The notes under the pieces are model-generated. The model was given only the letters and a program-made list of their open reading frames with translations, made no database searches and had not been told where the DNA came from. From Clostridiales bacterium (lineage in GTDB: Bacteria; Bacillota; Clostridia; Peptostreptococcales; Acidaminobacteraceae), in assembly GCA_016342415.1 (NCBI GenBank), contig JAEIOD010000005.1, positions 124,001 through 188,000 of the forward strand: 64,000 nt of DNA, in the 5' to 3' direction. Position 1 is the first letter of the stretch, and each line of letters starts with the position of its first letter. The position numbers were made by a program, and so were the translations under genes. Below, one piece after another: positions 1 to 64,000 of the stretch.

Positions 1-1
1 A

Positions 2-3000
2 ACAGACTACTATTCCAGAATGTTTGAAGAAAATGTGCAAGTGCAATTCTCGTTTGACCTTAATCATGTGGATGATATGCTCATAGAACATGAACGTATG
101 AGAGAAGAAGAAACTGTTAAACGTGCCATGGAAATATCTAAAAACTATACACCGGGTGATGGCAACAAGAGTCGCCCAAGTAAAAGTGATAACAAAGAAT
201 TCTCTGGTGGCGGCAATTCATTTGGTGGTAATAAAACATATGAAAAAGCTCCAAAAGAATTACCAGAGGATGTTGTCTATAGAAAGACCATAAAATCTCA
301 TCCTATCCCAGTAAAAGAGGCAAACGAAGAAGAAAGTTTGGTTACATTGGCTGGTGATGTATTTATGATTGAAACTCGTGTGTTGAGAGGTGGAAAAGTT
401 CTGATATCATTTGCGATTTCAGATGGTCTTGATTCTATGGGTGTAAAAATATTTGCAAAACCAAAAGACAGTGAACAGATTATGGAAAAGTTAAAAGATG
501 GCAAGCGTTATATTGTTGAGGGTATTGTCAGAAATGATACTTTTGAAAAAGAGCTTGTTATATTTGCCAACGCAATTAATACTTTACCCGATAGACCAAA
601 AAGACAGGATGATTCTGAAGAAAAACGTGTTGAACTTCATTGTCATACCAGTATGTCGGATATGGATGGTATTACAAATGTTAAGACATTGGTAAAAAGA
701 GCCATCGAATGGGGACATAAAGCCATTGCAATTACAGATCACGGTATCGTACAAGCTTTCCCGGATGCCATGCATGCTTCAGGGGATAAAATAAAAATAT
801 TATATGGTGTAGAAGGTTACATGGTCAACGACATCAAACCTATGTTGAAAAAAACCAATGAAATGGATTGGAATCAGGAATTCGTAGTCTTTGATTTAGA
901 GACAACGGGTTTCTCTTCTAAACACGATATGATAACAGAGATAGGTGCGGCAAAAATTAGAAATGGAGTTGTTATTGATTCATTTTCTACTTTAGTAAAT
1001 CCGCAGAAAAAAATTCCCTTTGCAGTTATTGAAATAACAGGTATCACCAATGAAATGGTTGCTGATCAACCAACTATCGATGAAGTGCTGCCCAAGTTTT
1101 TAGACTTTATTGGAGATGCAGTTGTTGTAGCCCATAATGCACCATTTGATATGGGATTTATGAAAGAACAATCGATGAGATTACACTGTGATTTTGATCC
1201 TGTAGTTATGGATACTTTGGTCTTGTCACAATTGTTATTGACTGAAATCAAACGTTTTAATCTGAAAAGAATTTCGAAATACTTGAATGTGTCATTAGTA
1301 AATGCTCACAGAGCAGTTGATGATGCAAATGCAACAGCACAAGTATTTATTAAATTAGTAAATATGTTAAAGGACCTTGAAGTAGATAACATGGTCGACT
1401 TGAATCAATATTATAAAGATAATATGGATATAAGTCGTATCAGATCAAATCACATCATTGTATTTGCAAAAAATCTGACTGGATTGAAGACGATGTATCA
1501 GTTGATATCCAAGTCAAATATTGATTATTATGCTGGACGACCAATCATGCCTAAGAGTTTGTTGAGAGACAATAGGGAAAACCTTCTTTTAGGATCGGCG
1601 TGTGAAAGTGGAGAACTTTATAATGCAATGATCAACCATCGTTCACCTCATGAAATACTTGAAATTGCATCGTTTTATGATTACTTTGAAATTCAACCGG
1701 TTGGTAACAATGAGTTTTTAGTAGACAAGGGTATGGCGCGGAACTTTGACGAATTACGTGATATAAACAGAAAAATTGTAAATCTAGGGGAACAATTAAA
1801 TGTCCCTGTAGCAGCTGCTGGAGATGTACATTTTATGGATCCGGAAGATGAAGTTTATAGACGAATATTAATGGCTGGTAAAGGTTTTAAGGATTCAGAC
1901 AAGCAGCCACCGTTATATTTAAGAACAACTGAAGAGATGCTAAAGGAATTTGAATATCTCGGACCAGAAAAGGCAAGAGAAGTTGTAATTGATGTACCAA
2001 ATCAGATTGCTGATATGATGGATGATTTTTTACCGATTCCTGATGGTACGTTTCCTCCGATTATCGAAGGATCGGATGACGAACTTAGAAAAATGTGTGA
2101 AGTCAAAGCTGCTGGCATCTATGGCGATCCAATTCCAGAGTATGTAAAAGCAAGACTGGATAAAGAATTGAATTCAATTATTTCCAATGGTTATTCTGTA
2201 ATGTATATCATTGCACAAAAGCTTGTAACAAAATCTTTGGAAGATGGTTATTTGGTTGGTTCAAGAGGGTCGGTAGGATCATCTTTTGCAGCAACGATGA
2301 GTGATATTACAGAAGTAAATCCATTGGCACCTCACTATGTTTGTGACCAATGTAAAAAATCGGAATTCTTCTTAGAATCTGATTTAGGATCAGGTGTGGA
2401 TTTACCTGAGAAGGATTGTCCTAATTGTAATATACCTTACAGAAAAGATGGACACGCCATTCCATTTGAAGTATTCCTTGGATTTCATGGAGACAAGGAG
2501 CCTGATATCGACCTTAACTTTGCAGGCGTTTATCAAAGTAATTCACACAAATACTGTGAAGTACTTTTTGGTGAAGGAAAAACCTTTAAAGCAGGAACAA
2601 TCGGAACCATTGCAGAAAAAACAGCTTTTGGTTATGTAAAAAAATACTTTGAAGAACGTGAAATTAATGTAAACAAAAGAGAAGTTTTTAGATTGGCACA
2701 AGGATGTACCGGGGTTAAAAGGACTTCAGGTCAACATCCAGGTGGTATTATGGTTATCCCTGATTATAAAGATGTTGAGGATTTTTGCCCGATACAATAT
2801 CCGGCGAATGATTCGAAATCGGGTGTTAAAACAACACATTTCGATTATCATTCAATCTCGGGTCGTATTCTGAAACTGGATATACTTGGACACGATACAC
2901 CAACAATCATTCGTCAACTAGAAGAATTGACGGATGTGGATGTTCAAAAAATCCCGTTGGATGATCCGGAAACGGTAGCTATATTTACAACAACTAAAAC

Positions 3001-3928
3001 ACTCAAAATTAAAGATAAAGATTACAAAGAGGAAATTGGAAGTCTTGGTATTCCTGAGTTCGGTACAAAATTTGTAAGACAAATGCTTAAGGATACGCAA
3101 CCGACCACTTTTTCTGAGTTGGTACGTATATCAGGGCTGTCTCATGGTACAGACGTATGGATCAACAATGCACAGGACTTGGTTCGAGATGGCATCACGG
3201 AATTGAAGCATGTTATATCAACACGTGATGATATTATGAACTATTTGATTTATATGAAACTACCTTTTGGTACAGCTTTTAGTATCATGGAGGATGTGCG
3301 TAAAGGAAAAGGACTAAAAGATGAGTATGTAGAGTTAATGAGAGAAAAAAATGTGCCTGAGTGGTATATTAAATCTTGTAATACTATTAAGTATATGTTC
3401 CCGAAAGCTCATGCGGTTGCTTATGTTATGATGTCTTTTAGAATTGCATATTTTAAAGTACATCATCCTAAAGCCTTTTATGCAACATTCTTTTCAACGA
3501 AAGTTGATGATTTTGATGCGGATCAATTTTCTAAAGGTGTGGAATATGTACGAAATTACATGAATGAAATTGAAGATGAGGAACGTATTTTATCAAAGAA
3601 GGAACTTGATATATTAGCGATTGCAGAGGTTGTAGAGGAATTTTATTGCAGAGGTTTTAAAGTTGAAAAAGTAGATCTTTATAAATCCCACTCAGACAAT
3701 TTCATTGTAACTGAAGATGGATTGTTACCACCTCTTAGATCACTACAAGGTGTTGGTGAAAATGCTGCTAGATCTATCATGGAAATGCGTGATAAATCTG
3801 AAATTATGAGTAAAGATGACTTGAGAAAAAGAGCAAAAGTTACTAAAACGGTTATTGAGACTTTAGATGCACATGGTTGTTTGAAAGGATTATCTGCAAC
3901 CAATCAACTTTCATTATTTGATTTTTAG
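2..3928 (+). CDS. polC: DNA polymerase III alpha subunit PolC (5' end outside window)
   Basis: Replicative DNA polymerase of low-GC Gram-positives, with built-in proofreading. The frame is open from base 2 with no stop before the first ATG at 20, so the N-terminus lies outside the window. About 1,308 residues are present against roughly 1,400-1,460 in the family, and ATG 20 is internal. Counting from ATG 20: an OB fold near 90-195; the first half of a PHP domain from about 203 (HCHTSMSDMDG, ITDHG); an inserted DnaQ-like 3'-5' exonuclease near 288-455 (FDLETTG, AHNAPFD, HRAVDDA); the second PHP half; then the polymerase core with a four-cysteine zinc site near 773-800 (CDQC, CPNC), PDIDLNF near 828 and RTSGQHPGG. 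The exonuclease inserted in PHP distinguishes PolC from DnaE. Followed by an intrinsic terminator. Confidence 0.98.
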   Translation, partial: TDYYSRMFEENVQVQFSFDLNHVDDMLIEHERMREEETVKRAMEISKNYTPGDGNKSRPSKSDNKEFSGGGNSFGGNKTYEKAPKELPEDVVYRKTIKSHPIPVKEANEEESLVTLAGDVFMIETRVLRGGKVLISFAISDGLDSMGVKIFAKPKDSEQIMEKLKDGKRYIVEGIVRNDTFEKELVIFANAINTLPDRPKRQDDSEEKRVELHCHTSMSDMDGITNVKTLVKRAIEWGHKAIAITDHGIVQAFPDAMHASGDKIKILYGVEGYMVNDIKPMLKKTNEMDWNQEFVVFDLETTGFSSKHDMITEIGAAKIRNGVVIDSFSTLVNPQKKIPFAVIEITGITNEMVADQPTIDEVLPKFLDFIGDAVVVAHNAPFDMGFMKEQSMRLHCDFDPVVMDTLVLSQLLLTEIKRFNLKRISKYLNVSLVNAHRAVDDANATAQVFIKLVNMLKDLEVDNMVDLNQYYKDNMDISRIRSNHIIVFAKNLTGLKTMYQLISKSNIDYYAGRPIMPKSLLRDNRENLLLGSACESGELYNAMINHRSPHEILEIASFYDYFEIQPVGNNEFLVDKGMARNFDELRDINRKIVNLGEQLNVPVAAAGDVHFMDPEDEVYRRILMAGKGFKDSDKQPPLYLRTTEEMLKEFEYLGPEKAREVVIDVPNQIADMMDDFLPIPDGTFPPIIEGSDDELRKMCEVKAAGIYGDPIPEYVKARLDKELNSIISNGYSVMYIIAQKLVTKSLEDGYLVGSRGSVGSSFAATMSDITEVNPLAPHYVCDQCKKSEFFLESDLGSGVDLPEKDCPNCNIPYRKDGHAIPFEVFLGFHGDKEPDIDLNFAGVYQSNSHKYCEVLFGEGKTFKAGTIGTIAEKTAFGYVKKYFEEREINVNKREVFRLAQGCTGVKRTSGQHPGGIMVIPDYKDVEDFCPIQYPANDSKSGVKTTHFDYHSISGRILKLDILGHDTPTIIRQLEELTDVDVQKIPLDDPETVAIFTTTKTLKIKDKDYKEEIGSLGIPEFGTKFVRQMLKDTQPTTFSELVRISGLSHGTDVWINNAQDLVRDGITELKHVISTRDDIMNYLIYMKLPFGTAFSIMEDVRKGKGLKDEYVELMREKNVPEWYIKSCNTIKYMFPKAHAVAYVMMSFRIAYFKVHHPKAFYATFFSTKVDDFDADQFSKGVEYVRNYMNEIEDEERILSKKELDILAIAEVVEEFYCRGFKVEKVDLYKSHSDNFIVTEDGLLPPLRSLQGVGENAARSIMEMRDKSEIMSKDDLRKRAKVTKTVIETLDAHGCLKGLSATNQLSLFDF

Positions 3929-3948
3929 TATTAAAAATGTTTTTCAAG

Positions 3949-3980
3949 AATCACCTTTTTGATAAAAAAGGTGATTTTTT
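3949..3980 (+). terminator. Intrinsic terminator after polC
   Basis: A 12-bp perfect stem (3949-3960 with 3965-3976, AATCACCTTTTT / AAAAAGGTGATT) with a 4-base loop runs into a T tract ending at 3980, about 20 bases after the polC stop. It separates polC from pgsA. Confidence 0.9.
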
Positions 3981-4018
3981 ATGCCATTATATGTTAAAAT
4001 ATTTAAAAAGGAGACATT

Positions 4019-4552
4019 ATGAAACTACCAAATATTTTAACTGTTTTAAGGATTCTATTGATACCTGTTTTTATATTTTTATTTTTTTCTGATTTTGATC
4101 AAAATTTAACTTATGCCTTTATTGTGTTTGCAATTGCAGGTGTAACAGATGTATTAGATGGCTTTGTTGCAAGACGTTTTAATATGGTGACTGAAGTTGG
4201 AAAGGTCTTAGACCCGCTTGCTGATAAATTGATGCTGATGGCTGTCTTAATTTGCTTGGCAACTATGAATTTAATTCCTTTATGGATTCTAGTTCTTATG
4301 ATTCTTAAAGAACTGGTCATGGTATATGGTGGTATAAGATTATATTTTTCAAAGACTCAGATTATTATTCCTTCGAATCGTTATGGTAAGTTAGCGACTG
4401 TATCTTTTTACTTGGCAATAACGATGGTACTGCTTCAATTAGAGGGCGTCTTACCTGTAATAGTATTATATTTTGCAGTACTTATAGCAAGCGTTGCATT
4501 CTTTAATTATTTGAAGATTGCACTAAAAACTAAATCAGAAGAAAAGAGTTAA
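4019..4552 (+). CDS. pgsA: CDP-diacylglycerol--glycerol-3-phosphate 3-phosphatidyltransferase
   Basis: Membrane enzyme that makes phosphatidylglycerol phosphate from CDP-diacylglycerol and glycerol-3-phosphate, the committed step to phosphatidylglycerol and cardiolipin. The 177 residues match the family length. The CDP-alcohol phosphatidyltransferase signature is complete near residues 43-68: DVLDGFVARRF followed by GKVLDPLADK, giving the D-x2-DG-x2-AR...G-x3-D-x3-D pattern. Hydrophobic segments flank it, starting at residue 5. The start is supported by AAGGAGA six bases before ATG 4019. An upstream TGtTAAAAT (3992-4000) may be a -10 element just after the polC terminator, so the gene probably has its own promoter. 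Other CDP-alcohol transferases share the motif; PgsA is favoured by size. Confidence 0.92.
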   Translation: MKLPNILTVLRILLIPVFIFLFFSDFDQNLTYAFIVFAIAGVTDVLDGFVARRFNMVTEVGKVLDPLADKLMLMAVLICLATMNLIPLWILVLMILKELVMVYGGIRLYFSKTQIIIPSNRYGKLATVSFYLAITMVLLQLEGVLPVIVLYFAVLIASVAFFNYLKIALKTKSEEKS

Positions 4553-4568
4553 ATTTCACACAAATTTA

Positions 4569-4577
4569 TGTTATACT
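4569..4577 (+). promoter_or_regulatory. Extended -10 promoter element before the Rrf2 gene
   Basis: TGtTATACT is an extended -10 element 28 bases before the Rrf2 start codon. No good -35 is seen at the expected distance (around 4549-4554), which is common for extended -10 promoters. It suggests transcription independent of pgsA. Confidence 0.5.
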
Positions 4578-4605
4578 GAATTATATTTAACTAGGGAGGT
4601 ACACA

Positions 4606-5058
4606 ATGAGAATAACAGTTGAATCAGGATGTGCTGTCAGAATCATTTTATTTTTATCTTTAAGAGGTGTTGGTGTAAAAACAGGCGCTAAAATGGTATC
4701 AGAAAATGAAAACATTCCAATAAGATTTACTTTAAAAATATTGAGAAAGTTAAAAATAGCAGGTCTTGTTTGTTCATATAGAGGACAAAGTGGTGGATAT
4801 GCTTTAATTAAAGAACCAAAAGATGTTTCTTTAAAAGAAGTGATAGAGATTATTGATGGTCCGATTACCATGAATAAATGTTTGGGGAATTCTGGTTTAT
4901 GTGACTTGAACAGAACCAGCGTCTGTCCAGTACATTTCTATTTAGGCAGCGTACAGCAAGATGTAAGCGAGAAATTGTCAAATATTAGCTTTAAAATGTT
5001 AATTGATAAGTATGCTGAAAATAAGGAAAATATTATAGCAACTATTCAAGGTTTATAA
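4606..5058 (+). CDS. Rrf2-family transcriptional regulator, probable Fe-S sensor
   Basis: DNA-binding regulator of 150 residues. The N-terminal winged helix contains the family signature YRGQSGGYAL near residues 58-68. Three cysteines, C92, C99 and C107 (C-x6-C-x7-C), sit where IscR and NsrR ligate an iron-sulfur cluster, so it probably senses Fe-S status, redox or nitric oxide; the ligand is inference. The start has GGGAGGT before ATG 4606. It lies alone between pgsA and rarA, and is a different protein from the iscR gene about 8.8 kb downstream: its cysteine spacing is x6/x7, not x6/x5. Its targets cannot be read from context. Confidence 0.85.
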   Translation: MRITVESGCAVRIILFLSLRGVGVKTGAKMVSENENIPIRFTLKILRKLKIAGLVCSYRGQSGGYALIKEPKDVSLKEVIEIIDGPITMNKCLGNSGLCDLNRTSVCPVHFYLGSVQQDVSEKLSNISFKMLIDKYAENKENIIATIQGL

Positions 5059-5120
5059 TAAAGCTTTTAAAATCCATTGTAACCTCTTATAATGTAATTA
5101 GACATTAGAAGAGGTGAACA

Positions 5121-6440
5121 ATGGATTTATTTAGTTATATGAATACTGAAGAAACAAAGAAGGCAGCCCCCTTAGCAGAGCGTATGAAACCAAAGACTTT
5201 AGATGAGTTGATGGGTCAAAAACACATATTAGGTGAAGGTAAATTATTAAAGAGAATGATCCTGGCAGATAAGGTTCAGTCTATAATTTTATATGGACCG
5301 CCAGGGACTGGTAAAACAAGTGTAGCAAAGGTTATAGCAGAGAGTACAAATTCAGAATTTGAAACGTTAAATGCTGTAACTTCAGGTGTAAAAGATATTA
5401 GAGAAGTCATAAAAAAGGCTGAAGATTTACAGGGCATGTATAGTAAAAATACGATACTGTTTATTGATGAGATACATCGTTTTAACAAAGCACAACAGGA
5501 TGCTTTATTACCTTATGTAGAAAAAGGCACTGTGACACTTATTGGTGCGACAACCGAAAATCCTTTTTTTGAAGTAAACTCTGCACTTATATCAAGATCG
5601 ACTGTTTTTAGATTAAATGCCTTAGAACCTGAGGATTTAAAAGACATTATGATCAGAGCGATAAATGACAACACTTATGGTGTTGGTATGTTTATGCCAA
5701 GAGTCAGTGAAGGGGGACTCGAATATCTTTCTGAACAGGCAAATGGTGATGCTAGAAAAGCATTGAATGCCCTAGAATTAGCCGTTTTAACAACAAAACC
5801 GTCTAGTGATGGATATATTCATATTGATGCTGAAATACTCAGTGAATGTAGTCAAAAAAGACAAGTTCAATATGATAAAGATGGTGATTATCATTATGAT
5901 ATTGTTTCGGCGTTTATTAAGTCCATGAGAGGATCGGATCCGGATGCGACTTTGCATTATTTAGCGAGAATGATATACGCTGGAGAAGATGTGAAATTTA
6001 TTGCCAGACGTATTATAATTGCAGCTAGTGAAGATGTTGGTCTTGCTGATTCCAATGCTTTAGTGGTGGCAAAGAATGCTTTTGATGCGGTTCATATGAT
6101 TGGTATGCCAGAAGCGAGGATTATCCTATCTCATGCCGCTTTGTATGTAGCTACGGCACCTAAATCAAATAGTGCTTATGTTGGCATCAATCAAGCTTTG
6201 ATGGATGTGGAAAACGGTTTAGTAGGTGATGTACCATCACATTTAAGAGATGGCACATCCAACAAACTTAAGAACAAGTATGATATGAAGGATACAGCAG
6301 AAATAAAAAAATATTTATATCCACATGCATACGAGGGACATTACGTTCAACAGCAGTATTTACCTGATAAGCTTAAAGATAGAAAGTATTTTGAAAGTTC
6401 GAAAAATGGTGCGGATTTTTTCGAAAAAGAAAAATTGTAG
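5121..6440 (+). CDS. rarA: Replication-associated recombination protein A (RarA/MgsA AAA+ ATPase)
   Basis: AAA+ ATPase related to clamp-loader subunits and RuvB that acts at stalled replication forks. The 439 residues match the family. Walker A GPPGTGKTS is near residue 57, Walker B LFIDEIHRFNKAQQ near 113, and sensor 1 GATTENP near 140. The C-terminal half has the MgsA-type tetramerisation domain (EDVGLADSNAL, YVGINQALMDVE). The start has AGAGGTG upstream, and TATAAT at 5088-5093 is a plausible -10. In Bacillus rarA sits directly before a Rrf2 regulator (cymR) and iscS. Here iscR-iscS lies 7 kb further on, with a PTS operon and a LiaF-like pair between. Confidence 0.95.
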   Translation: MDLFSYMNTEETKKAAPLAERMKPKTLDELMGQKHILGEGKLLKRMILADKVQSIILYGPPGTGKTSVAKVIAESTNSEFETLNAVTSGVKDIREVIKKAEDLQGMYSKNTILFIDEIHRFNKAQQDALLPYVEKGTVTLIGATTENPFFEVNSALISRSTVFRLNALEPEDLKDIMIRAINDNTYGVGMFMPRVSEGGLEYLSEQANGDARKALNALELAVLTTKPSSDGYIHIDAEILSECSQKRQVQYDKDGDYHYDIVSAFIKSMRGSDPDATLHYLARMIYAGEDVKFIARRIIIAASEDVGLADSNALVVAKNAFDAVHMIGMPEARIILSHAALYVATAPKSNSAYVGINQALMDVENGLVGDVPSHLRDGTSNKLKNKYDMKDTAEIKKYLYPHAYEGHYVQQQYLPDKLKDRKYFESSKNGADFFEKEKL

Positions 6441-6468
6441 TTGACAGATTTAAAATGACTGTGATAAC
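6441..6468 (+). promoter_or_regulatory. Promoter of the PTS operon
   Basis: Consensus -35 TTGACA at 6441-6446 and an extended -10 TGtGATAAC with its hexamer at 6463-6468, 16 bases apart. It begins just after the rarA stop and should drive the antiterminator gene and, by readthrough, the PTS genes. Confidence 0.7.
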
Positions 6469-6482
6469 ATTGTATTAGAAAC

Positions 6483-6496
6483 GGAAAGCGATTTCA
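6483..6496. promoter_or_regulatory. Probable cre (CcpA binding) site
   Basis: Read on the minus strand, TGAAATCGCTTTCC matches the Gram-positive catabolite-responsive element TGWAANCGNTNWCA at 13 of 14 positions. It lies about 15 bases downstream of the -10, where bound CcpA would block initiation or elongation. HPr of this operon keeps the regulatory serine that makes the CcpA co-repressor. The site is read from sequence; its function is inferred. Confidence 0.65.
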
Positions 6497-6504
6497 TAAT
6501 AAAA

Positions 6505-6534
6505 GGTGTGTTACTGTTAAATCAGGCATGAACC
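6505..6534 (+). promoter_or_regulatory. Ribonucleic antiterminator (RAT 1) for a BglG/LicT-type protein
   Basis: The 30-base element has the conserved core GTTACTG ... CAGGCA of RAT hairpins bound by BglG, LicT, SacT and GlcT proteins. Its 3' arm overlaps the 5' arm of the terminator at 6526-6563, so RAT and terminator are mutually exclusive. It lies before the antiterminator gene itself, implying autoregulation. Confidence 0.85.
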
Positions 6535-6563
6535 ATACGTCAAGTAATGGGTCATGCTTTTTT
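6526..6563 (+). terminator. Conditional terminator 1 of the PTS operon leader
   Basis: The stem pairs 6526-6534 (GCATGAACC) with 6549-6557 (GGGTCATGC), one mismatch, and runs into six T residues. The stem overlaps RAT 1. Without active antiterminator, transcription should stop here before the first gene. Confidence 0.85.
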
Positions 6564-6581
6564 GAATTATGGAGACAATAT

Positions 6582-7442
6582 ATGAAACCGAATTATGCAA
6601 TTATAACTGTGATGAACAACAATGTTGTTCTTGCAAAAAATCTTAAGACTAAAAATGAAGTTGTCCTTCTTGGTAAAGGTATTGGATTTGGCAAGAAAAA
6701 AGATGCAACAGTCTATTTTTCAGAAGATGTTATTGAAAGATCTTTTATCAATATTTCAAAATCACTAAAAAAAGACTATTTTGAACTGATTCAGCAAATG
6801 GATTTGGAAATAATGGGATTGTGTCAGGAAATCATCCTTATGGCAGAAAAAGAGATCGGTGAGCTAAGTGATAATATCCATATCGTTTTAACAGACCACA
6901 TCGGATTTGCCATAGAACGCTTGAGACAAAACATAGAAATAGCCAATCCGTTCTTACATGAAATAAAAATACTCTATACTGCTGAATATAAATTGGGTAT
7001 GAAAGCTATTGAACTTATTAACAGTGAAATAGATGTTACCTTACCAGAAGAAGAAGCAGCGTTTATTGCACTACATCTACATTCGGCAAGGAAGAATAGA
7101 GAAGTAAAAAAAACACTTAGGAACACAAGAGTTATAAAGGAAATTGTAGATTTATTAGAGTCTGAGATCGGTTTTGATGTACTGGAAGATGCTTTAACTT
7201 ATAGAAGACTTCTGACACATATCAGGGCAGGTATTGATAGAATAGAAAACGGTATAAGACTTGAAAATCCTTTGCTGGAAACAATAAAAAAAGAGTTTAA
7301 TGATTCATGGACATTGGCAAGTCAGGCTAAAACAATCATTGAAAACAAATTGGAACTAGAAGTCACAGATGACGAAGTTGGTTATTTAGCCATTCATATT
7401 GATCGATTAAAACGATTAAAGTCAAAGCGTGTTACTGATTAG
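6582..7442 (+). CDS. BglG/LicT/GlcT-family transcription antiterminator with two PRD domains
   Basis: RNA-binding antiterminator of 286 residues that stabilises RAT hairpins when PTS sugar is present. An N-terminal co-antiterminator RNA-binding domain occupies about residues 1-55 (NNNVVLAKN, GKGIGFGKKK). PRD1 (about 70-170) has the histidine motifs LTDHIGFAIER and FIALHLHSAR. PRD2 (about 175-280) has LTHIRAGIDR and YLAIHIDR. These histidines are phosphorylated by EI/HPr and by the EIIB. An in-frame ATG at 6528 lies inside the terminator; ATG 6582, with GGAGA upstream, is the better start. The substrate follows from the neighbour, a NagE-like EII, so GlcT is the nearest named relative but the sugar is unproven. 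The last codons double as RAT 2. Confidence 0.92.
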   Translation: MKPNYAIITVMNNNVVLAKNLKTKNEVVLLGKGIGFGKKKDATVYFSEDVIERSFINISKSLKKDYFELIQQMDLEIMGLCQEIILMAEKEIGELSDNIHIVLTDHIGFAIERLRQNIEIANPFLHEIKILYTAEYKLGMKAIELINSEIDVTLPEEEAAFIALHLHSARKNREVKKTLRNTRVIKEIVDLLESEIGFDVLEDALTYRRLLTHIRAGIDRIENGIRLENPLLETIKKEFNDSWTLASQAKTIIENKLELEVTDDEVGYLAIHIDRLKRLKSKRVTD

Positions 7443-7455
7443 ATCAGGCATAAGC
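7426..7455 (+). promoter_or_regulatory. Ribonucleic antiterminator (RAT 2) overlapping the antiterminator stop codon
   Basis: A second copy of the RAT core GTTACTG ... CAGGCATA, aligning base for base with RAT 1 over most of its length. Its 5' half is the end of the antiterminator coding sequence (codons for V-T-D and the stop at 7440-7442). Its 3' half overlaps terminator 2. It should couple nagE expression to the antiterminator. Confidence 0.85.
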
Positions 7456-7487
7456 TTATCCTTTAGGGGTATGCTTATGCTTTTTTT
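7448..7487 (+). terminator. Conditional terminator 2 before nagE
   Basis: The stem pairs GCATAAGC (7448-7455) with GCTTATGC (7473-7480), with further pairing inside, followed by seven T residues. Its 5' arm is shared with RAT 2, so it is antiterminated when the RNA-binding protein is active. Confidence 0.88.
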
Positions 7488-7550
7488 AATATATTTTGCT
7501 ACTGATCATGGCAAATATCGGACTATACATAATATTATAAGGAGAGGGTT

Positions 7551-8945
7551 ATGAGTAATTTTTTCGGCAAGTTACAAAAATTAGGTAAATCTTTAATGGT
7601 TCCTGTTGCTGTTTTACCAGTGGCAGCTATCTTCTTAAGACTTGGTGCGGGGGTACCGGGTATTGAGGGCAAATTAGCAGAGATATTTTTGAAGTCGGGT
7701 GCAGCTGTATTTGATAACATGGCAATTTTATTTGCTCTTGGTATTGCATACGGTTTGGCAAAAGACAACAATGGTGCAGCAGCACTTGCTGGTGCGGTAG
7801 GTTATTTCGTTTTAAAGAATGTGTATCTAGTTATTAATCCAGATATCAACACAGGCGTATTTGGTGGTATTATCATTGGTATTGTAGCTGGAACCTTGTA
7901 CAATAGGTTCCATGACATAAAACTGCCAGATTTTCTTGGATTTTTCGGTGGTAGACGGTTTGTTCCAATAATAACTGCATTTGCAGCAGTCGCCCTCGGC
8001 TTGGTATTTGGTTTTGTTTGGCCAGTGGTGCAAAATGGTCTGGATAGTTTCTCTAGAGCAGTAGTAGATGCTGGAGCACTTGGATCATTTGCATTTGGAT
8101 TTGGTAATAGAATGTTAATACCAGTAGGTCTTCACCACGTACTAAACTCAGTATTCTGGTTTGGACATGGTGCATTTACAAATGCAGCAGGTGAAGTTAT
8201 CAATGGAGACTTGTTAAGATTCTTAGCTGGCGACCCTACTGCTGGCGCTTTCCAAGCTGGTTTCTATCCAATCATGATGTTTGGTATTCCAGCAGCAGCA
8301 CTTGCAATGTGGACTGCAGCTAAAAAAGAAAACAAGAAAATGGTTGGAGGATTATTATTTTCTGTAGCATTTACTTCTTTTCTAACAGGTATTACAGAAC
8401 CATTTGAATTTATGTTTGTATTCTTAGCATTCCCATTATATGTACTACATGCAGTTTATACTGGTTTAGCATTAGTTGTAACGAATGCATTTGGTGTTTT
8501 GCATGGTTTCGGTTTCTCAGCGGGTGCAATTGATTACTTCTTATTATGGAAGAATGCAACGAGTCCACTGTTAATCATTCCAATTGGTTTGGCATTTGCA
8601 GCGCTTTATTACTTCTCATTTTTGTTTGTGATTAAGAAATTTAACATCATGACTCCAGGGAGAGAGGACATTGATGAAGACGCATTAGAAAGATTAGATA
8701 ATATGGAAATGTCTGAAATCGGCAGAAAATATGTTGTGGCATTAGGAGGGTCTTCAAACCTGCTTCATGTTGATTCTTGTATTACAAGATTAAGACTTGA
8801 ATTGGCTGATGCTTCACTTGTAGAGGATGCTGATCTTAAAGCCTTAGGTGCTACAGGCGTATTAAGACCTAACAAGAAAAACATGCAAGTCATTATCGGT
8901 ACCAAAGCTGAATTTATTTGTGATGAAATAAAGAAATCAATGTAA
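7551..8945 (+). CDS. nagE: PTS N-acetylglucosamine-type EIICB transporter
   Basis: Sugar-specific permease and phosphotransferase of the glucose/GlcNAc PTS family. EIIC spans about residues 1-370 with many membrane segments. It shares distinctive blocks with E. coli NagE, such as GAAALAGAVGYFVL, DIKLPDFLGFFGG, FTNAAGEV and FSAGAIDY, closer to NagE than to PtsG as far as I recall those sequences. EIIB is C-terminal with phospho-acceptor C410 in DSCITRLR. E. coli NagE has an EIIA fused at its C-terminus; here the protein stops after EIIB (464 residues) and EIIA is the next gene. AAGGAGAG precedes ATG 7551. Expression is controlled by RAT 2/terminator 2. GlcNAc specificity is inferred from similarity. 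Confidence 0.92.
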   Translation: MSNFFGKLQKLGKSLMVPVAVLPVAAIFLRLGAGVPGIEGKLAEIFLKSGAAVFDNMAILFALGIAYGLAKDNNGAAALAGAVGYFVLKNVYLVINPDINTGVFGGIIIGIVAGTLYNRFHDIKLPDFLGFFGGRRFVPIITAFAAVALGLVFGFVWPVVQNGLDSFSRAVVDAGALGSFAFGFGNRMLIPVGLHHVLNSVFWFGHGAFTNAAGEVINGDLLRFLAGDPTAGAFQAGFYPIMMFGIPAAALAMWTAAKKENKKMVGGLLFSVAFTSFLTGITEPFEFMFVFLAFPLYVLHAVYTGLALVVTNAFGVLHGFGFSAGAIDYFLLWKNATSPLLIIPIGLAFAALYYFSFLFVIKKFNIMTPGREDIDEDALERLDNMEMSEIGRKYVVALGGSSNLLHVDSCITRLRLELADASLVEDADLKALGATGVLRPNKKNMQVIIGTKAEFICDEIKKSM

Positions 8946-8950
8946 TATAA

Positions 8951-8980
8951 TGTAGTATCTCCTAAAAAGGAGATACTACA
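8951..8980 (+). other. 13-bp perfect hairpin between nagE and the EIIA gene
   Basis: TGTAGTATCTCCT (8951-8963) pairs perfectly with AGGAGATACTACA (8968-8980) around an AAAA loop, directly after the nagE stop. No T tract follows, so it is a poor intrinsic terminator. A role in 3'-end protection or RNase processing between nagE and the general PTS genes is possible. Confidence 0.6.
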
Positions 8981-9039
8981 TTAAATCTTGAATTGTGTGT
9001 CTACATAGAGTTGAGGATTTAATTTAAGAGGAGATTATC

Positions 9040-9516
9040 ATGTTTAAAAAGTTGTTTAAGAATAAGGCTGTTCAAATGAGCACACCGATAGTGGGTAAAG
9101 TAATAGAGCTTGAAGAAGTTCCAGACCAAGTCTTTTCTGGTAAAATGGTAGGAGATGGATTTGCGATAGATCCCACTGAAGGTAAAGTGTATGCACCTAT
9201 AGATGGTGAGGTAATTCAAATATTTCCAACGAAACATGCTATTGGTATTAAATCAACTGAAGGTATTGAAGTGTTGATTCACTTTGGTATTGATACGGTT
9301 GAGTTAAAGGGAGAAGGATTTACATCATATATATTAGCAGGTGATCAGGTTAAAGTAGGTGATTTGTTATTAGAAGTTGATTTGTCCGTTTTAGAAGCTC
9401 GTGGGAAATCGGCGATTACTCCTATCATATTTACGGATAAGAAACAGTATAAATCTTTTGACGTATCCTACAAGGAAGTGTTAAAAAATGACACCGTGTG
9501 TTCAATCACATTATAA
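9040..9516 (+). CDS. crr: PTS glucose-type EIIA component
   Basis: Soluble phosphocarrier of 158 residues that passes phosphate from HPr to the EIIB of NagE. The IIA-Glc fold is shown by TPIVGKVIELEEVPD, GKVYAPIDGEV and the two active-site histidines H66 (KHAIG) and H81 (VLIHFGIDTVEL). The 15-residue spacing equals that of H75/H90 in E. coli EIIA-Glc; H81 is the phospho-acceptor. AGAGGAG precedes ATG 9040. It supplies the EIIA domain that NagE lacks, and ptsH starts 13 bases after it. Whether it also serves other glucose-family permeases cannot be told. Confidence 0.95.
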   Translation: MFKKLFKNKAVQMSTPIVGKVIELEEVPDQVFSGKMVGDGFAIDPTEGKVYAPIDGEVIQIFPTKHAIGIKSTEGIEVLIHFGIDTVELKGEGFTSYILAGDQVKVGDLLLEVDLSVLEARGKSAITPIIFTDKKQYKSFDVSYKEVLKNDTVCSITL

Positions 9517-9529
9517 GGAAGAGGTAGAA

Positions 9530-9787
9530 ATGATAACAATAAAGATCCTTTCGGAAAATGGTTTACATGCAAGACCAGCGAGTTTAATTGTAAATGCGTG
9601 TCTGGCATTTGAGTCGGAAATATTTCTTGTCAAGGGAGATACAAGAGCCAATGCTAGAAGTATCATGAATTTAATGGCTATGGGTATTGTTCACGGTGAT
9701 GAAATTGTTGTAGAAGCTGATGGGCATGATGCAACAGAAGCAGAAGAAACAATAGTATCGATTATTGAAGGAGCAGCTCATGATTAA
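9530..9787 (+). CDS. ptsH: Phosphocarrier protein HPr
   Basis: General PTS phosphocarrier, 85 residues. H13 in GLHARPAS is the site phosphorylated by EI. S44 in ARSIMNLM is the HPr kinase site (equivalent to H15/S46 in Bacillus, same spacing), so HPr(Ser-P) can act with CcpA at the cre site upstream. The start is ATG 9530, with GGAAGAGG upstream and the correct family N-terminus; an earlier in-frame ATG at 9488 lies inside the EIIA gene and is rejected. It overlaps ptsI by 8 bases. Confidence 0.97.
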   Translation: MITIKILSENGLHARPASLIVNACLAFESEIFLVKGDTRANARSIMNLMAMGIVHGDEIVVEADGHDATEAEETIVSIIEGAAHD

Positions 9788-11465
9788 GGGAATTAAGGCT
9801 TCTGATGGTATTGCCATAGGTAGAGCTTTTTTATTAAAAGAAATAAAAATTGAAATTATAAAAGAAACTTCTTTCACAATAGAAGATGAGTTGAAGCGTT
9901 TAGAAAATGCGAAAGAAAAAGGTTTGACTGCACTTGACCAGTTAAAGCAAAAAACACTCGAAACGGTAGGCGAATCCGAGTCAGAAGTGTTTGAAGCACA
10001 TAAACAGTTATTAGCAGACCCTGTAATGGCCAAGGAAATTGAAACTTTGATTAATACACAAGTTTCCAGTGAATATGCTTTTTCAACGGTTATTGATAAA
10101 TATATTGAGATGTTTAAAAATCTAGACAACGCATATATGAAAGAAAGAGCCCTGGATTTAAAAGATATAAAAACAAGATTACTCAAGATCTTAGCTGGTG
10201 TTGAAAATGATGAACAAGAGATACATGAAGATGCAATTATCGTTACTTTTGATTTGACCCCGAGTGAGACCGTTAATCTTGATAGAAGTAAAACCATCGG
10301 TTTCATAACTGAAATTGGTGGTGAAACTTCTCACTCAGCAATCATCGCTAGAACGTTGAATATACCAGCTGTTGTTGGTGTTGGGAATAAGATTCAGGAA
10401 ATCAATCAAATGGATACAATTATTTTAGATGGCATTAATGGAGAAATTCATATCAACCCTACTGAGGATTTGATAGCGAAATTCAAATCAAAAAAACAAG
10501 CGTTGGAAAAAGCCAATTCACTATTAAATAGATACAAAAATATTGATTCGATTACCTTAGATGGAAAAGTCATAGAAATTGCTGGTAATATTGCAGGAGT
10601 AGAAGATGTTGATGCTGTACTAGAAGCAACGGGTGATGGGATAGGTCTTTTTAGATCAGAATTTTTATATATGAATCGAAGTGAACTGCCAACAGAAGAA
10701 GAGCAATTCACAGCTTATAAAACAGTATTAGAAAAAATGAATCCGAGACCGGTGACTATAAGAACTATGGATATTGGCGGTGACAAGAACCTTGATTATC
10801 TTAATTTGGAACCTGAAATGAATCCCTTTCTTGGTTATAGAGCCATAAGAATATGTTTAAAAGAACAAGAATTATTCAAAACTCAATTGAGAGCTCTGCT
10901 TCGTGCAAGTTTTTTTGGGAAATTAAGAATCATGTTTCCCATGATTGCATCTTTAGAAGAAATCCTTGAAGCAAAAGAGATTCTTTATTCTGTTCAAGAA
11001 GAGTTAAAAAGAGACAATATTCCTGTATCTGGCGACATTCAAGTCGGTATCATGATAGAGGTTCCAGCAGCAGCAATAATGGCAGATGTTTTAGCGGAAG
11101 AAGTCGATTTCTTTTCAATCGGTACAAATGATTTAATTCAATATACAACAGCAGTAGACCGAATGAACAACACTATTGCAGAATTATATTCACCCTATCA
11201 TCCAGCATTTATTAGACTCATCAAACAAGTTATTGATGCAGGTCATAATGCAGGAATTGAAGTGGGGATGTGTGGCAATGTAGCAGGAGACAAGGAGTTT
11301 ATTCCGTTGTTATTAAATCTTGGATTAGATGAACTTAGTATGAGTCCGAATATGATTTTAAAAGCAAGATCCATTGTGAACACGCATAGAAGGTCTACAG
11401 CAGATGAATTCATGACATGTAAAACTAAAAAAGATGTTGAAAACTTATTAAAAGCTGGGCACTAG
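9780..11465 (+). CDS. ptsI: Phosphoenolpyruvate-protein phosphotransferase (PTS enzyme I)
   Basis: First enzyme of the PTS: takes phosphate from PEP and passes it to HPr in the cytoplasm. 561 residues, normal length. The phospho-histidine H185 lies in GGETSHSAIIAR. The PEP-binding barrel shows GIGLFRSEFLYM, MDIGGDKNLDYL and FSIGTNDLIQYT, and the catalytic C498 is in GMCGNVAG. Both H185 and C498 are offset by four from E. coli H189/C502. ATG 9780, with AAGGAG six bases upstream inside ptsH, is chosen over TTG 9765. The stop codon lies in the loop of the terminator shared with the convergent gene. Confidence 0.97.
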   Translation: MIKGIKASDGIAIGRAFLLKEIKIEIIKETSFTIEDELKRLENAKEKGLTALDQLKQKTLETVGESESEVFEAHKQLLADPVMAKEIETLINTQVSSEYAFSTVIDKYIEMFKNLDNAYMKERALDLKDIKTRLLKILAGVENDEQEIHEDAIIVTFDLTPSETVNLDRSKTIGFITEIGGETSHSAIIARTLNIPAVVGVGNKIQEINQMDTIILDGINGEIHINPTEDLIAKFKSKKQALEKANSLLNRYKNIDSITLDGKVIEIAGNIAGVEDVDAVLEATGDGIGLFRSEFLYMNRSELPTEEEQFTAYKTVLEKMNPRPVTIRTMDIGGDKNLDYLNLEPEMNPFLGYRAIRICLKEQELFKTQLRALLRASFFGKLRIMFPMIASLEEILEAKEILYSVQEELKRDNIPVSGDIQVGIMIEVPAAAIMADVLAEEVDFFSIGTNDLIQYTTAVDRMNNTIAELYSPYHPAFIRLIKQVIDAGHNAGIEVGMCGNVAGDKEFIPLLLNLGLDELSMSPNMILKARSIVNTHRRSTADEFMTCKTKKDVENLLKAGH

Positions 11466-11476
11466 CCCAGCTTTTT
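11451..11476. terminator. Bidirectional terminator between ptsI and the TPR-like gene
   Basis: AAAGCTGGGC (11451-11460) pairs perfectly with GCCCAGCTTT (11465-11474) around ACTA. T residues follow on the plus strand, and T-rich sequence follows on the minus strand, so it can end both convergent operons. It overlaps the ptsI stop codon. Confidence 0.85.
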
Positions 11477-12494
11477 AGTCTAACCATGTTATGTACTTGC
11501 TGTTTGCATTCTTTTTACCTTTTGCAATCGCCTTATCTGTACTATCGCCAGCAGCAATTATAATGCTGTAATAGTCGTAAAGTTCACCATGTGAATTAAA
11601 TGTGGGTGCAGATATATCTTCATCACCGCTGACTCTGTGAGCAAGGATTTCGATAAACTGTTCACCTAAATCTTTGGCTTTTGAAGTGTCTGTAGAAGGC
11701 AGTAGTAACAACGCAAAAGAAATAGTCTTATCACTTACAATTATATTAGCATCCTCAACTTCTATTTCATTTTTAATGATTTCAATAGCTTCCTCGATGT
11801 GTTTTGTAGTGATTTTAGGCATATACTCATCTGAATCTTTGAAAATTTCGCTGCCGCCTTCAAGTTGACCTTCAGAACTTTCAAGTTCGAAAGCTCTGTT
11901 TACAGCTGCTGGCAGGTTGATACTCGAAACGATTACTACAATCAAAGAAATGAATAGAGTCGCCAATATTTTAAGTTTATATTTTTTATCTCTTACTTGA
12001 ATAAAATCTACAAAAAATGTTATGGCGTAAATACCACCAATAAGTAAAAGGGTGGGATAAGGTGATTTTAACAAAACACCTAAAATAAAAAATATGAGAT
12101 AAAAAATAATACTGGTTAACATCTTTCCTTTGTTTTTACTTCTGAATCCTATGATGCCAAATTTATATGTTTGACTTTTTTCCTCTGTTGTAGGCTTTTC
12201 TGCCATTTTTTCTTTGATGCTGTCTAGTCTCTTTTGGAACTTGTCAACAGTACCAGACATACGATCGTTTTCAATTTCTTCTATGGCGCTTTTACACATA
12301 TCATAGGCTTCTTGATATCTCTTTTGTCGTTCCAATAACACTGCAGGTCTTTCGTATGCATCTGATGTATTGGGTTCATAACGCTCATGAAGCTCTAGAT
12401 ATAAATCTAGAGCTCTATCAGGATTACCCATTTGTTCCAATTTTTTTGCACGTTTCAATAATTTGAATTGTTCTATTAATCGTTCATCACTCAT
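11475..12494 (-). CDS. TPR-like membrane protein of unknown function
   Basis: 339 residues, not recognised as a named family. The N-terminal ~105 residues look like two or three tetratricopeptide-type helical repeats (GNPDRALDLYLELHERY, RQKRYQEAYDMCKSAIEEI). Three hydrophobic segments lie at about 128-205 (SIIFYLIFFILGVLL, TLLLIGGIYAITFF, ILATLFISLIVVIV). A ~130-residue mixed alpha/beta tail then follows, probably outside the membrane. AAGGA lies before the ATG on the minus strand. It is 8 bases downstream of the LiaF-like gene, so the two are co-transcribed and may work together in envelope sensing; that is inference from the operon. Confidence 0.8.
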   Translation of the reverse strand: MSDERLIEQFKLLKRAKKLEQMGNPDRALDLYLELHERYEPNTSDAYERPAVLLERQKRYQEAYDMCKSAIEEIENDRMSGTVDKFQKRLDSIKEKMAEKPTTEEKSQTYKFGIIGFRSKNKGKMLTSIIFYLIFFILGVLLKSPYPTLLLIGGIYAITFFVDFIQVRDKKYKLKILATLFISLIVVIVSSINLPAAVNRAFELESSEGQLEGGSEIFKDSDEYMPKITTKHIEEAIEIIKNEIEVEDANIIVSDKTISFALLLLPSTDTSKAKDLGEQFIEILAHRVSGDEDISAPTFNSHGELYDYYSIIIAAGDSTDKAIAKGKKNANSKYITWLD

Positions 12495-12502
12495 AAAATT
12501 CC

Positions 12503-13210
12503 TTATCTTTTTCTGACTTCTAGGCCTCCGAAAGAAATGTTGGCTTTAATGACTAAGGTTTTTTCATAATAACTATCATCTAATTCGGGATACCTTATCT
12601 CTCTGATTTCACTATGGAAACCACCCGCATCCTGTCCAAAGAATTCATGACCACCTAATGTATATTGACCAACCAGTATTACTTGAATACCTTCCTCTAC
12701 ATATATTTCGGCACCACCGAAAGAAATGTTTAGTGGCAATTGTGTAATTCCTGGTGCCATATTCATCTCTTCATAAATAAAGGTCTTAGAGCTGAAGTTT
12801 ATAGCTATAGGACGTGTAGATTCAGATGAACTATAAATTTCTTCAAATTCATCATCACCTTTAAAAGTTACTTTTTTGTCACTAGACAATAATTTAAAAC
12901 CTATAAATATTAAAATTGCAGGCCAGAAAAATTTAAAAATAATATTACCTTCAAAGTTGATATTAAACAATTCAAGTACATTTTCTGTTAGGAAAGCACC
13001 ACCGATTAGTGTCAGTATAATACCGCCTAAATCAAACTTGTTTTTTAACATATTTAAGCCGGGAATCAGTAAGAACAATGGCCATATAACGCCGATTAGA
13101 TTACCTAAATTAAAATTACTTAAGAAAGGCACATCGAATATCTGGAAAATTGTTATAACACCAATTGCAATTAATGCAAAGGCAAATAGATCTTTATTGG
13201 TACGTCTCAT
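12503..13210 (-). CDS. LiaF-like 4-TM envelope stress protein
   Basis: 235 residues: four hydrophobic segments in the first ~115 residues (LFAFALIAIGVITIFQIF, GVIWPLFLLIPGLNML, GGIILTLIGGAFL, FFWPAILIFIGFKLL), then a beta-rich C-terminal domain with the repeated ISFGGAEIYV / ISFGGLEVRK motif. This is the architecture of LiaF/YvqF (DUF2154), which restrains the LiaRS cell-wall stress system in Bacillus. No liaRS genes are next to it. Start choice: an upstream in-frame ATG at 13228 exists, but AAGGAG lies inside that extension, six bases before ATG 13210, so 13210 is the likely start. Confidence 0.8.
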   Translation of the reverse strand: MRRTNKDLFAFALIAIGVITIFQIFDVPFLSNFNLGNLIGVIWPLFLLIPGLNMLKNKFDLGGIILTLIGGAFLTENVLELFNINFEGNIIFKFFWPAILIFIGFKLLSSDKKVTFKGDDEFEEIYSSSESTRPIAINFSSKTFIYEEMNMAPGITQLPLNISFGGAEIYVEEGIQVILVGQYTLGGHEFFGQDAGGFHSEIREIRYPELDDSYYEKTLVIKANISFGGLEVRKR

Positions 13211-13267
13211 AAATGTCTCCTTTTTCATATATAATCAAGTTGTTGTTAACTTACTTCCATTGTAAAC

Positions 13268-13300
13268 AATCTTTGCTAACTATTCAATTAAACAAAGATT
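13268..13300. repeat. Inverted repeat in the divergent liaF-like/iscR region
   Basis: AATCTTTG (13268-13275) and CAAAGATT (13293-13300) are perfect inverted copies 17 bases apart. They lie upstream of the LiaF-like gene and before the iscR promoter. It could be an operator or a hairpin; no T tract follows. Confidence 0.45.
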
Positions 13301-13321
13301 AAAATCTCATGAGAAATAATC

Positions 13322-13369
13322 TTGACTAAATTACTAGGGTATACTATAATAATGATGAAATCCTAGTAA
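13322..13369 (+). promoter_or_regulatory. iscR promoter with overlapping probable Rrf2/IscR operator
   Basis: TTGACT (13322-13327) and TATAAT (13345-13350), 17 bases apart, form a strong promoter. A perfect inverted repeat, TTACTAGG (13331-13338) and CCTAGTAA (13362-13369), brackets the -10. The TTGACTAAATTACTAGG stretch resembles Rrf2-family operators of Firmicutes as I recall them. Autoregulation by IscR is the likely meaning. Confidence 0.7.
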
Positions 13370-13393
13370 ATAAGTTGGGATTAGGAGGCTGAT

Positions 13394-13846
13394 ATGAAAC
13401 TTTCTACAAAAGGGAGATATGGATTAAAGGCGATGTTTGATTTAGCACTTCACTATGGTGACCAACCCATTGCTTTGTCAAGTATCGCTGAAAGAAGAAA
13501 TATTTCACTAAGCTATTTGGAACAATTAATTTCGCAACTCAAGAAGGCTGGAGTCGTCAAGAGTATAAGAGGTGCACAAGGTGGTTATATTCTTACCAAT
13601 ACACCGGACCTTATTACAGTAGGTCAAGTACTGAGAGCTCTTGAACAACTGGCACCAGTAGAATGTGTTACAGAAGGCTTTGACTGTGATAGCTCAGAGT
13701 TTTGTGTCACACGTGTGATATATAAAAAAATACTAGACAGTATTTTAGAAACCGTTGATAATATTACCTTACAGGATATGATTGACGATTATAATGAAAA
13801 GAAAGATTCAAACTCAATAGTAAGCAGCATACAATTATTTTGTTAA
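13394..13846 (+). CDS. iscR: IscR-type Rrf2 transcriptional regulator of Fe-S assembly
   Basis: Iron-sulfur-responsive repressor of 150 residues. The N-terminal winged helix starts MKLSTKGRYGLKAMFDLA, typical of IscR/CymR, with the wing motif IRGAQGGYIL. Three cysteines C91, C98 and C104 (C-x6-C-x5-C) match the [2Fe-2S] site of IscR. Bacillus CymR lacks this set, so IscR is preferred. AGGAGG precedes ATG 13394. It heads iscR-iscS-iscU, with iscS 12 bases downstream, and probably represses the operon through the repeat at 13331-13369 when clusters are plentiful. Confidence 0.93.
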   Translation: MKLSTKGRYGLKAMFDLALHYGDQPIALSSIAERRNISLSYLEQLISQLKKAGVVKSIRGAQGGYILTNTPDLITVGQVLRALEQLAPVECVTEGFDCDSSEFCVTRVIYKKILDSILETVDNITLQDMIDDYNEKKDSNSIVSSIQLFC

Positions 13847-13858
13847 AGGGGTGTAATA

Positions 13859-15028
13859 ATGACGAAACGTATATATATGGACTATTCAGCAACAACACCA
13901 GTCAAAAAAGAAGTTGTAGACGCGATGATGCCATACTTTACAGAAATTTATGGAAATGCATCAAGTCCTCATGGATTTGGTAGAGATGCAAAGAAAATTC
14001 TAATTAAGAGTAGAGAAACAGTTGCCAAAACATTAAATGCTAATGCAGATGAAATTTATTTTACAGCAGGTGGTACGGAGTCTGATAACTGGGCTTTAAA
14101 AGGTGTTTTAAAATCAATAAAACCAAAGGGTAATCATATAATTACCAGTACAATTGAACACCATGCTGTTCTACATGCTGCTGAAACTTTGGAAAAAGAA
14201 GGTTACAAAGTTACATATTTACCTGTAGACAGTACAGGATTGATTTCTTTAGAAGATTTAAAAGCTGCCATTACAGATGAGACAGCTTTAATATCAATCA
14301 TGTTTATAAACAATGAAATTGGAACGATACAACCAATAAAGGAAATCGGTGAGATTGCCAAAGCTCACAATATTTATTTCCACACAGATGCTGTACAAGC
14401 TTATGGTAATGTCGCGATCGATGTAGAGGAATTGAATATTGATCTGTTAAGTGTATCTTCTCATAAAATATATGGACCTAAAGGTGTAGGTGCACTTTAT
14501 ATCAGAAAAGGTACACTAGTGGCTAATTTTGTAGAAGGTGGCGCACAAGAGAAGAAAAAAAGAGCTGGGACTGAAAATATTCCAGGGATTGTTGGATTTG
14601 CAAAAGCTGCTGAAATAGCACACGATAATTTAGATGAACATGTGAATAGACTAACAGCGTTAAGAGATCGTTTAATCAATGGCTTGTTATCACAAATTGA
14701 CTATTCGAGATTAAATGGTCATCCGACTAAACGTCATCCCGGTAATGTGAACATTTCATTTGAGTTTATTGAAGGTGAAGCATTGTTATTAATGCTTGAT
14801 CATAAAGGTGTTGCTGGCTCAAGTGGATCAGCTTGTACATCTGGGAGTTTGGATCCGTCTCATGTACTCATGGGAATCGGATTAACTCATGAAGTCGCTC
14901 ATGGTTCATTAAGATTGAGTTTAGGTGATTTTACAACAGAAGAAGATGTAGACTATGCAATAGAAGTTTTAATACCGATTGTACAACGATTAAGAGAAAT
15001 GTCACCGTTGTATCCAGCAAATAACTAG
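13859..15028 (+). CDS. iscS: Cysteine desulfurase
   Basis: PLP enzyme that takes sulfur from cysteine for Fe-S cluster assembly on IscU, and possibly for tRNA thiolation. 389 residues. The N-terminus has YMDYSATTPVKKEVVDAM. The PLP lysine is K203 in SSHKIYGPKGVGALY. The catalytic persulfide cysteine is C326 in SGSACTSGS, on the long-loop type of active site. AAAGGGGTG precedes ATG 13859. It lies between iscR and iscU, 12 bases from each. In clostridia this enzyme is called IscS or NifS interchangeably. Confidence 0.96.
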   Translation: MTKRIYMDYSATTPVKKEVVDAMMPYFTEIYGNASSPHGFGRDAKKILIKSRETVAKTLNANADEIYFTAGGTESDNWALKGVLKSIKPKGNHIITSTIEHHAVLHAAETLEKEGYKVTYLPVDSTGLISLEDLKAAITDETALISIMFINNEIGTIQPIKEIGEIAKAHNIYFHTDAVQAYGNVAIDVEELNIDLLSVSSHKIYGPKGVGALYIRKGTLVANFVEGGAQEKKKRAGTENIPGIVGFAKAAEIAHDNLDEHVNRLTALRDRLINGLLSQIDYSRLNGHPTKRHPGNVNISFEFIEGEALLLMLDHKGVAGSSGSACTSGSLDPSHVLMGIGLTHEVAHGSLRLSLGDFTTEEDVDYAIEVLIPIVQRLREMSPLYPANN

Positions 15029-15040
15029 TGGGAGGCACAT

Positions 15041-15469
15041 ATGTATAACGATAAAGTAATGGACCATTTCTTAAATCCAAGAAATGCAGGAGAAATAAAA
15101 GACGCAGATGGTATTGGCGAAGTAGGCAATGCTAAATGTGGTGATATCATGAGAATGTATGTTAAAGTAGAAAATGATGTCATAATAGATGTGAAATTTA
15201 GAACTTTTGGATGTGGATCGGCTATTGCTGCTTCAAGTATCTCAACTGAAATGTTAATTGGCAAAACAATTGATGAAGCTTTGGAAATCACCAATAAGGA
15301 TGTTGTAGATGAATTAGGTGGCTTACCTGTTGTAAAAGTACATTGTTCAGTTTTAGCAGAACAAGCTTTCAAGGTGGCAATTTACGATTATGCCAAGAAA
15401 AATAACAAAACATATGCTGGATTAGAAGGATTCAATCCTGATGATTTAGATGATGCACACGATCACTAA
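15041..15469 (+). CDS. iscU: Fe-S cluster assembly scaffold IscU/NifU-N type
   Basis: Scaffold on which [2Fe-2S] clusters form before transfer to apoproteins. 142 residues, a single NifU N-terminal domain. The ligands are all present: C33 and D35 (KCGD), C58 (FGCGSAIAASS) and C102 (KVHCSVLAEQAF). A short acidic and histidine tail ends the protein. GGGAGG precedes ATG 15041. No hscA, hscB or ferredoxin gene follows; the operon ends at a terminator, which is the minimal clostridial arrangement. Confidence 0.95.
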   Translation: MYNDKVMDHFLNPRNAGEIKDADGIGEVGNAKCGDIMRMYVKVENDVIIDVKFRTFGCGSAIAASSISTEMLIGKTIDEALEITNKDVVDELGGLPVVKVHCSVLAEQAFKVAIYDYAKKNNKTYAGLEGFNPDDLDDAHDH

Positions 15470-15488
15470 AAGGGCTTAGCCCTTTTTT
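15468..15488 (+). terminator. Terminator of the isc operon
   Basis: AAAAGGGC (15468-15475) pairs with GCCCTTTT (15479-15486) across a TTA loop, followed by T residues. It overlaps the iscU stop codon. Confidence 0.85.
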
Positions 15489-15547
15489 CGCATTTTTTGC
15501 TAGGTATTTTCATTAATTATCTTATATACTTAAGATGGAGGTGGCTT

Positions 15548-16396
15548 ATGTTTGCGTTTCAAGCTATGAGTGAATCAATTGATTATATAGAAAATAATAT
15601 ATGTGAAAAACTGAATGTGGAGGACATTGCTTCTGTAGCATGTTATTCATCGTTTCATTACCAAAGACTTTTTCAAATGTTAACGGGATATACACTTGGA
15701 GAATATATTAGAAACAGACGTATGACGATGGCTTCTAAAGAACTTTTGACTTCTGATGCAAAAGTAATAGATCTTGCTTATAAGTATCAATACGAGAGTC
15801 CTGAGGCATTTACACGCGCCTTTAAGAAATTGTTTCAGATGACACCGACGCAACTCAAAAAAAGTAAGGATCCCGTAAAGTCTTATCCTAGACTATCCAT
15901 TCAAGTACAGATGACAGGCCGGGAGTCTTTATCCTATAAGATTATTGAAAAAGACGGTTTTTATATTGAAGGGTTTAAAAAGAGTTTTACAGCAGAAGAA
16001 ATAATGGAAGGAAAAGCTTATTCAAAATTTTGGAAAGAAAAGGAAACAGAGATAAAGGATTTGTTAGAAAAAAACAATACCTTTTCACGGATTGGTGCTG
16101 GTCGCTATAGAGACAATAATCAAGGCATTTATGATGCAATCATAGGTACATATGGTAAAGGTGGAACAACTCTTTATGTGCCAAAAACCAGATGGTGTGT
16201 TTTTACAGGTAAAGGACCGATCAGTGAAACCTTACCATTGTTATGGCAGAGAATATTCTTAGAATGGTTTCCTAAAACATCTTTTCAACATTCCGGAATG
16301 ACAGAACTAGAAATATTTCCAATAGGGGATATCAGCTCATCCTCCTATCGATATGAAATATGGATTCCTCTTTCAAGTGCAATACTGAAAAAATAG
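15548..16396 (+). CDS. AraC-family regulator with GyrI-like effector-binding domain
   Basis: 282 residues. The N-terminal ~105 residues are an AraC/XylS double helix-turn-helix: SIDYIENNICEKLNVEDIA, YSSFHYQRLFQMLTGYT, then the second motif ending YESPEAFTRAFKKLFQMTP. The C-terminal half (about 125-282) resembles the GyrI-like small-molecule-binding domain found in SoxS/Rob-type and BmrR-type regulators, often for multidrug or cationic ligands. ATG 15548, with GGAGGTG upstream, is preferred to an earlier in-frame start at 15497, which would add a hydrophobic leader unlike the family. No obvious target is adjacent: the next genes are two histidine kinases beyond a terminator. Confidence 0.88.
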   Translation: MFAFQAMSESIDYIENNICEKLNVEDIASVACYSSFHYQRLFQMLTGYTLGEYIRNRRMTMASKELLTSDAKVIDLAYKYQYESPEAFTRAFKKLFQMTPTQLKKSKDPVKSYPRLSIQVQMTGRESLSYKIIEKDGFYIEGFKKSFTAEEIMEGKAYSKFWKEKETEIKDLLEKNNTFSRIGAGRYRDNNQGIYDAIIGTYGKGGTTLYVPKTRWCVFTGKGPISETLPLLWQRIFLEWFPKTSFQHSGMTELEIFPIGDISSSSYRYEIWIPLSSAILKK

Positions 16397-16412
16397 ACTT
16401 ACCGCGTATTAT

Positions 16413-16440
16413 GAAAGGCTAAGCCTTTCTGTTTTTTTTT
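16413..16440 (+). terminator. Terminator after the AraC-family gene
   Basis: GAAAGGC (16413-16419) pairs with GCCTTTC (16423-16429), followed by a long T tract to 16440. Confidence 0.85.
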
Positions 16441-16474
16441 GTCTGAACAGGGTATTAGATAAAAAGGAGGGATT

Positions 16475-18541
16475 ATGAATTCAATCAGAGGGAAAATACT
16501 ATTTCTTATCTTAATCAGTATTGTGTCGATATCAATCATTATCGGCCTTATTTTCATGTTACTAACACAATCAGCGTATGATAAAGATGCCTTTGATACT
16601 TATACACAAGCGGTTTCTAAATACTCTGCATATCTCAATCTTGAACTTGCTGACGTTGATGAAACAGGCTATGCCATTAAAATAATGGTAGAATCGTTAT
16701 TTGATACATCAGCTTATTTAACAGATCCCGATTATTTAGATGAGTTTGAGATTATCATAAGTTCAAGTATTATGAGATTTGCAAAAGAAACATCAGACAC
16801 TCGTTCAGCATATATGTTTTTTGCGCCGGAATTAGATGATGAAACTCACGACGTGTGGTATTCTGATTCAAACGACAATGGATATGTTGTTCGTCAACCT
16901 GAGGTGCCGTTATCGTTTTATAAAGATCGAACACCTTCTAAAAATTGGTACTTCGTACCTGAGGAAACGAAAGAACCTTTTTGGTCTTTGCCATTTAGCG
17001 GCAATATCGATTTTAAACATGAGGTGTTATATCTTTCAAGAACGTATCCGGTAGTAATAGATGATTTATTTTTGGGTGTAGCAGGGTCTGATTACTATTT
17101 TGAAAAAATGGCTGAAGAAATTCATAATATAGAGGAATTAGAGTCGGGTTATGCAGTCTTGTTGGACTCAAAGGGAGAATTTATAGTAACACCAAATTCA
17201 AATGATTCTGCATTGAATGATAGGATAAAAGATTGGAAACATGAATTGTCATTTAACTCAGATCAAGGAGTTCTTGAGTTCTTTTCAGAAAATAAAAAGA
17301 ATTACTTCATCTATTCAAAACTTCGAAACGATTGGACAATTGCACTTGTTCTTAAGGAGGAGGAAATATTCAAATGGTATTATGATCTAAGGTCTTCCTT
17401 GATTGTCATTACTCTTATTTCAATCTCTATGATTGGATTAATAGCCTTGGAAATCGGCAGATTTGTGACAAAACCGATTGTTAACTTATCAAAGCAAGTG
17501 AACATCATAGGTAACGGTGATTATAATCACATGATTGTAACAAAAGAGTTTGATAAAGCGAGAGAAACATTGTTTTTAGCTGAAAACGTTGAAAATGTGA
17601 GAATATTACAAAACTACTCATTTGAAAAAATCAGTAGGCAAAATAAAGATCTTGAGTTGGAAGTTCAAGAACGAACAGATTCCCTTAGGAAAAATAATGA
17701 AAAACTGGAATATACACTGTTTATCAACGAAAAAAAGAATCAGACTTTGAGGACATTAAACAAAGAATTAGAAGAAGCTATATCAAATATGAGGGTAACG
17801 CAAAAGCAACTGTTAGAAACAGAAAAAATGGCATCTTTAAGTTTTATTGTTACCAGAATGGCACATGAGTTCAATACACCAATTGGTAGCTTTTTAACGA
17901 TGTTGACTTATTTGGAATCTCAGAAAAAAAACATAAAAGAAAATTTGGAAACTGATAAATTAAGAAACGAAGAGTTAACTACTTTCTTAAAAACATTTGA
18001 TGAAAGTTACGATTTAATCATAAAAAACCTTGACCAGATCAATAATCTTGTTGATCGTTTTAAAGCTTTGGACAATTACAACCAAGTTTCTATACATGCA
18101 CAAATTAAATTAAAGGAGTTTTTAGAGATTATACTAAAGAGTATTTCTTATGATAAAAATAAAGTAACTATTTTAATTAACTGTAGCGAAACGATTGAGT
18201 TAATGATAGACGCTGGAAAACTCTCTCAAATATTTATACATTTAATTGAAAATTCAATCGTTCATGGTTTTGGTAATCTTAACGGCGGGCGTATTGAGGT
18301 TGATATAAAGAAAAATGGAAACAATCTTTTTGTAACGATTCGAGACAATGGATGTGGTATGTCTGAAGAAAGAGTAAGACAGATTTTTGTACCGTTTTAT
18401 TCAGGAGAACTGAGTAGTAAATTCAGTGGTCTGGGATTGAATATTGTCTATAATTTAGTAACTAAAGTTTTTAATGGCCAAATCATTTGTAAAAGCAGAG
18501 TTGATGAAGGCACTTCTTTTGAAATGATCTTAACTATTTGA
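16475..18541 (+). CDS. Cache-domain sensor histidine kinase A
   Basis: 688-residue membrane sensor kinase. A membrane segment at about 8-30 and a second at about 308-328 enclose a ~270-residue extracytoplasmic double-Cache-type domain (HDVWYSDSNDNGY, VLYLSRTYPVV, GVAGSDYYFEKM). A HAMP start (TKPIVNLSKQV, GNGDY) follows but its second half is not recognisable. A coiled coil leads to the H-box with H464 (RMAHEFNTPIGSF). The ATPase has an N-box HLIENSIVHGF, DNGCGM and FSGLGLNIVYN. All catalytic elements are present. AAGGAGGG precedes ATG 16475. No response regulator is adjacent. A paralogue of the same length follows after 76 bases. The ligand is unknown; Cache domains usually bind small metabolites. 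Confidence 0.93.
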   Translation: MNSIRGKILFLILISIVSISIIIGLIFMLLTQSAYDKDAFDTYTQAVSKYSAYLNLELADVDETGYAIKIMVESLFDTSAYLTDPDYLDEFEIIISSSIMRFAKETSDTRSAYMFFAPELDDETHDVWYSDSNDNGYVVRQPEVPLSFYKDRTPSKNWYFVPEETKEPFWSLPFSGNIDFKHEVLYLSRTYPVVIDDLFLGVAGSDYYFEKMAEEIHNIEELESGYAVLLDSKGEFIVTPNSNDSALNDRIKDWKHELSFNSDQGVLEFFSENKKNYFIYSKLRNDWTIALVLKEEEIFKWYYDLRSSLIVITLISISMIGLIALEIGRFVTKPIVNLSKQVNIIGNGDYNHMIVTKEFDKARETLFLAENVENVRILQNYSFEKISRQNKDLELEVQERTDSLRKNNEKLEYTLFINEKKNQTLRTLNKELEEAISNMRVTQKQLLETEKMASLSFIVTRMAHEFNTPIGSFLTMLTYLESQKKNIKENLETDKLRNEELTTFLKTFDESYDLIIKNLDQINNLVDRFKALDNYNQVSIHAQIKLKEFLEIILKSISYDKNKVTILINCSETIELMIDAGKLSQIFIHLIENSIVHGFGNLNGGRIEVDIKKNGNNLFVTIRDNGCGMSEERVRQIFVPFYSGELSSKFSGLGLNIVYNLVTKVFNGQIICKSRVDEGTSFEMILTI

Positions 18542-18617
18542 TATGAGACACATCATAAATTTTTAAAAATAGAGGTTGTAAAATTATTGTTGGATTCCAA
18601 TACTGATAGGTGAGAAT

Positions 18618-20684
18618 ATGAAAAGTACAAGACTAAAAATTTTAATAATGGTTATTTTAAGCAATATGCTGATAACTTTGATTATTGGTACTGTTATAGT
18701 ACTGAAATCTTCTGATGCATTTGAAGAGATAGCAATTAAAAAAGTAGTTGAAGTGACAGAAACCTATGCTTTGGAATTTGATGAGCATTTGTTGTCAGTT
18801 GTGGAAGCGGCAATTGAAGCAGAAATATTTGTAGAATCACTACTAGATGTCGAAAAATTATTTACGGATTCAACATATTTGGATAAATTTGAAGTTCTGA
18901 TTAGTCCGATAATAAAAAAAATAGCTGAAAGAGGAGTCGTTACACAATCGTCATATGTTTTTTTTGATCCTTCTGTTGATGGTAAGATCCATGATGTCTG
19001 GTACTCCGATCTTGATCATTCTGGAGAAGTCATAAGACAGGACGAATTTCCAAAATCATTTTATGATAATTTAGGACCTGGAGATGAATGGTATATTGTT
19101 CCTTATGAAAATAATAAACCGTATTGGACCGAACCATATTATGGTAGTGTTGAACAAGACGCTCATATTTCATATGTATCTCATACTAGACCAGTCTCCA
19201 TAAATGGGAGAGTGGTTGCTGTAGTTGGATCTGATTATCATTTTACTGCCATGAAAGAAACCATAGAAAGTTTTGAATTGTATAATACTGGCTATGGCAT
19301 TTTAGTTAATGAAGTAGGTGATGTCATTATACATCCATCAATACCGATAGGTGATAATATTGGCGAATATGAAAATGGCGCATACAAATGGCTAATCGAT
19401 GAAATAATTGACCATCATAACGGTATAGTAAAATATACGTGGATAGATGGAGAAGATAAATTTTTGGCTTATAGAGAAATCGAGAACGGTTGGCATTTTG
19501 CCATTACAGTAGAAGAAGATGAAGTTTTTAGTTGGTATCAACATTTTCTTTCTATTCTTATAGGAACTACTGTGGCGTTTACAGGTGTGATTATCATTTT
19601 GAGTTTCAGATTAAGCAATCATATTACCAAACCGATTTATGAATTGTCGAAATACGTTGAAGGCATGAAAACGGGTCATTATGATGATGTCATCCCAGAC
19701 AAATTAACACTGCAAAAGGATGAAATTGGACAACTGGCTGCCACCATTGAATCAATGAGGTTTAAATTAAAGGAATCTTTAGACGAGACGACCTCATATT
19801 TTCAAATTTTAGAGATGAGAGTAAAAGAGAGATCCGAATTGATTCAAAAAAGTCAAATCGAGATAGAAGATGCTTTGGTTCAAAATGATGATCAAAACAA
19901 AGAACTGCAAGAAATAAATAGTCAATTGGAGTTGGTTTTTAAGAGTCTAGAAGAAACTCAAAAACAGTTGATTGAAACTGAAAAAATAGCCTCTATGAAT
20001 TCTGTTATGACACGTGTTGCTTATGAATTTTATTTGCCGATCTCCGAATTTAATAAATTGCTATCAGCACTAAAATCTGAGAAGGAATTGATTGAGTTGC
20101 AACTGATCAATAAAGAATTGAAAAAACAGGATTTAACGAATTTTTTTGAAACATTTGATGTCGCATATAAAGACATCATGTACCAATTGTCTTACATGAA
20201 GGATTTAGTAGAGCGTTTTAAAGCATTAGATCCTGATGTGTCAAAGGTTCTCCTAACCAAATTTAATATGTCAAATCTATTAAAAATTATAATCGACAGC
20301 ATGGACATACCTTTTAACATTGGTGTAGATGTGATTTGTCCAGACTCGTTAGAACTGAAACAAGATGCTGTTAGGATTTCACAAATTGTAATGCACTTGG
20401 TAGAGAATTCGATTGTTCATGCATTTAAGGATATGGACAGTGGTATGATAGTTATAGATGTTGATATGGATGAAGAACTAAGAATTAGTATAAAAGACAA
20501 TGGATGTGGTATTGCAAATGAGTATCTCAAGAGAATTTTCGAACCTATTTACGCCTATGAGATGGATAGTGGCTATGGCCTTAGTATAGTCTATAATATG
20601 GTACGAAAATCCTTTGGAGGTACTATTGAATGTCAAAGTACTGAAGGTTTTGGGACTGAATTTATTATTAGACTAAAGGTATAG
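18618..20684 (+). CDS. Cache-domain sensor kinase B lacking the phospho-acceptor histidine
   Basis: Paralogue of the preceding kinase, also 688 residues and alignable along its length: membrane segment 7-29, double-Cache domain (HDVWYSDLDHSGE, GSDYHFTAMKET), second membrane segment about 311-333, HAMP (TKPIYELSKYVEG, DEIGQLAATIESM), coiled coil, and an intact-looking ATPase (HLVENSIVHAF, DNGCGI, GYGLSIVYNMV). In the H-box the sequence is RVAYEFYLPI where its partner has RMAHEFNTPI, so the phospho-acceptor is tyrosine (Y469, codon TAT at 20022-20024), and N and T after it are also changed. It cannot autophosphorylate on the usual histidine. It may act as a heterodimer partner or pseudokinase regulator; that is inference. 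AGGTGA precedes ATG 18618. Confidence 0.92.
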   Translation: MKSTRLKILIMVILSNMLITLIIGTVIVLKSSDAFEEIAIKKVVEVTETYALEFDEHLLSVVEAAIEAEIFVESLLDVEKLFTDSTYLDKFEVLISPIIKKIAERGVVTQSSYVFFDPSVDGKIHDVWYSDLDHSGEVIRQDEFPKSFYDNLGPGDEWYIVPYENNKPYWTEPYYGSVEQDAHISYVSHTRPVSINGRVVAVVGSDYHFTAMKETIESFELYNTGYGILVNEVGDVIIHPSIPIGDNIGEYENGAYKWLIDEIIDHHNGIVKYTWIDGEDKFLAYREIENGWHFAITVEEDEVFSWYQHFLSILIGTTVAFTGVIIILSFRLSNHITKPIYELSKYVEGMKTGHYDDVIPDKLTLQKDEIGQLAATIESMRFKLKESLDETTSYFQILEMRVKERSELIQKSQIEIEDALVQNDDQNKELQEINSQLELVFKSLEETQKQLIETEKIASMNSVMTRVAYEFYLPISEFNKLLSALKSEKELIELQLINKELKKQDLTNFFETFDVAYKDIMYQLSYMKDLVERFKALDPDVSKVLLTKFNMSNLLKIIIDSMDIPFNIGVDVICPDSLELKQDAVRISQIVMHLVENSIVHAFKDMDSGMIVIDVDMDEELRISIKDNGCGIANEYLKRIFEPIYAYEMDSGYGLSIVYNMVRKSFGGTIECQSTEGFGTEFIIRLKV

Positions 20685-20710
20685 GCAATGGGTAAAAATT
20701 ATGCTATAAT
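20682..20710 (+). promoter_or_regulatory. Promoter of the alaS T-box leader
   Basis: Extended -10 TGcTATAAT (20702-20710) with a weak -35, TAGGCA (20682-20687), 17 bases upstream and overlapping the kinase B stop codon. Transcription from here gives a leader of about 230 bases before alaS. Confidence 0.65.
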
Positions 20711-20714
20711 CTAA

Positions 20715-20925
20715 AAGATAAAGACGAGGAAAGAGATAAGTAAATCTATAACAGCGAGTAATCATAGGTGAGAGGTTACAAGATTGAAGCTACTCTGGAG
20801 TTGCAACAAGAAATTGTTGACGGTAACAGCCGTTATATGTAGGATGTATATCTAAAGTGATCGGAAGATAAATAGGGTGGTACCGCGGTAAAGTCGTCCC
20901 TATACGTCACTTTAGTTTTTTTTGT
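20715..20925 (+). promoter_or_regulatory. T-box riboswitch, alanine type
   Basis: tRNA-sensing leader controlling alaS. The T-box sequence AGGGTGGTACCGCGG is at 20874-20888. A specifier codon GCT (alanine) at 20789-20791 lies in the GAA-GCT-AC context typical of the specifier loop. Stem I begins near 20722. Uncharged tRNA-Ala would pair with the specifier and with the T-box bulge and favour the antiterminator. A GCT specifier agrees with the downstream gene. The helices between were not fully traced. Confidence 0.93.
20852..20923 (+). terminator. T-box conditional terminator
   Basis: CTAAAGTGA (20852-20860) pairs perfectly with TCACTTTAG (20907-20915), followed by eight T residues. Inner pairing joins ATAGGG (20872-20877) with CCCTAT (20898-20903). 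The stem contains the T-box sequence, so it excludes the antiterminator. Confidence 0.9.
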
Positions 20926-20944
20926 TTTTGAAGTAGGAGGCAAT

Positions 20945-23563
20945 ATGAATATTACAGGATTAAATGAAATCAGAAAAAGTTTTTTAGATTTCTTTGAGTC
21001 TAAAGACCATTACGTTGGAAAAAGCTATTCTTTAGTACCGCAAAATGATAAGAGTTTATTACTTGTCAATGCTGGTATGGCACCCCTTAAGACTTATTTC
21101 ACAGGAGAGGAAACCCCTCCTAGTAAAAGAATGGCCACATGTCAAAGATGTATGAGAACAGCTGATATAGATAATGTTGGTCATACTTCACGACATGCTA
21201 CTTTTTTTGAAATGTTAGGAAATTTTTCGTTTGGAGACTATTTTAAAGTTGAATCTTTAGAGTGGGGTTGGGAATATATTACTGAAGTGTTGGGATTGCC
21301 TGTAGATAATCTTTGGGCAACTGTATATTTAACAGATGATGAAGCTTATGATATATGGAAAGATGTCATTAAAATAGATGAAAACAGAATTGTTCGATTA
21401 GGAAAAGAAGATAATTTCTGGGAAAAAGGTACTGGACCTTGTGGGCCGTGTTCCGAAATCTATTATGATAGAGGTGAAAAGTATGGTTGCGACAATCCTG
21501 ACTGTAAACCAGGGTGTGAATGTGATCGTTTTATAGAGTTCTGGAATCATGTATTTACTCAATTTGATAAAGATGCTGAAGGAAACTATAATGATTTGGC
21601 TAATCCAAATATTGATACTGGTATGGGTTTGGAAAGGATTGCATGTATCATGCAAGATGTTGAATCTATATTTGAAATTGATACCATGAAACATGTTTTA
21701 GATGCTGTGGTTGAAAAAGCAGGCATCACTTTTGGAGATAATAAAAAAGAAAGCGTTTCAGTAAAAATTATTACAGATCATGTTAGAGCGATTACATTTA
21801 TGGTGTTAGATGGCGTAATGCCTAATAATGAAGGCCGTGGTTATATACTTAGAAAAGTTTTAAGAAGAGCTTATAGACATGGCAAATTATTGAATATTGA
21901 AGGTATTTTCTTAACGGATTTAGTAGATGAAGTGATTGAAATATCAAAAGCTGCTTATCCGGAATTGGTTGAGAAAAAAGATTATATCAAGAAAGTCATT
22001 GCACTTGAAGAAGAAAGATTCCAACAAACGATTAATCAAGGACTTGATATCTTAAAAGGATATATAACAGATTTAAAAGGTGAAGAGTTAAGTGGCGAAA
22101 AAGCTTTTAAACTTTATGACACTTACGGCTTCCCAATTGATTTAACAAAGGAAATTTTAGCTGAGGAAAATTTAACTGTTGATGAAAAAGCGTTTAACAA
22201 TGAAATGAAATTGCAAAAAGAACGTGCAAGAGCAGCTCGCGGTAACGATCAAAGCGCTTGGGAAAAATCTGCATTATCTGAAACCGATATTAAGGATTCA
22301 ATTTTTAACGGTTACAGTAATTTAACGGGTACATCAAAAGTATTGGCAATCGTATCTGATGGTGAGTTAGTAGATTCCATAGGTGAGAATACAGAGGCTG
22401 ATATTGTACTTGATCAAACAACTTTCTATCCAGAAGGTGGTGGTCAAGCAGGTGATAAAGGCCTTGTTAAAACAGATAGTGGTATATTTGTAGTGACTAA
22501 TACGATTAAAGGCATTATGAATAGAATTATTCATCATGGTTATATGAAATCTGGTTTGATTCAAAGTGGTGATATGGTTGAAACTCATGTAGATGCCGAG
22601 ATTAGAATGGCAAGTGCAAGAAATCATACTGCTACACATATTCTTCACAAAGTATTAAAAGAGACATTAGGAGATCATGTAGAACAAAAGGGTTCTTTAG
22701 TAGATTCTATGAAATTACGTTTTGACTTTTCTCACTTTGAAGGGATTACAGCTGAAACGCTTCAGTCTATAGAGAATCAGGTGAATGAGAGACTGTTTGA
22801 AACACTTCCTGTACAAACTGAACAATTGGCTATAGATGAAGCAAAAAAACGTGGTGCTACAGCATTGTTTGGTGAGAAATATGGTGACACTGTAAGAGTG
22901 GTTACTGTTGGTGAGTTCTCTATGGAATTATGTGGTGGTACTCATGTGGAAAATGCTTCGCAAATTGGTTTGATAAAGATTATTTCTGAAAGTGGTATTG
23001 CTGCAGGTGTACGAAGAATTGAAGCCATTACTGGTAAGGCAGTTTATAATTACTTAAGCCAAGTGGAAGATAAAATGAAACACATTTCCAATATTGTTAA
23101 AGGTAACTTTGATGATGTTGAAACAAAGGTGGAATCGCTTGCTAACGAAGTTAAGTCGCTTCATAAGGAAGTTGAAAAGATGAAGTCAAAAGCAGCTTCT
23201 TCTGGCATTGAGGATATTATTAACAACGCAAAAGTGATCAATGGTTTAAATGTAATCACTGGCAAGTTAAAAGGTGTACAACCTAATAACCTACGAGAAC
23301 TTGCCGACAAAATCTCTGATAAAATAAAGGATAGTGTGGTTGTATTGGCATCAGACAATGGTGAAAAGGTTGCATTAATTGCTATGGCAGATGAAGTCGC
23401 TGTTAATAAAGGTGCTCATGCGGGTAATATTATTAAAGTAATCGCTAAAATGACCGGTGGCGGTGGTGGTGGTCGTCCTAATATGGCCCAAGCTGGTGGT
23501 AAGGACGGTTCTAAGATTGATGAAGCGTTAGAGATGGTTTCAAAAATTATAGATGAAATATAA
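20945..23563 (+). CDS. alaS: Alanine--tRNA ligase
   Basis: Charges tRNA-Ala. 872 residues, full family length. The class II catalytic core shows HATFFEMLGNFSFGDYF (motif 1 region) and GMGLERIACIMQ (motif 3). The editing domain has the zinc-type motifs HTATHILHKVL and LCGGTHV. The C-terminal C-Ala/DHHA1 domain ends with the glycine-rich GGGGGGRPNMAQAGG segment typical of AlaRS. AGGAGG lies before ATG 20945. Expression is under the T-box. It heads the conserved order alaS-ireB-...-ruvX-yrzB. Confidence 0.98.
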   Translation: MNITGLNEIRKSFLDFFESKDHYVGKSYSLVPQNDKSLLLVNAGMAPLKTYFTGEETPPSKRMATCQRCMRTADIDNVGHTSRHATFFEMLGNFSFGDYFKVESLEWGWEYITEVLGLPVDNLWATVYLTDDEAYDIWKDVIKIDENRIVRLGKEDNFWEKGTGPCGPCSEIYYDRGEKYGCDNPDCKPGCECDRFIEFWNHVFTQFDKDAEGNYNDLANPNIDTGMGLERIACIMQDVESIFEIDTMKHVLDAVVEKAGITFGDNKKESVSVKIITDHVRAITFMVLDGVMPNNEGRGYILRKVLRRAYRHGKLLNIEGIFLTDLVDEVIEISKAAYPELVEKKDYIKKVIALEEERFQQTINQGLDILKGYITDLKGEELSGEKAFKLYDTYGFPIDLTKEILAEENLTVDEKAFNNEMKLQKERARAARGNDQSAWEKSALSETDIKDSIFNGYSNLTGTSKVLAIVSDGELVDSIGENTEADIVLDQTTFYPEGGGQAGDKGLVKTDSGIFVVTNTIKGIMNRIIHHGYMKSGLIQSGDMVETHVDAEIRMASARNHTATHILHKVLKETLGDHVEQKGSLVDSMKLRFDFSHFEGITAETLQSIENQVNERLFETLPVQTEQLAIDEAKKRGATALFGEKYGDTVRVVTVGEFSMELCGGTHVENASQIGLIKIISESGIAAGVRRIEAITGKAVYNYLSQVEDKMKHISNIVKGNFDDVETKVESLANEVKSLHKEVEKMKSKAASSGIEDIINNAKVINGLNVITGKLKGVQPNNLRELADKISDKIKDSVVVLASDNGEKVALIAMADEVAVNKGAHAGNIIKVIAKMTGGGGGGRPNMAQAGGKDGSKIDEALEMVSKIIDEI

Positions 23564-23637
23564 AATATTATAAAAACTACCATCAAAACACAACAAATCA
23601 TGTATAATAGTATTAGATATAAGATTGGAGTGATGAT

Positions 23638-23889
23638 ATGAGTAAATTAGACGCAACAATGAAATTTGATTTTGACGCAGAACTTAAAGAAGAAGTAAAA
23701 GATATCCTAACCAGCGTCCAAAAGTCATTGATTGAAAAGGGTTATAACCCTGTAAATCAAATGGTAGGTTACTTACTGAGTGGTGACCCCACATATATCA
23801 CGAGCTATAATAATGCTAGACAACTTATGAAAAAAGTTGAACGTGATGAAATCATAGAAGTCTTGCTAAAGACGTACTTAGAGGAATAA
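23638..23889 (+). CDS. ireB: IreB family regulatory protein
   Basis: Small protein (83 residues, UPF0297/YrzL family) that in Enterococcus is a substrate of the PASTA Ser/Thr kinase and affects cephalosporin tolerance. The family core is clear: TMKFDFDAELKEEVKDIL, EKGYNPVNQMVGYLLSGDP, YITSYNNAR. A threonine at position 7 lies where I recall the kinase modifying IreB; position 4 is leucine. GGAGTGATG precedes ATG 23638, and TATAAT at 23603-23608 may be a -10. Its stop overlaps the next start (TAATG), so the two are translationally coupled. Confidence 0.93.
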   Translation: MSKLDATMKFDFDAELKEEVKDILTSVQKSLIEKGYNPVNQMVGYLLSGDPTYITSYNNARQLMKKVERDEIIEVLLKTYLEE

Positions 23890-24839
23890 TGAAATATAAT
23901 TTTTTAGGTGATACGGGTATTAAAGTCTCTAAACTCTGCTTTGGAGGCTTAACCGTAGGACCATTACAAGCTAATTTATCACCAAAGGTAGGCGGTGAAA
24001 TTATATCGCATGCCTTTGATTGTGGTGTAAATTTTATTGATACAGCTCAGCTGTATGAGACATATGACCATGTTAGAGAAGGACTGAAAGGACATAGACG
24101 AGAAGATATAATCATAGCTTCAAAGTCGTATGCCTATGATCAGAAAACGGCCATGGAAAGTGTGAAAGAAGCATTATTAAAACTTAAAACGGACTACTTG
24201 GATATATTCATGTTACATGAACAAGAAAGTGAACATACCATAAGAGGTCATTATGAAGCCCTTGAAACGTTGTTAAAGTTGAAGGAAAAAGGGATTATAA
24301 GAGCAATTGGTATTTCAACCCATGCAGTAGCCGGTGTAGAAGCGGCAATAAAGTACAATGAAATAGAGGTTATTCATCCTATATTAAACATCTCTGGCTT
24401 AGGGATTATGGATGGTACAAGAGATGAAATGTATGATGCTATTTCACGGTTTAAAAAACGTGGAGGTGGTGTTTATTCCATGAAACCTCTTGGAGGTGGC
24501 AATCTGTTAAATCGTGTAGAAGAAAGTTTTAATTATGTATTGTCTTTAGAAGAAATAGATTCTATTGCAGTAGGTATGCAAACTATTGAAGAAGTTGATT
24601 ACAATGTTAAGCGATTTAAGAATGAAGTCATTGGTCTTGATTTAAAAGAAAAGGTGAGAAATCAACCTAGGAAACTGCATATTGCAGATTGGTGTACAAA
24701 ATGTGGTGCTTGTGTTGAAAAGTGTTCTCATAATGCTTTGAAGATGGGTGACAACAAACCGGTTATTAATAGAGAAAAATGTGTTCTCTGTGGTTATTGT
24801 GCAGCAGTATGTAAAGAATTTTGTATAAAGGTGGTATAA
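23889..24839 (+). CDS. Aldo/keto reductase with C-terminal 2x[4Fe-4S] ferredoxin domain
   Basis: 316-residue oxidoreductase. Residues ~1-255 form an aldo/keto reductase barrel with likely catalytic D and Y in [13 protein letters not shown], the lysine in IIASKSYA and the histidine in MLHEQE. The last ~50 residues carry two complete C-x2-C-x2-C-x3-C clusters ([11 protein letters not shown] and [11 protein letters not shown]). AKR-ferredoxin fusions are common in anaerobes; substrates are mostly unknown and electron transfer from ferredoxin is likely. It overlaps ireB and ruvX at both ends (TAATG junctions), so it sits inside the ireB-ruvX operon. Relatives in Bacillus lack a gene here. Confidence 0.9.
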
Positions 24840-25279
24840 TGTTTAAAATCATGGGTTTGGATGTGGGTGATAAGACCATTGGTGTTGCCATTAGTGATCC
24901 ACTTTTGTATACAGCACAAGGACGAACAACGATTATGAGAGAGTCTATTAAAAAAGATATTGATCAATTAATAGATTTTATCATTTCTGACAACATTAAA
25001 ACTATAGTTGTAGGATTTCCAAAAAATATGAATAATACTGTAGGTCCTCAAGCAGAAAAAACATTGGATTTCGTAAAAAAACTTCAAAAGAAGATTAAAT
25101 ATAGTGAACGTATAGAAGATTGTGATATAGAAGTGGTGATGTGGGATGAACGTCTGACATCAGTAGCAGCAGAGAGATCGATGATTGAAGCGGATTTAAG
25201 CCGTGCCAAGCGTAAGAAGATTATTGATAAAATGGCAGCTGTATATATATTACAGGGTTATCTAGATAGTAGAAGGTAG
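24839..25279 (+). CDS. ruvX: RuvX/YqgF-type Holliday junction resolvase homologue
   Basis: RNase H-fold nuclease of 146 residues (YrrK/YqgF family), essential in several bacteria and linked to pre-16S rRNA 5'-end maturation as well as proposed junction resolution. [15 protein letters not shown] holds the first acidic residue, VVGFPKNMN the central strand, and [11 protein letters not shown] the C-terminal acidic motif. The start is ATG 24839, which overlaps the preceding stop and follows AAAGGTGG. An in-frame TTG at 24821 adds residues unlike the family. The next gene begins 7 bases after the stop. Confidence 0.94.
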
Positions 25280-25286
25280 GTATAAG

Positions 25287-25538
25287 ATGGAAGAAAATAT
25301 TATTATGTTAGTAGATGAGAATGGTGAAGAGACTGCGTTTGAAATTATTGCAGATTTTGATTTGAATGATCAGGAATATGCTGTTTTAGCACCAGTTGAT
25401 GCAGACGATGATTCAGCACTTATATTTAAAGTGATTGATCAAGGTGAAGATGAACCAATCTTAGAATATTTAACTGATGATGATGAGTTTGAGTTTGTTG
25501 CAAAAGCATATGAAGAATTAATGGAAGAAGAAGAGTAA
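25287..25538 (+). CDS. DUF1292 (YrzB-like) small acidic protein
   Basis: 83 residues, very acidic, beta-rich, of the UPF0473/DUF1292 family of unknown function. Family features are LVDENGEETAFEIIADFD, EYAVLAPVD and the acidic end EFVAKAYEELMEEEE. It follows ruvX by 7 bases, as in the Bacillus alaS-ireB-ruvX-yrzB order, so it is a conserved operon member rather than a chance frame. No function can be assigned. Confidence 0.88.
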   Translation: MEENIIMLVDENGEETAFEIIADFDLNDQEYAVLAPVDADDDSALIFKVIDQGEDEPILEYLTDDDEFEFVAKAYEELMEEEE

Positions 25539-25555
25539 AAACTAAGGGGTAGGAT

Positions 25556-25999
25556 ATGGAATATAAAAGCAATGTAAATGAAAAACTTAAAAAGAAAGGT
25601 TATAAGTTTACACCACAGAGAAAAGCAATATTAGAAGTTGTATCAGAACATATGGGTGAACATTTAAGTTCAGAAGAAATATATGATTTTGTAAAAATAA
25701 AAAGTCCAGAGATTGGCTTAGCAACTGTTTATAGAACAGTGCAACTTCTTGTTGAGTTAGATGTCCTATCAAAATTGAATTTAGATGATGGCTATGTCCG
25801 TTATGAACTGAATGACCACGATGGTGATCAACACAACCATCACCATTTAATTTGTAGTGAATGTGGTGAAATTATCGAAGTAAGAGAAGATTTATTAGAA
25901 AGTATTGAAAGTGAAATAGAACGTAAGTACGAGTTTCAAATTAGAGATCATAAGTTGAAATTCTTCGGCTTATGCAAGTCTTGCCAACAAAACCTATAA
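25556..25999 (+). CDS. fur: Fur-family metal-dependent transcriptional repressor
   Basis: 147-residue winged-helix repressor. The DNA-binding half has KGYKFTPQRKAILEVV and GLATVYRTVQLLVEL. The metal-binding half has the histidine-rich NHHHLICSECGEIIEV and a second CxxC, LCKSC, giving a structural zinc site. The RYELND...HHHLIC layout is closer to Fur than to PerR, but Fur, PerR and Zur cannot be separated with certainty from sequence alone. It starts 17 bases after the DUF1292 gene and ends in a terminator that closes the alaS operon. Confidence 0.88.
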   Translation: MEYKSNVNEKLKKKGYKFTPQRKAILEVVSEHMGEHLSSEEIYDFVKIKSPEIGLATVYRTVQLLVELDVLSKLNLDDGYVRYELNDHDGDQHNHHHLICSECGEIIEVREDLLESIESEIERKYEFQIRDHKLKFFGLCKSCQQNL

Positions 26000-26016
26000 T
26001 ACTTATAGGTTTGTTT
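25990..26016 (+). terminator. Terminator after fur
   Basis: AAACCTATAA (25990-25999) pairs perfectly with TTATAGGTTT (26003-26012), with a TAC loop and a following GTTTT. It overlaps the fur stop codon. Confidence 0.75.
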
Positions 26017-26037
26017 TACGTAAAAAGGTAGGTAAAA

Positions 26038-27699
26038 ATGAATAATAAGTTAAAAATTATCCCATTAGGTGGATTAAATGAAATTGGTAAGAATATGACT
26101 GTATTTGAGTATGATGACGAAATCATCATAGTTGATTGTGGTTTGTCGTTTCCCGATGATGAAATGTTAGGAATTGATGTTGTAATTCCTGATTTCACAT
26201 ACCTAAAGAAAAATGCGCATAAAATTAAGGGTATCTTTATTACACATGGTCATGAAGATCATATTGGTGCGATTCCTTATTTCCTTAAACAATTTGAAGC
26301 GCCAATTTATGGTTACAAATTGACATTAGGTCTAATTGAACTTAAATTAATGGAACATCGATTAATGGACAGAACCAAATTGAGTGTTGTAAAGCCAAGA
26401 GATGTAATTCATTTAAAAAACTTCAGCGTGGAGTTTATTAGAGTATCTCATTCTATTCCTGACGCATCAGCACTTCATATTTCGACACCGTTTGGTAGTG
26501 TTGTGCATACTGGCGACTTCAAAATTGATTACAATCCAATTGATGGCGAAATGATAGATTTACCACGTTTTGCAGAACTCGGTCAAGAAGGCGTTATGCT
26601 TTTAATGGCGGATAGTACAAACTGTGAAAGAAAAGGTTTTACGATGTCAGAATCGACAGTCGGTGCGACTTTTGATGACATTTTCCATAACAATGCGGAC
26701 AAACGTATTTTTGTAGCATCTTTTGCATCGAATGTGCATAGAGTACAACAAATCGTTAATTCTACTTATGCACATAACAGAAAAATTGCTTTTTCTGGTA
26801 GAAGTATGGTAAACGTATCTAAAGTTGCGATGGAACTGGGTTATTTAAATATCCCTGAAGGCATGATTGTGGAATTGAATGATATTGATAAGTATCCAGA
26901 AAATGAAATAGTGATTGTTACAACTGGATCTCAGGGGGAGCCGATGGCGGCATTGTCGCGTATGGCTAAGTCTGAACATAGACAGCTTCAGTTGAGACCT
27001 GGTGACTTGGTTGTTATTTCCGCAACACCAATTCCGGGTAATGAGAAATCTGTAAAAAAAGTAATTGACAGCATCTTAAAACTAGGAGCTGACGTTATAT
27101 ACGAAGCACTTGCTGATGTACATGTATCAGGACATGCGAAAGAGGAAGAATTGAAGTTGATTCATACTTTGGTTAAACCAAAGTATTTTGCGCCAGTTCA
27201 TGGCGAGTACACACACTTAGCACATCATGCTCATTTAGCGCAAACTCTTGGAAAATCAAGTTCTGATGTTTTCATCATGGAAAATGGTAAAGGACTTGAG
27301 ATCAGTGAAGAGGGGATTAGGCCAGCTAAAAAAGTACCATCTGGTAGAACTTTAATTGATGGACTTGGTGTTGGAGATGTCGGTAATATAGTCTTAAGAG
27401 ATAGAAGAATCTTATCGCAAGACGGTTTGATGATAGTTGTTGTTGCAATTGAGAAATCATCTGGTAAAATAGTATCGGGTCCTGATATAATATCAAGAGG
27501 ATTTGTATATGTTAGAGAAGCCGAAACTTTATTTACAGATGCTAGAGCGGTACTTTGCCACGCGTTATATGAACTTGAAAAAGCCAATGTAACTGAATGG
27601 TCGACGATTAAAAATACTATAAGAGATACACTTAGAACTTACTTGTATCAAGAAACAAGAAGGAATCCGATGATCTTACCGATCATTATGGAAATTTAG
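26038..27699 (+). CDS. rnjA: Ribonuclease J
   Basis: Metallo-beta-lactamase/beta-CASP RNase with 5'-3' exonuclease and endonuclease activity, central to mRNA decay and rRNA maturation in Firmicutes. 553 residues. Zinc ligands are in THGHEDHIGAIPYF and HTGDFKID. The beta-CASP region has DSTNCERKGFTMSE, IVTTGSQGEPMAAL and HVSGHAKEEEL. The C-terminal domain follows (RGFVYVREAE). AAGGTAGG precedes ATG 26038. A YlbF-family gene, whose relatives modulate RNA processing, follows 8 bases later. J1 and J2 paralogues cannot be told apart here. Confidence 0.96.
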   Translation: MNNKLKIIPLGGLNEIGKNMTVFEYDDEIIIVDCGLSFPDDEMLGIDVVIPDFTYLKKNAHKIKGIFITHGHEDHIGAIPYFLKQFEAPIYGYKLTLGLIELKLMEHRLMDRTKLSVVKPRDVIHLKNFSVEFIRVSHSIPDASALHISTPFGSVVHTGDFKIDYNPIDGEMIDLPRFAELGQEGVMLLMADSTNCERKGFTMSESTVGATFDDIFHNNADKRIFVASFASNVHRVQQIVNSTYAHNRKIAFSGRSMVNVSKVAMELGYLNIPEGMIVELNDIDKYPENEIVIVTTGSQGEPMAALSRMAKSEHRQLQLRPGDLVVISATPIPGNEKSVKKVIDSILKLGADVIYEALADVHVSGHAKEEELKLIHTLVKPKYFAPVHGEYTHLAHHAHLAQTLGKSSSDVFIMENGKGLEISEEGIRPAKKVPSGRTLIDGLGVGDVGNIVLRDRRILSQDGLMIVVVAIEKSSGKIVSGPDIISRGFVYVREAETLFTDARAVLCHALYELEKANVTEWSTIKNTIRDTLRTYLYQETRRNPMILPIIMEI

Positions 27700-27707
27700 G
27701 AGGCAAT

Positions 27708-28034
27708 ATGAACGTATTAGATAAAGCAAAAGATTTAGCAGAATCAATTAAACTGTCAAATGAGTTTAAAACTTATAAGGAATTAAAAGCCAACTTATAC
27801 AAAGACGAGGCCATAGCAGGTTCTTTATCGTTGTTTGAGGCGAAACAGGCTAACTTGCAACGTATGCAAATGTTAGGTGAAACTTTAAATGAAGACGAAC
27901 TTAAAGATGCACAAGAGTTATTCCAGGAATTAAATGAAAATGCTTCTGTCAAAGCTTATTTTGAAGCTGAGTTTGCTTTGAATCAAATGATGGCTGAAGT
28001 TTCTAAGATTCTTGGCGATGCAATGAATTTCTAG
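27708..28034 (+). CDS. YlbF/YmcA family protein
   Basis: 108-residue, mostly helical protein of the YlbF/YmcA (RicA/RicF) family. The pattern is typical: ILD-type start (NVLDKAKDLAESIKLSNEF), YKELKANLYKD, then a heptad-like helix ending NQMMAEVSKILGDAM. In Bacillus, YlbF, YmcA and YaaT form an Fe-S complex that steers RNase Y and Spo0A activation. Its place right after RNase J fits an RNA-processing role. AGGAGG precedes ATG 27708. Confidence 0.85.
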   Translation: MNVLDKAKDLAESIKLSNEFKTYKELKANLYKDEAIAGSLSLFEAKQANLQRMQMLGETLNEDELKDAQELFQELNENASVKAYFEAEFALNQMMAEVSKILGDAMNF

Positions 28035-28042
28035 GTGATGAT

Positions 28043-29032
28043 ATGAAAAAATACATCATATTATGTCTGATTCTTATGTTCGCTCTAACAGGGTGTAACT
28101 TGGATGAAATGAGAACACCTGTCAATCCAGATAACACAGATGTCATAGCCATCACAGTACCTCGTGGGGCTACCACCTCTTCTATTGGAACAATTCTTAT
28201 GAATGAGGAATTGATTCAAAGTGAGACTGTTTTTAAATTGGCATCTAAGGAATTAGAGGCTGATGGAAAGATGCAGGCTGGTGATTATGAACTGTCACAG
28301 TCTATGTCAACAGATGAAATTATTGAAAAATTGGTTTCGGGTGATGTTGTTTTAAATACTTTTAAGTTTACTATTCCTGAAGGTTTTGAGATGAAAGACA
28401 TAACTGCTAGATTAGTTGAAGCTGGTTATGTCAATCAGGAGAAATTTGAAGCGGAACTTAGTTCTATGACTTTTGATTATAAATTTTTGGAAGGCCAGGT
28501 GAGTTTGGAAGGATTCTTATTCCCTGATACCTACGAAATGAAAGTCAACTCAACTGAAAGAGAAATTATCAATAGAATGCTTCAGAGATTTGATGAAATA
28601 TTCTTAGAAGAATATTATTTAAGACTTGAAGAACTTGATATGTCAATGAACGAGGCAATAACTTTAGCATCAATTATTGAAAGAGAAGCTAGAGCCAAAG
28701 AAGAGTTCCCAATTGTTTCTGGTGTTTTCCATAATAGAATCAAAGACAACATGTTGCTTCAAAGTTGTGCGACAGTTCAATATGTATTAGGTGAAAGAAA
28801 AGAAAGACTGACTTATGATGACATAGCAATTGATTCGCCTTTTAACACATATGTGAATGCTGGATTACCGCCAGCACCAATTGCTTCGCCAGGGAAATTG
28901 GCAATTGAATCGGCACTGTTCCCAGAAGAGTCTGATTATTACTATTTTGTTGTCAAAAAAGATGGTGGTGGTACACATGTGTTTAGTCGTACACTTCAAG
29001 AACATAATAAAGCGAAAGAAGAAAATAGATAA
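28043..29032 (+). CDS. mltG: Endolytic transglycosylase MltG, probable lipoprotein form
   Basis: Membrane-bound lytic transglycosylase that cuts nascent peptidoglycan strands and sets glycan length. 329 residues. The YceG domain shows ITVPRGATTSSIG (LysM-like part), LEGFLFPDTYEM, and the catalytic region LASIIEREARAKEE with the active glutamate in IIERE, then VSGVFHNRI and YNTY-like FNTYVNAGLPPAPIASPG. The N-terminus KKYIILCLILMFALTGC fits a lipoprotein signal (LTGC lipobox), whereas most MltG proteins have a plain membrane anchor. The order mltG-trmR-trhP-udk is the same as in Bacillus (yrrL-M-N/O-udk). Confidence 0.93.
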   Translation: MKKYIILCLILMFALTGCNLDEMRTPVNPDNTDVIAITVPRGATTSSIGTILMNEELIQSETVFKLASKELEADGKMQAGDYELSQSMSTDEIIEKLVSGDVVLNTFKFTIPEGFEMKDITARLVEAGYVNQEKFEAELSSMTFDYKFLEGQVSLEGFLFPDTYEMKVNSTEREIINRMLQRFDEIFLEEYYLRLEELDMSMNEAITLASIIEREARAKEEFPIVSGVFHNRIKDNMLLQSCATVQYVLGERKERLTYDDIAIDSPFNTYVNAGLPPAPIASPGKLAIESALFPEESDYYYFVVKKDGGGTHVFSRTLQEHNKAKEENR

Positions 29033-29682
29033 TGAGTAATATAGTTAATGAACATGTAGAAAAGTATATTCGTGGACTTGTTAAAGAAAACGATGAGTAC
29101 TTTTTAAAGCTTGAAACTTATGCAGAAGCTGAGCATGTCCCTATTATACATAAAGAAGTTAAGAGTTTATTAGCATTTGTTGTTCAATCAACAAATGCTA
29201 ACTCTGTTCTTGAGATAGGGACTGCCATAGGATACTCCGCTTCTGTTTTTGCACGTGCAATGGGGGGTAAAGGGAAAGTTACTTCCATCGAAAGACGTGA
29301 TGATTATCATTTCATTGCAAAAAGAAATGTAGAAAAACTAAACTATGAAACAGAATTTGATTTTCGTTTAGGAGATGCACTTGATGTTCTAGACGAAATA
29401 GATGATACATATGATATCATTTTTGTAGATGCATCTAAAGGACATTATCAAGAGTTTTTGGATAAGTGCCTGGATAAATTAAATGATGGGGGTGTAATTA
29501 TTTCAGATAATGTATTGTATCAAGGGATGATTGCATCTGACCATTTTGTTCTTAGAAGAAAAAAGACTATCGTAAAACGTATGAGAAATTATTTGGACTA
29601 TATAACAGATCATCCAGATTTTACAACGACACTATTGCCGATGAGTGATGGTATTGCGTTAAGTTATAAAAGGAGGCTCTAA
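29032..29682 (+). CDS. trmR: tRNA 5-hydroxyuridine methyltransferase TrmR-type O-methyltransferase
   Basis: SAM-dependent O-methyltransferase of 216 residues. The SAM motif is VLEIGTAIGYSASVFARAM, with catechol-OMT-like downstream motifs (GDALDVL, YDIIFVDASKGHY, GGVIISDNVLYQG). In Bacillus, YrrM/TrmR methylates ho5U34 of tRNA to mo5U. The assignment rests on the family plus position directly before a U32-type TrhP gene that makes the ho5U substrate. Overlapping starts and stops with both neighbours show tight coupling. Confidence 0.85.
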   Translation: MSNIVNEHVEKYIRGLVKENDEYFLKLETYAEAEHVPIIHKEVKSLLAFVVQSTNANSVLEIGTAIGYSASVFARAMGGKGKVTSIERRDDYHFIAKRNVEKLNYETEFDFRLGDALDVLDEIDDTYDIIFVDASKGHYQEFLDKCLDKLNDGGVIISDNVLYQGMIASDHFVLRRKKTIVKRMRNYLDYITDHPDFTTTLLPMSDGIALSYKRRL

Positions 29683-30920
29683 TGAATAAAGTAGAATTGT
29701 TAGCACCTGCTGGAGATTTACAGAAACTTAAATTCGCTATTCTTTATGGCGCAGACGCTTGTTATATCGGTGGACAAATCTTTGGTATGAGAGAAAAGGC
29801 AAAAAACTTTTCCTTAGAAGATATGAAAGTGGGTGTGGAGTTTGCTCACGAACGTGGCAAAAAAGTTTATATTACTTTAAATATTATACCTCACAATGAC
29901 GATTTAATTCACTTGGAAGCATATTTAAAAGATATAAAGGAAATTGGTTTTGATGCAGTGATTGTATCCGATCCAGGTACATTGATGTATATCAAAGAAT
30001 ATGCACCAGAAATCGAAGTGCATTTGAGTACGCAGGCCAATAACACCAATTTCATGAGTGCGAAGTTTTGGCATAATCAAGGTATTTCTAGAGTTATTTT
30101 GGCCAGAGAGCTTTCTTTTGCCGAAATAAAAGATATTACTGAGAAAACACCTGACACCTTAGAATTAGAAGCATTTGTACATGGAGCCATGTGTATATCG
30201 TACTCTGGAAGATGCTTGTTATCTAACTATATGACTGACAGAGATGCCAATCGTGGTTCTTGTGCCCATGCTTGCAGATGGAAATATAAGTTGGTGGAAG
30301 AAAAAAGACCAGATGAACAGTACCCTGTTGTTGAAACAGAAGACGGGACATTCTTCTTTAATTCAAAAGATTTATGTATGATTGAGTTTATACCAGAGTT
30401 AATAGAATCAGGCCTTTCAAGTCTAAAAATTGAAGGTCGTATGAAGAGTGTTTATTATGTAGCCAATATTGTTAGAGTTTATAGAGAAGCTATTGATTTA
30501 TACTATAAGGATCCAGATAAGTTCAAATACAATCCAGATTGGTTAACTGAAATTCAGAAGGCGAGTCATAGGAAATTTACGACCGGTTTCTATCATCAAA
30601 AACCGACAAGTGACGATCAATTATACACGACAAGTTCTTATGATAGATATTACAATTTCACAGGAATTGTGTTAGACTATGATGAGGTAAGTGGCTATGC
30701 GACTATCGAACAAAGAAATAAACTTTCTGTAGGTGACGAGATTGAAATTATGCAACCTGGGTACCAAGGATTTATACAGTCTGTTTCAGAATTAATCGAT
30801 CATAATAACAAATCGGTAGAAACTGTGCCTCATGCACAACAAGTCTTTAAAATGAAAATGGAACAGCCTGTAAAGGCATATGATATTATAAGAATGAGAA
30901 AGGACGAAATAGATGAATAA
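29682..30920 (+). CDS. trhP: U32-family tRNA hydroxylation protein TrhP
   Basis: 412-residue member of peptidase family U32. Despite the name, members such as YegQ/TrhP and Bacillus YrrN/YrrO make 5-hydroxyuridine at tRNA position 34, using prephenate. The start [20 protein letters not shown] is typical, as are [36 protein letters not shown] and the cysteine positions in it. Bacillus has two genes (trhP1, trhP2); this window has one, nearer in length to trhP2. It overlaps trmR and udk. Confidence 0.88.
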
Positions 30921-31530
30921 ACCTGTAATAATTGGTATTTGTGGTGGTACGGGGTCAGGAAAAACAACAGTAGCGAGAGAGATTTTGAGTGCTTTGCCTC
31001 AAAAAAACGTCTCAATCATTCATCAAGACGCGTATTACAAATTACAAACTAACAAAACGTTTGAGCAGAGAACAGAAACCAATTATGACCATCCTTTTGC
31101 ATTTGATACGGATTTATTATTAGAACATTTAACTGAATTAACTGCAGGTAGAGATATTGACATGCCTATCTATGATTTTGCTAATCATAATAGAAGCGAC
31201 AAAACAACAAAAATACATGCTCGTGAAATCATCATATTAGAAGGTATTCTCATTTTAGAAGATAAAAGACTAAGAAATTTAATGGATATAAAAATCTTTG
31301 TTGATACGGATACCGATGTAAGAATCATCAGAAGAATCACCCGAGATATGAATGAGAGAGGTAGAAGTTTAGAATCTGTAATAGAACAGTATCTAGCAAC
31401 TGTTAAACCTGCTCATGAACAGTTTATCGAACCATCAAAGAAATATGCTGATATTATTATACCAGAGGGTGGCTTTAACACAGTTGCAATTGATATAATG
31501 GTTGGTAAAATTAAAACAATTTTAGATTAA
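30913..31530 (+). CDS. udk: Uridine kinase
   Basis: Pyrimidine salvage enzyme phosphorylating uridine and cytidine. 205 residues. The P-loop [14 protein letters not shown] is at about 10-23, HQDAYYK follows, then [12 protein letters not shown] (nucleoside site), the IILEGILIL segment, and the lid region [13 protein letters not shown]. It overlaps trhP by 8 bases and closes the mltG-trmR-trhP-udk block. Its terminator lies in the 3' end of the convergent gene, and the two coding sequences overlap by 4 bases. Confidence 0.97.
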
Positions 31531-32717
31531 TCAAGTGATTGGAGTGCATTGTAAATAACTTTTACATTAGCACTCCAATTTTTATCTTCAGAATATTTTT
31601 CATTTAAAAATTCAACTAAGTCAACGTTATCAGGACGGTTATTTATTGCAGTCGTTATGGTATTCAAGCAAATAATCGTTGATTCCTCAAAGTGGGTATT
31701 GTAATCCCTCCAAGAGCCGAAAACATTATAGGGATTGTTGATGATTTCTTCTGCATACTTGTGATCTCTAGGTACAAAGCCTTGTTCTTGTCCAATGATA
31801 GCTATTAAAAGTAATGGGTTGACATAATATTTTTCTGACAACCTGTTAATTGTAGATAGATAATTTTCTTCAATTAACATGGAGTTCTTTTCCTCTAGAT
31901 AAACATACATCGTCTTCAAATTATAAGCTTTGTATTTATATTCGTCTGGTATGATTCGAATATTAACCTTAAAAACCTCTTCCAATAGACCGTCTAAACT
32001 GTTGATTAATGTATCATCGTATAATTCGGACTCGATGAAATCCATATCGTTTTTAGGCGTTTCATAGAGATTTGAAGACATGAAACTATACAAGAATATC
32101 ATAAGTATAATGGTTACTGGAATCCATACAATTTGTCTTTTTAATCTATATTTATATACCATATCCTCGATAGGGGCCTGTGGAGGTTTGTTGACCTCGC
32201 TTATAGGACTTCTTTTATATGTTGGTTCAAATGTAGACGCTGCAGTACGAATTGTTTTACCTGATTGGATAATTTTATATTGCTTGATGTATTGAGTCAA
32301 TGAGGCTTCTTCATACGATATTTCAGTATTGTCGTCTAACCATTGAATTAAACGTGCCTTGGTATCCATTTCGTGATCATCAAAATGGGTCAATGTAGTA
32401 AAGACATGTCCATAATTGATATGGTCACTGGCGGGATTTGGCAACACTAAAAAAGAGTTCAAAATTATAAGCTTTCTGATACTCTCCTTGTCTTCTGAAC
32501 TAACGCCTTTTAAAGAGGCGTCCAGTTGAGCATTTATTTTTTTTGCTAGAAGTGCAGCTTTATCTTTTGAAGGATAGTCATAGAAAAGCATGTTGATTTC
32601 ATACTTCATTTTTTTTACTATTAAATCATTTATAACTATTTCCTTGTTAAGTTTACGTAAAAGTTCATTCATTGCTGTATAATAGTCCTCATTTCCTGCT
32701 AAAAGTGAGATATACAT
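31527..32717 (-). CDS. Single-pass membrane protein with putative lysozyme-like domain
   Basis: 396 residues, not a named family. The N-terminal ~190 residues look cytoplasmic and are unrecognised. One clear membrane segment lies near 195-212 ([15 protein letters not shown]). The last ~120 residues resemble lytic transglycosylase/glucosaminidase domains: [18 protein letters not shown] with a candidate catalytic glutamate, [11 protein letters not shown], then [14 protein letters not shown] peptidoglycan role outside the membrane is plausible but unproven. No Shine-Dalgarno is obvious at the chosen ATG (32717); a later in-frame ATG (the M of AMNELL) would shorten it by 15 residues. It converges on udk. 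Confidence 0.6.
31538..31583 (+). terminator. udk terminator inside the convergent gene
   Basis: ATTGGAGTGC (31538-31547) pairs perfectly with GCACTCCAAT (31570-31579), with inner pairing TGTAAA / TTTACA, and T residues follow to 31583. It lies in the final codons of the minus-strand gene. Confidence 0.8.
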
Positions 32718-32855
32718 ATACTGTAATATAGTATTTACTAGTCCGGTATAGTATAATTTAATGTATAAGACTATTTTATATCAAAACCCTATTTAAATCA
32801 AAATTAATTGATGGTTTCAATGGATGGTTTTATATAAGAAAATCTTAAAAAAGTA

Positions 32856-32884
32856 TTAACATACATCAGTATATGTTATATAAT
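32856..32884 (+). promoter_or_regulatory. Promoter of aroE and the pilus cluster
   Basis: TTAACA (32856-32861) and TATAAT (32879-32884), 17 bases apart, 28 bases before the aroE start. The tight spacing of the following genes suggests a long transcript from here into the pil genes. Confidence 0.75.
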
Positions 32885-32912
32885 TATATATGGTTGTTTA
32901 CGAGGTTGAAAT

Positions 32913-33764
32913 ATGATAAATGGAAAAACTAGATTGCTGTGTTTACTGGGGTCGCCAGTAGAACATTCATTTTCTCCTACGATGCATAATGCATCCTTTC
33001 AAAAATTGGACATCAATGCAAGGTACTTGGCCTTCGATGTTCATCCAAATACATTAAAGCAAGCTGTAGAAGGATTGAGAGCCCTTCAGTTTATAGGTGC
33101 GAATGTTACAATTCCACACAAAGTAAACGTGATGCAGTATGTTGACGTACTAGATCCAAAGGCTGCTATGATTGGAGCCTGTAATACTCTTGTTCATAAA
33201 AATGATAAGATATATGGATACAACACAGATGTCAGCGGTTTTATTGAATCTTTTAAGCAAATTAACTTTGAATTCAAAAATAAAAAAATAGCGATTTTAG
33301 GTACTGGTGGTGCTGCGAAAGCTGTGTTGGTAGGTTTTTTATGTGAAGGTGTTGAGACGATTCACTTATTTTCACGTACACTTGAAAAATCACAAGAACT
33401 TGCTGATAGTATTGAAGATTATGACAATATTTATCCGATGACTTATGATGCTTTGAATACGGCTTGTAACTATGATGTTGTGGTGAATACAACACCGTTA
33501 GGGATGCATCCGAATGAGGGGAAAACAGTTGTTAATCCTACTAATATTGGGTATAAAGATACAGTATTCTATGATTTGATTTATAATCCAGAGGAAACTG
33601 AATTTTTAAGACTTGCCAGACTATCCAACAGACGGACTATGAATGGTTTGGACATGTTGATATACCAAGGTCTTGATGCATTACAACTCTGGTTTGATTT
33701 TGACAAGGAAAAATGGACAAGAGAAGACGTGTTAAAAGTGCTTAAGGACAGCAATATAATATGA
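32913..33764 (+). CDS. aroE: Shikimate dehydrogenase
   Basis: NADP-dependent reduction of 3-dehydroshikimate to shikimate, in aromatic amino acid synthesis. 283 residues. Substrate site GSPVEHSFSPTMHNASF and GANVTIPHK (catalytic lysine), cofactor site ILGTGGAAKAVLVG, then NTTPLGMHP and GLDMLIYQGLDAL at the C-terminus. GAGGTTG lies before ATG 32913. It is 13 bases before pilB; aroK and aroQ lie beyond the pil cluster, so the shikimate genes bracket the pilus genes. Confidence 0.95.
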   Translation: MINGKTRLLCLLGSPVEHSFSPTMHNASFQKLDINARYLAFDVHPNTLKQAVEGLRALQFIGANVTIPHKVNVMQYVDVLDPKAAMIGACNTLVHKNDKIYGYNTDVSGFIESFKQINFEFKNKKIAILGTGGAAKAVLVGFLCEGVETIHLFSRTLEKSQELADSIEDYDNIYPMTYDALNTACNYDVVVNTTPLGMHPNEGKTVVNPTNIGYKDTVFYDLIYNPEETEFLRLARLSNRRTMNGLDMLIYQGLDALQLWFDFDKEKWTREDVLKVLKDSNII

Positions 33765-33777
33765 TGAGAGGGAATCT

Positions 33778-35469
33778 ATGAAGATGAAGAAAAGTCTGCG
33801 TTTAGGTGATTTACTCGTAAACTCAGGTAAAATTAAAGATGAACAATTGGAATTTGCACTTCAGGTTCAGAAAGATCAGAAGAAAAAGCTTGGAGAGACT
33901 TTAATAGAATTGGATTTCGTTACGGAAAGAGATATTATTGAAGTTCTAGAATTTCAGTTAGGCATTCCTCAAGTAGATTTGGAAAAGTATTATATTGAAC
34001 CAGATGTACCGCATTTAATTGCAGAGTCGTTTGCAAGAACAAATCTTTTGATTCCAATAAAAAGAGATGGTATGAGACTTGCTGTAGCAATGAGTGACCC
34101 TCTGAATATCCTGGTGATCAATGATTTAGAAATTGTAACAGGATTAGAAGTGGAACCTAAGATTGCGACTGAAAAAGATATTAGAAATGCAATTGATCAA
34201 TTTTATTCTAGACGTTCAGCAGAGGAAGCAGCTGAGGAGTTTACCAAAGAATACAAACTCGAACAGGATAATATTGATAAGGAGCTATTAAAAGAGATCA
34301 ATAAAGCACCAGTTGTGAGACTTGTTAATACAATTGTTGTACAAGCGGCGCAATCGCGTGCTTCTGATATACATATTGAACCTGCTGAGGAATACTTAAG
34401 AATTCGTTTTAGAATTGATGGTGATTTGCAAGAAGTAATGAAGCCTGCTAAACAGACTCACGGTGCCATTGTAACTAGAATCAAAATTATGGCTAAATTA
34501 GATATTGCAGAAAGAAGAGTTCCACAGGATGGTCGTATTGAGATTAATGTTAAGGGAAGAGAACTTGATCTTCGTGTCTCGACTATTCCAACGATTCATG
34601 GAGAAAAAGTTGTAATTCGATTACAAGATAGAACCACATTCTTAAAACCAGTTGATTCCTTAGGTCTTAATGATGTAAACTATAAAGCTTTTCAGGAAAT
34701 CATAAAGGCTAGAAATGGTATTGTACTGATAACGGGACCAACAGGATCAGGTAAATCGACTTCCGTGTATGCCATGTTAAACGAACTGAATGAATCTAAA
34801 AGAAATGTAATGACCGTTGAAGATCCGGTTGAATATAGAATGGATGGTATTACTCAGTCTCAAGTAAATCCTAAAGCTGGCTTTAGCTTTCCAGAAGGTT
34901 TAAGATCAATGTTGCGTCAGGATCCTGATGTGATAATGGTAGGAGAGATTCGAGATACCGAGACTGCTGAAATAGCGGTTAGAGCTGCGATTACAGGTCA
35001 TGTAGTCTTAAGTACACTGCATACGAATAATGCGATTGCAACAATTAATAGACTGGTTGATATGGGTATAAAACCATATCTTGTGTCTTCTTCAATAGTT
35101 GCAATTATCTCACAACTACTGGTAAAGCAAATTTGCACATCTTGTAAAGTACCATACATTCCAGAACCTGTCGAACTTGAAATGTTAGGTCTTAAAAATT
35201 TAGATTTAAATGTAGAATTTTACAAAGGTACTGGATGTCCCCATTGTAAACAAACTGGTTACAGAGGTAGAATGCCTATCTTTGAAGTTTTACAATTTGA
35301 TAATGATATTCGTCAGATGATTACTGATGGTAAATCATCTAATGAAATTAAAAGAATATTATCGAGTAAGGGTATTCGAACACTGCAAGATAATTGTTTA
35401 GAGTTGGTATTAAAAGGAGACACTACTGTAGAAGAATTAATGAGAATATCTTATACATTGGAGGGCTAA
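33778..35469 (+). CDS. pilB: Type IV pilus assembly (extension) ATPase PilB
   Basis: Cytoplasmic hexameric motor powering pilus extension. 563 residues: an N-terminal GspE/MshEN-like domain (RLGDLLVNSGKI, about 1-150; such domains can bind c-di-GMP in some PilB proteins), then the ATPase with Walker A GPTGSGKSTSVYAML near 318, Walker B and aspartate/histidine boxes MVGEIRDTETAEIA and GHVVLSTLHTNNA, and the zinc-binding tetracysteine CTSCKVPY ... GCPHCKQTGYRGR typical of PilB/GspE. AGGGAATC lies before ATG 33778; pilT follows within 2 bases. Confidence 0.95.
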   Translation: MKMKKSLRLGDLLVNSGKIKDEQLEFALQVQKDQKKKLGETLIELDFVTERDIIEVLEFQLGIPQVDLEKYYIEPDVPHLIAESFARTNLLIPIKRDGMRLAVAMSDPLNILVINDLEIVTGLEVEPKIATEKDIRNAIDQFYSRRSAEEAAEEFTKEYKLEQDNIDKELLKEINKAPVVRLVNTIVVQAAQSRASDIHIEPAEEYLRIRFRIDGDLQEVMKPAKQTHGAIVTRIKIMAKLDIAERRVPQDGRIEINVKGRELDLRVSTIPTIHGEKVVIRLQDRTTFLKPVDSLGLNDVNYKAFQEIIKARNGIVLITGPTGSGKSTSVYAMLNELNESKRNVMTVEDPVEYRMDGITQSQVNPKAGFSFPEGLRSMLRQDPDVIMVGEIRDTETAEIAVRAAITGHVVLSTLHTNNAIATINRLVDMGIKPYLVSSSIVAIISQLLVKQICTSCKVPYIPEPVELEMLGLKNLDLNVEFYKGTGCPHCKQTGYRGRMPIFEVLQFDNDIRQMITDGKSSNEIKRILSSKGIRTLQDNCLELVLKGDTTVEELMRISYTLEG

Positions 35470-35470
35470 T

Positions 35471-36523
35471 ATGTCTATCGTTGAATTATTAAAACTGGCA
35501 CACCGTAACAAAGCATCGGATGTTCATATAACTGTTGGCGTACCACCTGTATTTCGTATCAATGGTAAACTAGTACACATTGATAACATCGATAATCTAA
35601 TGCCTGATGACACACAAAAAATAGCTTTTGACCTGTTGTCTGAAAAGCAACAGAAAGTATTGGCTGAAAAAGGCGAGATTGACTTTTCATATGCGATTAG
35701 TGGCATAGGAAGATTTAGAGTAAATGTTTACTCGCAACGTGGATCTTATTCAGTTGCAATCAGACCGATTCCACTTGAAATCCCAAGTCACAAAGAACTG
35801 GGTTTACCAGATATACTATTGGAATTGTCTGAAAGACAAAGGGGTTTGATTTTGGTAACGGGTCCGACTGGATCTGGTAAATCAACTACTTTAGCGACAA
35901 TGATAGATCATATCAATGAGAATAGAAGATGTCACGTTTTAACTCTTGAAGATCCAATTGAATACTTACATAGGCATAAATCTAGTATCATCAATCAAAG
36001 AGAAATCGGCTATGATACAGAATCTTATGCAACTGCTTTAAGAGCAGCTTTAAGACAAGATCCTGATGTTATATTAATTGGTGAAATGAGAGATTTAGAA
36101 ACTATTTCAGTTGCAGTTACAGCAGCTGAGACCGGTCACTTAGTACTTGCAACACTTCATACAATTGGTGCGGTTTCTACAGTAGATAGAGTGATTGATG
36201 TATTCCCATCAGAACAACAACAGCAAATAAGAGTGCAATTGGGATCAGTCCTTCAAGGTGTGGTTTCTCAACAACTTGTCAGACGGGCAGATGGTTCGGG
36301 AAGAATTGGCGCTTTTGAAATTATGCTTTGTAATCAAGCTGTAAAGAACTTGATCAGAGAAGGGAAATCACATCAATTGATGTCTTCAATACAAACAGGC
36401 AGAAAAATCGGGATGATGTCTATGGATACATCTCTAGTAGAATTATATAAACAAGGATTTATAACAATGGATGAAGCACTTGCTCATTCAGTTGATAAAA
36501 CATTTATCAAACGATTACTATAA
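35471..36523 (+). CDS. pilT: Type IV pilus retraction ATPase PilT
   Basis: Motor that depolymerises the pilus for twitching and DNA uptake. 350 residues, normal length. No tetracysteine motif, which separates it from PilB. N-terminal HRNKASDVHITVGVPP and FRINGKLVHID; Walker A GPTGSGKSTTLATM; LIGEMRDLETISVAVTAAET (Walker B); GHLVLATLHT (His box); and QLVRRADGSGRIGAFEIM. Presence of PilT means the pili are probably retractile. It is tightly coupled between pilB and pilC. Confidence 0.95.
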   Translation: MSIVELLKLAHRNKASDVHITVGVPPVFRINGKLVHIDNIDNLMPDDTQKIAFDLLSEKQQKVLAEKGEIDFSYAISGIGRFRVNVYSQRGSYSVAIRPIPLEIPSHKELGLPDILLELSERQRGLILVTGPTGSGKSTTLATMIDHINENRRCHVLTLEDPIEYLHRHKSSIINQREIGYDTESYATALRAALRQDPDVILIGEMRDLETISVAVTAAETGHLVLATLHTIGAVSTVDRVIDVFPSEQQQQIRVQLGSVLQGVVSQQLVRRADGSGRIGAFEIMLCNQAVKNLIREGKSHQLMSSIQTGRKIGMMSMDTSLVELYKQGFITMDEALAHSVDKTFIKRLL

Positions 36524-36534
36524 AAGGTGACTAA

Positions 36535-37746
36535 ATGAGCATTTATGTTTACGAAGGAAAGACCTATGATGGAAAGAAAGTTAAGGGTGAAATTGAGTAT
36601 GATTCCAAATCTCAAGCTGTCACCGAACTAAGAAAACAAGGTATTTTTCCAATCAAAGTACAACCTAAAGAGGAATCGAGTAAAGAAATCTATTTCTCTT
36701 TTGGTAGAAAAAAAGTTAAAAACAGAGCATTGATCATCTTTTGTAGACAGTTTGCAGCAACTTTAGATGCTGGTATTTCTATTATTGAATGTCTAGATAT
36801 CCTAAGGCAACAATCTGATAGCAAATTGTTAAAGGAAGCTCTTGATGACGTATTTAATGAGGTTCAAAAGGGTATCGCACTTTCAATTGCTATGAAAGCA
36901 CACCCAAGAGTTTTTCCTAGAATGCTTGTGAATATGGTTGCAGCAGGAGAGTTTTCAGGTGCGTTATCCGATATTCTTCATAGAATGACTGAGCATTATG
37001 AAAAAGAAGATAGAATAAATTCTAAAATAAAAAGTGCAACCATTTATCCGAAAATATTGGCAGGTATAACTTTTATAGTCGTAACTATTTTACTGATATT
37101 TGTTTTACCAAACTTTGCAAATATGTTTGAAGACATGGGTGCAGAACTGCCGATGATGACACAAGTTTTGACCAACTTCGGTACATATGCAGCGAAGTAC
37201 TGGTACATTCCTTTTAGTATAATTGTCGTTGTATTATTGCTTTATAAAAATATGTCTTCCACAATAGAAGGAAAAATAAAAATAGATAAATGGAAAATGG
37301 ATTTGCCCTTGTTTGGAAATTTGATAAGAAAAGTGGCTACTTCCAGATTTTCTAGAACCCTTGGGGCGATGTTAAGATCTGGTATTCCAATAATTGAAGC
37401 CATGGAACAAGTAACTCAAGTGATTGGCAATAAGTATATTGAGAATGAACTTAGAGGTACCATGGAAAGTATAAAGCGTGGTGAAGGTATTTCAAAACCG
37501 CTGGCTACTATTAGTATATTCCCGCCAATGCTTATCTCAATGATAAGAATCGGTGAAGAAACGGGTACGATAGATGACTTGTTAATGAAAACTTCTGAAT
37601 TTTATGATGAAGAAGTTGAAAGAGCATCTACTAACATGATTGCCATGTTAAATCCGTTGATCTTATTGGTGATGGTTTTAATTATCTTGCCGATATTAAT
37701 AGCAGTGGCACTACCAATGTTTGATATGTATAATCATATGTTATAA
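36535..37746 (+). CDS. pilC: Type IV pilus inner-membrane platform protein PilC
   Basis: Polytopic membrane protein that couples PilB/PilT to pilin insertion. 403 residues with two GspF domains: the first at about 65-190 (FCRQFAATLDAGISIIECL ... NMVAAGEFSGALSDIL), the second at about 270-395 (FSRTLGAMLRSGIPIIEAM ... MIRIGEETGTIDDLLM). Membrane segments are near 170, 220 and 380. The N-terminus YVYEGKTYDGKKVKGEIE is typical. AAAGGTGA precedes ATG 36535. Confidence 0.95.
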   Translation: MSIYVYEGKTYDGKKVKGEIEYDSKSQAVTELRKQGIFPIKVQPKEESSKEIYFSFGRKKVKNRALIIFCRQFAATLDAGISIIECLDILRQQSDSKLLKEALDDVFNEVQKGIALSIAMKAHPRVFPRMLVNMVAAGEFSGALSDILHRMTEHYEKEDRINSKIKSATIYPKILAGITFIVVTILLIFVLPNFANMFEDMGAELPMMTQVLTNFGTYAAKYWYIPFSIIVVVLLLYKNMSSTIEGKIKIDKWKMDLPLFGNLIRKVATSRFSRTLGAMLRSGIPIIEAMEQVTQVIGNKYIENELRGTMESIKRGEGISKPLATISIFPPMLISMIRIGEETGTIDDLLMKTSEFYDEEVERASTNMIAMLNPLILLVMVLIILPILIAVALPMFDMYNHML

Positions 37747-37798
37747 AAATGATTTTCATATAAAGTAAACTCATGTTTAGAGTAAAAGGAGAGAGAAT

Positions 37799-38248
37799 AT
37801 GATTAAAATGATACAAAAGAACATGAACAAAAAAGGTTTTACATTAGTAGAACTGATTATCGTAATTGCTGTTATGGCAATATTGGCTGCGATAGTTGTA
37901 CCAAGAATGACAGGTGTTACTCAGGCTTTTAGAGAAAGAGCTGATGAGAGAGTATGTGCAAGCTTTGCTAGGGAAATTCAAGTGATGATTCAATCAGGTG
38001 CATTAACAGTTTCAGATAATGATTCAGGAATAGTAAGTACAGTTGGAAGTATTACGATTGATGGTGCACCACAATCTAATGCTGCAAACACATATTATTA
38101 TTACATTGACGAAACTCAAGCGCTAAACACTACAAACGGAAATCCACAAATTGTAACGGTGTATGTCTATGTTGGTAGTGCTACTATAAGTGCTGTACCT
38201 ACAACTGGGATTTTTGCTCAAGTAACAAATGTTCAAGTTATTAATTAA
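37799..38248 (+). CDS. pilA: Probable major type IV pilin
   Basis: 149-residue prepilin. A 13-residue basic leader ends in glycine and is followed by FTLVELIIVIAVMAILAAIV, the class III N-methylated signal with Glu5. The C-terminal domain is small and beta-rich, with no disulfide cysteine pair evident. AAAGGAGAGAG is a strong ribosome site before ATG 37799. It is the only pilin with a transcription attenuator right after it, which fits a highly made major subunit; that role is inferred. Confidence 0.88.
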   Translation: MIKMIQKNMNKKGFTLVELIIVIAVMAILAAIVVPRMTGVTQAFRERADERVCASFAREIQVMIQSGALTVSDNDSGIVSTVGSITIDGAPQSNAANTYYYYIDETQALNTTNGNPQIVTVYVYVGSATISAVPTTGIFAQVTNVQVIN

Positions 38249-38255
38249 CAATATT

Positions 38256-38278
38256 GTAGCCCTTCGGGGCTACTCTTT
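38256..38278 (+). terminator. UUCG-loop attenuator after the major pilin gene
   Basis: GTAGCCC (38256-38262), TTCG loop, GGGCTAC (38267-38273), then TCTTTA. The very stable tetraloop hairpin has a poor T tract, so partial termination is likely. It would let pilA be expressed above pilD and the minor pilins. Confidence 0.65.
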
Positions 38279-38292
38279 AAAAATGGAGATGT

Positions 38293-39039
38293 ATGATAAT
38301 AATAGTATTGGTTTTAGGGGTGTTATTCGGTAGTTTTTATAATGTGTGTATTTATAGGTTGCCGGTAGGCAAGTCTGTTGTGACACCAAGGTCTAGTTGT
38401 GGATCTTGTGGTCATGTTTTAAATGGACTGGATATGGTACCTGTTTTATCGTATGTTTTTAGTTTTGGGAAATGTAGACACTGTGGTGTCAAGTATAGTC
38501 CTCGATACGCTTTGGTTGAACTACTTACAGGTGGTTTATTTGTAATCAGTTATTTGAATTTTGGCTATAGCTGGATGTGTTTAGTAGGAATTGTATTATC
38601 ATCAATAGTTATAATTGTGACATTTATAGATATTGATCATCATATAATTTTAGACAGGTTTTCTGTCATTACAATTGTTTTAGGTGTTTTGTATCATGTG
38701 TTTTTGACTGATATGAGTTTAATCAATATGGGTTTAGGATTCCTTCTTGGTGGAGGATTGTTATTTTTAATTGCTATCTTAGGTACCATGGGTGGTGGTG
38801 ATATAAAAATAATGGCAAGTTTTGGTTTAATTTTAGGATTTCCTAAAGTATTAATGGCACTTTATTTGAGTTTTATAATTGGTGCTGTTATCTTAACGCC
38901 AATTATGTTGTATCAAAAAAAGAAGTTTGGTGAATATAAATCCCAAGTACCGTTTGGTCCTTTTTTATGTATTGGGACATGGATAACATTCTATTTTGGT
39001 GATTTCTTGTTCGATTTGTATTTGACGACATTTATGTAA
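38293..39039 (+). CDS. pilD: Prepilin leader peptidase / N-methyltransferase PilD
   Basis: Membrane aspartyl protease (family A24) that cuts prepilin leaders and methylates the new N-terminus. 248 residues. The cytoplasmic cysteine loop has CGSCGH and CRHCGVKYS, linked to the methylase activity. Catalytic aspartates lie in FIDIDHHIILDRFS and GGGDIKIMASFG. About seven membrane segments. ATG 38293 has GGAGAT just upstream. Confidence 0.95.
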   Translation: MIIIVLVLGVLFGSFYNVCIYRLPVGKSVVTPRSSCGSCGHVLNGLDMVPVLSYVFSFGKCRHCGVKYSPRYALVELLTGGLFVISYLNFGYSWMCLVGIVLSSIVIIVTFIDIDHHIILDRFSVITIVLGVLYHVFLTDMSLINMGLGFLLGGGLLFLIAILGTMGGGDIKIMASFGLILGFPKVLMALYLSFIIGAVILTPIMLYQKKKFGEYKSQVPFGPFLCIGTWITFYFGDFLFDLYLTTFM

Positions 39040-39049
39040 GGGTGACTAT

Positions 39050-39535
39050 ATGAAATTAATTAGAAATAGAAATGGATTTACCCTTGTAGAACTGATTGTT
39101 ATTTTTGCAGTAGCTGCAATTGTCTTAACGCCGATTAGTATGATCATGACAAGTGCTTTGAGAAATGAAGCTCGGATTCAAAAGACAATTGATGCAGATC
39201 AAAGTACTCAGCAATCTTTTATTGTGTTAAATGAATTGATTAGAAAAGTTGGTTTTGATGGCATTTCCATAGAACCAAATTATCATGGTTATACAGATGT
39301 TTTGCATGTAAGGGATAAAGTTTTCTTGTTAAAGGGTAATAATTATGTATATCAAACGTATAATATTGGTTCAGAGCAAAGTGGTTCGGAATTGGTTTTA
39401 AACAAATATGTATTATCAGTAACTAATAATTTGGAAGATACCGAACACTATTTGGAAATAGTGTTTGAAATTGATAGTGATTCAGATGGAAGTGTTGATA
39501 ACACTTTTACATACAAGTATTCAAAGAGAGAATAG
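39050..39535 (+). CDS. Minor type IV pilin-like protein
   Basis: 161 residues. A short leader (KLIRNRNG) is followed by FTLVELIVIFAVAAIVLTPI, a class III signal with Glu5. The body resembles PilW/GspJ-like minor pilins in the alternative start (TSALRNEARIQ) but family assignment is weak. It ends in an acidic DSDSDGSVDN stretch that may bind calcium, as in some pseudopilins; this is inference. It lies between pilD and pilM. Confidence 0.85.
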   Translation: MKLIRNRNGFTLVELIVIFAVAAIVLTPISMIMTSALRNEARIQKTIDADQSTQQSFIVLNELIRKVGFDGISIEPNYHGYTDVLHVRDKVFLLKGNNYVYQTYNIGSEQSGSELVLNKYVLSVTNNLEDTEHYLEIVFEIDSDSDGSVDNTFTYKYSKRE

Positions 39536-39552
39536 GTTGATAGGGGGAGAAC

Positions 39553-40716
39553 ATGCCTAAAAGAATAGGTTTAGAGATTGGTACAGCAAAAACTAAGATT
39601 GTCGTTGGTCATACGGTCAAAAATGATTTTAAAATAACAGGCTACGAGGTTTTTGATACAGTTGATGGTGTGTATTCAATCGATGAAGATACGGATCTTT
39701 TAAGAATGGAATTACCTATTAAAGAAGCACTTAGTAGATTACATATTAGAAGTGGAAACTTGTTTGTGACCATTAGCAATGAGAAAGTTATTATTCGAAC
39801 AAGAGAGTTACCAAGGGTTTCACCTAAGGAAATGTATGGTGTAGTACGTTTTGAAGCTGAGAACTTCTTACCGTATGATATAGACGCCTTTTACATTGAC
39901 TACAAAGTATTAGAAGAAGTTGCTGAGCAAAAGGTTGGTCAAACGGATCAAAATGAAGTTTTATTCAATGTTATGATTATTGCTGCTCCAAAAGAAATTG
40001 TTGATCAGTATATTGTATTGGCTAATAAACTTAAATTAAAGTTAAAATTGGCAACCGTTTATACAGAAGCATCAACTAAATTTTTTGCCAAGCATTTTCT
40101 TGAAGAAGGTAAGAATAATCTGTTTGTTGATATAGGTAGTAAATTTACCAATATGACAATGTATGAAGGATTTCATTATTTTGCCAATATAAAAACTGAA
40201 CGTGGTATTTCAGGTATGTTCGATAGACTTGTAGATCACCATGGCTACAATGAACACGATGTGAAATATTATTTATATAATTATACGGGAAAAGCAAATC
40301 TAAGCGAAAATGCCGGTGAAAGAATAGATTTGATTAAAGCTTCAATATCTTCAAATGAAACCGAAACGTCTTTGAAGAATTTACAAAAAAAATTAGAATC
40401 GATACAAAATTTAAAAGGAACTAACGAAGATGACAGTAAGTTGATAGCACACAGAAATCATGAATATGATAATCTGATTAATGAAATCAATAGAATGGTT
40501 GATTTCTTCAAATCTAGAAAATATGGTATTTTTGTTGATAATATATATCTGTTTGGTGGCGGAGCATACTTGTCTAACTTCTCTGAAGCGGTAGAGGAGA
40601 GTATAGGTGTGAATTGTAAGGTTTTACCGTTAACTACTTTTAACGAAATCTTAGATAAAGAAAGTTCTGAATTAATGGTACCTGCAATTGGAGCATGTTT
40701 AGGAGGCTTATCTTGA
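39553..40716 (+). CDS. pilM: Type IV pilus assembly protein PilM
   Basis: Actin-like cytoplasmic protein that forms the alignment subcomplex with PilN and PilO. 387 residues. Nucleotide-binding elements are GLEIGTAKTKIVVG near the start, LFVDIGSKFTNMTMY near 195 and LFGGGAYLSNF near 335. A ~45-residue charged stretch (about 262-308, TETSLKNLQKKLESIQNL) is inserted before the last subdomain. GGGGGAG precedes ATG 39553. Its stop overlaps the TTG start of pilN. Confidence 0.9.
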   Translation: MPKRIGLEIGTAKTKIVVGHTVKNDFKITGYEVFDTVDGVYSIDEDTDLLRMELPIKEALSRLHIRSGNLFVTISNEKVIIRTRELPRVSPKEMYGVVRFEAENFLPYDIDAFYIDYKVLEEVAEQKVGQTDQNEVLFNVMIIAAPKEIVDQYIVLANKLKLKLKLATVYTEASTKFFAKHFLEEGKNNLFVDIGSKFTNMTMYEGFHYFANIKTERGISGMFDRLVDHHGYNEHDVKYYLYNYTGKANLSENAGERIDLIKASISSNETETSLKNLQKKLESIQNLKGTNEDDSKLIAHRNHEYDNLINEINRMVDFFKSRKYGIFVDNIYLFGGGAYLSNFSEAVEESIGVNCKVLPLTTFNEILDKESSELMVPAIGACLGGLS

Positions 40717-41339
40717 AACTGAGAAATAACAAATCTTACGGTCTTAAAGACTATAAAAAAAGAGAAGTTAATCTTTTGCCTTCTGATTTCCATAAAGTGG
40801 GAAGATTAAAAGCTACAATTACAGTTCTAATGGCGTTGTTTATCATAGCTGTAGGAGCATTTGGATACTTTGAATATACTGTATATAAAGACATAGAAGT
40901 CATTGAAGGACAAACTAGTGCAAAACGTGCTGAGATTATTAAGAATCAAAGGGTCATCAACAATCAAAAAATCATCTTAACAATTGAACAAAGAATTGCA
41001 AAAAAAGAATTTTTGTTGGATTATATTTTCCTGACAAATAGATCCATTAGTGAAATGATAGAAATCTTTGAAAAAACATTGAATGGAGAAGTGTATCTTA
41101 CAAGTTTAACGGCAGATTCATCAACATCTTTTGTCATTAGTGCGTCAGCTTTATCTCATGAGGCCATTAGTTACACGATTAACCAATTGAAGTTACTAAC
41201 TTATGATGATGGAACAAAATACTTTGATGATGTTTTTACTCAAGGTATAGTAAGAAATGAAGATGAAGATGGTAATGTATTATACCTGTTTCAACTCAAT
41301 TGTGAATTTGGAGGAGGTTTAATCAATGAAGCTCAGTAG
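40713..41339 (+). CDS. pilN: PilN-like pilus assembly protein (TTG start)
   Basis: 208 residues. A short cytoplasmic tail carries the PilM-binding motif REVNLLPSDF, followed by one membrane segment (LMALFIIAVGAFGYF), a coiled coil and a ferredoxin-like periplasmic-type domain. The best start is TTG 40713: AGGAGG lies six bases upstream and the codon overlaps the pilM stop. An in-frame ATG at 40695 overlaps that ribosome site and is rejected. Confidence 0.85.
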   Translation: MKLRNNKSYGLKDYKKREVNLLPSDFHKVGRLKATITVLMALFIIAVGAFGYFEYTVYKDIEVIEGQTSAKRAEIIKNQRVINNQKIILTIEQRIAKKEFLLDYIFLTNRSISEMIEIFEKTLNGEVYLTSLTADSSTSFVISASALSHEAISYTINQLKLLTYDDGTKYFDDVFTQGIVRNEDEDGNVLYLFQLNCEFGGGLINEAQ

Positions 41340-42594
41340 TAGAGAAAAGAATATGCTGGTGTTTTTTAGCATCATGTTAATTGGTGTTGCTGTATACTTT
41401 TTTGTAGTACAACCGATACATGAAAAGCATGATATTGCTAAAGAAGAGTACAATACAGTAGATGCTCAATATAGAATTGTTAAAACTCAAATAAAAAAAG
41501 AAAATGAAATTGATGAAATTATTGGTGATTATCGAGATCGATTGGCTATATTGGATTCAAAATTGCCACCACAGATTTACTTGGAAAAGATAATTGACGA
41601 TATGTTCAACCACTTTGAATCATACGATATTGTTATGGATACTGTGACATTTAACTTAATAGAAGCCAATAAGAATTCTTCTGCAGTAGTTGAGAATAAT
41701 GACGGTTCACTGGCAATTGAAAATCTAAGACCAGTGATGTCTGTGGAAGAAATCTTAGATTCATATGAAGCTGAGGAGAACTTGGCAGGCATACTTGTGG
41801 TAGATGGTGAGGAAATCACATATGATTACAAGAATATTGGTTATATGAATGTGAATATGAGTTTTGTATCAAACTATTCTATTTTTAAAGATGCATTGGA
41901 GTCATTGAGTTTATTGGATATGACTGCAATTCCAAATAATGTATCATTAACTAAATCGGATGTTGATGAAGAAGACCGATTACCGGATAACAATGAGGTA
42001 TATGTTGCATTGTCGGTTGCAATACCATTCTATTATGATAATGAAGTTCTAGAAGATATTTTCTTTGATTATGAATTTGAAGCGCCAACGGATTTTGAGG
42101 AGCACGGTCCATTTGAATATACAATAGTTGAAAATGATAATGTAGGTTCTTCTTCAGGTACTTCAAATCCGGTCAAACGCGTGAATGCAGATTTTAATAT
42201 AGCAATTAGAAACTCTGTATCAGATTTAGCCGCACAATCTTTAACCTATGCAAATATTGCAGCTTCAAGACTGGAATTAGATGCCAATAAGAATGAACGT
42301 TACATACTTGATATCACTGAATCTGGTACAAACTTAGCATTTAAATACAGTAATGACAACGCATCATATCCTACAGGTTCCGGATATGAAGTGTTAACAC
42401 CTAAGAGTGAAAACATTGTTATTAAAGTAGATTCTTCGACACGATTTAATGGCGATGATGATTCTGGGATAACTTTGATTCTAAATAATAAATCGAGTAG
42501 AAAAGTATTTGTTTATGTTTCAAATGACGACCCTAATAATCCTAGATTCAACATAATAGTTAATAGTGGTGCTTTTGAAGTGATTAGAAATTAG
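41326..42594 (+). CDS. pilO: PilO-like pilus assembly protein with long C-terminal extension
   Basis: 422 residues, about twice the usual PilO length. The N-terminal part is PilO-like: a membrane segment (MLVFFSIMLIGVAVYFFVV), coiled coil to about residue 75, then a domain with YMNVNMSFVSNYSIFKDALESL near 165-190. The remaining ~200 residues are beta-rich and unrecognised (NVGSSSGTSNPVKRV, RYILDITESGTNLAFKY). It overlaps pilN by 14 bases. Role as PilO is by order M-N-O and topology. Confidence 0.75.
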   Translation: MKLSSREKNMLVFFSIMLIGVAVYFFVVQPIHEKHDIAKEEYNTVDAQYRIVKTQIKKENEIDEIIGDYRDRLAILDSKLPPQIYLEKIIDDMFNHFESYDIVMDTVTFNLIEANKNSSAVVENNDGSLAIENLRPVMSVEEILDSYEAEENLAGILVVDGEEITYDYKNIGYMNVNMSFVSNYSIFKDALESLSLLDMTAIPNNVSLTKSDVDEEDRLPDNNEVYVALSVAIPFYYDNEVLEDIFFDYEFEAPTDFEEHGPFEYTIVENDNVGSSSGTSNPVKRVNADFNIAIRNSVSDLAAQSLTYANIAASRLELDANKNERYILDITESGTNLAFKYSNDNASYPTGSGYEVLTPKSENIVIKVDSSTRFNGDDDSGITLILNNKSSRKVFVYVSNDDPNNPRFNIIVNSGAFEVIRN

Positions 42595-42602
42595 TGGTGA
42601 CT

Positions 42603-43484
42603 ATGAATAATAAAAAAGGATATACCCTTGTAGAATTGATCATTACTCTGGCGGTTGTCAGTATAATGATCGTTCCTATATTTAATGCTTTTTTACAAAG
42701 TAATCGTGTTAATCTCATGTCAAGAAAACAGATTAGCGCTGCTTATCTTGCTCAAAATGAACTAGAAGATATAAAAGGTATGACAAGAGCGCAGTTTAAT
42801 GCCTATGACGAAACAGATGATGGCATATTTGATATACTAAAATCTGATTTTGAGTATCATAAAATAACTAAAATAAGCAATGGTGGCACGGAGTTTGACG
42901 TTGAAATTACAATAAATAATGTAACCGATCAACTCGGGATAACTGCTAATGAAGTGATGACTCACGTTGAGGATATTCGCGATGCTCATTGTACAATAAC
43001 CTTGCCTGATACACCTGATAATACCAATAACTTAATATCAACTCATACATACTCATTTAATACTCATGAGTTGGATTTGTTAATCAAAAAGGTTGATGAT
43101 TCTACAAGCGAGTTAATTATTGGTGGCGCTAACCCTGTTGTCACTATATCTCATTCAGAATTTATTGGAGCGCTTCCAGATGCTGATAACCGAATCATCT
43201 TGAATTTGGTAGGAAATGAACTTATGGAAGACGGTTCTGATGAATGGACTTTCAATATCATTAATCAAACTGAATTTCCAGTAGATGTGAAACCTTTCAT
43301 TGACGAGTTTTCCAATATACATATGAAAGCGAGTTCGGATAGTAGCAATGATATTTATATTGGTAATGTGTTTCCAATGTTAATTGGTGATCCATCTACA
43401 CCTAAAGAGTGGTTTGATGTCGTCATAAAAGTTTCTCACAACGGTGTGGTTTTTGAAACGATTGAATCAACAGTAGGGAAGTGA
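42603..43484 (+). CDS. Minor type IV pilin-like protein
   Basis: 293 residues, large for a minor pilin. A leader of six residues (MNNKKG) is followed by YTLVELIITLAVVSIMIVPI with Glu5. The FNAFLQSNRVNLMSRKQISAAYLAQNELEDIK region is like PilV/GspI-type pseudopilins. The C-terminal two thirds are beta-rich without recognised family. An in-frame GTG at 42594 overlaps the pilO stop; ATG 42603, with GGTGA upstream, is chosen. Confidence 0.82.
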   Translation: MNNKKGYTLVELIITLAVVSIMIVPIFNAFLQSNRVNLMSRKQISAAYLAQNELEDIKGMTRAQFNAYDETDDGIFDILKSDFEYHKITKISNGGTEFDVEITINNVTDQLGITANEVMTHVEDIRDAHCTITLPDTPDNTNNLISTHTYSFNTHELDLLIKKVDDSTSELIIGGANPVVTISHSEFIGALPDADNRIILNLVGNELMEDGSDEWTFNIINQTEFPVDVKPFIDEFSNIHMKASSDSSNDIYIGNVFPMLIGDPSTPKEWFDVVIKVSHNGVVFETIESTVGK

Positions 43485-43488
43485 TTAT

Positions 43489-46131
43489 TTGAAAAAACAT
43501 TTGAATAAAAAAGGATATACTTTAACATATGTAATTGTCATTATAGGATTACTCCTCATATTGACAGGATCAGTTACATTTATATCTTATTACAACCTAA
43601 AGACATCTCGTATAGGTGGACGTGTCAATACTTCGTTTTATGCGAATGACGGTGCTTTAGAAGAGGCTTTAACTGAACTAAACCGCCATACCTATAATGC
43701 AGAAGTAGAAGCTTGGGATCATATTAATTCAAAATCATATTTAGCTGACAGTAGTTGGATTGATTTTTTAGACGAAATTTATAAAGACGTTAACAAGCCG
43801 GTAGACGGTATCACTATAGAAAAAGCCAACAATATAATTTCGAGAGCGCTTCAAGGTGAATTTGAGAAGACTTTCTTTAATGAATTGTATGCAACTCCAA
43901 TTGCTAATCATGTGTTTTTTAATGCAGGAGCTATTGATTATGAGTCAAAATATCCTGATTATACGACTTATCAAGGATTAAGTAATATTGGAACACAAGT
44001 ACTTAGTTCTAATATTATTGACGATATGGAAGAAATAACGTTTGATCCTACAGGAAATATTGTATCGCCAGAAGGAGTGCCTATAGTTGATGTTTTCAAT
44101 ATAGTTTATCCAACTCCTAATGAAATTGATTTGAGTGTTAGCTCTGATGGAACTTATCATAAATACAATAAAAAAATACAAGCAGATCTTAAAATTACGG
44201 CTCCAAAATATGCGTTCTCAGTTGCAATGCTTACGAAAAATATAATTATGTATAGAAATGAGTTAACAAATCCTGCACTAGTAACCAATGGGGATCTGGT
44301 ATTTGTTGATGGTACTAGTATTGTTGATGGTGATGTCTATGCGTACGGTAATTTTGTAGACTCTTCTGATAATTACAGCCATATTGATGTAAAGTATAAT
44401 CAACCACGTGACCAATATGGTGGTGTTGTGATCGGATATAGAGATGAACCTAGTGGAAATGAAGTTAGAGTTTATGGGGATTCTGAGATTGACAAACTGT
44501 ATTCTTCAGATAATTCTTCAACAGTCACGATTAATGGTGATTTATCAACACGTAATAGTGTCAAACTGGAAACCACGGATTCAATACTAACAGTTGGTAA
44601 TAATGTATATGCAAATGCTTTTTATATAAGACAAGAAACAGAAGATACATTAGCACAAATTAACAACAACTTGTATTTGTATTCTGATTTATACATATCA
44701 GGGACCAATTCTAAAGTTGAAGTTGGCAATAGTGTACCAGCTGATGTCAAGGTATCGGATGTAAGAGACGAGTATCAACCTGGTAATGGGGAAATATGGG
44801 GACTTTATAGTGAAAATCTTGCTGTTCAGGAGGATTATACAAGGACGGGTTCGATTATAATCAGTAGTAATGCTGATAATCCAACCATAGTAGCCAATGC
44901 TTTATATCTTCATGGTGTCATTAGATACGATGTAAAAGGATATAATCAAAGAGAACCTGATTCTGGAGATGATAAAGTAGCTTATAAATCAGGAGAAAGT
45001 TTTACGACCTATAATAATGCGCAGTATTATCAAACTTTATTGTCTGATGATATCTACCAATCTGGTGTATTTTCATTTTTGAGTCAGTTCACTTCCCCTG
45101 GTGGTGTCGGGTATGACATGATTTCATTTGATGCTTTACAAGAACTAAATCAGGTGTCTTATAGGAGGAATCATTATTTTACGATGGGTTATTTGGCAAG
45201 TCTTGATGACGAGAACCTGTATAAAAAAGTGTCCGAAGCAGATAAGAAAATATTGCAATTTAGAAGATTCCAAAAAAATGCTGATAATCAGTTTTTTGGT
45301 ATAGCTTCTCCGGGATTACTTGCTTTTGGCGAAGTGGGTGAAACTGAAGGAAAAGTATATAATAATAATAGAACACCTTTAGATGATGATATTGCAGGTG
45401 CTATGAGGGATAAAGTTTTAAGAAGAGATTCTGATATGGACGATGAAGCTGTAGACGAAAAAATCAATGTATTAGGCTATTCTGCTAATGTAGGTGGTGT
45501 GTATCAGGAAAAATCTTTTTTCAATAACTGGTTGGATATTTCTTTTGTCGACACATCAGATATAGACAATGATGGTGATACAACTGAAATACTTTATAGA
45601 GATAGTGTCACTACAAATCCAAGTACACCGACATCAGTTGCCTTATTTAACAATGACTCAAATGTTGATATTTATATCAATTATCCTTTAGAAGTTGCTG
45701 GTGCAATCAATCTTCAAGGTAGAAAAGGTTTTAACGAGATGATTGAAGGTACAATTGTTACTAGAGGAAATGTCTATGTTTATGCGGATGTTGGAGAAAC
45801 GCTAGAATTTACTGGTAACATTATTAGCGAAAAAAATATTTATTGTTATGGACCTGGTGAAAAGACATTTGTTCATGATGAGGATAAGATTTATGAGGCA
45901 ATCAATAAGGATCCAGGTTTGAAAGAATTGTATATGACCGATTTTGGTAGACAACTGAGTATAGCTAACAGCAAGACTTCTTTAGAAGTTAATTTTTCTG
46001 TTTCAGTTGGAAATAATCAAGATGAAAATAATAAAATTACAATAAATTATGTTAGTGATATGAGTTCGGATGGTACAAGTATAATAGATTCTAATTCAAT
46101 TACCATAAATAGTTGGACTGAAACTGATTAG
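43489..46131 (+). CDS. Very large GspK/PilX-like pilus protein (TTG start)
   Basis: 880 residues. The leader KKHLNKKG is followed by YTLTYVIVIIGLLLILTG. This looks like a class III signal, but position 5 is tyrosine, not glutamate, as in the tip pseudopilin GspK, which lacks Glu5. SYYNLKTSRIGGRVNTSFYANDGALEEAL resembles PilX/GspK. The central part (about 265-440) has repeated short beta motifs (VTNGDLVFVDGTSIVDGDVY, VTINGDLSTRNSV, LYSDLYISGTNSKVEVGNS), suggesting a beta-helix. TTG 43489 is the start because no ATG lies nearby. A pilus-tip adhesin is a reasonable guess, not shown. Confidence 0.75.
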   Translation: MKKHLNKKGYTLTYVIVIIGLLLILTGSVTFISYYNLKTSRIGGRVNTSFYANDGALEEALTELNRHTYNAEVEAWDHINSKSYLADSSWIDFLDEIYKDVNKPVDGITIEKANNIISRALQGEFEKTFFNELYATPIANHVFFNAGAIDYESKYPDYTTYQGLSNIGTQVLSSNIIDDMEEITFDPTGNIVSPEGVPIVDVFNIVYPTPNEIDLSVSSDGTYHKYNKKIQADLKITAPKYAFSVAMLTKNIIMYRNELTNPALVTNGDLVFVDGTSIVDGDVYAYGNFVDSSDNYSHIDVKYNQPRDQYGGVVIGYRDEPSGNEVRVYGDSEIDKLYSSDNSSTVTINGDLSTRNSVKLETTDSILTVGNNVYANAFYIRQETEDTLAQINNNLYLYSDLYISGTNSKVEVGNSVPADVKVSDVRDEYQPGNGEIWGLYSENLAVQEDYTRTGSIIISSNADNPTIVANALYLHGVIRYDVKGYNQREPDSGDDKVAYKSGESFTTYNNAQYYQTLLSDDIYQSGVFSFLSQFTSPGGVGYDMISFDALQELNQVSYRRNHYFTMGYLASLDDENLYKKVSEADKKILQFRRFQKNADNQFFGIASPGLLAFGEVGETEGKVYNNNRTPLDDDIAGAMRDKVLRRDSDMDDEAVDEKINVLGYSANVGGVYQEKSFFNNWLDISFVDTSDIDNDGDTTEILYRDSVTTNPSTPTSVALFNNDSNVDIYINYPLEVAGAINLQGRKGFNEMIEGTIVTRGNVYVYADVGETLEFTGNIISEKNIYCYGPGEKTFVHDEDKIYEAINKDPGLKELYMTDFGRQLSIANSKTSLEVNFSVSVGNNQDENNKITINYVSDMSSDGTSIIDSNSITINSWTETD

Positions 46132-46141
46132 GAGGTTATAA

Positions 46142-46423
46142 ATGGAACTGAAAAATTATAAAGAGTATGCAGTGGATCATGTGTTACCAAATTTATTAAG
46201 AGCTTTTCCCGATATCTGTAAATGTGATAAATGTTTAATGGATATTAAGGCAATTGCACTCAACAACTTAGAACCACAATATGTTGTAACTGACAAAGGT
46301 GGACTTTATGCTCAAGTGAAAGAAATGAGTCTTCAATATGAGGCTAATATTATGAAAGCGGTTTTGGATGGGATATCAGTGGTTTCTGAACATCCGATGC
46401 ACGAAATAAAAAAAGATGTCTAA
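46142..46423 (+). CDS. ComFB-family protein
   Basis: 93 residues of the late-competence ComFB family. Family marks are YAVDHVLPNLLRAFP, the cysteines CKCDKCLMDIKAIALN, and LEPQYVVTDKG. Recent work, as I recall it, describes ComFB proteins as cyclic-dinucleotide receptors controlling motility. Its place at the end of the pil genes supports a pilus-regulating role; a role in DNA uptake is not shown. GGAGG precedes ATG 46142. Overlaps aroK by 8 bases. Confidence 0.85.
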   Translation: MELKNYKEYAVDHVLPNLLRAFPDICKCDKCLMDIKAIALNNLEPQYVVTDKGGLYAQVKEMSLQYEANIMKAVLDGISVVSEHPMHEIKKDV

Positions 46424-46943
46424 TATTATTTTAATAGGAATGATGGGATCGGGGAAATCTACTTTGTCCCATCAACTAAAAAAAATGACGGGATATAAGA
46501 TCATAGATTGTGATGATTTAATCGAAAACCATGAAAATCTCTTAATCAAAGAGATCTTTTCTTTATATGGTGAAAAACACTTTAGGAAATTAGAATCTGA
46601 TTTCTTAAATGATTTCAATGATGACGAGTGTATTATTTCTACTGGAGGTGGAATGATTCTAAGTGCAGAAAATCGACTTCGATTAAAATCTCTTGGAACT
46701 GTCTTTTATTTGTCTGGTAGTGTTGTTACATTGTATAATAGGTTGTTAGATCAGACATCAGAACGTCCTCTTTTAGAAAAGGAAGCATTACATAATCAAC
46801 TATCAGAACTGCTTGAAAAGCGTTCGGATTTGTATCTGGAAGCGTCTGATTATGTAATTTCGATAGATTCTAAGACAACTGATGAAGTTTGTACTGAAAT
46901 TTATACAATCTTAAGAGAATTGGACTATATATTTTCAGTATAA
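46416..46943 (+). CDS. aroK: Shikimate kinase
   Basis: ATP-dependent phosphorylation of shikimate, step five of the aromatic pathway. 175 residues. P-loop LIGMMGSGKSTLSHQL, shikimate-binding DCDDLIEN (Walker-like DxD), FRKLESDFL, STGGGMIL, and lid arginine in TSERPLL. It overlaps comFB by 8 bases and is followed by aroQ after 24 bases, resuming the shikimate genes interrupted by the pil cluster after aroE. Confidence 0.95.
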   Translation: MSNIILIGMMGSGKSTLSHQLKKMTGYKIIDCDDLIENHENLLIKEIFSLYGEKHFRKLESDFLNDFNDDECIISTGGGMILSAENRLRLKSLGTVFYLSGSVVTLYNRLLDQTSERPLLEKEALHNQLSELLEKRSDLYLEASDYVISIDSKTTDEVCTEIYTILRELDYIFSV

Positions 46944-46967
46944 TATGATATTATTAATGGAGTAATT

Positions 46968-47402
46968 ATGAAGAAAATACTTGTGATTAACGGACCTAAT
47001 TTAAATATGTTGGGTAAAAGAAAAGAAGTGCATTACGGTAGTTTGACGCTTGATATAATCAATGCAAAAATGATTACTTTAGCCAAAGAATTAGATTTAT
47101 CCTTAACCTTTTATCAATCCAATGTTGAAGGGGATTTGGTTTCTACTATTCATACTGGAATGGACTTCGATGGTTTAATGATTAATGCAGGGGCGTATAC
47201 GCATTATAGTTATGCTATTGCTGATGCGCTTGAAATCTTAGATATACCTAAAATAGAAGTTCATTTATCAAATATTCATGCTAGAGAATCTTTTAGAAGT
47301 AATTCGGTAATAGCATCGAGTTGTACAGGTCAAATATCAGGTTTTAAAGAAAATAGTTACATATTAGCATTATATGCTTTGAAAAATCTTTTAAAAGATT
47401 AA
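46968..47402 (+). CDS. aroQ: 3-dehydroquinate dehydratase, type II
   Basis: Converts 3-dehydroquinate to 3-dehydroshikimate. 144 residues, type II fold. INGPNLNMLGKRKEVHYGS holds the catalytic tyrosine (in VHYGS); QSNVEGDLV, NAGAYTHYSYAIADAL and EVHLSNIHARESFR (active histidine) complete the signature. Same gene order aroQ-efp as Bacillus (with the intervening peptidase gene missing). Confidence 0.96.
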   Translation: MKKILVINGPNLNMLGKRKEVHYGSLTLDIINAKMITLAKELDLSLTFYQSNVEGDLVSTIHTGMDFDGLMINAGAYTHYSYAIADALEILDIPKIEVHLSNIHARESFRSNSVIASSCTGQISGFKENSYILALYALKNLLKD

Positions 47403-47417
47403 TTATGGAGGGAAGAT

Positions 47418-47975
47418 ATGATTTCTGCAGGTGATTTTAGAAAGGGTATGACATTTGAAAAAGATGGCAATCCATTTGTTATTATTGAGTTTCAACATGT
47501 TAAACCAGGTAAAGGTGCTGCATTCGTAAGAACTAAGTACAAGAGTTTATTAAACGGGACAATTAGAGAAGAAGCGTTTAATCCATCGGAGAAGTTTCCG
47601 AAGGCGCATATTGAAACAAAACAAATGCAATACTTATATAGTGATGGTGACTTATACTACTTTATGGACAATGAAACATTTGACCAGATTCCTCTTCAAC
47701 ACGAATTGGTTGAAGATGCAATTAAGTATGTTAAAGAAAACGACAATGCTACATTAAAGTTCTACAAAGGAAAATGTTTCATAGTTGAAGCACCTAACTT
47801 TGTTGAATTGGCAATTGTTGAATGTGAGCCTGGTATTAAAGGTGATACCGCTTCAAACGTAACAAAAAAAGCGACAGTGGAAACTGGAGCTACAATCAAT
47901 GTTCCTTTATTTGTAAATGAAGGTGATGTTGTTAAAATTGATACTAGGACAGGTGACTATCTGTCTAGAGTATAA
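47418..47975 (+). CDS. efp: Elongation factor P
   Basis: Relieves ribosome stalling at proline runs. 185 residues, three beta-barrel domains. The tip loop [14 protein letters not shown] carries K32, the residue modified in many species. C-terminal signature region [31 protein letters not shown] is complete in the sequence (positions 47880-47970). GGAGGGAAG lies before ATG 47418. No modification enzyme gene is in the window. Confidence 0.97.
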
Positions 47976-48003
47976 ATTCAATCTATAGCAATAGGAGGTT
48001 ATG

Positions 48004-48399
48004 ATGGAATACTTATATGAAAAAGTTGCATATCTTAAGGGATTAGCTGATGGTTTAGACTTAGATGATACTACTAAAGAAGGTAAAATGCTTGTAAAAA
48101 TCGTTGAAACATTAGAAGATTTTGCAGATGCTATTTCTGATTTAGATGAAGAAGTAGAAGAGGTAATGGAATTCGTTGATATTATTGACGAAGATCTTGC
48201 TGATCTAGAAAAAGTTGTTTTCGAAGAAGATTTTTCTGATGACTTTGATGAATTCGAATGTCCTAACTGTGGAACTGTTTTATTTGTAGATGAAGACGAT
48301 TTCGATGAAAATGGTAACTTGGAAATTGTATGCCCGGATTGTGGTGAAGAGTATACAGTTGAAGATGACAAAGAAGAAGAAGAAAAAGAAGAAGAATAA
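48004..48399 (+). CDS. CD1247-type acidic zinc-ribbon protein
   Basis: 131 residues. The N-terminal helical part (EYLYEKVAYLKGLADGLDL ... DEDLADLEKVV) matches the CD1247-type domain common in Clostridia, of unknown function. A zinc ribbon follows (CPNCGTVLF ... CPDCGEEY), then a Glu/Lys tail. Two ATGs in tandem (48001 and 48004) follow AGGAGG; the second has better spacing. It ends the aroE-pil-aro-efp gene run before a terminator. Confidence 0.85.
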   Translation: MEYLYEKVAYLKGLADGLDLDDTTKEGKMLVKIVETLEDFADAISDLDEEVEEVMEFVDIIDEDLADLEKVVFEEDFSDDFDEFECPNCGTVLFVDEDDFDENGNLEIVCPDCGEEYTVEDDKEEEEKEEE

Positions 48400-48412
48400 A
48401 GTTTAAATTAAG

Positions 48413-48436
48413 AGATGTTCTAAGGAACATCTTTTT
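48413..48436 (+). terminator. Terminator at the end of the aro/efp block
   Basis: AGATGTTC (48413-48420), TAAG loop, GAACATCT (48425-48432), then T residues. It follows the zinc-ribbon gene by 13 bases. Confidence 0.85.
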
Positions 48437-48485
48437 ATTTTGTGTTTTTTTGTCGAATTTTGTTTTATTATTATTTTAAAACACC

Positions 48486-48514
48486 TTGCAAAATGTTGCT
48501 TTTTTTTATATAAT
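48486..48514 (+). promoter_or_regulatory. Promoter of the GGDEF/EAL gene
   Basis: TTGCAA (48486-48491) and TATAAT (48509-48514), exactly 17 bases apart, 23 bases before ATG 48538. Confidence 0.7.
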
Positions 48515-48537
48515 TTTATTTACTGTGAGGTAAATAA

Positions 48538-50418
48538 ATGTTTGATAAAGACGAGTATTTCGATGAAATGATTCTAAAGTTAGAAGATACATTTAGTCTG
48601 TTATATAAAGTGGGAATTCTTTCTGTTTTTTTGATTGGTATGATGAAGTTTGTACTAAGCCCCAATGATTTGTTTGTACTATACGATGTCATACTGTTAT
48701 TAGTACTAATAGTTATTTTAATTAAAGGTCCATCCATTAGTATGAAACGTAAAGTGATCTATACTTGTTCGATTTTAGCTTTTTCGGGACTCTTTTCTTA
48801 TCTGGTATATGGTATAGAAGGTACTGGATTTGGTGTGTTGTTTATAGCAAATATAACAGCAGGTATATTTGCCAGTAGAAAATACTTTAACTGGATTTTT
48901 TTGACTTCAATATTAGGACTTAGTGTAATAATGGCTTATAGGGAGCTACATATAGTCATACATCATTCACCATTAAGTATATATTTTTTTCAAATGGTTA
49001 TGCTGATAATTTGTATTCAAGTGTTAAGAATTGCAGTCTATGCACTAAGAAATTCACTAGTTGAAAATATTGTAGAACTAGATAATAAACTTGAAGAGAA
49101 TAAGTTTATATTACATGAGCTGAAACAGCAAAATTTGGAAATTAAAGTAAATGAAGAAGAAATATATCAGTTGGCTTATTATGATCAGTTGACTGGTTTA
49201 CCGATGAAAAATCTATTTAAAAGAAATGTAGAGGAACGTCTTTCAATCGTAGAAAACGCTACAATGCTTTTGGTTGATATTAAAGATTTCAAACTTTTGA
49301 ATTCTGTTTATGGAAGTCAAATTGGAGATGAATTATTAAAAATTGCTGGTGATGTGATCAATACAATTGATTCTCCACTTTTATATGCTTGCAGAATCAG
49401 TGGTAATGACTTTGGTTTTTGGTATGAGTCAAATGATATAGCTTTGATTGAAAAGCATTTAAACCAGTTATTATTAGAGTTTAATGTGAGAGCACGAAAA
49501 ATCTTTATGTATAATAAAGTTCAGTTTTATATGTCGTATGTACAATACCCATGTGATGGTGAAAGTTATATAGATCTATATAATAAAGCTGTAATAGCGC
49601 TTAATTATTCTAAAGCAAGTAAAAAAGCAGAGTTACTGCAGTTTACTCATGAGATGGAAAGTGCATTACATGAGGAAAATCACTTAAAAGATTTAATAGA
49701 AGATGCGATTCAAAGACGTGCTTTTGATGTAAGTTATCAAGAACAGTATGATAGCATCAACAATCGTGTAATCGGAATAGAAGCGTTAGCTAGGTGGCAT
49801 TCAGAAGAATTGGGTCATGTATCACCAGTTGAATTTATTCCGATTATAACTAAATATCAATTGATTGGATCGTTTGAACGTTTGATAATCGGGAAAGTGT
49901 TCTCAGATTATCCGAGGATTATTGAGAAGTATGGAGAAGTTTCGATAGGTATCAATATATCTCCTGAGCATATCATTTTACCGCAGTTTGTAAAATATTT
50001 TGAAGATGCAATACTACTGTATAGAATAAATCCTTCTTTGATTACATTAGAGATAACAGAAGAAGTTATAATAAACGGTATGGATAAAGTGCGAAGCATT
50101 TTAGATCGTCTTAAAAATATTGGTTTAAAAATATCATTAGATGATTTTGGAACGGGATATTCTTCATTAAATTACCTTTCAAAAATACCATTTGATGAGA
50201 TAAAAATCGATAAAACCTTTATAGATGAAATCGAAGATAAACGTGTACAGACAATTTTAAAAGCAGTAATTGAGATAAAGAAATCATATAATATTCAAGT
50301 TATTGCAGAAGGTGTTGAAACAACATCACAACTTAAAATATTACAAGAATTGGGTTGTCCTTTGATACAAGGGTACTTATTTTCTAAACCAAAGCCCTTA
50401 AAGGAATTGGAGTTGTAA
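48538..50418 (+). CDS. Membrane GGDEF/EAL protein, probable c-di-GMP phosphodiesterase
   Basis: 626 residues. About six membrane segments occupy residues 20-185, then a coiled coil. The GGDEF domain (about 212-350, YYDQLTGLPMKNLFKRN) has a degenerate signature S288-G-N-D-F292 in place of GGDEF, so cyclase activity is unlikely. The EAL domain (about 380-620) keeps IEALARWHS, LEITEEVI, LDDFGTGYSSL, KIDKTFID and VIAEGVETT, consistent with an active phosphodiesterase. GTGAGG precedes ATG 48538. It stands alone with its own promoter next to the pilus block. The degenerate GGDEF may still bind GTP as an allosteric site; that is inference. Confidence 0.92.
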   Translation: MFDKDEYFDEMILKLEDTFSLLYKVGILSVFLIGMMKFVLSPNDLFVLYDVILLLVLIVILIKGPSISMKRKVIYTCSILAFSGLFSYLVYGIEGTGFGVLFIANITAGIFASRKYFNWIFLTSILGLSVIMAYRELHIVIHHSPLSIYFFQMVMLIICIQVLRIAVYALRNSLVENIVELDNKLEENKFILHELKQQNLEIKVNEEEIYQLAYYDQLTGLPMKNLFKRNVEERLSIVENATMLLVDIKDFKLLNSVYGSQIGDELLKIAGDVINTIDSPLLYACRISGNDFGFWYESNDIALIEKHLNQLLLEFNVRARKIFMYNKVQFYMSYVQYPCDGESYIDLYNKAVIALNYSKASKKAELLQFTHEMESALHEENHLKDLIEDAIQRRAFDVSYQEQYDSINNRVIGIEALARWHSEELGHVSPVEFIPIITKYQLIGSFERLIIGKVFSDYPRIIEKYGEVSIGINISPEHIILPQFVKYFEDAILLYRINPSLITLEITEEVIINGMDKVRSILDRLKNIGLKISLDDFGTGYSSLNYLSKIPFDEIKIDKTFIDEIEDKRVQTILKAVIEIKKSYNIQVIAEGVETTSQLKILQELGCPLIQGYLFSKPKPLKELEL

Positions 50419-50441
50419 ATTAGGTTATGATTTGTTATAAT
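50413..50441 (+). promoter_or_regulatory. Promoter of asp23
   Basis: TTGTAA (50413-50418) and extended -10 TGtTATAAT with hexamer at 50436-50441, 17 bases apart. It overlaps the end of the GGDEF/EAL gene. Confidence 0.75.
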
Positions 50442-50463
50442 TATGTAGATTGGAGGCGATTAA

Positions 50464-50844
50464 ATGTCTGAAAATAAAGTACATACCCATGAGTTTGGAC
50501 ATGTCAATATATCTGACGATGTGATTGGCATTATTACTAATATAGCCGCTAGCGAAATTGAAGGTGTTCAATTACACGGAACATTAGCTGGTGACATTGC
50601 TGAAATTTTAGGTAAAAAGAATATGACTAAAGGTGTACGCGTTGATATAAACGATCAAGATGAAGTACAAGTAGACCTGAGTGTTGTTGTTGATTTTGGA
50701 GTTGTAATTCCAGAAATAGCTTGGAAAGTGCAAGAGAGTGTAAAGACTGCTATTGAAAACATGACTGACTTAAAAGTAACCAGCATTAATGTTAATGTTC
50801 AAGGCATTAACCTAGGAAAAAACCATGACAAAGTAGACGAGTAA
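50464..50844 (+). CDS. Asp23/Gls24 family envelope stress protein
   Basis: 126 residues of the Asp23/YqhY family, membrane-associated or lipid-homeostasis-linked in Firmicutes. Signature regions: GHVNISDDVIGIITNIAASEIEG near the N-terminus (in positions 50494-50560), VRVDINDQDEVQVDLSVVVDFG, and VQESVKTAIENMTDLKV. Same position (asp23-nusB) as Bacillus yqhY. GGAGGCG precedes ATG 50464. A hairpin with a T tract separates it from nusB. Confidence 0.93.
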   Translation: MSENKVHTHEFGHVNISDDVIGIITNIAASEIEGVQLHGTLAGDIAEILGKKNMTKGVRVDINDQDEVQVDLSVVVDFGVVIPEIAWKVQESVKTAIENMTDLKVTSINVNVQGINLGKNHDKVDE

Positions 50845-50873
50845 ACTAACTCTTTTGAGTTAGTTTGATTTTT
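50843..50873 (+). terminator. Terminator between asp23 and nusB
   Basis: AAACTAACTC (50843-50852), TTTT loop, GAGTTAGTTT (50857-50866), then a T-rich tail to 50873. It overlaps the asp23 stop. Confidence 0.78.
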
Positions 50874-50892
50874 GTCTAGTAGGGAGAACCTG

Positions 50893-51303
50893 ATGACTAG
50901 AAATAAAATGAGAGAAAATATTATGAAGTTAATTTATCAAGCGGATATTCATAATGAGTATATTTTTGAATTCTTTACGAGTGCTTATGAATTAATGGAA
51001 AACAAAACAGCCGTAAACGATCAGTATTTTACTTCTGTAGTGAAATCGTTTATCGATTACAAAACTATTATTGATACTGAAATATCAGAAAATCTTAAAA
51101 AGTGGGATCTTGATAGAATTGGTAAAGTGGAACTTGCTATTTTACGTTTAGCAGTTTCTGAGATGATGTATGTGGAAGACATACCAATGAAGGTATCTAT
51201 TAATGAGGCTGTAGAACTTGCAAAAACGTTTGCTGATGATAATGCACCTAAATACATTAACGGTGTTTTGGCTTCCGTTTTGAAGAAAATAGAGAATGAT
51301 TAG
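50893..51303 (+). CDS. nusB: Transcription antitermination factor NusB
   Basis: Binds boxA RNA with S10 (NusE) for rRNA antitermination. 136 residues, all helical: KMRENIMKLIYQADI at the start, AILRLAVSEMMYVEDIP, VSINEAVELAKTFADDNAPKYINGVL near the C-terminus (positions 51190-51270). ATG 50893, with AGGGAGA five bases upstream, is chosen over an in-frame TTG at 50872 that lies in the terminator tail. Overlaps the next gene by 8 bases. Confidence 0.94.
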   Translation: MTRNKMRENIMKLIYQADIHNEYIFEFFTSAYELMENKTAVNDQYFTSVVKSFIDYKTIIDTEISENLKKWDLDRIGKVELAILRLAVSEMMYVEDIPMKVSINEAVELAKTFADDNAPKYINGVLASVLKKIEND

Positions 51304-52213
51304 TTTAGGTATAGATACAAGTTGTTATACAACATCATTAGTAGTGATGGACGGTCGGACAATTGTATATGAAGGTCGAAAGTTACTTGACGTAAAAAAG
51401 GGCACGGTTGGTCTAAGACAAGCTGATGCTTTTTTTCAACATGTACAGAATTTACCTAATCTATATGAAAGTCTAGTAAAAGTAGTCGATGTAAAAAACT
51501 TGTCAAGAGTTGTGGTATCCACTAGACCAAGACCTGTTGAACATTCTTACATGCCGGTTTTTTTGGCGGGGGAAAATTTTGCGAGGATTATTGCTGCTAC
51601 TTTAAATATTCCTTTACTACCAATATCACATCAGGAAAATCATTTATATGCTGTTTTATATGAAACCGAGATTGATGAAAACTTCATCGGAGTTCATATT
51701 TCAGGTGGTACAAGCGAGATTTTAAAGGTTTCACATGATAAGGGTTTTGATATATCAATTATAGGACAAACACTTGATTTAAGTTTTGGCAAGCTAATTG
51801 ATAGAATAGGTGTGTATATGGGACTCGATTTTCCCTGTGGAAAAGTTTTAGATACATTAAAGGATGAGTCGTCTTACTATCCTCTTAAAATGAGCATAAA
51901 ATCGCTTGATTTTAATATATCGGGTATAGAGAATCAACTAAAGGCTTATTATGATAAAGATAAGAATATGGCTAAAATAGCTTATACTTTATTCAGATAT
52001 ATTGGTCAGCTGTTAATAAAAATATTGGAAAAGTCTCTTGAACAGACAGGCTATGAAAAAATAGTATTATCAGGAGGCGTATCGGCGAATACGGTCATTA
52101 GAAAAGTCTTAAGTAATCGTTTTAATGATTCAATTCTTTTTACAAGTATCGAATATGCAACTGATCATAGTGTTGGAAATGCATATTACGGAAATGTGGT
52201 GAAGACTTATTAA
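51296..52213 (+). CDS. TsaD/Kae1-like protein (peptidase M22 fold)
   Basis: 305 residues of the Kae1/TsaD ASKHA-fold superfamily, shorter than TsaD (~335-345). It has SLGIDTSCYTTSLVV (TsaD-like start), the metal-site pair ISHQENH (HxxxH), VHISGGTSEIL, DLSFGKLIDRIG, VLSGGVSANTVIR and the final aspartate YATDHSVGNAYYG. The metal ligands seem kept, but sequence and length differ from canonical TsaD, so it is probably a paralogue found in this place in Clostridia, not the t6A enzyme itself; I cannot exclude the latter. In Bacillus folD occupies this position. It overlaps nusB by 8 bases. Confidence 0.82.
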   Translation: MISLGIDTSCYTTSLVVMDGRTIVYEGRKLLDVKKGTVGLRQADAFFQHVQNLPNLYESLVKVVDVKNLSRVVVSTRPRPVEHSYMPVFLAGENFARIIAATLNIPLLPISHQENHLYAVLYETEIDENFIGVHISGGTSEILKVSHDKGFDISIIGQTLDLSFGKLIDRIGVYMGLDFPCGKVLDTLKDESSYYPLKMSIKSLDFNISGIENQLKAYYDKDKNMAKIAYTLFRYIGQLLIKILEKSLEQTGYEKIVLSGGVSANTVIRKVLSNRFNDSILFTSIEYATDHSVGNAYYGNVVKTY

Positions 52214-52223
52214 ACTAAGAGCA

Positions 52224-53423
52224 ATGGCTGTCTCTGAATTAAATGGTTATATCAATAGACAGTTACAATTTGATCCTATCTTGAGTCAAGTGCTTGTAGT
52301 AGGGGAAATATCAAATTTGAAATGTCATTCAAGTGGACATATGTATTTTACTTTGAAAGACGAAACTTCTAAAATACAATGTGTCATGTTTAAAAGTGAT
52401 GCTGAGACACTTGAATATACGCCTGCTGATGGTGAAAAAACAGAATTGACTGGAAGAGTATCGGTCTATGAAAAAGAAGGTAGATATCAAATCTACGTCA
52501 CTGGAATGGCACCCGTTGGTAAAGGAGAGTTGTATAAAGCGTTTATGCAACTGAAAGACTCTTTAGAAGAAAAAGGTTATTTTGATAAAAGACAACCAAT
52601 CATACCATTTCCTAGTACTATAGGTGTCATCACTTCACCTACAGGAGCTGCTATAAGAGATATTTTAACGGTTTTAAAAAGAAGAAATCCATATGTAGAA
52701 GTACTCATATATCCTGTTCGCGTACAGGGAGAAACGGCTAAATATGAAATTTCAAATGGAATTGATTATTTTAATGAAAATCCAGTAGATACTCTAATCC
52801 TTGCAAGAGGTGGAGGATCTTTAGAAGAATTATGGGCTTTTAATGAATTGATTGTAGCAGAAAGTATTTTTGATTCAAAAATTCCAATTATCTCAGGAGT
52901 AGGGCATGAAACTGATTTTACTATTTCGGATTTTGTATCGGATCTAAGGGCGGCAACGCCTACTGAAGCGGCTGAAATGGCCGTCGCTCCAATAGAGCAA
53001 TATCAAATTTATTTGGACAACCAAAAAAACAGACTTATACGTGTGATGTCACAACAACTATCACTTAATAAAATCAAGTTAGATAAAAGTAATAAAAATA
53101 AATTATGTCAACTTGTTTTAAGAGATATTCATGATATGAGAAGTGACATTTTGATGAAGAAAAATCAGTTGGTTACATCGTATCAAAATGATTTTCAAAA
53201 CAGGATGAATCACCTCGAAAAGCTTGGTGTAAAGTTAGATTCCGTGAGTCCGTTGTCTACTTTGCAACGAGGATATGCAGTTGTTGAAAAAAACAACAAA
53301 ACAGTTGAATCAATTAATGATGTGGAAGTATCAGATTCAATTGATATTATACTAAAAAATGGTATAATTAGAACTGAGGTAATTTCAAAGGAAAGGAAGC
53401 ATTTAAACGATGGAAAAATTTAA
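52224..53423 (+). CDS. xseA: Exodeoxyribonuclease VII large subunit
   Basis: Catalytic subunit of the single-strand-specific exonuclease VII. 399 residues. N-terminal OB fold (AVSELNGYINRQL, VVGEISNLKCHSSGHMYFTL), then the catalytic domain with GVITSPTGAAIRDIL, LILARGGGSLEELWAFN, PIISGVGHETDFTI and SDLRAATPTEAAE. A coiled coil separates these from the C-terminal LQRGYAVV segment. Ribosome site is weak. It overlaps xseB by 14 bases. Confidence 0.96.
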   Translation: MAVSELNGYINRQLQFDPILSQVLVVGEISNLKCHSSGHMYFTLKDETSKIQCVMFKSDAETLEYTPADGEKTELTGRVSVYEKEGRYQIYVTGMAPVGKGELYKAFMQLKDSLEEKGYFDKRQPIIPFPSTIGVITSPTGAAIRDILTVLKRRNPYVEVLIYPVRVQGETAKYEISNGIDYFNENPVDTLILARGGGSLEELWAFNELIVAESIFDSKIPIISGVGHETDFTISDFVSDLRAATPTEAAEMAVAPIEQYQIYLDNQKNRLIRVMSQQLSLNKIKLDKSNKNKLCQLVLRDIHDMRSDILMKKNQLVTSYQNDFQNRMNHLEKLGVKLDSVSPLSTLQRGYAVVEKNNKTVESINDVEVSDSIDIILKNGIIRTEVISKERKHLNDGKI

Positions 53424-53646
53424 AGATTTCGAATCTGATTTAAAGTCACTTGATGAGATTGTGATGGCTTTAGAATCTGGAGAATTATCTCTTTCAGATG
53501 CCCTAGTTGCATTTGAAAAAGGTATAGGTTTATTTAATAAATGTCATAACACACTTGAAAATGTAGAAAAACAAGTAAAAATACTTGTAGATAATATTGA
53601 AAAAGGTGAAAAAATTGCAGAGCCTTTTGAACCTAATGGAGTTTAA
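53410..53646 (+). CDS. xseB: Exodeoxyribonuclease VII small subunit
   Basis: 78-residue helical partner of XseA. FESDLKSLDEIVMALESGEL, LSDALVAFEKGIGLF and HNTLENVEKQVKIL give the family hairpin. Overlap with xseA and zero gap to ispA (stop TAA followed by ATG 53647) show translational coupling. Confidence 0.95.
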   Translation: MEKFKDFESDLKSLDEIVMALESGELSLSDALVAFEKGIGLFNKCHNTLENVEKQVKILVDNIEKGEKIAEPFEPNGV

Positions 53647-54534
53647 ATGTCGATAAAAGAAGGTTTACATAAAAAAGCTGGAATTATAGAAGCACAGTTG
53701 AATACATATTTTGATACACACGATAATTCATATCAAAAAGAACTACATGATAGCATGTTGTACAGTCTTTTGAATGGTGGCAAACGTATTCGGCCAGTTC
53801 TACTCATTGAAATAGGCGAATTGTTTGGTGCAAAGAAAGAGGATTTGATTGATTTTGCATGTGCAATTGAAATGATTCATACTTACTCTTTGATCCATGA
53901 TGATTTGCCAGCTATGGATGATGATGATTTAAGAAGAGGTAAGAAAACCAATCATATAGTGTATGGTGAAGCCATGGCCATTTTAGCGGGTGATGGTTTG
54001 TTGAACTTTGCTTATGAGTTAATGACTGAAGTCTCTTTAAAAAAAAATTCGTATAATTATTTAAAAGCGATGAAGGAAATCTCTAAAGCTGCTGGACATC
54101 AAGGCATGGTGGGTGGGCAGGTAGCTGATTGTCTGTCAGAAGGTAAAGTGGGTACAAAAGAAACTTTGGAATATATCCAATTGAATAAAACATCAGCACT
54201 TCTAACATGCGCATTAACTGCGGGTGGTTGCATAGCAGGTGTTTCAGAGATGACATTAAATGATTTGAGAAAACTGGGTACCGCTGTAGGTTTGGCTTTC
54301 CAAATCAAAGATGATATTTTAGATATAGAAAGTAATGAAAGTGTTTTAGGCAAACCGATAGGTAGTGATGAAAAAAATCGAAAATTGACTTATCCATCGG
54401 TATTTGGATTAGAAGCTTCGAAGGCAAAAGTAAGAGAATTAACTGATGAAGCCAATCGAATATTAATTAATTTTGATGGCGATACTACATTTTTAGAATC
54501 ATTGGTTAATTATTTATGTAATAGAGAGTATTAA
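53647..54534 (+). CDS. ispA: Polyprenyl (geranyl/farnesyl-type) diphosphate synthase
   Basis: Short-chain trans-prenyl transferase of 295 residues. First aspartate-rich motif LIHDDLPAMDDDDLRRG (DDx4D form, typical of bacterial FPP synthases), second FQIKDDILDIE (DDxxD), and GGKRIRPVLLIE near the start. It uses the IPP/DMAPP made by the MEP pathway, which begins with dxs about 1.6 kb downstream. Product length is not certain from sequence. Confidence 0.95.
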   Translation: MSIKEGLHKKAGIIEAQLNTYFDTHDNSYQKELHDSMLYSLLNGGKRIRPVLLIEIGELFGAKKEDLIDFACAIEMIHTYSLIHDDLPAMDDDDLRRGKKTNHIVYGEAMAILAGDGLLNFAYELMTEVSLKKNSYNYLKAMKEISKAAGHQGMVGGQVADCLSEGKVGTKETLEYIQLNKTSALLTCALTAGGCIAGVSEMTLNDLRKLGTAVGLAFQIKDDILDIESNESVLGKPIGSDEKNRKLTYPSVFGLEASKAKVRELTDEANRILINFDGDTTFLESLVNYLCNREY

Positions 54535-54543
54535 GGAGAAAAC

Positions 54544-54987
54544 ATGACATTCGTTGAAGGTTTAATCAACAATGAATTCTTTAAAGTTGCATTTATTGCT
54601 TGGTTTATAGCGCAATTTTTCAAAGTTATTCTAACTCTATTGATAGAGAAAAAATTGGACATAGGTAGATTTTGGGGATCGGGTGGTATGCCGAGTTCTC
54701 ATACATCAAGTGTTGTCGGAGTATCTACCGCCATTGGATTAGTCAATGGTTTTGGTTCGGCAATGTATGCATTATCTTTAGTTTTTGCGTTTGTAGTGAT
54801 GTACGATGCATCAGGTGTTAGGAGAGCTGTAGGTAAACAAGCAGCTATTCTTAATAATATGATACATGACTTATCAGAACACAAACACATTGAACAAGAG
54901 CAACTAAAGGAACTGATAGGACATACACCTTTTGAAGTTATTGGTGGTGCTATTTTGGGAATCATAGTTGCAAATATTTATTTGTAG
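54544..54987 (+). CDS. YuiD-type divergent PAP2 family membrane protein
   Basis: 147 residues, DUF212. WFIAQFFKVILTLL, then SGGMPSSHTSSVVGVSTA (PAP2-like SxxHTS) and YDASGVRRAVGKQA. Three to four membrane segments. The phosphatase motifs differ from true PAP2 and the substrate is unknown; a role with isoprenoid or lipid phosphates is suggested by position after ispA. AAGGAG precedes ATG 54544. The stop is directly followed by OLE RNA. Confidence 0.88.
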   Translation: MTFVEGLINNEFFKVAFIAWFIAQFFKVILTLLIEKKLDIGRFWGSGGMPSSHTSSVVGVSTAIGLVNGFGSAMYALSLVFAFVVMYDASGVRRAVGKQAAILNNMIHDLSEHKHIEQEQLKELIGHTPFEVIGGAILGIIVANIYL

Positions 54988-55560
54988 TAATTGGGGCACA
55001 GTATCCTAGTCAGTACTTTAATCTCTGAAGGCGGGGCTAAAAATTCGTCAGAGGGCACATCGATGAAGTTCCTGGTAGTTGCTTTAGACGCCCAGTCTGG
55101 GGTGATTGCTGGGAGTAAGGACGAGGGGGCGATCCACAATGGCATGTGGGCGTGGACCCTCTCCTCCGTGGAGACTTGCAATGCAAGATTACACCTGCAA
55201 TGTGTTTTGGTTGTTGATTTTGACAATTATGGTACGTGTAGTGTAGCCTGCCTTGAGCTGGAGAGGTGGACGGTAGATCAGATCAGGAGTCATAGGCCAA
55301 TGAATCTTGATTATTGCTCATCTAAACCGATTTGGCAAAAGAGGCTAGGAAATTATTTGACTGTAGAGGAAAACTCCTAGGCTGAATGTAAAAAAAGGAT
55401 TGAAGTGTGAACTAAGTGGTAGTCTAGTCTGTCTATTGGAAACAACGACAATATGCAATTAAAAGGGAACTGCTGATTTGGCGACAGACCAGTTTGCATA
55501 TGGGAAATCCTACTAGACCTAAGTCGCAGAATTTACTTTTTTTACTGCCCCATTTATATA
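54988..55560 (+). ncRNA. OLE RNA (ornate, large, extremophilic)
   Basis: Large structured non-coding RNA, about 570 bases, that forms a membrane ribonucleoprotein with OapA and is linked in Bacillus halodurans to tolerance of ethanol, cold and Mg2+ stress. Seen here: a long stretch without a credible gene, visibly G+C-richer than its surroundings; the ends pair (TGGGGCA 54992-54998 with TGCCCCA 55546-55552), continuing as AGT/ACT; clear inner helices such as CTTGC-AAT-GCAAG near 55174-55186 and 55424-55433 with 55483-55492. The gene that follows, after 11 bases, is OapA-like, then dxs, tlyA, argR and recN, the setting known for OLE. The identification rests on this context and on general resemblance; boundaries are approximate. 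Promoter not identified; it may be read through from ispA-yuiD. The open frame 54991-55380 inside it is rejected. Confidence 0.92.
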
Positions 55561-55571
55561 TGAGGTGACCT

Positions 55572-56138
55572 ATGAAAAAAATTAGAATTCGAATGAATTC
55601 TTGGATTTACACAATAACAATCATCACATTTTTTGTAACTATAGCCATCAGTTATATAACTGACGTCCTTATGGGCAATACAGGCTTAATAGTTGCAATA
55701 TTTGTGGTGTTAGCCATTGTACTAATTGGTATTATTTTTGATACAATTGGTGTTGCTGTCGCAACAGGAACAAAACAACCGTTTCATTCAATGGCAGCAT
55801 CTAAAATTAAATCAGCAAAGTATTCTTTGCTGTTATTAAATAACGCCAGTCAAGTATCCAACTTTTTTAATGATGTTATAGGAGATATTGCTGGTATTAT
55901 ATCAGGCGCAGCAAGTGCAGTCATTGTAATGAAAATATTAAGTTTAAATGCTGATTTTTTCAATAAATCAGTTATAAGTGTATTATTAAGTTCAGTTGTC
56001 GCGTGTTTAACAGTTGGCGGCAAGGCGATTGGAAAAGAAATTGCCATGACTTATTCAAAAGAAATTGTAAATTTTACAGGTAAAGTTTTATTTGTGATTA
56101 ATGAAAAAACTTTCTTTAAGTTCATTAAAAATATATAG
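55572..56138 (+). CDS. oapA: OLE-associated membrane protein OapA
   Basis: 188 residues with four hydrophobic segments: about 12-33 (IYTITIITFFVTIAISY), 38-63 (GLIVAIFVVLAIVLIGII), 103-125 (IAGIISGAASAVIVMKIL) and 135-155 (VISVLLSSVVACLTVGG). The start is basic (KKIRIR) and a basic, polar loop lies at about 67-100 (MAASKIKSAKYS). Both suit binding to RNA. Aspartates D101 and D105 enter the third segment. OapA in Bacillus halodurans has the same size and topology and binds OLE RNA directly. GAGGTGA precedes ATG 55572, just after the closing stem of OLE. dxs starts 10 bases after its stop. Confidence 0.88.
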   Translation: MKKIRIRMNSWIYTITIITFFVTIAISYITDVLMGNTGLIVAIFVVLAIVLIGIIFDTIGVAVATGTKQPFHSMAASKIKSAKYSLLLLNNASQVSNFFNDVIGDIAGIISGAASAVIVMKILSLNADFFNKSVISVLLSSVVACLTVGGKAIGKEIAMTYSKEIVNFTGKVLFVINEKTFFKFIKNI

Positions 56139-56148
56139 TGGAGAACAT

Positions 56149-57993
56149 ATGATAAATCTAAAAGATATAAAATCACCACAAGATCTTAACAATCTTAGCA
56201 AACGTGATTTGAGCGATTTAGCTGTTCAGATAAGATCTTTTTTACTAGATAATGTATCCTCAACAGGTGGACATTTATCTTCAAACTTAGGTGTCGTTGA
56301 ATTGACACTGTCACTGCACAAAATTTTTGACAGTCCAAATGATAAAATTATTTGGGATGTAGGACATCAAGGTTATGTCCATAAGATTTTGACAGGCAGG
56401 CAAGAGGATTTTAAGACTTTGAGGCAGTTAGATGGCATGAGCGGCTTCTTAAAAGCATCCGAAAGTGAACATGATGCATTTGAAGCAGGACATAGTAGTA
56501 CATCCATTTCTGCTGCTCTTGGTTATGCTAGAGCCTTCAAACTTAAAGGAGTGAAACATAAGGCCGTTGCTGTGATTGGCGATGGAGCTTTAACAGGCGG
56601 TATGGCTTTTGAAGCTTTGAATTACGCTGGACATTCTAATGAGAACATTATTGTTATTTTAAACGACAATGAGATGTCGATTTCTAAAAATGTAGGTGCT
56701 GTTGCTAGTTATCTGGCAAAAGCACGAACCACTACTACTTACGATCATTTTAAAATCAAATTTACTAAAATACTTAAAATGATTCCAATACTCGGAAAAC
56801 CCATTGAGAGTTTTTTAAGAACTCTAAAAAATAGTATCAAACAGTTCTTTGTCAAAGGTATGTTATTCGAGGAGTTCGGTTTTAAGTACTTTGGCGTAAT
56901 AGACGGTCATAATATAGCCAAAATGTTGGATGTATTAGAACATGTAAAAGATGTCGATGGACCAGTTTTGATTCATGTTTCCACAACTAAAGGGAAAGGT
57001 TATCATTTTGCTGAGAAAGAACCTGGTAAGTATCATGGTGTTCCAAAGTTTAATATTGCTGAAGGTATAATAAACACATCGTCTACAATGAAATACCAAG
57101 ATGTAGTTGGAAAAGAATTGATTCGTTTGGCAAGAAAACATGAAAATGTTGTGGCTATCACCGCTGCTATGCCATCGGGTACTGGTTTAACCGAGTTTTC
57201 AAAGGTTTGTAATAAACAGTTTATAGATGTTGGTATAGCTGAGCAAAACGCAGTTACAATGGCTGCAGGTTTATCAAAAGAAGGTATCAAACCCTATGTT
57301 TGTATTTATTCTACATTTTTGCAAAGAGCGTATGATCAGATTGTTCATGATGTTTGTTTGCAGAATTTAGATGTTGTTTTCTGTATAGATAGAGCTGGTC
57401 TAGTGGGTGAAGATGGTGAGACACATCATGGTATATTTGATATATCTTATTTGAGTCATATTCCTAATATGACATTACTTGCCCCAAAAGATAGACATGA
57501 ACTTTCGGAGATGGTAAAATATTCCTATACCTTTAAAGGTCCTCTTGCAATCAGATACCCAAGAGGTAATGCGATTGAAATGAATAAGGAACCCCTAAAT
57601 GATATGAAACCGGAAGTTTTATATGAGGGATCTAAATATTGTATTGTAGCCGTAGGGAATATGGTTCAAGTAGGTTTAGATGTCTGTGATATATTGAAAA
57701 AAGAAAACATTCATGTAACTTTGATAAACCCAAAACAGTTGGTACCGATGAAAGAATCCTTAAAATCAATATTATCTGATTATGAGGTTATATTCACAAT
57801 AGAAGATCATACTATTGTTGGTGGATATGGTTCATATTTATCTTCAGAGATTAATCGAAACTTAATTAAGTTTGCATTACCAAATCAATTTATAGAACAT
57901 GGCAATGTAAATTTATTACACAAGAGATTGGGCTTAGATGCTAAGTCGATTGCTATGAGTATAATGGAACAAGTTAGGAGCATGAATGGCTAA
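56149..57993 (+). CDS. dxs: 1-deoxy-D-xylulose-5-phosphate synthase
   Basis: Thiamine diphosphate enzyme that condenses pyruvate and glyceraldehyde-3-phosphate, first step of the MEP isoprenoid pathway. 614 residues. GHQGYVHKILTGR, GHSSTSISAALGYARA, the ThDP motif GDGALTGGMAFEALNYAG with LNDNEMSISKNVG, and in the pyrimidine domain GIAEQNAVTMAAGL and GEDGETHHGIFDISYL. ATG 56149 with GGAGAAC upstream is chosen; an in-frame ATG at 56101 lies within oapA. It overlaps tlyA. Confidence 0.96.
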   Translation: MINLKDIKSPQDLNNLSKRDLSDLAVQIRSFLLDNVSSTGGHLSSNLGVVELTLSLHKIFDSPNDKIIWDVGHQGYVHKILTGRQEDFKTLRQLDGMSGFLKASESEHDAFEAGHSSTSISAALGYARAFKLKGVKHKAVAVIGDGALTGGMAFEALNYAGHSNENIIVILNDNEMSISKNVGAVASYLAKARTTTTYDHFKIKFTKILKMIPILGKPIESFLRTLKNSIKQFFVKGMLFEEFGFKYFGVIDGHNIAKMLDVLEHVKDVDGPVLIHVSTTKGKGYHFAEKEPGKYHGVPKFNIAEGIINTSSTMKYQDVVGKELIRLARKHENVVAITAAMPSGTGLTEFSKVCNKQFIDVGIAEQNAVTMAAGLSKEGIKPYVCIYSTFLQRAYDQIVHDVCLQNLDVVFCIDRAGLVGEDGETHHGIFDISYLSHIPNMTLLAPKDRHELSEMVKYSYTFKGPLAIRYPRGNAIEMNKEPLNDMKPEVLYEGSKYCIVAVGNMVQVGLDVCDILKKENIHVTLINPKQLVPMKESLKSILSDYEVIFTIEDHTIVGGYGSYLSSEINRNLIKFALPNQFIEHGNVNLLHKRLGLDAKSIAMSIMEQVRSMNG

Positions 57994-58804
57994 AAAGGAA
58001 AGACTAGATGTATTATTAGTTGAAAATAATTATTTTGAATCAAGAGAAAAAGCCAAGAGAGCCATTATGTCTGGTGTTATCTTTATCAACCAACAACGCG
58101 TTGACAAACCTGGTATGACTGTACCAATAGATTCAGAGATTGAAATTAAAGGTAAAACGTTGCAATATGTCAGTCGTGGTGGTTTAAAACTGGAAAAAGC
58201 TATTGAAAATTTCCCGATTGATTTAAACGATAAAGTCTGTATGGATATTGGTGCTTCGACAGGTGGATTTACTGATTGCATGCTGCAAAGTGGTGCAAGG
58301 AAGGTATTTTCAGTTGATGTGGGTTATGGTCAACTGGATTGGAAACTTAGAAACTTAGATCAAGTTATCAATATGGAAAGAACCAATATCAGATATGTGA
58401 CGTTGGAACAAATAGGTGAACCTCTTGACTTTGTTAGTATTGATGTTTCGTTTATTTCGCTTAAACTTGTTCTACCAGTGGCATCTTCGTTAATGAAGGA
58501 AGGTGCTCAAATAGTTTTTCTGATCAAACCTCAATTTGAAGCTGGAAGAGAAAAAGTCAAGAAAAATGGAGTGGTTAGAGATCCTTCAGTGCATGAAGAT
58601 GTTATTAGGAAAGTACTTCATTATGCTTATGAAGCAGGATTTCAAATAGAGAATGTTTCTTTTTCACCTATAACTGGACCTAAAGGGAATATTGAATTCT
58701 TGGGTTATGGTTTTAAGAGAAATATTGAAACCGATTTAAACTTTTATGATGAAAATGTATTAAGGACACTCGTAGAGGATGCACATAACAGTTTAAAAAA
58801 ATAG
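57986..58804 (+). CDS. tlyA: TlyA-family rRNA (cytidine-2'-O)-methyltransferase
   Basis: 272 residues: N-terminal S4 RNA-binding domain (RLDVLLVENNYFESREKAKR, about 1-60), then an FtsJ-like methyltransferase with the SAM motif CMDIGASTGGFTDCML, VDVGYGQLDWKLR, SIDVSFISLKLVLP and FLIKPQFEAGREKV. Relatives methylate 16S and 23S rRNA and affect capreomycin sensitivity. It overlaps dxs by 8 bases; argR follows after 17 bases, as in Bacillus (yqxC-ahrC). Confidence 0.93.
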   Translation: MAKKERLDVLLVENNYFESREKAKRAIMSGVIFINQQRVDKPGMTVPIDSEIEIKGKTLQYVSRGGLKLEKAIENFPIDLNDKVCMDIGASTGGFTDCMLQSGARKVFSVDVGYGQLDWKLRNLDQVINMERTNIRYVTLEQIGEPLDFVSIDVSFISLKLVLPVASSLMKEGAQIVFLIKPQFEAGREKVKKNGVVRDPSVHEDVIRKVLHYAYEAGFQIENVSFSPITGPKGNIEFLGYGFKRNIETDLNFYDENVLRTLVEDAHNSLKK

Positions 58805-58821
58805 TATATTTAGGAGGAATA

Positions 58822-59271
58822 ATGAAGTATTCTAGACACTCGAAAATTCTTGAAATTATCAATAAAAATGAAATAGAAACTCAAGAAGAACTGGCAAAAA
58901 CATTATGTGATAGTGGTTTTAATGTCACTCAAGCCACGGTCTCAAGAGACATAAAAGAATTGAGATTAATCAAAGTATTAACACGTGAGGGCCGTTATAA
59001 ATATGCGACTCTAAAACAACATGAAACATCTATGTCAGAAAGATTTAGAAAGCTTTTTAGAGATTCTGTTGTTTCTATTGACTTCGCACAAAACATCATT
59101 GTAATCAAAACTTTAGTAGGTGCGGCAAGTGCTGCTGCAGCCGCTTTGGATGCACTAGACTTAAAGGATGTTGTTGGTTCTTTGGCTGGTGATGATACTA
59201 TTTTTGTATTAATCAGACAAGAAGAAAACATTGAACCGGCAATAAAGGAACTAGAGAGCTTATTACACTAA
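58822..59271 (+). CDS. argR: Arginine repressor ArgR/AhrC
   Basis: 149-residue hexameric regulator of arginine metabolism. The N-terminal winged helix has ETQEELAKTLCDSGFNVTQA and TVSRDIKELRLIKV. The C-terminal arginine-binding domain has VGAASAAAAALDALD and GSLAGDDTIFVLIR (arginine site aspartates). GGAGG precedes ATG 58822. recN follows after 10 bases. Confidence 0.96.
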   Translation: MKYSRHSKILEIINKNEIETQEELAKTLCDSGFNVTQATVSRDIKELRLIKVLTREGRYKYATLKQHETSMSERFRKLFRDSVVSIDFAQNIIVIKTLVGAASAAAAALDALDLKDVVGSLAGDDTIFVLIRQEENIEPAIKELESLLH

Positions 59272-59281
59272 AGAGGTTTAT

Positions 59282-60991
59282 ATGTTATTAGAAATGCGTA
59301 TTGAAAACTTTATTCTCATTGAATCGTTGAATCTTGAATTTTCTAAAGGACTAAATGTATTCACAGGTGAGACCGGTGCTGGTAAATCAATGATAATTGG
59401 TGCTATTAATGCTGGTCTAGGCGGAAAAGTCTCGGCAGATCAAATTAGATCAGGTGCTAATAAAGCTTTGATTCAATTGGTATTCTCTGTTGAAGCTGAA
59501 GAAATTATCAAAGTTCTTCATGAAATTGGCATTGATTTAGAAGATGATTTAGTCATTATTACAAGGGAAATTCATCCTTCTAATCGTTCAGTCGTTCGTT
59601 TAAATGACCGAGTGATTACGTTATCAACATTAAAACAATTATCAGATGTACTCATCGATATACATGGACAGCACGAACATCAGACACTCTTGTATCCTAA
59701 AAATCATTTGAAGTATCTTGATTTGATGGGATCAACAGATCATATGAAATTAATGGACTTAGTAGAGTCTTCTTATTTGCATATAAAAAAATTACAACAT
59801 GAGATTCAGGAGTTGATAAATTCTGGAAATGCTGATGTGGATGTGAACTATTTGAAATTTCAAATAGATGAAATTGATGCATTGCAATTAACAACAGAAG
59901 ATGAAAACTCTTTAGAAGAAAAATTTGAGTACTATAAGAATCTAGAAACTATATTTCAAAATACTCATACTGTTCTTCAGGTGCTTGGTGGCGAGGATGA
60001 TACTACTAATGGCATTAAAGAAATGATTCAATCTTCGATAAAATTTATTTCTGATATTGCCAGTTTTGACCCTAAGTTGGAAAACTACTTACAACAGTTA
60101 AATGACGTATTATATCAAATTGATGATCTGCAAAGTGAATTCAGACATTATATTGATGGTCTAGATGTTGATGAATCGGAAATGTATGAAGTTGAACAGC
60201 GTATGAATGCTATCAACGAGTTGAAGTTAAAACATGGTAGAACAGTTGCTGACATAATTTTGAAGCGTAATATATTATCTGAGCAGTTGAATCAGGCTAT
60301 TCATAGAGATGAGTTCTTAAATGAAATGAACAAGAAAATTCAAGATGCCAAGAAAATTTATATTTTACAATCTAAGGAACTTCAAAAAAGTCGTTTGAAA
60401 TTAAAAACTATTTTTGAGACCAGTGTATTAGAGGAGTTATCACTTCTTAATATGAAAACTTGTCAATTTGAAGTTGCATTTAAAGAAACGACTTTAGGTG
60501 ATGGTGAGTATCGATTATCTCCTAATGGATTTGATTCTATTGAATTTATTATATCAACAAATCCAGGTATGGATTTAAAACCACTAGTGAAGATAGCATC
60601 AGGTGGTGAGATATCTAGAATTATGTTGGCAATAAAAATAGCACTGTCACATCATGATGTCATCAATACTCTTGTTTTTGATGAAGTAGATACAGGCATC
60701 AGTGGTGGTACAGCAATTATAGTTGGTGAAAAGATTCATAAAATAACCAACGATTATCAGGTTATATGTATTACACATTTACCACAAATAGCCATTATGG
60801 GAGATTATCATTTCCTAATATCAAAATCGGTTGATGACGGATTGGGGATTACTCATGTTCATCACTTAGACGATAAACAAAAATTAATGGAAATTGCAAG
60901 GATGCTAAGTGGTGATGACCAAAGCCTTACTGCAAAACAGAACGCTAAAGAAATGTTAGAGAAAGCACATCAATATAAAAGCATTTCTTAA
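59282..60991 (+). CDS. recN: DNA repair protein RecN
   Basis: SMC-like ATPase acting early in double-strand break repair. 569 residues. Walker A GETGAGKSMIIGAI near residue 31, DIHGQHEHQTLL, a long coiled coil in the middle, ABC signature ASGGEISRIMLAIK near 440 and Walker B TLVFDEVDTGISGGTA. C-terminal HLPQIA motif ICITHLPQIAIMGD. AAGAGG precedes ATG 59282. In spore formers spoIVB usually comes next; here spo0A follows after 11 bases. Confidence 0.97.
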   Translation: MLLEMRIENFILIESLNLEFSKGLNVFTGETGAGKSMIIGAINAGLGGKVSADQIRSGANKALIQLVFSVEAEEIIKVLHEIGIDLEDDLVIITREIHPSNRSVVRLNDRVITLSTLKQLSDVLIDIHGQHEHQTLLYPKNHLKYLDLMGSTDHMKLMDLVESSYLHIKKLQHEIQELINSGNADVDVNYLKFQIDEIDALQLTTEDENSLEEKFEYYKNLETIFQNTHTVLQVLGGEDDTTNGIKEMIQSSIKFISDIASFDPKLENYLQQLNDVLYQIDDLQSEFRHYIDGLDVDESEMYEVEQRMNAINELKLKHGRTVADIILKRNILSEQLNQAIHRDEFLNEMNKKIQDAKKIYILQSKELQKSRLKLKTIFETSVLEELSLLNMKTCQFEVAFKETTLGDGEYRLSPNGFDSIEFIISTNPGMDLKPLVKIASGGEISRIMLAIKIALSHHDVINTLVFDEVDTGISGGTAIIVGEKIHKITNDYQVICITHLPQIAIMGDYHFLISKSVDDGLGITHVHHLDDKQKLMEIARMLSGDDQSLTAKQNAKEMLEKAHQYKSIS

Positions 60992-61002
60992 GGAGACATA
61001 AT

Positions 61003-61752
61003 ATGAAAACGAGTATGAGTGTTGTTGTTGTAGATGACAACGAGAGTTTATCTTATTTAATTAGAGATGGACTGAATAAAGAAGAAGCATTTGAAGTGGT
61101 TGGACTGGCTCATGATGGCGAAGTCGGCATTCAAATGATAAGAGACTTAAAACCTGATATAGTAATACTGGATATGGTTATGCCTAAGGCTGATGGATTA
61201 ACGGTTTTAGAAACATTTAATGGTAAAGAAGGTCCTAATTTTGTCGTTCTTTCTGCCATTGGACATGATGTTATTACTAAGAAATCTATGAGTTTAGGTG
61301 CCATGTATTATATTGTTAAACCTTTCGAAACGACTGCATTAATCAATAGGATGAAACAATTGTTTTTAGGTGATCCTATAAAAGAAATCGAGAAAGAAGA
61401 AGTATTGTACAATATCCATTTAAAGGAATTAATATCAAAGGAATTGAATGCTCTGGCAGTTCCACTTCATGTTAAAGGGTATCACTATATTAAAGATGCT
61501 GTTCAATTGGTGGTCGAATCTAAAGATGCTGTATTACGAATAACCAAAGATATCTATCCCGTGATAGCAGAAAACTCCAATACGACTGCGACCAGTGTGG
61601 AAAGGGCAATAAGGCACGCTATTGATATTACCTTAACAAGGGGTCCGATGGATTTAATATCTGAATACTTTAGAAATGAACTTTTTAATAATAAAATCAC
61701 CAATAAAGAATTTATAGTTGGAATTGCAGATACGGTAAAACACAGATTATAG
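61003..61752 (+). CDS. spo0A: Response regulator Spo0A
   Basis: Master regulator of stationary phase and sporulation. 249 residues. Receiver domain with acidic pocket VVVVDDNES, phospho-acceptor D57 in IVILDMVMPK, and YYIVKPFE lysine. The Spo0A-specific C-terminal DNA-binding domain has YIKDAVQLVVE, ITKDIYPVIAE and the recognition region TTATSVERAIRHAI. AAGGAGAC precedes ATG 61003. It follows recN directly; the usual spoIVB is missing. No phosphorelay kinase for it is identified; the Cache kinases at 16.5-20.7 kb are possible but unproven partners. Confidence 0.96.
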   Translation: MKTSMSVVVVDDNESLSYLIRDGLNKEEAFEVVGLAHDGEVGIQMIRDLKPDIVILDMVMPKADGLTVLETFNGKEGPNFVVLSAIGHDVITKKSMSLGAMYYIVKPFETTALINRMKQLFLGDPIKEIEKEEVLYNIHLKELISKELNALAVPLHVKGYHYIKDAVQLVVESKDAVLRITKDIYPVIAENSNTTATSVERAIRHAIDITLTRGPMDLISEYFRNELFNNKITNKEFIVGIADTVKHRL

Positions 61753-61767
61753 ATAGGGGGTTGTAAC

Positions 61768-62970
61768 GTGCATATTAATTTTTCTAGAATTGTTTTCTCA
61801 TGCTTAGAAGCATTAATTTACATGTTTACGATTCATATGATATTACCTAAAAGTGCTAGGAATGATTGGAAGAGGAATTTAATTTTATATAGTGTAATTA
61901 CCATTTCGAGCTTTTTCTTGTTAAAGGATCATATGGTTTCCATACTGTTATTTTCAACTATTATTACTGGGGCTATATTTATTATCAATAAAGTCAACGT
62001 ATACATAGCTTCTATAACGATGATTATTACCTATATATTGATTACAATAGCCTCTCTAATATCCACAATATTTGGAATATTCTTCTATATTGGTCAATAT
62101 GATTATAGATTTGTTCTAGAGGGACATGATTATAAAGTGATGTTACTTAAAATGAGTATTACTGTTCTCATAGTGTACACTTACAAAATATTTAATTCTC
62201 TATTCAATAGAAAAATAAAAATACAGAAAATCAACCCAAGACCGGTTCTATTTATTAATGTTGTTTATGTGATTTTGGTGATCCTTTTTAGCTGTGAGTT
62301 AATTGTTTATTTACCGACTATTTATGCTGACGTATTAAAAATAGGATCTCTAAATAGTCTGCTTTTTGTAGGAATCTCGATGTTTTTTATAGCAAGCATA
62401 TTTGTTTTGTACATTACAAATATATATTTGTTTAAAAGTAGTGATTACTTATCAATCAAACTGTCTTCAGAGACAGATGCATTGACTGGTGTTTTTAATC
62501 GAAAAGCTGGCATTAATCATTTGAAAGAGCGTATGCAAAATGTTCAGCATAAAAAAACGCCATTAACAATTTGTTTTGTAGATGTTAACAACTTAAAGGA
62601 TATAAATGATACTCATGGACATAAATTAGGTGATAGTTTGATAAAAAATGTTGCTAATATAATTAGTTCAGCTCTTAGAGAAGGTGATGAAGTCGCTCGA
62701 CTAGGAGGAGATGAGTTTTTAGTAATATTTGATAAGTGTTCTATCGAACAGGCAGTACATGCGTGGGATAGAATTATAGAAAGGTTTGAATCGTTTAACC
62801 TGACTGAAAGAGAAATTTATGATATTAGTGTGAGTGTGGGATTTGCTGAATATAATTATAAGTTGAATATCACACATGATACACTCATAGAGTTGGCTGA
62901 TACAGAAATGTATAAGAATAAACAGCGCTACAAACGACTGAAAGGTAAAAATAGAAATGCAAAATGGTAA
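61768..62970 (+). CDS. Membrane diguanylate cyclase (GTG start)
   Basis: 400 residues. Six or so membrane segments fill residues 8-225, in a layout like other sensor domains of signalling kinases and cyclases (SIITIT-type hydrophobic stretches, EALIYMFTIHMIL). The GGDEF domain (about 235-395) is intact: DALTGVFNRKAGINHL, FVDVNNLKDIND, and RLGGDEFLVIF with G313-F317. An inhibitory RxxD site (REGD, 304-307) is present, so it should be feedback-regulated by c-di-GMP. GTG 61768 follows AGGGGGTTG. It lies after spo0A by 15 bases and overlaps the next gene by 14, so it may be co-transcribed with both. Confidence 0.92.
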   Translation: MHINFSRIVFSCLEALIYMFTIHMILPKSARNDWKRNLILYSVITISSFFLLKDHMVSILLFSTIITGAIFIINKVNVYIASITMIITYILITIASLISTIFGIFFYIGQYDYRFVLEGHDYKVMLLKMSITVLIVYTYKIFNSLFNRKIKIQKINPRPVLFINVVYVILVILFSCELIVYLPTIYADVLKIGSLNSLLFVGISMFFIASIFVLYITNIYLFKSSDYLSIKLSSETDALTGVFNRKAGINHLKERMQNVQHKKTPLTICFVDVNNLKDINDTHGHKLGDSLIKNVANIISSALREGDEVARLGGDEFLVIFDKCSIEQAVHAWDRIIERFESFNLTEREIYDISVSVGFAEYNYKLNITHDTLIELADTEMYKNKQRYKRLKGKNRNAKW

Positions 62971-63829
62971 TCTTCTGATAGTGACAGAAGCCTATAAAAG
63001 TTACTTGATAGAATATAAGAAAGTCTCAAAAGCAACAGCAAGTGCTTATAAGACCGATATGAATAAATTTGTTCGTTTTTTAGACGCTAAATATCATATT
63101 GAGCTATTTAGTGATATCAATATTTCTATTATTATGTCTTACTTATTGTTTATGAAATCAGATGGTCAAAAAATCTCCAGCATTAATCGATCAGTTTCAG
63201 TTATAAAAAATTTGTTGTTATTTGCGTTTCATGAAGGTTTTATTGAGGAAAACTTATCCGAAACAAAGTTTGAAATACCAAAAGAGGAAAAAAAACTACC
63301 TGAAATTTTGACTGTTGAAGAGATTGATATTTTGCTCTCTCAACCTAATAACTCAACTTTAGGTCTTCGCGATCGCGCGATGTTAGAGACCTTGTATACA
63401 TCAGGATTAAAGGTTAATGAACTCATTAATCTAAAATTAGAAGATGTGAATCTTAAATTAAAAGTAATCAAATGCCATTCAAAACAACAAACACGTATTT
63501 TGCCTTTGGGTTCAATTGCTTTGAATGCTGTTGAATCTTATATCAAAGAAGCACGTCCCATCTTAGATACATCTGAATGTGATTATTTGTTCTTAAGTTA
63601 CAATGGTCATCAAATATCAAGGCAAGGATTTTGGAAATTGGTTAAAAAATATTCAGAACAAGCAGGGATTAAAAAAAATATTTCCACATCGACATTTAGA
63701 CATTCATTTGCGACTCATATGATTCAAAATGGTATTGAAAAAGATGTCCTTAGACAAACCCTAGGTAATTCCAGTGTGGCATCTGTGCAAGTGTATTTGG
63801 ACTTAAATAGAAGAAGGACCCGCAATTAG
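62957..63829 (+). CDS. XerD-like tyrosine recombinase with altered active site
   Basis: 290 residues. SAM-like N-terminal domain (about 8-95) and a catalytic-type domain aligning with XerD by spacing (LYTSGLKVNELINLKLEDV, THMIQNGIEKDVL, VQVYLDL). Compared with E. coli XerD (R148, K172, H244, R247, H270, Y279), the equivalents here are K152, a lysine in the HSKQQTRILPLG hairpin, S245, R248, N271 and Y280. Three of six catalytic residues are changed, while the tyrosine remains. Position before deoB is that of xerD in Bacillus. It may be a degenerate or specialised recombinase; whether another XerD exists elsewhere is not visible. A better start is not evident than ATG 62957. Confidence 0.85.
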   Translation: MQNGNLLIVTEAYKSYLIEYKKVSKATASAYKTDMNKFVRFLDAKYHIELFSDINISIIMSYLLFMKSDGQKISSINRSVSVIKNLLLFAFHEGFIEENLSETKFEIPKEEKKLPEILTVEEIDILLSQPNNSTLGLRDRAMLETLYTSGLKVNELINLKLEDVNLKLKVIKCHSKQQTRILPLGSIALNAVESYIKEARPILDTSECDYLFLSYNGHQISRQGFWKLVKKYSEQAGIKKNISTSTFRHSFATHMIQNGIEKDVLRQTLGNSSVASVQVYLDLNRRRTRN

Positions 63830-63895
63830 TTGTGAATTTTTTACAAAGAAATAGATTATTCCATGTATATTTTTCTCTTATTGTATTATGCGATG

Positions 63896-63901
63896 TATAA
63901 T
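63896..63901 (+). promoter_or_regulatory. Possible -10 element before deoB
   Basis: TATAAT 62 bases before the deoB start, in a 134-base gap that follows the XerD-like gene. The -35 region is weak, so this is tentative. Confidence 0.4.
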
Positions 63902-63963
63902 ATACTAAGAGATTTATTATTTTTAAATAGATTGGGTATGTTAACAACGAAGGAGGACTTTAT

Positions 63964-64000
63964 ATGAAAAATAGAGTTATTTTAATTATATTAGATAGTT
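63964..64000 (+). CDS. deoB: Start of phosphopentomutase (3' end outside window)
   Basis: Only 12 codons are visible: MKNRVILIILDS, which matches the N-terminus of phosphopentomutase (DeoB/Drm), where the aspartate of LILDS binds metal. AAGGAGGAC precedes ATG 63964. The xerD-deoB order is the same as in Bacillus. The short length makes this call depend on the motif and the context. Confidence 0.7.
   Translation, partial: MKNRVILIILDS

Follow-up and report, generated by a model that had tools for sequence, protein, structure and literature searches.

Which element occupies the interval of about 580 bases between the end of yuiD (position 54987) and the start of oapA (position 55572), where no conserved gene is found? 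The window, the whole stretch of 64,000 nucleotides analyzed here, comes from a Clostridiales bacterium of the same genus as Acidaminobacter sp. JC074. The original prediction described an OLE RNA followed by its protein partner OapA. Among structured bacterial RNAs that still lack an assigned biochemical task, OLE is one of the largest, and for this reason each clean copy found together with its partners aids comparative work.

Identity of the interval

A scan of the window against the full set of 4227 Rfam families, with the gathering score of each as the threshold, returned two matches, an OLE RNA and a T-box. The OLE RNA (RF01071) was located by cmscan at positions 54977–55567 of the plus strand with a score of 452.3 bits (E-value of 1.5e-129) against the curated gathering score of 50. 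The match covers positions 1–616 of the 616 positions in the model and is therefore full length. Its first bases, from 54977, lie within the final codons of yuiD and correspond to an unpaired flank of the model. A high-scoring, full-length match on the plus strand at 54.98–55.57 kb had been proposed as the check on the OLE assignment, and this is what the covariance model returned. The locus is almost certainly a real and typical OLE-OapA locus, and the sequence is a new member of a known and well-studied RNA class that is already represented in Rfam. A single search of one literature collection that paired OLE RNA with Acidaminobacter found no paper there.

The host genome is a 5.4-Mb draft of 83 contigs with an estimated contamination of 9.08%, and a covariance search of the whole draft assembly identified a single OLE copy. 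Full-length OLE RNAs are also carried by two genus-mates, Acidaminobacter sp. JC074 (G001; 452.1 bits) and G002 (472.9 bits). Contamination is an unlikely source of the locus because OLE and oapA are found in three members of the genus. The OLE sequence of the window is 88% and 85% identical to those of the two genus-mates and at most 73% identical to the others; relative to known OLE RNAs, it carries genus-specific sequence.

The G+C content of the region is 44.3%, compared with 35.4% for yuiD, 30.2% for oapA, and 33.6% for the whole window, as had been claimed for the interval relative to its flanks. None of 1269 segments of 584 bases, taken at steps of 50 bases, is as rich in G+C as the OLE region. 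The longest stop-free run on the plus strand of the OLE RNA extends over 129 codons (54991–55380), and the region could on this basis be read as a small protein gene with a TTG start. The 129-codon product has no Pfam match at E-values up to 1, however, and no comparable plus-strand frame is found in the OLE RNAs of 31 other genomes, where the longest runs are 41–96 codons (44 codons in the genus-mate G001). Base pairing, by contrast, is maintained across 99 OLE sequences. A coding role for 54991–55380 was rejected on these grounds and is next to impossible. The description of the interval as about 570 bases without a credible gene holds, with no conserved frame among the OLE RNAs of relatives.

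Base-paired structure and conserved elements

The structure of the OLE RNA was evaluated with a sequence-only MAFFT alignment of 99 distinct OLE sequences. These comprise 32 sequences from a set of 61 related genomes and 68 of the 79 from loci fetched through OapA, minus one duplicate. Eleven loci of the latter set were left out: four repeat loci of the first set (L040, L043, L060, and L079), three are cut by contig ends (L055, L062, and L076), L115 is a short copy, and L105, L106, and L114 were judged, by name only, to be close to Bacillaceae that were kept. Mapped onto the window, the Rfam structure has 144 pairs, and 87% of the cells in the 99 sequences are standard pairs, compared with 41–46% in a control where the partners were shifted by 1–3 bases. 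Changes on both sides of a pair in at least one sequence were observed for 120 of the 144 pairs and for 77–93 pairs in the slid control; the paired fraction thus distinguishes the true from the slid structure much more clearly than double changes do. Since the structure was taken from Rfam and the seed may include relatives, this is a test of consistency and not a discovery. The weakest helix (55272–55293 with 55300–55321) is paired in 61% of cells.

Complementary ends had also been claimed for the interval. The 5′ strand of this closing helix at 54992–54998 pairs with 55546–55552, and is left unmodelled by Rfam. The helix is 92% paired across the 99 sequences, compared with 25–73% when shifted by 1–3 bases, and the claim is confirmed. 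Double changes are found for five of the seven pairs, a count that does not discriminate because the slid versions show 3–5. A Watson–Crick run of at least six bases between the ends of the same RNA is found in 82% of the sequences and in 23% when the ends are swapped among sequences, a comparison that is free of the alignment and ignores the kinship of the sequences. Another of the three end-pairing candidates of equal length is 37% paired, no better than its slid versions, and was set aside as lacking support.

Two more long-range helices were identified. The strand at 55019–55025 has its partner at 55349–55355, with a C-A mismatch at 55023/55351 in the window. Each of the seven columns is at least 85% paired and all seven are doubly changed; the helix is the longest match of a scan that was run without a slid control. 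The same scan identified CCUAG at 55005–55009, which is able to pair with CUAGG at 55377–55381. Each of these five positions is at least 85% paired, one double change is seen in total, and the strands are nearly invariant and also allow shifted alternative pairings. All three of these helices, which the Rfam model lacks, have support. They may be the P1–P3 stems of the OLE literature, and no novelty is claimed for them. The OLE model of Rfam 15 leaves 54992–54998/55546–55552 and 55019–55025/55349–55355 unpaired and could perhaps be improved at these places.

The names of helices and loops were assigned by us to the window coordinates from published texts and not from structure figures, and all elements are on the plus strand. 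The L4 hairpin (55030–55049) carries a run of A residues in its loop (GCUAAAAA), where the C, the U, and five A residues are each 99–100% conserved in the 99 sequences. This run corresponds to the A-A dimer bridge B1 described in PMC12286853. The GCCCA of L5 is present in 99/99 OLE sequences. The segment assigned as the J4a/5 k-turn (55053–55068; GGGCACAUCGAUGAAG) is identical in 65/99, and the k-turn at J4a/5 is reported to be bound by OapC in Halalkalibacterium halodurans (PMC9723947). The loop AGGCCA at 55294–55299, which we infer to be L9.3, contains a self-complementary GGCC that is found in 83/99 sequences; L9.3 is the published kissing loop B3 of the dimer. The hairpin at 55472–55493, taken as P13, contains a GGCGAC that is identical in 62/99, and the P13 region is described as the binding site of OapB in H. 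halodurans (PMC12265935). A CCUCC that was taken as a mimic of the anti-Shine-Dalgarno sequence for bS21 is exact in just 1/99 sequences at the columns chosen, and the binding of bS21 here is unsure for this reason.

The OLE RNA of the window shares its helices and conserved loops with those of H. halodurans and C. acetobutylicum. It differs from the Rfam model at a short hairpin, presumably P7 (CUUGC-AAU-GCAAG; 55175–55187), where the model has 31 extra positions, and at the next hairpin, which has 18 nt inserted. P7 is 13 nt long with a loop of 3 nt; it is the same in G001 and has a slightly longer loop in G002. The P7 interval is 14 nt in the window and ranges over 11–67 nt among the 99 sequences, so the short P7 is within the known range. 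Because the published dimer bridge B2 uses L7 (PMC12286853), contacts at P7 may differ.

The short P7, together with a score of 452.3 bits that ranks 28th among the 32 found in related genomes (range of 350–558), might point to a decayed and nonfunctional copy. This is exceedingly unlikely: the match spans the whole model, the L4, L5, k-turn strand, and L13 elements are conserved, oapA is intact, and both genus-mates have full-length OLE RNAs. Further published work on OLE RNA is available in PMC12054373.

OapA and its association with OLE RNA

The gene oapA (55572–56138, plus strand) encodes a protein of 188 residues with the DxxxD motif DVIGD at residues 101–105. Residues N100, D101, V102, G104, and D105 are invariant in 21/21 sequences. 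The structure predicted with AF2 has a pLDDT of 85.9, and its best match in the PDB is the CNNM domain of MtCorB (Z of 13.0, rmsd of 2.5, 133 aligned residues), followed by a bacterial CorC domain (Z of 11.7) and a first unrelated chain (Z of 8.2); for helical bundles, Z values under about 13 may reflect just a common arrangement. The Foldseek match to MtCorB is weak, with a best E-value of 8.4e-3. No Pfam model scores above its cut-off and NCBIfam provides no match; the one sub-threshold Pfam match, to CarA_N (20.8 bits against a cut-off of 21), was set aside as chance. The matches from a sequence search of the PDB are likewise weak (best E-value of 0.013), and most of them are to chains that are helical or form coiled coils.

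The similarity of OapA to MtCorB and the DxxxD signature are already reported in PMC11332333. The predicted model suggests that OapA shares its transmembrane fold with the CNNM/CorB/CorC (MpfA) transporters for Mg2+. It differs from MpfA in its size of 188 residues and in the absence of tandem CBS and CorC domains, neither of which appears in Pfam at E-values up to 1, and from CNNM domains in its DxxxD, which those domains are reported to lack (PMC11332333). Relative to other OapA proteins it has the same DxxxD, position, size, and predicted CNNM-like fold, and its identity of 42–54% to those from other genera is ordinary divergence. The original assignment of the 188-residue protein as OapA is supported by its position, the DxxxD motif, the predicted CNNM-like fold, and the co-occurrence with OLE.

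The neighborhood was identified by family scans. The upstream genes are those for Asp23, NusB, a TsaD-like protein, XseA, XseB, FPP synthase, and YuiD/DUF212 (54544–54987, plus strand; PF02681, E-value of 2.5e-49), followed by OLE. Downstream of OLE are OapA, Dxs (56149–57993, plus strand; TIGR00204, 758.8 bits), a TlyA-like protein (S4 and FtsJ), ArgR, a RecN-like protein (SMC_N), and Spo0A. The start of dxs is most likely at 56149, behind GGAGAAC. The predicted order of ispA-yuiD-[OLE]-oapA-dxs-tlyA-argR-recN-spo0A was reproduced by these scans, and as with known OLE RNAs, the copy in the window precedes oapA amid genes of isoprenoid, translation, and DNA-repair functions. At 61003–61752 and 61768–62970 (plus strand), Spo0A (TIGR02875, 223.1 bits) is directly followed by a GGDEF protein and a tyrosine recombinase.

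OLE is present in 32 of 61 related genomes, with the genome of the window included and with search filters that lose some weak matches, and OapA is present in 33 of the same 61. The additional genome (G052) was rejected as a case of OapA without OLE: its contig breaks off inside an OLE RNA, of which the final 120 bases (78.5 bits) remain. OLE and OapA therefore agree in 61/61 genomes. An OapA with DxxxD follows OLE in 32/32 genomes with a full OLE, the window's own included (31 by sequence pattern and L031, with QDVVGD, by reading).

A second set was obtained from OapA loci fetched by the protein alone, as the best 80 of at least 570 that were confirmed, and is thus biased toward typical OapA. 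OLE was found on the locus in 79 of these best 80, with three cut by a contig end. Five genomes are common to both sets (L040 = G001, L041 = G040, L043 = G057, L060 = G008, and L079 = G037). The 80th locus, from Anaerofustis stercorihominis (L107), was rejected as a true exception since its OLE (455.8 bits) is found on a different contig, 109 bases from the edge of a contig of 4371 bases.

The OLE model ends just 4 nt before the start codon of oapA, and the likely ribosome-binding site of oapA (GAGGTGA) shares bases with the model's unpaired 3′ tail, as would be expected if the RNA were a riboswitch-like, cis-regulatory leader of oapA-dxs instead of a free RNA. Such a leader is very unlikely: the OLE of A. 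stercorihominis is on another contig with none found before oapA, OLE is described as a membrane ribonucleoprotein in H. halodurans (PMC12265935), and no terminator-like hairpin is found on the plus strand between OLE and oapA. Scans identified 10 promoter-like sites against 6.7 expected and two terminator-like sites against 0.8. The preferred reading is a free OLE RNA paired with OapA.

In A. stercorihominis (L107 and L122), where no OLE was detected before oapA, the OLE is convergent with a valS-like gene (named by eye). This species provides a natural case in which oapA and ole are retained together though apart. The OLE RNA of Bacillus fonticola (L115, 1940–2428) has 489 bases and a score of 253.3 bits, and is possibly a reduced form.

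Partner proteins and metal handling

Homologues of OapB, OapC, and bS21 were identified in the genome; the genes that flank them were named by eye. The OapB candidate has 99 residues, is encoded between map and infA, and matches the OLE-associated protein B in the PDB (7k9b) with an E-value of 2.4e-10. This position, which we take to be the usual one for oapB, was used to locate the candidate. A genome search with the KOW domain (PF00467) returned two proteins only, L24 and NusG as judged by eye, and missed OapB; with NCBIfam, the candidate has a sub-threshold match to L14e alone (24 bits versus 87). The OapC candidate is an L7Ae-like protein of 82 residues encoded between rpoC and rpsL, which matches YbxF (3v7e) with an E-value of 1.3e-13; its L7Ae-like matches in NCBIfam are below threshold (best of 85.4 versus 113). 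A second L7Ae protein, between nusA-like and infB-like genes, is best matched by models of the L7Ae/YlxQ type, below the cut-offs. The bS21 homologue was found with an E-value of 1.2e-21. OapB, OapC, and bS21 are reported to be common but not universal partners in the OLE family (PMC11332333).

The present analysis establishes which family the RNA belongs to and that its structure is conserved and covaries, assigns the family of OapA together with a predicted fold, and finds homologues of OapB, OapC, and bS21 in the genome. A mechanism can be proposed in which binding, membrane location, dimerization, and stress function are drawn from published studies of H. halodurans and C. acetobutylicum. 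The transcript would fold as an OLE RNA and probably dimerize via L4, L5–L7, and L9.3. OapA, as a small CNNM-like membrane protein of four segments, would anchor the RNA at the membrane, and OapC (at the k-turn), OapB (at P13), and bS21 (at P6) would bind to form the OLE ribonucleoprotein. The complex might act as in H. halodurans, where it is required under stress from cold, alcohol, high Mg2+, and poor carbon sources. Its core function would most likely be the RNA-controlled handling of divalent metals (Mg2+) by OapA, in place of the MpfA-type CNNM-CBS proteins of species without OLE. Metal handling by OapA is the least certain part of this proposal, with about an even chance of being correct.

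The number of CNNM proteins was determined for 52 genomes that are at least 90% complete, with the genome of the window included and G052 scored as OLE-bearing. Domain matches above 70 bits were counted regardless of CBS/CorC architecture. Twelve weaker rows were dropped: G055 and G002 account for one each, the latter a partial match of 33.9 bits, and the other 10 lie on the oapA genes of 10 relatives. The mean number of CNNM proteins per genome is 0.66 with OLE (n = 32) and 1.95 without OLE (n = 20). No CNNM protein is found in 15/32 genomes with OLE and in 1/20 without it (Mann–Whitney p of 1e-5, uncorrected for kinship); 17/32 of the OLE genomes still carry one. These counts agree with the anticorrelation of OLE and MpfA already reported in PMC11332333. 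The copy described here confirms the strict pairing of OLE with OapA, and the smaller number of MpfA-type proteins, in the family around Acidaminobacter, and leaves the general picture unchanged.

A search for CNNM/MpfA-type proteins provided no match in the genome of the window and none in G001. It is conceivable, though doubtful, that the OLE ribonucleoprotein is the sole CNNM-type metal system of the cell within this genus. If so, ole-oapA alone would carry Mg2+ homeostasis and cells might suffer severely from losing it even when unstressed, an effect that is a guess; Acidaminobacter would also be a cleaner test of the role of OLE than species that have MpfA as well. The model species H. 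halodurans is likewise reported to be without mpfA (PMC11332333), and its growth under optimal conditions is described as normal when OLE is absent (PMC12265935); a genus without MpfA therefore extends a known pattern.

No tRNA genes were found in the window. The second Rfam match is an ordinary T-box leader (RF00230) at 20718–20904 of the plus strand with a score of 105.4 bits, directly 5′ of an alaS-like gene (20945–23563, named by eye).
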